Source: Clostridia bacterium
Lineage (GTDB): Bacteria; Bacillota_A; Clostridia; Oscillospirales; Acutalibacteraceae
NCBI GenBank assembly: GCA_024699005.1
Contig: JAILQN010000277.1
Coordinates: 1 to 9,230 of the forward strand
DNA: 9,230 nucleotides
Direction: 5' to 3'
A model generated the notes under the pieces. It saw nothing but the letters and a program-made list of their open reading frames with translations, did not search any database and was not told where the DNA came from. The position numbers were made by a program, and so were the translations under genes. Below are positions 1 through 9,230 of this stretch, one piece after another; positions within the stretch are counted from its first letter, which is position 1; every line of letters starts with the position of its first letter.

Positions 1-1
1 C

Positions 2-370
2 ATAAACTATCGCGACCCCACGCCCATTTACGGGCAGGTCAAGGAGGGCTTTATACGCCTTATCATAACCGGGGCGCTGAAAACGGACGAACAGCTGCCC
101 AGCGTCAGGGAGCTGGCGGCGCAGCTGTCTATCAATCCGAACACCATCCAGAGCGCTTACAGGGAGCTGGAGAACGAGGGATACATTTATCGCGTCGCCG
201 GCAAGGGCTCCTTTGTCAGCGGGGAACGCTCCGCGACCGACGCTGAGCTTCTCGGGCTGCTGAAGCGCTACGACGAGTGCGCCGCGAAGCTGATCTACCG
301 CGGCGTCAAACCGGAGGAACTTGCGGGAAGACTCAACAATATAAACAGGGAGGTGCTGGCCGATGATTGA
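2..370 (+). CDS. GntR-family transcriptional regulator, YtrA subfamily (5' end cut by window)
   Basis: This is a cytoplasmic DNA-binding repressor, read in frame 2 from the window edge to a TGA at 368-370 (about 122 residues visible). The N-terminal winged helix-turn-helix is clear: YRDPTPIYGQVKEGF, then PSVRELAAQL, INPNTIQSAYRELENEGYI and the wing GKGSFV. Only about 45 residues follow the wing, with no large effector-binding domain. That is the hallmark of the YtrA subfamily, whose members are about 120-130 residues, so probably only the first few codons are missing. YtrA proteins usually repress the operon in which they lie, typically ABC transporter genes; here the ATPase gene starts inside the last codons (8-base overlap), which implies translational coupling and autoregulation. 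The operator and promoter would lie upstream of the window. The inducer is unknown; in Bacillus subtilis the ytr operon responds to cell-wall-active antibiotics. Confidence 0.93.
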   Translation: MNYRDPTPIYGQVKEGFIRLIITGALKTDEQLPSVRELAAQLSINPNTIQSAYRELENEGYIYRVAGKGSFVSGERSATDAELLGLLKRYDECAAKLIYRGVKPEELAGRLNNINREVLADD

Positions 371-1259
371 GGTTAAAAATCTGAACAAGAGCTTTGACGG
401 TTTTGCGGCGCTGACAGACGCGTCGTTCACAGTTCCGGCGGGCTCCGTGACCGGACTGGTGGGTCCGAACGGCGCAGGCAAGACTACGGTGCTGAACCAT
501 ATCGCAGGCATATACCGCGCGGATTCCGGCACGGTAAACGTCGGGGGGCAGGCAGTCTATGAGAATCGCGAAACGAAGCGTAACCTCGTGTTCATCCCGG
601 ACGACGTTTACGTCCCGGGCGGTATGAACGCGCTTGAAATGGGCAAATACTACGCCGGGTTGTATCCGTCTTTTGATAAGGAAACGTTTGACCGGCTGGC
701 GAAATACTTCCCGGCAATCGACGTGAAGAAAAATATATTAAGGATGTCGCGCGGCATGCGCAAACAGGCGGCGTTCCTGCTGGCGATAAGCGCGCGTCCC
801 GAAGTCCTGCTGCTCGACGAACCGGTGGACGGACTTGATCCGATCACCCGTAAGACCGTCTGGGGCCTTCTTATGAACGAAGTCGCGGAACGGAACATGA
901 CGGTGCTGGTATCCTCGCACAACCTGAGGGAACTGGAGGACGTCTGCGACCGCGTGATAATAATGAACAAAGGAAAGATCCTGCTGGAATCCGGCGTCGA
1001 CGAACTGCAGAACGGTATCATGAAGATCCAGCTGGCGTACGACGGCGAGGCGCCTGAGTTCACTTTGCCGGGCATCATGTCAAAGCGCGTGTCCGGCAGG
1101 GTCACGGAGATGATAATCCGCGGTGACGAGAACGGGATAATAAGCGAGCTCGAAAAGACTTCACCGCTGTTTATCGAGAAACTGAATATGAGTCTTGAGG
1201 AGATTTTTATAAATGAAGTGGGAGGTGACGATGATGAATTCAAAAAGATCCTTGTTTAA
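363..1259 (+). CDS. ABC transporter ATP-binding protein (YtrB-like)
   Basis: This 298-residue protein is the cytoplasmic nucleotide-binding subunit that should energise the permease encoded next. Visible motifs are Walker A GPNGAGKT (34-41), a degenerate signature MSRGM (128-132, in place of LSGGQ), Walker B VLLLDEP (148-154), D-loop GLD (157-159) and the H-loop histidine H186 in SSHNLRELE. The Q-loop position reads IPDD (78-81), with Asp where most ATPases have Gln; similar substitutions occur in YtrB-type exporters. Residues beyond about 215 form a C-terminal extension ending in SLEEIFINE, typical of drug/bacitracin-type exporter ATPases. The start is ATG 363, preceded by GGAGG at 349-353 with a 9-nt spacer and overlapping the repressor stop by 8 bases. 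The end overlaps the permease gene. The substrate cannot be read from the sequence; export of a lipid, peptide or antibiotic is an inference from the family. Confidence 0.95.
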   Translation: MIEVKNLNKSFDGFAALTDASFTVPAGSVTGLVGPNGAGKTTVLNHIAGIYRADSGTVNVGGQAVYENRETKRNLVFIPDDVYVPGGMNALEMGKYYAGLYPSFDKETFDRLAKYFPAIDVKKNILRMSRGMRKQAAFLLAISARPEVLLLDEPVDGLDPITRKTVWGLLMNEVAERNMTVLVSSHNLRELEDVCDRVIIMNKGKILLESGVDELQNGIMKIQLAYDGEAPEFTLPGIMSKRVSGRVTEMIIRGDENGIISELEKTSPLFIEKLNMSLEEIFINEVGGDDDEFKKILV

Positions 1260-3171
1260 TACGTCGGTTTTCAAGGCGGATCTGAAGCGGTTCTGGCCTG
1301 CGGCCGTGCTGCTGACCGTGATGATGACGATAGTGGACTGGCTCACCGTATATCAGGAGTGGATAGCCCCCCGGAAAAACGGATACGAACAGGATGCGGA
1401 TTTTTTTGTCAGCAATACTCTGTGGAGTTTTCACAACGCCGCTACGGTCTTTTTCACCGTACTCATCACTCTGATATTATTCTTTTACCTGTTCAGCAGA
1501 TACGCCTGCAATTTTGAACACGCCATGCCGGTCACAAGAGGGGAGCTGTTCCTTACCCGCGGCATAACGGCTTATCTGTTCTGCACGGTCCCTCAGCTGA
1601 CGGCGGCGGTCCTGGTCCTGCCGGAACTTCTGCGTCACCCGTCCGAGCGGCCTCATCTGCCCGTCCTTTTCGCGGCGATCCTCGTGATGCCGTTATTCGA
1701 GACCGCGGCGGCGATATTCTGCGTGATGCTGACAGGTCACTTTATCTCCGCAGCCGCAGCCTATATGCTTCTGAATTTCGGCGGATTTTTCTTCAGTCTG
1801 CTTTCCGGATACATCAAGGAGATATTCGTATACGGCTACAACGGGCAGGAAGGTTATGAGGCTGTATTGTCGCCCCCGGTCGAACTTCCGGAAATGGCGA
1901 AAAGTGTAAAGGTCATGGCTGTCTTCCTTTTGCTGATGACTGTTCTGGGGCTGCTGCTGTTCTTTTTCTCTTTCCTGCTTTATAAAAAACGCAGTCTTGA
2001 GTGTGCCGGTAATATGTTTGCATTCAAATGTCTTGCGCCGGTCGCCAGATGGATCGCGGTCATATTCGGCGGGTTGACGGCGGCGTATATCGTCTGCGGC
2101 GCCCTGGATCTTTCCCGCGGGATGTTTGCGGCGGCTTTCGTATTCTTCGCTTTTATTGCGATCATCGTGGCTCAGATGGCGATCAGAAAAAGCGCACGCA
2201 TCTTCAGACCGGGGCTGTTTATAGAGTGGGCTGTCGGCAGCGCGGTGATCGTCGCTCTTTTGTTCGGACTGTCCGGTCTTGCGGAGAAACGGCTTCTCGT
2301 AAAGCCCGGGGACGTGAGTTCGGTCATGGCGGGTTCCGCTTTCGGCATGCAGCTCGACGATCAGGAGGATATCAGAACGATCACCGAGATCCAGTCGATC
2401 GCCGTCGCCAACAAACGTGAATACAGGCGTTACTGCGAGACGGCTTTCGGCTACGGCGGCAATCCCCGTTCAAATGAGTCTGGTGAGCGGGCCTGCGATC
2501 TGTATCTGGAATACACTCTTAAGAACGGGAAAACGGTGTGCTGCAATTATGCGCTGCCTGTCAACGACGAGACCCTCGCACCGGACGGCTGTCTCGGCAG
2601 ACTTGCGGAGCTGGAGACCCCGGAGCGCTTTTTTGACGCGGTGTTCCCCGGTCTGACCGAAGAAAATATATCGGCACCGGTCTTAGTCGACAGAACTGAC
2701 GGCGACACAACGGTCACGACATACCAGCTTACCGCAGAGGAAGCGATGCGCGTGGTCGATTCGTTCAGGTCGGAGGTCCGCGACGGCGAGTTTCCTTTCA
2801 GATCCGCGGAAGTCGCAATTAACGCGGGCTATTACGGCGGAGATCCCGGAATTACCATCGGAGAGTATGCATCTTTAATTGACCGGATAACAGATCCCGG
2901 CCCCGGCACGTATTGGTTTGTGCCGCTGAACTATTCCGTTTCCGCCGGGGAATATAAGCGTATTGCAAAAAAGGATCTTACGTATTATAATTATATGATC
3001 TTATCATCGGGTACCGTGGGCATCCCGTGGATGGATCCTTCCTATGCCGACGGCAGATCAAGCGTTGAACTGAGCTTCAGCCTCAATATCACCGGCAACG
3101 GGGCGACGGTCCGGCTGCTTGAAGAACTGACCTCGGACAAAGGGGATTCTTCTTTACGAATAATGCACTGA
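1231..3171 (+). CDS. ABC transporter permease with large extracytoplasmic C-terminal domain
   Basis: This is an integral membrane partner of the preceding ATPase. I place the start at ATG 1231 (646 residues; ATG 1234 also possible) because GGAGG at 1221-1225 lies 5 nt upstream. The upstream in-frame ATG 1213 lacks a comparable ribosome site. The gene overlaps the ATPase by 29 bases. The first ~350 residues hold about nine hydrophobic segments, for example AAVLLTVMMTIVDWL, AATVFFTVLITLILFFYLF, VMAVFLLLMTVLGLLLFFF and the last at SAVIVALLFGLSGL. The remaining ~285 residues are hydrophilic and carry several cysteines. With a cytoplasmic N-terminus and nine helices, this tail would be outside the cell. 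I recognise the protein only as a YtrC/D-like single-polypeptide permease; the tail resembles uncharacterised domains on clostridial permeases, perhaps a sensor or substrate-capture module. Two permease copies plus two ATPases is the expected complex. Confidence 0.85.
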   Translation: MMNSKRSLFNTSVFKADLKRFWPAAVLLTVMMTIVDWLTVYQEWIAPRKNGYEQDADFFVSNTLWSFHNAATVFFTVLITLILFFYLFSRYACNFEHAMPVTRGELFLTRGITAYLFCTVPQLTAAVLVLPELLRHPSERPHLPVLFAAILVMPLFETAAAIFCVMLTGHFISAAAAYMLLNFGGFFFSLLSGYIKEIFVYGYNGQEGYEAVLSPPVELPEMAKSVKVMAVFLLLMTVLGLLLFFFSFLLYKKRSLECAGNMFAFKCLAPVARWIAVIFGGLTAAYIVCGALDLSRGMFAAAFVFFAFIAIIVAQMAIRKSARIFRPGLFIEWAVGSAVIVALLFGLSGLAEKRLLVKPGDVSSVMAGSAFGMQLDDQEDIRTITEIQSIAVANKREYRRYCETAFGYGGNPRSNESGERACDLYLEYTLKNGKTVCCNYALPVNDETLAPDGCLGRLAELETPERFFDAVFPGLTEENISAPVLVDRTDGDTTVTTYQLTAEEAMRVVDSFRSEVRDGEFPFRSAEVAINAGYYGGDPGITIGEYASLIDRITDPGPGTYWFVPLNYSVSAGEYKRIAKKDLTYYNYMILSSGTVGIPWMDPSYADGRSSVELSFSLNITGNGATVRLLEELTSDKGDSSLRIMH

Positions 3172-3221
3172 TCTGCTGACAGGCTCCCTGTTCCTGCCCA
3201 CGGGACCGTAATAAAGAATTC

Positions 3222-3229
3222 AAAGGAGG
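3222..3229 (+). promoter_or_regulatory. Strong Shine-Dalgarno of the metallophosphoesterase gene
   Basis: AAAGGAGG lies 7 nt before ATG 3237 and fixes that start. The 65-nt gap after the permease holds only weak short hairpins (ACAG/CTGT near 3179) and no convincing promoter or terminator, so read-through from the ABC operon is possible. Confidence 0.8.
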
Positions 3230-3236
3230 ACAGACA

Positions 3237-4337
3237 ATGTCCGATTTCGTATCATTCATTCTGCGTTTCGTCTGCGCTGAGCTCATACTCACCGCGATCC
3301 AGCTCTCTTTACGGAAGAAACAGACAGGTAAAGGCCTCAGGGCAGCTCTTATTATCATAAAGCTCCTGCTTGCCGTGGGGCTTGCCGCTCTCGCCATGGT
3401 CGGTCCGGTGGCTCTGCGGTCCGTGCAGCCGATGATGATGGCGATGTACGTCGCCCTGTTCGCGGACTGCGTATCCGATATCATTTACAGCATCTTTGTT
3501 TCGGTATCGCACAAAAACAGAAGTTTTGCGGCCGCCAAAGTGATAAGCGTCGTGTTCGGAGTCGTTTACCTTGTGTTCGGCATGGTTAACATGCAGACTG
3601 TACGCCCGGATTATCACACCTATACCTCGGATAAGCTCTCCGGCGAACATAAGTTCGTATTCATCGCGGACGTGCACGTCGGCAGCGCCCAGCCCTTCTC
3701 TGTTACGGAGAAGACTGTCGCCGCCATCGCCGCGGAAAAACCGGAGTTTACGATCATCGGCGGCGATCTGACCGACGACTACACCACGAAAGAGGAATTG
3801 GTTGCAACGGCGGAGCTGTTCGGCTCGCTCGACTGCCCGGTCTATTATATCTTCGGCAATCACGACAGACAGAAGCACGCCGAAAAATATGCCGGCGGAC
3901 AGAAATACACCCCGGAGGAATTCCGTCAGATCCTGACGGACGCGGGCATAATCATTCTTCGGGATGAATACGCGCAGATCGCTCCCGACCTCGTGCTTCT
4001 CGGCAGGGAGGATATGAGCGAGGAAGAGGAGAGGAGGGATATTGCAACTCTTCCGAACCCGTCGCCCGACGCCTTTCTTCTTGCAGCGGATCACCAGCCC
4101 TTCGATTTTAAAAAGAATACGGAGGCGGGAGTCGATCTGCAGGTCTCCGGCCACACGCATTCCGGACAGCTGTTCCCCCTGGGCGAGATCTATGCCCCGT
4201 TTGCTTATTGTCGCGGGGAGCATGAGTATAACGGCGGGAAGCTGTACGTCAGCCCCGGCGCGTGCGGCTGGCGCGTGCCTTTCAGGACGGATTCGGGATG
4301 CAGGTTTGAGGTGATCACCCTGAATAATGTGAAATGA
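3237..4337 (+). CDS. Membrane-anchored calcineurin-like metallophosphoesterase (YkuE-like)
   Basis: This 366-residue protein is a binuclear-metal phosphoesterase attached to the membrane. The first ~120 residues contain about four hydrophobic segments: FVSFILRFVCAELILTAI, ALIIIKLLLAVGLAALAMV, MMAMYVALFADCVSDIIYSIF and VISVVFGVVYLVFGMV. The catalytic domain follows, with every metallophosphoesterase block in order: DVHVG (D145, H147), GGDLTDD (D177), GNHD (N208, H209), DHQP (H286) and SGHTHSGQ (H306, H308). The end SPGACGWRVPFR resembles the YkuE branch, which in Bacillus is a secreted metal-dependent phosphoesterase; some relatives hydrolyse UDP-diacylglucosamine or other lipid-linked phosphates. 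The actual substrate is unknown. The final codons and TGA stop (4335-4337) fall inside the inverted repeat that begins the next element, so the original 3' end may have been altered by an insertion. Function class is certain, substrate is not. Confidence 0.93.
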   Translation: MSDFVSFILRFVCAELILTAIQLSLRKKQTGKGLRAALIIIKLLLAVGLAALAMVGPVALRSVQPMMMAMYVALFADCVSDIIYSIFVSVSHKNRSFAAAKVISVVFGVVYLVFGMVNMQTVRPDYHTYTSDKLSGEHKFVFIADVHVGSAQPFSVTEKTVAAIAAEKPEFTIIGGDLTDDYTTKEELVATAELFGSLDCPVYYIFGNHDRQKHAEKYAGGQKYTPEEFRQILTDAGIIILRDEYAQIAPDLVLLGREDMSEEEERRDIATLPNPSPDAFLLAADHQPFDFKKNTEAGVDLQVSGHTHSGQLFPLGEIYAPFAYCRGEHEYNGGKLYVSPGACGWRVPFRTDSGCRFEVITLNNVK

Positions 4338-4361
4338 GTAATGTGTAATGTGTAATTGCGC
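4332..4361 (+). repeat. Left terminal inverted repeat of the cassette, built of heptads
   Basis: It pairs with 4911-4940 at 27 of 30 positions; the inner 16 bases (4346-4361, TAATGTGTAATTGCGC) are a perfect match to the reverse complement of 4911-4926. It consists of 7-base units (TAATGTG at 4339 and 4346, TAATTGC at 4353, degenerate AAATGAG at 4332), and one more TAATGTG lies at 4325-4331 inside the phosphoesterase coding sequence. Confidence 0.85.
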
Positions 4362-4396
4362 CGAAGAATGTAATAAAGGTAAGTATGTTTCCGCCC
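4338..4396 (+). repeat. 59-nt direct repeat, copy 1 (upstream of the four-helix-bundle gene)
   Basis: It matches 4793-4851 at 54 of 59 positions by hand alignment. It begins on the base after the metallophosphoesterase stop codon. Contents in order: TAATNNG heptads, a purine-rich CGAAGAA block, AATAAAGGTAAGTATG and TTTCCGCCC. It runs directly into a hairpin. Confidence 0.85.
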
Positions 4397-4399
4397 TGA
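4385..4399 (+). CDS. Putative leader mini-ORF, Met-Phe-Pro-Pro-stop
   Basis: AAAGG (4375-4379) followed by a 5-nt spacer and ATG TTT CCG CCC TGA gives a four-codon ORF, with a TAG right after the stop. The same SD-like motif and first four codons recur at 4830-4851, where the frame continues to ten codons (M-F-P-P-R-I-G-F-V-T, stop at 4870-4872). Consecutive prolines before a stop codon are known to slow ribosomes. The stop codon overlaps the 5' arm of the hairpin upstream of the next gene. Coding status is speculative because ORFs this short occur by chance; its position is the main argument. Confidence 0.25.
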   Translation: MFPP

Positions 4400-4422
4400 T
4401 AGATAGTGATCTTTCCATCAGG
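4395..4422 (+). promoter_or_regulatory. Hairpin partly sequestering the Shine-Dalgarno of the four-helix-bundle gene
   Basis: CCTGAT (4395-4400) pairs with ATCAGG (4417-4422). An inner stem AGAT (4401-4404) with ATCT (4409-4412) has an AGTG tetraloop, and TTCC is left as a one-sided bulge. The AGG of the Shine-Dalgarno AGGAG (4420-4424) lies in or next to the 3' arm, so folding should reduce initiation at ATG 4433. There is no T-tract, so it is not a classical terminator. Confidence 0.5.
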
Positions 4423-4432
4423 AGTATAAACG

Positions 4433-4789
4433 ATGAAAGAAAATCCCGTTTTGGAGAAAAGCAAAATATTTTCGTCACGAATTGTTAAATTGCATACGTT
4501 TCTTCGCGATGTTAAACATGAGCGGACGATATCCTATCAGATATTGAAATCGGGAACAAGTATCGGTGCGAACATATCTGAGGCGCAATGCGGAATCAGT
4601 GAAAGAGATTTTGCAGCAAAAATGTATATTGCTTACAAAGAATGCAATGAAACCAAATACTGGCTTGAACTTTTGCAAGATTCAGGATATATTTCGGATA
4701 AACAATTTGAATCGATATATGCTGATTGTATAGAATTGATAAAACTATTGACCGCTATCACAAAATCTTCGAAAGCACGGAAGAGATAA
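4433..4789 (+). CDS. Four-helix-bundle protein, S23/IVP family
   Basis: This 118-residue protein is a clear member of the S23 ribosomal/intervening-sequence family. The family signature SGTSIGANISEAQ is at 40-52 and KECNETKYWLELL at 69-81; predicted helices cover about 5-29, 31-53, 57-84 and 88-113, ending in a basic tail KSSKARKR. Length is typical for the family. Members are encoded inside 23S rRNA intervening sequences and also as stand-alone genes; the fold is shared with Avd, the pentameric nucleic-acid-binding accessory factor of diversity-generating retroelements. Molecular function of stand-alone copies is unknown; RNA or DNA binding is plausible from the basic surface of relatives. 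The start ATG 4433 has AGGAG 8 nt upstream. GC content near 38% is much below the neighbours, and flanking direct and inverted repeats mark it as an inserted cassette. No reverse transcriptase or rRNA is nearby. Confidence 0.93.
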   Translation: MKENPVLEKSKIFSSRIVKLHTFLRDVKHERTISYQILKSGTSIGANISEAQCGISERDFAAKMYIAYKECNETKYWLELLQDSGYISDKQFESIYADCIELIKLLTAITKSSKARKR

Positions 4790-4792
4790 ATC

Positions 4793-4851
4793 GTAATATG
4801 TAATGTGTAATTGAGTCGAAGAAGGCAATAAAGGTAAGTATGTTTCCGCCC
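4793..4851 (+). repeat. 59-nt direct repeat, copy 2 (downstream of the four-helix-bundle gene)
   Basis: It matches 4338-4396 at 54 of 59 positions and starts three bases after the TAA (4787-4789) of the four-helix-bundle gene. The longest identical block is AATAAAGGTAAGTATG plus TTTCCGCCC. Together with the following hairpin and the right inverted repeat it forms a self-contained MITE-like unit, about 4793-4940, with perfect 12-bp ends (TAATGTGTAATT at 4801-4812, its complement at 4915-4926). Confidence 0.85.
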
Positions 4852-4880
4852 CGTATCGGTTTTGTGACCTGACGGGGCGG
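4846..4880 (+). other. GC-rich 9-bp hairpin in the solo repeat unit
   Basis: CCGCCCCGT (4846-4854) pairs perfectly with ACGGGGCGG (4872-4880) across a 17-nt loop that can form a small GGT/ACC inner stem. It occupies the same position after the direct repeat as the weaker hairpin at 4395-4422, although the arms differ in sequence. It could end or protect the cassette transcript, but no T-tract follows. Confidence 0.6.
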
Positions 4881-4901
4881 AGAAAAGTCAACTGCTGCAG
4901 A

Positions 4902-4925
4902 AATGTGTGGGCGCAATTACACATT
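4902..4925 (+). other. Subterminal hairpin overlapping the right inverted repeat
   Basis: AATGTGT (4902-4908) pairs with ACACATT (4919-4925) across a 10-nt loop. The right end can therefore fold on itself or pair with the left end at 4332-4361, giving two alternative structures. Confidence 0.45.
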
Positions 4926-4940
4926 ACTAATTACTAATTT
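4911..4940 (-). repeat. Right terminal inverted repeat of the cassette
   Basis: Its reverse complement reads as heptads AAATTAG, TAATTAG, TAATGTG, TAATTGC and matches 4332-4361 at 27 of 30 positions. It ends 13 nt before the glpK -35 box. Confidence 0.85.
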
Positions 4941-4953
4941 TAACAAAATTCCC

Positions 4954-4982
4954 TTGACTGTATGATCAGTTTGGGGTATTAT
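4954..4982 (+). promoter_or_regulatory. Sigma-A-type promoter of glpK
   Basis: The -35 box is TTGACT (4954-4959) and the -10 box TATTAT (4977-4982), with a 17-nt spacer. Transcription should start near 4989, giving a leader of about 20 nt that carries the Shine-Dalgarno at 4997-5004. The promoter abuts the cassette, so glpK appears to be transcribed independently of the genes to its left. I see no convincing cre (CcpA) site. Confidence 0.75.
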
Positions 4983-5009
4983 TATACAAATAAAATAAGA
5001 GGTGTTTTT

Positions 5010-6527
<1,518 letters not shown>

Positions 6528-6532
6528 TTTTA

Positions 6533-6560
6533 GTTCCAGGTTCCAAGTTCCAAGTTCCAA
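6533..6560 (+). repeat. Tandem heptad repeat (GTTCCAR)x4
   Basis: Four consecutive 7-base units begin 5 nt after the glpK stop: GTTCCAG once and GTTCCAA three times. The last units form the 5' arm of the adjacent hairpin. The sequence is unrelated to the TAATNNG heptads at 4325-4361 but has the same 7-nt period. Confidence 0.9.
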
Positions 6561-6579
6561 GGCGCGGGCTTGGAACTTG
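6551..6579 (+). terminator. Perfect 11-bp hairpin after glpK (possible terminator or mRNA 3' stabiliser)
   Basis: CAAGTTCCAAG (6551-6561) pairs with CTTGGAACTTG (6569-6579) around a 7-nt loop GCGCGGG. It lies between glpK and the hydrolase gene. No T-tract follows at once (GATATATTGCTTT), so Rho-independent termination is uncertain; a barrier to 3' exonucleases is equally plausible. Confidence 0.5.
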
Positions 6580-6604
6580 ATATATTGCTTTAGGAGTTCC
6601 GAAG

Positions 6605-8146
6605 ATGAAAAAACAAGTCACGTCGGTTTTTTCCGTATTTCTGTGTATCATTCTTCTGTTCTGCTCCGTCGCGGTCGCCGGAGCGGACGGTGAACCTGCG
6701 GCGAGCGAATGTCCGGTGATCTTTATCAAGGGATTCGCGTCCTCGCCGATCCTGGATATTTCGGGCGAGCAGCTGTTCCCGCCTGACGTCTCCGGGCTGC
6801 TGAAATCCTCGGAAAAGGAACTGCGGCCTATAATCAGGGGAGTGATAAGCGGCGATTACAGCCTGCTGCGCGAGCCTGTGAACCGGATACTGGATCTTGC
6901 GATCCAGGGCATCGCCTTTGATGAGAACGGAGACCCCATAGCCCCGACACGTGTGGCTTATGTCGATCCCACGCCTGAGGAACTCGCCGAAAAAAAACAT
7001 GACAAAACCGGCTATACAGCCGAGGATCCGATATTCTACTGCTTTGACTGGAGACAGGATCTCCGGACTCTTGCCGCCGGACTGAATGATTTTATCGGAT
7101 ACGTACTGGAGAATACCGGGGCCGAAAAAGTCCGCATAATAGCGTCAAGCATGGGCACCTGTGTGCTTGCGACTTATCTGCACGATTATGACTTTGAAAA
7201 CGTCAGATCATTCGTGATGCTGGAGGGCGCCGTCAACGGAGTTTCCGCGGCGGGCAAGGCGTTCTGCGGCGAGCTGGAGCTTGATGCCGCGTCGGCAGTA
7301 AGGTTTTTCGACGCCATCGCCGGGACGGAATTCGGCGGGATGCTGGTAAAAGCCCTGCTGAACGCGGCGTATCAGGTGGGGGACGCCGAAAAACTCATCG
7401 GAAGACTCAACGGGATTTTGGCGGAGATATACGGGTATCTTATCCGTGAGTCCCTCGGGCGCGTATTCGCGCGTTTCCCGGGTATGTGGGCGCTGGTGCC
7501 CTACGAGTCCTACGATAAGGCGATGGAGGTCATGGGGCAGACCGGTATATCGGATGAACTGAAGGCCAAGACCGACTATTACCATAACGAAATACAGGCC
7601 AACCTGTTTGAAATAACCGAGAGCGCGAAAGAAGCCGGAATCAATTTCGCGGTGGTGGCAAAATACGGCTATATGGCGCCTCCAGTTGCAGAGAGCGAAT
7701 TCGATGAGATCGGCGATCTCGTGATCGGGACAGGCAGGGAATCCTTCGGCGCCGTATGCGCCAAGGCCGGCACCGTGTTGGAGCCTGGATCACAGACTGT
7801 CGGCGACGGGCACGATCATATGTCCGCAGACGGAATGATCGACGCTTCGGCTTGCCGTTATCCGGAGAACACCTGGTTCCTCAAGAACATAAACCATATG
7901 GATCATCCCGATGAGGAACTGGCTTTGTGCGAATACCTGCTCTCTGACGGCGCGATGAAGACCGTATCCGACAACGAAAGCTATCCGCAGTTCCTGATTT
8001 ATAACGACGAAGGATTGGCTCCGCTGACTGCGGACAACGATTATTCAAGATACGAGGAGCCAATTCGTTCTCAGAGATTTTTCGACAGGGTCCGGAGCTT
8101 TTTCGAGGCGTTTTTCGCAGCGATCAAAGTACTGTTCAAAAGATAG
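6605..8146 (+). CDS. Secreted LCAT-like alpha/beta hydrolase (putative lipase/acyltransferase)
   Basis: This 513-residue exported enzyme probably cleaves or transfers acyl esters outside the cell. A signal peptide is evident: MKKQ, hydrophobic VTSVFSVFLCIILLFCSVAVAGA, likely cleavage near residue 27. The oxyanion-side motif PVIFIKGFASSP (37-48) and FDWR (147-150, cf. YDWR) resemble the lecithin:cholesterol acyltransferase family. The nucleophile elbow is ASSMG (S182), with Ala-Ser replacing the usual Gly-His/Tyr. The acid is probably D401 or D404 in VGDGHDHMS, and the base H431 in INHMDH, an order and spacing like LCAT. The last ~25 residues, RFFDRVRSFFEAFFAAIKVLFKR, form a basic-aromatic amphipathic tail that may bind the membrane. 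The start has AGGAG (6592-6596) 8 nt upstream. Coupling with glpK, taking up released glycerol, is an inference. The substrate is unknown. Confidence 0.82.
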   Translation: MKKQVTSVFSVFLCIILLFCSVAVAGADGEPAASECPVIFIKGFASSPILDISGEQLFPPDVSGLLKSSEKELRPIIRGVISGDYSLLREPVNRILDLAIQGIAFDENGDPIAPTRVAYVDPTPEELAEKKHDKTGYTAEDPIFYCFDWRQDLRTLAAGLNDFIGYVLENTGAEKVRIIASSMGTCVLATYLHDYDFENVRSFVMLEGAVNGVSAAGKAFCGELELDAASAVRFFDAIAGTEFGGMLVKALLNAAYQVGDAEKLIGRLNGILAEIYGYLIRESLGRVFARFPGMWALVPYESYDKAMEVMGQTGISDELKAKTDYYHNEIQANLFEITESAKEAGINFAVVAKYGYMAPPVAESEFDEIGDLVIGTGRESFGAVCAKAGTVLEPGSQTVGDGHDHMSADGMIDASACRYPENTWFLKNINHMDHPDEELALCEYLLSDGAMKTVSDNESYPQFLIYNDEGLAPLTADNDYSRYEEPIRSQRFFDRVRSFFEAFFAAIKVLFKR

Positions 8147-8164
8147 AATATAACAATATGGATA

Positions 8165-9031
8165 TCAGAAATCCCACTCCGGAATAAACCCGGCGTCGGC
8201 AGAGTCAAAATCCTGCACGTAGCCGTCCGTTATTCCGCAAAGATACATATAATCGACCGCGCGCTCATATTCCGCGCGGCTGATTTTTTGCCGCAGTTCC
8301 GGAAATGCACAGTCGGCGGGCGGGGTATACTGGCTCATCAGACTGAACATGACCTGACCCGGTGCGAATTCCGAGGACACCCAGTCTATAACGTTGAGGG
8401 TATTTTCAAGCGCCCCGGGCAGCATAAGATGGCGTATGATGACGCCTTTTTCCATGATCCCGTCGGAATCGAGCCTGTAAGCGCCGACCTGACGGTACAT
8501 CTCGCGTATGGCGGCGGCCGCCGTCTCCGGGTAATCCGGCGCGCGGGAGTATCTGTCCGCGATCTCCCGGTTCATATATTTGAGATCCGGCAAAAAGATC
8601 TGCACCTTGTTTTCAAACATACGCAGGGTATCCACGCTGTCGTAAGCGCTTGTGTTGAAGACGACCGGAACGGGCGGCTGCGGATCAAGTGATTGAAGCA
8701 CCTGAACAGAATAATGCGTCGGAGTCACAAGATTGATATTGACGCAGCCTTGGTCAATTAGTTCATTATAGATCTGACGCAGGCGGTCGACCGTGATGTC
8801 CCGGCCTTTGAGCCCCGCGGATATCTCTCTGTTCTGACAGAAGACGCATTTCATATTGCAGCCTGAAAAGAATACGGCGCCGCTCCCGCCGAACGCGGAA
8901 AGACAGGGCTCCTCCCAAAAATGGGGGGCGGCTCTTGCTATCCGGAGACTTTCCCCGGCGTCGCAGACGCCCCGGGAATTGCTGCGGTCAGCGCCGCAAT
9001 TCCGCGGGCAGATATTACATTTTTCGCTCAT
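8165..9031 (-). CDS. PflX-like radical SAM protein (pyruvate formate-lyase-activating enzyme homologue)
   Basis: This 288-residue protein belongs to the radical SAM superfamily; the CNMKCVFCQN motif supplies C58, C62 and C65 for the [4Fe-4S] cluster that cleaves S-adenosylmethionine. A second cysteine set precedes it, C5-x2-C8-x3-C12-x10-C23 (CNICPRNC...GVC), typical of the PflX/COG1313 branch and probably another metal site. FFSGCNMKC, LVTPTHY (101-107), FNTSAYDS (125-132), FLPDLKY (146-152) and HLMLPG (201-206) are familiar blocks of this branch, and the C-terminus GFIPEWDF is also of the expected kind. It acts in the cytoplasm, presumably generating a glycyl radical or modifying a protein; no partner glycyl-radical enzyme is in the window. 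The gene is convergent with the hydrolase (18-base gap). The start ATG at 9031 has no strong Shine-Dalgarno, which is unlike the other genes here. Confidence 0.92.
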   Translation of the reverse strand: MSEKCNICPRNCGADRSNSRGVCDAGESLRIARAAPHFWEEPCLSAFGGSGAVFFSGCNMKCVFCQNREISAGLKGRDITVDRLRQIYNELIDQGCVNINLVTPTHYSVQVLQSLDPQPPVPVVFNTSAYDSVDTLRMFENKVQIFLPDLKYMNREIADRYSRAPDYPETAAAAIREMYRQVGAYRLDSDGIMEKGVIIRHLMLPGALENTLNVIDWVSSEFAPGQVMFSLMSQYTPPADCAFPELRQKISRAEYERAVDYMYLCGITDGYVQDFDSADAGFIPEWDF

Positions 9032-9230
9032 ATTTTTGTAACAGTTGACAATATTTTTCGGTGTTCCGTTCGAACTGATACTACCACTTTGCGTTCCTGA
9101 TTGTGTTAATAAAGTGTAAAGAATATCGGTATTGTCAAAATCACTATTTTTGATATGCTTAAAAATAAAATATTCGGTATTGCATCCGAACTTTTCGTCC
9201 GGCGGCTTTTTTGTGTATCATTCCCATTGA
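9032..9230. other. AT-rich upstream region of the radical SAM gene
   Basis: This stretch contains no gene that I can support. A minus-strand TTGACA (complement of 9133-9138) could be a -35 box, but the -10 candidates (CTTTAT, TTTATT at 18-19 nt) are poor. TTGACAATA (9045-9053) and its reverse complement (9130-9138) form a 9-bp inverted pair about 76 nt apart, and GTTCGAAC (9068-9075) is a perfect palindrome. Near 9185-9201 the minus strand can fold as CCGGAC-GAAAA-GTTCGG (one G-U pair); on the plus strand the same site is followed by CGGCTTTTTT. Confidence 0.4.

Follow-up and report, generated by a model that had tools for sequence, protein, structure and literature searches.

Intervening sequences in 23S rRNA that carry an open reading frame of the S23 family are the closest described systems to the locus reported here. 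The intervening sequence of Coxiella is described in PMC4990558 as having three GACAGAT repeats before the S23p gene and a 28-bp stem, with RNase III cutting at the first repeat at the 5' end, and the same account also names Leptospira for S23-bearing 23S rRNA intervening sequences. The function and origin of the S23 protein and of these sequences are called unclear there, 25 years after their discovery. S23 proteins share a four-helix-bundle fold with Avd of the diversity-generating retroelements, and the likeness of Avd to PF05635 is noted in PMC10053308. Insertions in CPR rRNA genes are the subject of PMC11270868. Seven-base tandem arrays that, like the arms described below, are dispersed in genomes have been reported from Xanthomonas and Nostoc (GGGAATC, GGGGAYT), Beggiatoaceae (TAACTGA) and Geobacter, with those of Xanthomonas often forming convergent pairs (PMC4692102, PMC4679880, PMC2700814). 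These papers interpret them as regulatory or G-quadruplex repeats, and the terms "S23" and "four helix" are absent from their main texts. Among the top matches listed from the open-licence PMC literature, none made a connection between heptamer inverted repeats and stand-alone S23 genes.

Here, we have analysed a stretch of 9,230 nucleotides from a Clostridia bacterium (contig JAILQN010000277.1), which we refer to as the window, and propose that it probably holds, as a cassette next to glpK, a copy of a mobile element that is widespread, resembles the rRNA intervening sequences and resides at gene ends. The features of the locus are as follows.

3237–4337, + strand: upstream host gene, calcineurin-like metallophosphoesterase (PF00149), stop codon TGA at 4335–4337
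4332–4362, + strand: left arm, terminal inverted repeat (heptamer array), with the upstream stop codon inside
4338–4396, + strand: left-end direct repeat, copy 1 (heptamers and ~38 nt)
4433–4789, + strand: gene of the S23 / 23S rRNA-intervening-sequence-protein family, 118 aa, four-helix bundle
4788–4939, + strand: internal gene-less heptamer hairpin, arms 4788–4813 and 4914–4939 (85%)
4793–4851, + strand: left-end direct repeat, copy 2, within the cassette (92% of 59 nt)
4846–4880, + strand: G+C-rich hairpin within the cassette (−23.0 kcal/mol for 4838–4880)
4910–4940, − strand: right arm, terminal inverted repeat (heptamer array)
4954–4982, + strand: weak promoter-like TTGACT-17-TATTAT (10/12 matches) just beyond the right arm, possibly for glpK
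5010–6527, + strand: downstream host gene, glycerol kinase glpK (NF000756, TIGR01311)
6532–6580, + strand: heptamer hairpin without a gene (GTTCCAA units plus an inverted copy), right after the glpK stop codon

The two arms are complementary at 28 of 31 nt, with three mismatches (arm positions 5, 12 and 13) and the inner 18 positions perfect, which extends the ends of 30 nt (27/30, inner 16 perfect) given in a preliminary description of this DNA. Read inward, the heptamers are AAATGAG TAATGTG TAATGTG TAATTGC in the left arm and AAATTAG TAATTAG TAATGTG TAATTGC in the right. The ungapped inverted-repeat score is 22; when the same two flanks of 400 nt were Markov-shuffled 500 times, the score reached at most 15. 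In the RNA fold of 4320–4950 the arms are paired in the minimum-energy structure (z −4.5; 0/20 shuffles as stable), giving a terminal stem around an S23 gene as in the rRNA intervening sequences. This plan had been recognised in the preliminary description, which missed the heptamer units, the placement at the stop codon and the duplicated left end. Since the left end is duplicated within the cassette, its second copy forms a gene-less heptamer hairpin with the right arm. The array after glpK is the third period-7 array of the window (period-7 score 19, next best period 3) and folds at −22.1 kcal/mol (6528–6604). The promoter-like sequence is weakly supported, as chance alone would give 2.6 such sites in the region, where three were found.

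The protein encoded between the arms matches PF05635 (E 5.2e-26; 91.4 bits against a curated cut-off of 33.8) and TIGR02436 (E 8.3e-30; 103.2 bits against 24), the family found in the open reading frames of 23S rRNA intervening sequences. Its AlphaFold2 model has a pLDDT of 92.5 with 2rld as the best fold match. The G+C content is 35% in the gene and 37% in the cassette against 55% in the rest of the window, so the earlier claim of a single low-GC four-helix-bundle gene inside inverted repeats holds. The family is very large, with 7992 significant relatives among 7999 candidates scored. Values of dN/dS were 0.03–0.10 in 14 of 19 pairs, dS being saturated in five, and this sequence comparison indicates that the S23 gene is under purifying selection.

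No Rfam match was found in the window and the cassette is flanked by protein genes, so that it lies outside rRNA, as had been proposed. Its neighbours are the phosphoesterase gene and glpK, as expected of a cassette between two protein genes, but the left arm overlaps the upstream stop codon and is thus not purely intergenic. Compared with the Coxiella intervening sequence as described in PMC4990558, the S23 gene, a length of ~0.4 kb, a terminal stem of 28–31 bp and a 5' heptamer array are in common, whereas the window cassette sits at the stop codon of a protein gene rather than in rRNA, and the stand-alone S23 gene is intact and selected while that of Coxiella is decaying. A Pfam search of the window's eight main proteins, one of which had no match, did not reveal any family of transposases, recombinases or reverse transcriptases, in line with the preliminary description. 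The window thus differs from diversity-generating retroelements in having no reverse transcriptase beside the gene, and it holds no transposase of a DDE insertion sequence or MITE; a transposase may act on the cassette in trans.

S23 relatives are found elsewhere in many genomes of several phyla, which bears out the suggestion that the cassette is a non-rRNA relative of the 23S intervening sequences. Each of 24 genomes already known to carry S23 gave 1–16 matches, and 14 control genomes gave none. Inverted repeats (score of 15 or more) surround the S23 gene in 73 of 91 loci; with flanks longer than 300 nt they were found in 67/84 loci against 8/300 mismatched left/right pairs. The remaining 18 of the 91 loci lack arms at this threshold, and arms are also absent in both phage-borne relatives and in 5 of 16 distant relatives; a search of viral contigs with the left-end DNA pattern of the window gave 0 matches. 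The arms are mostly arrays of a seven-base unit that varies by locus. Period 7 was detected in 60/90 left and 63/89 right flanks, with a background of 0/88 and 2/83, and is the sole enriched period. Four probes of 14–18 bases, a weak test, gave no match to 23S rRNA in the fetched loci.

The relatives are also placed at gene ends. In 38 of the 52 loci with a co-directional gene upstream, the left arm begins no more than 10 nt from the stop codon of that gene. Among the 66 loci where both neighbours were readable, 45 have both in the direction of S23 and 8 have both in the opposite direction (p 2e-7). In longer gaps, the cassette is nearer a stop than a start codon in only 14/19 cases, so the stop-codon position may reflect survival of harmless insertions rather than insertion preference. 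A role of the heptamers as a source of stop codons in all three reading frames was rejected, as 49% of arms read inward do so against 51% of column-shuffled arms.

We argue that the element would consist of one S23 gene between inverted seven-base arrays, spanning ~0.4–0.7 kb, and would lie where host genes end, in most cases flanked by genes that run in one direction and oriented in sense with them. As it starts at the upstream stop codon, it would be transcribed with its host without damaging any protein. In the transcript, the arrays would pair into a stem, which, by analogy with Coxiella, RNase III probably cuts, and the stem of cassettes like that in the window is probably cut likewise. 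The S23 protein probably binds the RNA or DNA ends of the element and may thereby aid its spread or persistence.

That such cassettes move is inferred from comparing related loci. At the serC-serA junction a cassette is present in 3 of 30 relatives and absent from the others, and at parE-parC it is present in 3 of 15 readable relatives, both sets having been built around genomes known to hold a cassette. The preliminary description had asked for copies and empty sites; S23 relatives in many genomes and empty alleles at these two junctions answer this. For the window's own site no empty allele was found: relatives of the upstream gene occur in five genomes of one genus (52–57% identity), but glpK was not found beside them. 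Two Prevotella-group genomes, L053 and L071, share a serC-serA cassette whose S23 gene has a dS of 0.059, as compared with 0.778 for serC and 0.623 for serA, and their identity of 97–100% is confined to the cassette. In this one pair synonymous divergence is therefore more than 10 times lower in the cassette than in the flanking genes; in four other compared pairs the contrast is absent or slight, and in L053/L071 it could reflect ordinary recombination confined to the cassette. In L229, a related cassette lies one junction further on, after serA. Some cassettes, those of the serC-serA set, are conserved at a single site in different species, as if they moved slowly. Inspection by eye of the junctions at two loci gave no clear target duplication, the relatives being too distant.

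The same data bear on whether the cassette is a settled host device, in which a vertically inherited S23 gene and its hairpins regulate the operon mRNA or tune its stability. Purifying selection on S23, a cassette site common to many Bacteroidales, and unrelated hairpins seen by eye at serC-serA in several relatives, as if a stem were useful there, would all fit such a role. We nevertheless consider it unlikely, as few relatives have the cassette at either junction (though both sets were built around known carriers), the neighbours are unrelated (any one Pfam family occurs in at most 2 of the 95 neighbours scanned), and one pair has a cassette far less diverged than its flanks. The S23 tree was poorly resolved (8 of 78 branches starred). 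Independent insertions at serC-serA were not proved by it, since a single origin of all serC-serA cassettes was not rejected (AU p 0.10), and the mixing of phyla (24 label changes against a minimum of 8) was set aside as proof of horizontal transfer, as few branches were supported.

Gene-less arrays of the same heptamer as a cassette are common and dispersed in the relatives, and the window itself has gene-less hairpins after glpK and beside the S23 gene. It is conceivable that some other system moves or expands the arrays and that the S23 gene is a passenger carried between two of them, as S23 has no match in 2 of the 17 genomes with arrays. Such a passenger role is, in our estimate, about as improbable as a host device: S23 is found in 15/17 array-bearing against 7/20 array-free genomes (p 0.002), or 11/13 against 7/20 (p 0.011) when the four holders of the query cassette are left out, and selection on S23 is strong.

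The element, which we propose to be mobile, has no linked transposase, recombinase or reverse transcriptase, and neither reverse transcriptases nor RAYTs have so far accounted for its movement. The sense orientation of the cassettes and the Avd-like S23 fold (4dwl and 8ub7: probability 1.0, TM 0.7–0.8, but E 0.1–0.2) would be consistent with an element copied through RNA by a reverse transcriptase in trans, with S23 as a partner like the Avd of diversity-generating retroelements. We regard this as quite improbable, as RVT_1 occurs in 12/26 S23-bearing and 4/13 S23-free genomes, whose completeness is not given (p 0.49), a lack of association for which the enzyme was rejected as helper, and is absent from four genomes with 8–12 S23 matches (G728, G560, G011, G022). 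Other genomes, with 9–16 S23 matches, do have RVT_1.

Movement in trans by a RAYT (a Y1 HUH transposase), which would make the cassette a REP/REPIN-like repeat, appears very improbable. Y1_Tnp is found in 20/26 S23-bearing against 2/13 S23-free genomes (p 0.0004), a comparison confounded by lineage, in that the 13 S23-free genomes are one family and the S23-bearing ones belong to several phyla. Inside that one family the counts are 9/13 against 2/13 (p 0.015), omitting G023, a genome of the same family that has both S23 and Y1. Unlike the RAYT of a REPIN system, the Y1 genes do not lie between copies of the repeats: the period-7 score reaches at least 12 on one side in 3 of 19 Y1 loci and on both sides in none, and several Y1 loci have other, longer palindromes. 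Moreover, no Y1 match was found in genomes with 5–10 S23 matches (G742, G735, G560, G011). RAYTs were therefore rejected as helpers despite their association with S23, which, as Y1 genes lack heptamer flanks, we read as general richness in mobile DNA.

MITEs and REPINs are short, have inverted ends and have gene-less relatives. The S23 elements are like them in all three respects, but differ in having a conserved gene of their own and ends made of locus-specific tandem arrays, with no matching transposase found.

We would like to put forward tentatively, as a possibility that we hold with less confidence than the reading of the window cassette itself, that stand-alone S23 genes form a hitherto unrecognised autonomous mobile class across many phyla, which would be bounded by inverted seven-base arrays, enter at the stop codons of co-transcribed genes and be tolerated via excision from mRNA, and whose rRNA-settled branch would be the intervening sequences known in 23S rRNA since 1990. 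If the rRNA inserts and the stand-alone genes belong to a single class with recognisable ends and empty alleles, those ends would offer a handle on the RNA cutting, on the moving enzyme and on an explanation of the dispersed heptamer repeats that have been reported separately from several phyla.

The preliminary description had proposed that inverted ends enclose a single S23-family gene at a site outside rRNA, and both points hold: the arms at 4332-4362 and 4910-4940 are complementary at 28 of 31 positions, and the window carries no rRNA. The inverted-repeat score of these arms is 22, compared with at most 15 among 500 Markov shuffles, and the predicted RNA fold of the cassette joins both arms (z -4.5). 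The sole gene inside the arms is a clear member of PF05635/TIGR02436. The AlphaFold2 model of its protein (pLDDT 92.5) best matches the S23 protein BT_0352 (2rld; E 3e-9, TM 0.91), followed by Xcc0516 (2gsc; E 4e-4), and Avd of diversity-generating retroelements (4dwl, 8ub7) also matches, at E 0.1-0.2 and probability 1.0. That description had overlooked that the arms consist of tandem heptamers, that the upstream stop codon lies inside the left arm, that the left end is duplicated within the cassette, and that a third period-7 array lies directly 3' of the glpK stop codon. The features are as follows.

4335-4337, stop codon of the upstream phosphoesterase gene, within the left arm
4433-4789, S23 gene (PF05635/TIGR02436)
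4338-4396 and 4793-4851, copies of the left-end repeat, 92% identical
about 6532-6580, gene-less period-7 hairpin 3' of the glpK stop codon

Across the window, a period-7 score of at least 10 is reached at just three places, namely the two cassette arrays and the hairpin. The latter is made of GTTCCAA units and an inverted copy, the same kind of repeat as the cassette arms with another heptamer.

The cassette is real and general. Inverted repeats scoring at least 15 within 400 nt surround the S23 gene in 73 of 91 loci, comprising the best 80 of 588 confirmed GTDB relatives (hence close to the window protein), 10 from viral contigs and the window itself; some of these loci are orthologous, and two (L088 and L089) are nearly one locus. 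Where flanks exceed 300 nt, arms were found in 67 of 84 loci, versus 8 of 300 pairings of left and right flanks from different loci, showing that the arms of each cassette fit one another better than those of other cassettes. Among the 150-nt flanks, 60 of 90 on the left and 63 of 89 on the right have a period-7 score of at least 12; in background DNA 700-850 nt away the corresponding counts are 0 of 88 and 2 of 83. Of all periods between 4 and 12, seven alone attains this score in any flank or background set. In a second, more distant set of 30 loci from 24 of the same genomes, of which two could not be placed and 12 held a gene already counted, 11 of 16 loci have inverted repeats, some of them not heptameric. 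Arms also flank nine of ten plasmid-borne relatives examined, from 25 records, and neither of two phage-borne ones. Armed cassettes are 382-673 nt long, and in 72 of 73 the S23 gene is lower in G+C than its flanks.

The left neighbour is co-directional in 52 of the 70 loci where it is readable; in 38 of these 52 the upstream stop codon lies no more than 10 nt from the start of the left arm, and in 44 the arm starts between -26 and +9 of it (median +2). Fourteen of 19 informative loci lie closer to a stop than to a start, distances on the start side being unreliable since neighbours were called as simple longest ORFs. Both neighbours are readable in 66 loci: 45 have both co-directional with S23 versus 8 with both opposed (p 2e-7), the eight counting L088 and L089 separately and including L064, a shadow ORF because serC and serA there align in the sense direction. 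The hosts are unrelated, with no Pfam family in more than two of 95 neighbours scanned (of 132 collected); this covers the first 25 of 123 families, so that rare transposases could escape notice. Host junctions include serC-serA, gyrase-like pairs and ATP synthase subunits, and on plasmids hsdS-hsdR and helicase-methylase pairs. Four plasmid loci (L180, L186-L188) have S23 genes between hsdS/hsdR and helicase/methylase of DISARM/BREX-like operons, and defence operons may be frequent plasmid hosts. The snug fit to the stop codon could arise because the element prefers this target or because harmless insertions are the ones that survive. In the window, a promoter-like site is found beyond the right arm, in a region where such sites are no more numerous than expected by chance; if real, it would place the cassette at the end of the phosphoesterase transcript instead of in the middle of an operon.

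Filled and empty sites were compared at two junctions. At serC-serA, a search around L053 (a Prevotella-group locus) covered 61 genomes, and the junctions of the best 30 were read. The cassette is present in three of them, that of L053's own genome included, and the other 27 measure 24-162 nt, five being 24 nt. Two gene-less junctions (L132, L138) retain a few heptamers resembling one or the other arm (left or right), as if a cassette had been lost or had yet to arrive; a solo heptamer array without S23, seen by eye at a serC stop codon (L263, genome G742), is a third possible footprint. The serC-serA junction of Bacteroides oleiciplenus (L031:1940-2042), where relatives have S23 cassettes, carries a gene-less inverted repeat of apparently nine-base units (CACAGAGTA type), its own cassette lying after serA. 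Gene-less hairpins, some heptamer-like, also occur at this junction in relatives (L146, L147, L148), as though this site favoured a stem. At parE-parC, 31 loci were compared, L036 together with 30 from the 81 genomes searched. Junctions were readable in 15, and in the other 16 no parE was found in the fetched stretch; a cassette occupies three of the 15 junctions, two of which were selected for carrying one, and eight junctions measure 14-52 nt.

The serC-serA cassettes of L053 and L071, from two Prevotella-group genomes, are 97-100% identical over the gene, with flanks at 82-94%, and dS is 0.059 for S23, compared with 0.778 for serC and 0.623 for serA. These divergences point to a recent transfer into the same site, via homing or recombination; in four other cassette pairs the contrast is absent or slight. 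Ten of 399 family genomes searched contain this cassette over 369 or more of its 423 bases, nine copies lying between serC and serA and one (L229) after serA, also at a stop codon. Its heptamers also occur gene-less: all 18 fetched places, chosen from a longer list, lack S23 within 1.3-2 kb, and four have both orientations as hairpins. S23 matches were found in 15 of 17 array-bearing genomes versus 7 of 20 without any cassette match (p 0.002), and in 11 of 13 versus 7 of 20 (p 0.011) when the four genomes holding the query cassette are omitted. Because the choice of genomes partly built this association in, we lowered slightly our confidence in a mobile element akin to intervening sequences, a reading we still find somewhat better than even. 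The 24 genomes selected for having an S23 match have 1-16 of them each, and 14 control genomes have none. The S23 protein is under purifying selection: 14 of 19 pairs give a dN/dS of 0.03-0.10, often at dS values above 1, and dS is saturated in five. In G560, G034 and G728, among other genomes, open frames of roughly 180-310 aa match PF05635 weakly, at about 22-35 bits over profile positions 1-75; they may represent a second family whose N-terminal domain is S23-like.

As to what might move the cassettes, reverse transcriptases show no association with S23 (12 of 26 S23-bearing versus 4 of 13 S23-free genomes), and four genomes with 8-12 S23 matches have no reverse transcriptase match. Y1 transposases show an association with it (20 of 26 versus 2 of 13), in a comparison confounded by lineage; none of 19 Y1 genes lies between heptamer arrays, and three have an array on one side. 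Five loci (L271, L276, L281, L287, L288) have RAYT-like Y1 genes within long REP-like inverted repeats independent of the arrays. Host recombination between heptamer arrays, with S23 as an end-binding protein, is another possible route.

By location, the window cassette is outside the rRNA intervening sequences; it resembles them and probably works alike. As described in sections of PMC4990558, the Coxiella 23S insert is 428 nt long with a 28-bp terminal stem, and three tandem GACAGAT heptamers, strain-variable in copy number, precede its S23 ORF; RNase III cleaves at the first. Those sections draw no connection to stand-alone S23 genes, and we found no description of the cassette class among the open-licence literature entries examined. 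The insert and the cassettes are alike in size, gene, stem and heptamers. From this likeness to one rRNA insert we infer that RNase III would also cut the mRNA stem of the cassettes, and that rRNA inserts would be one branch of the cassette class.
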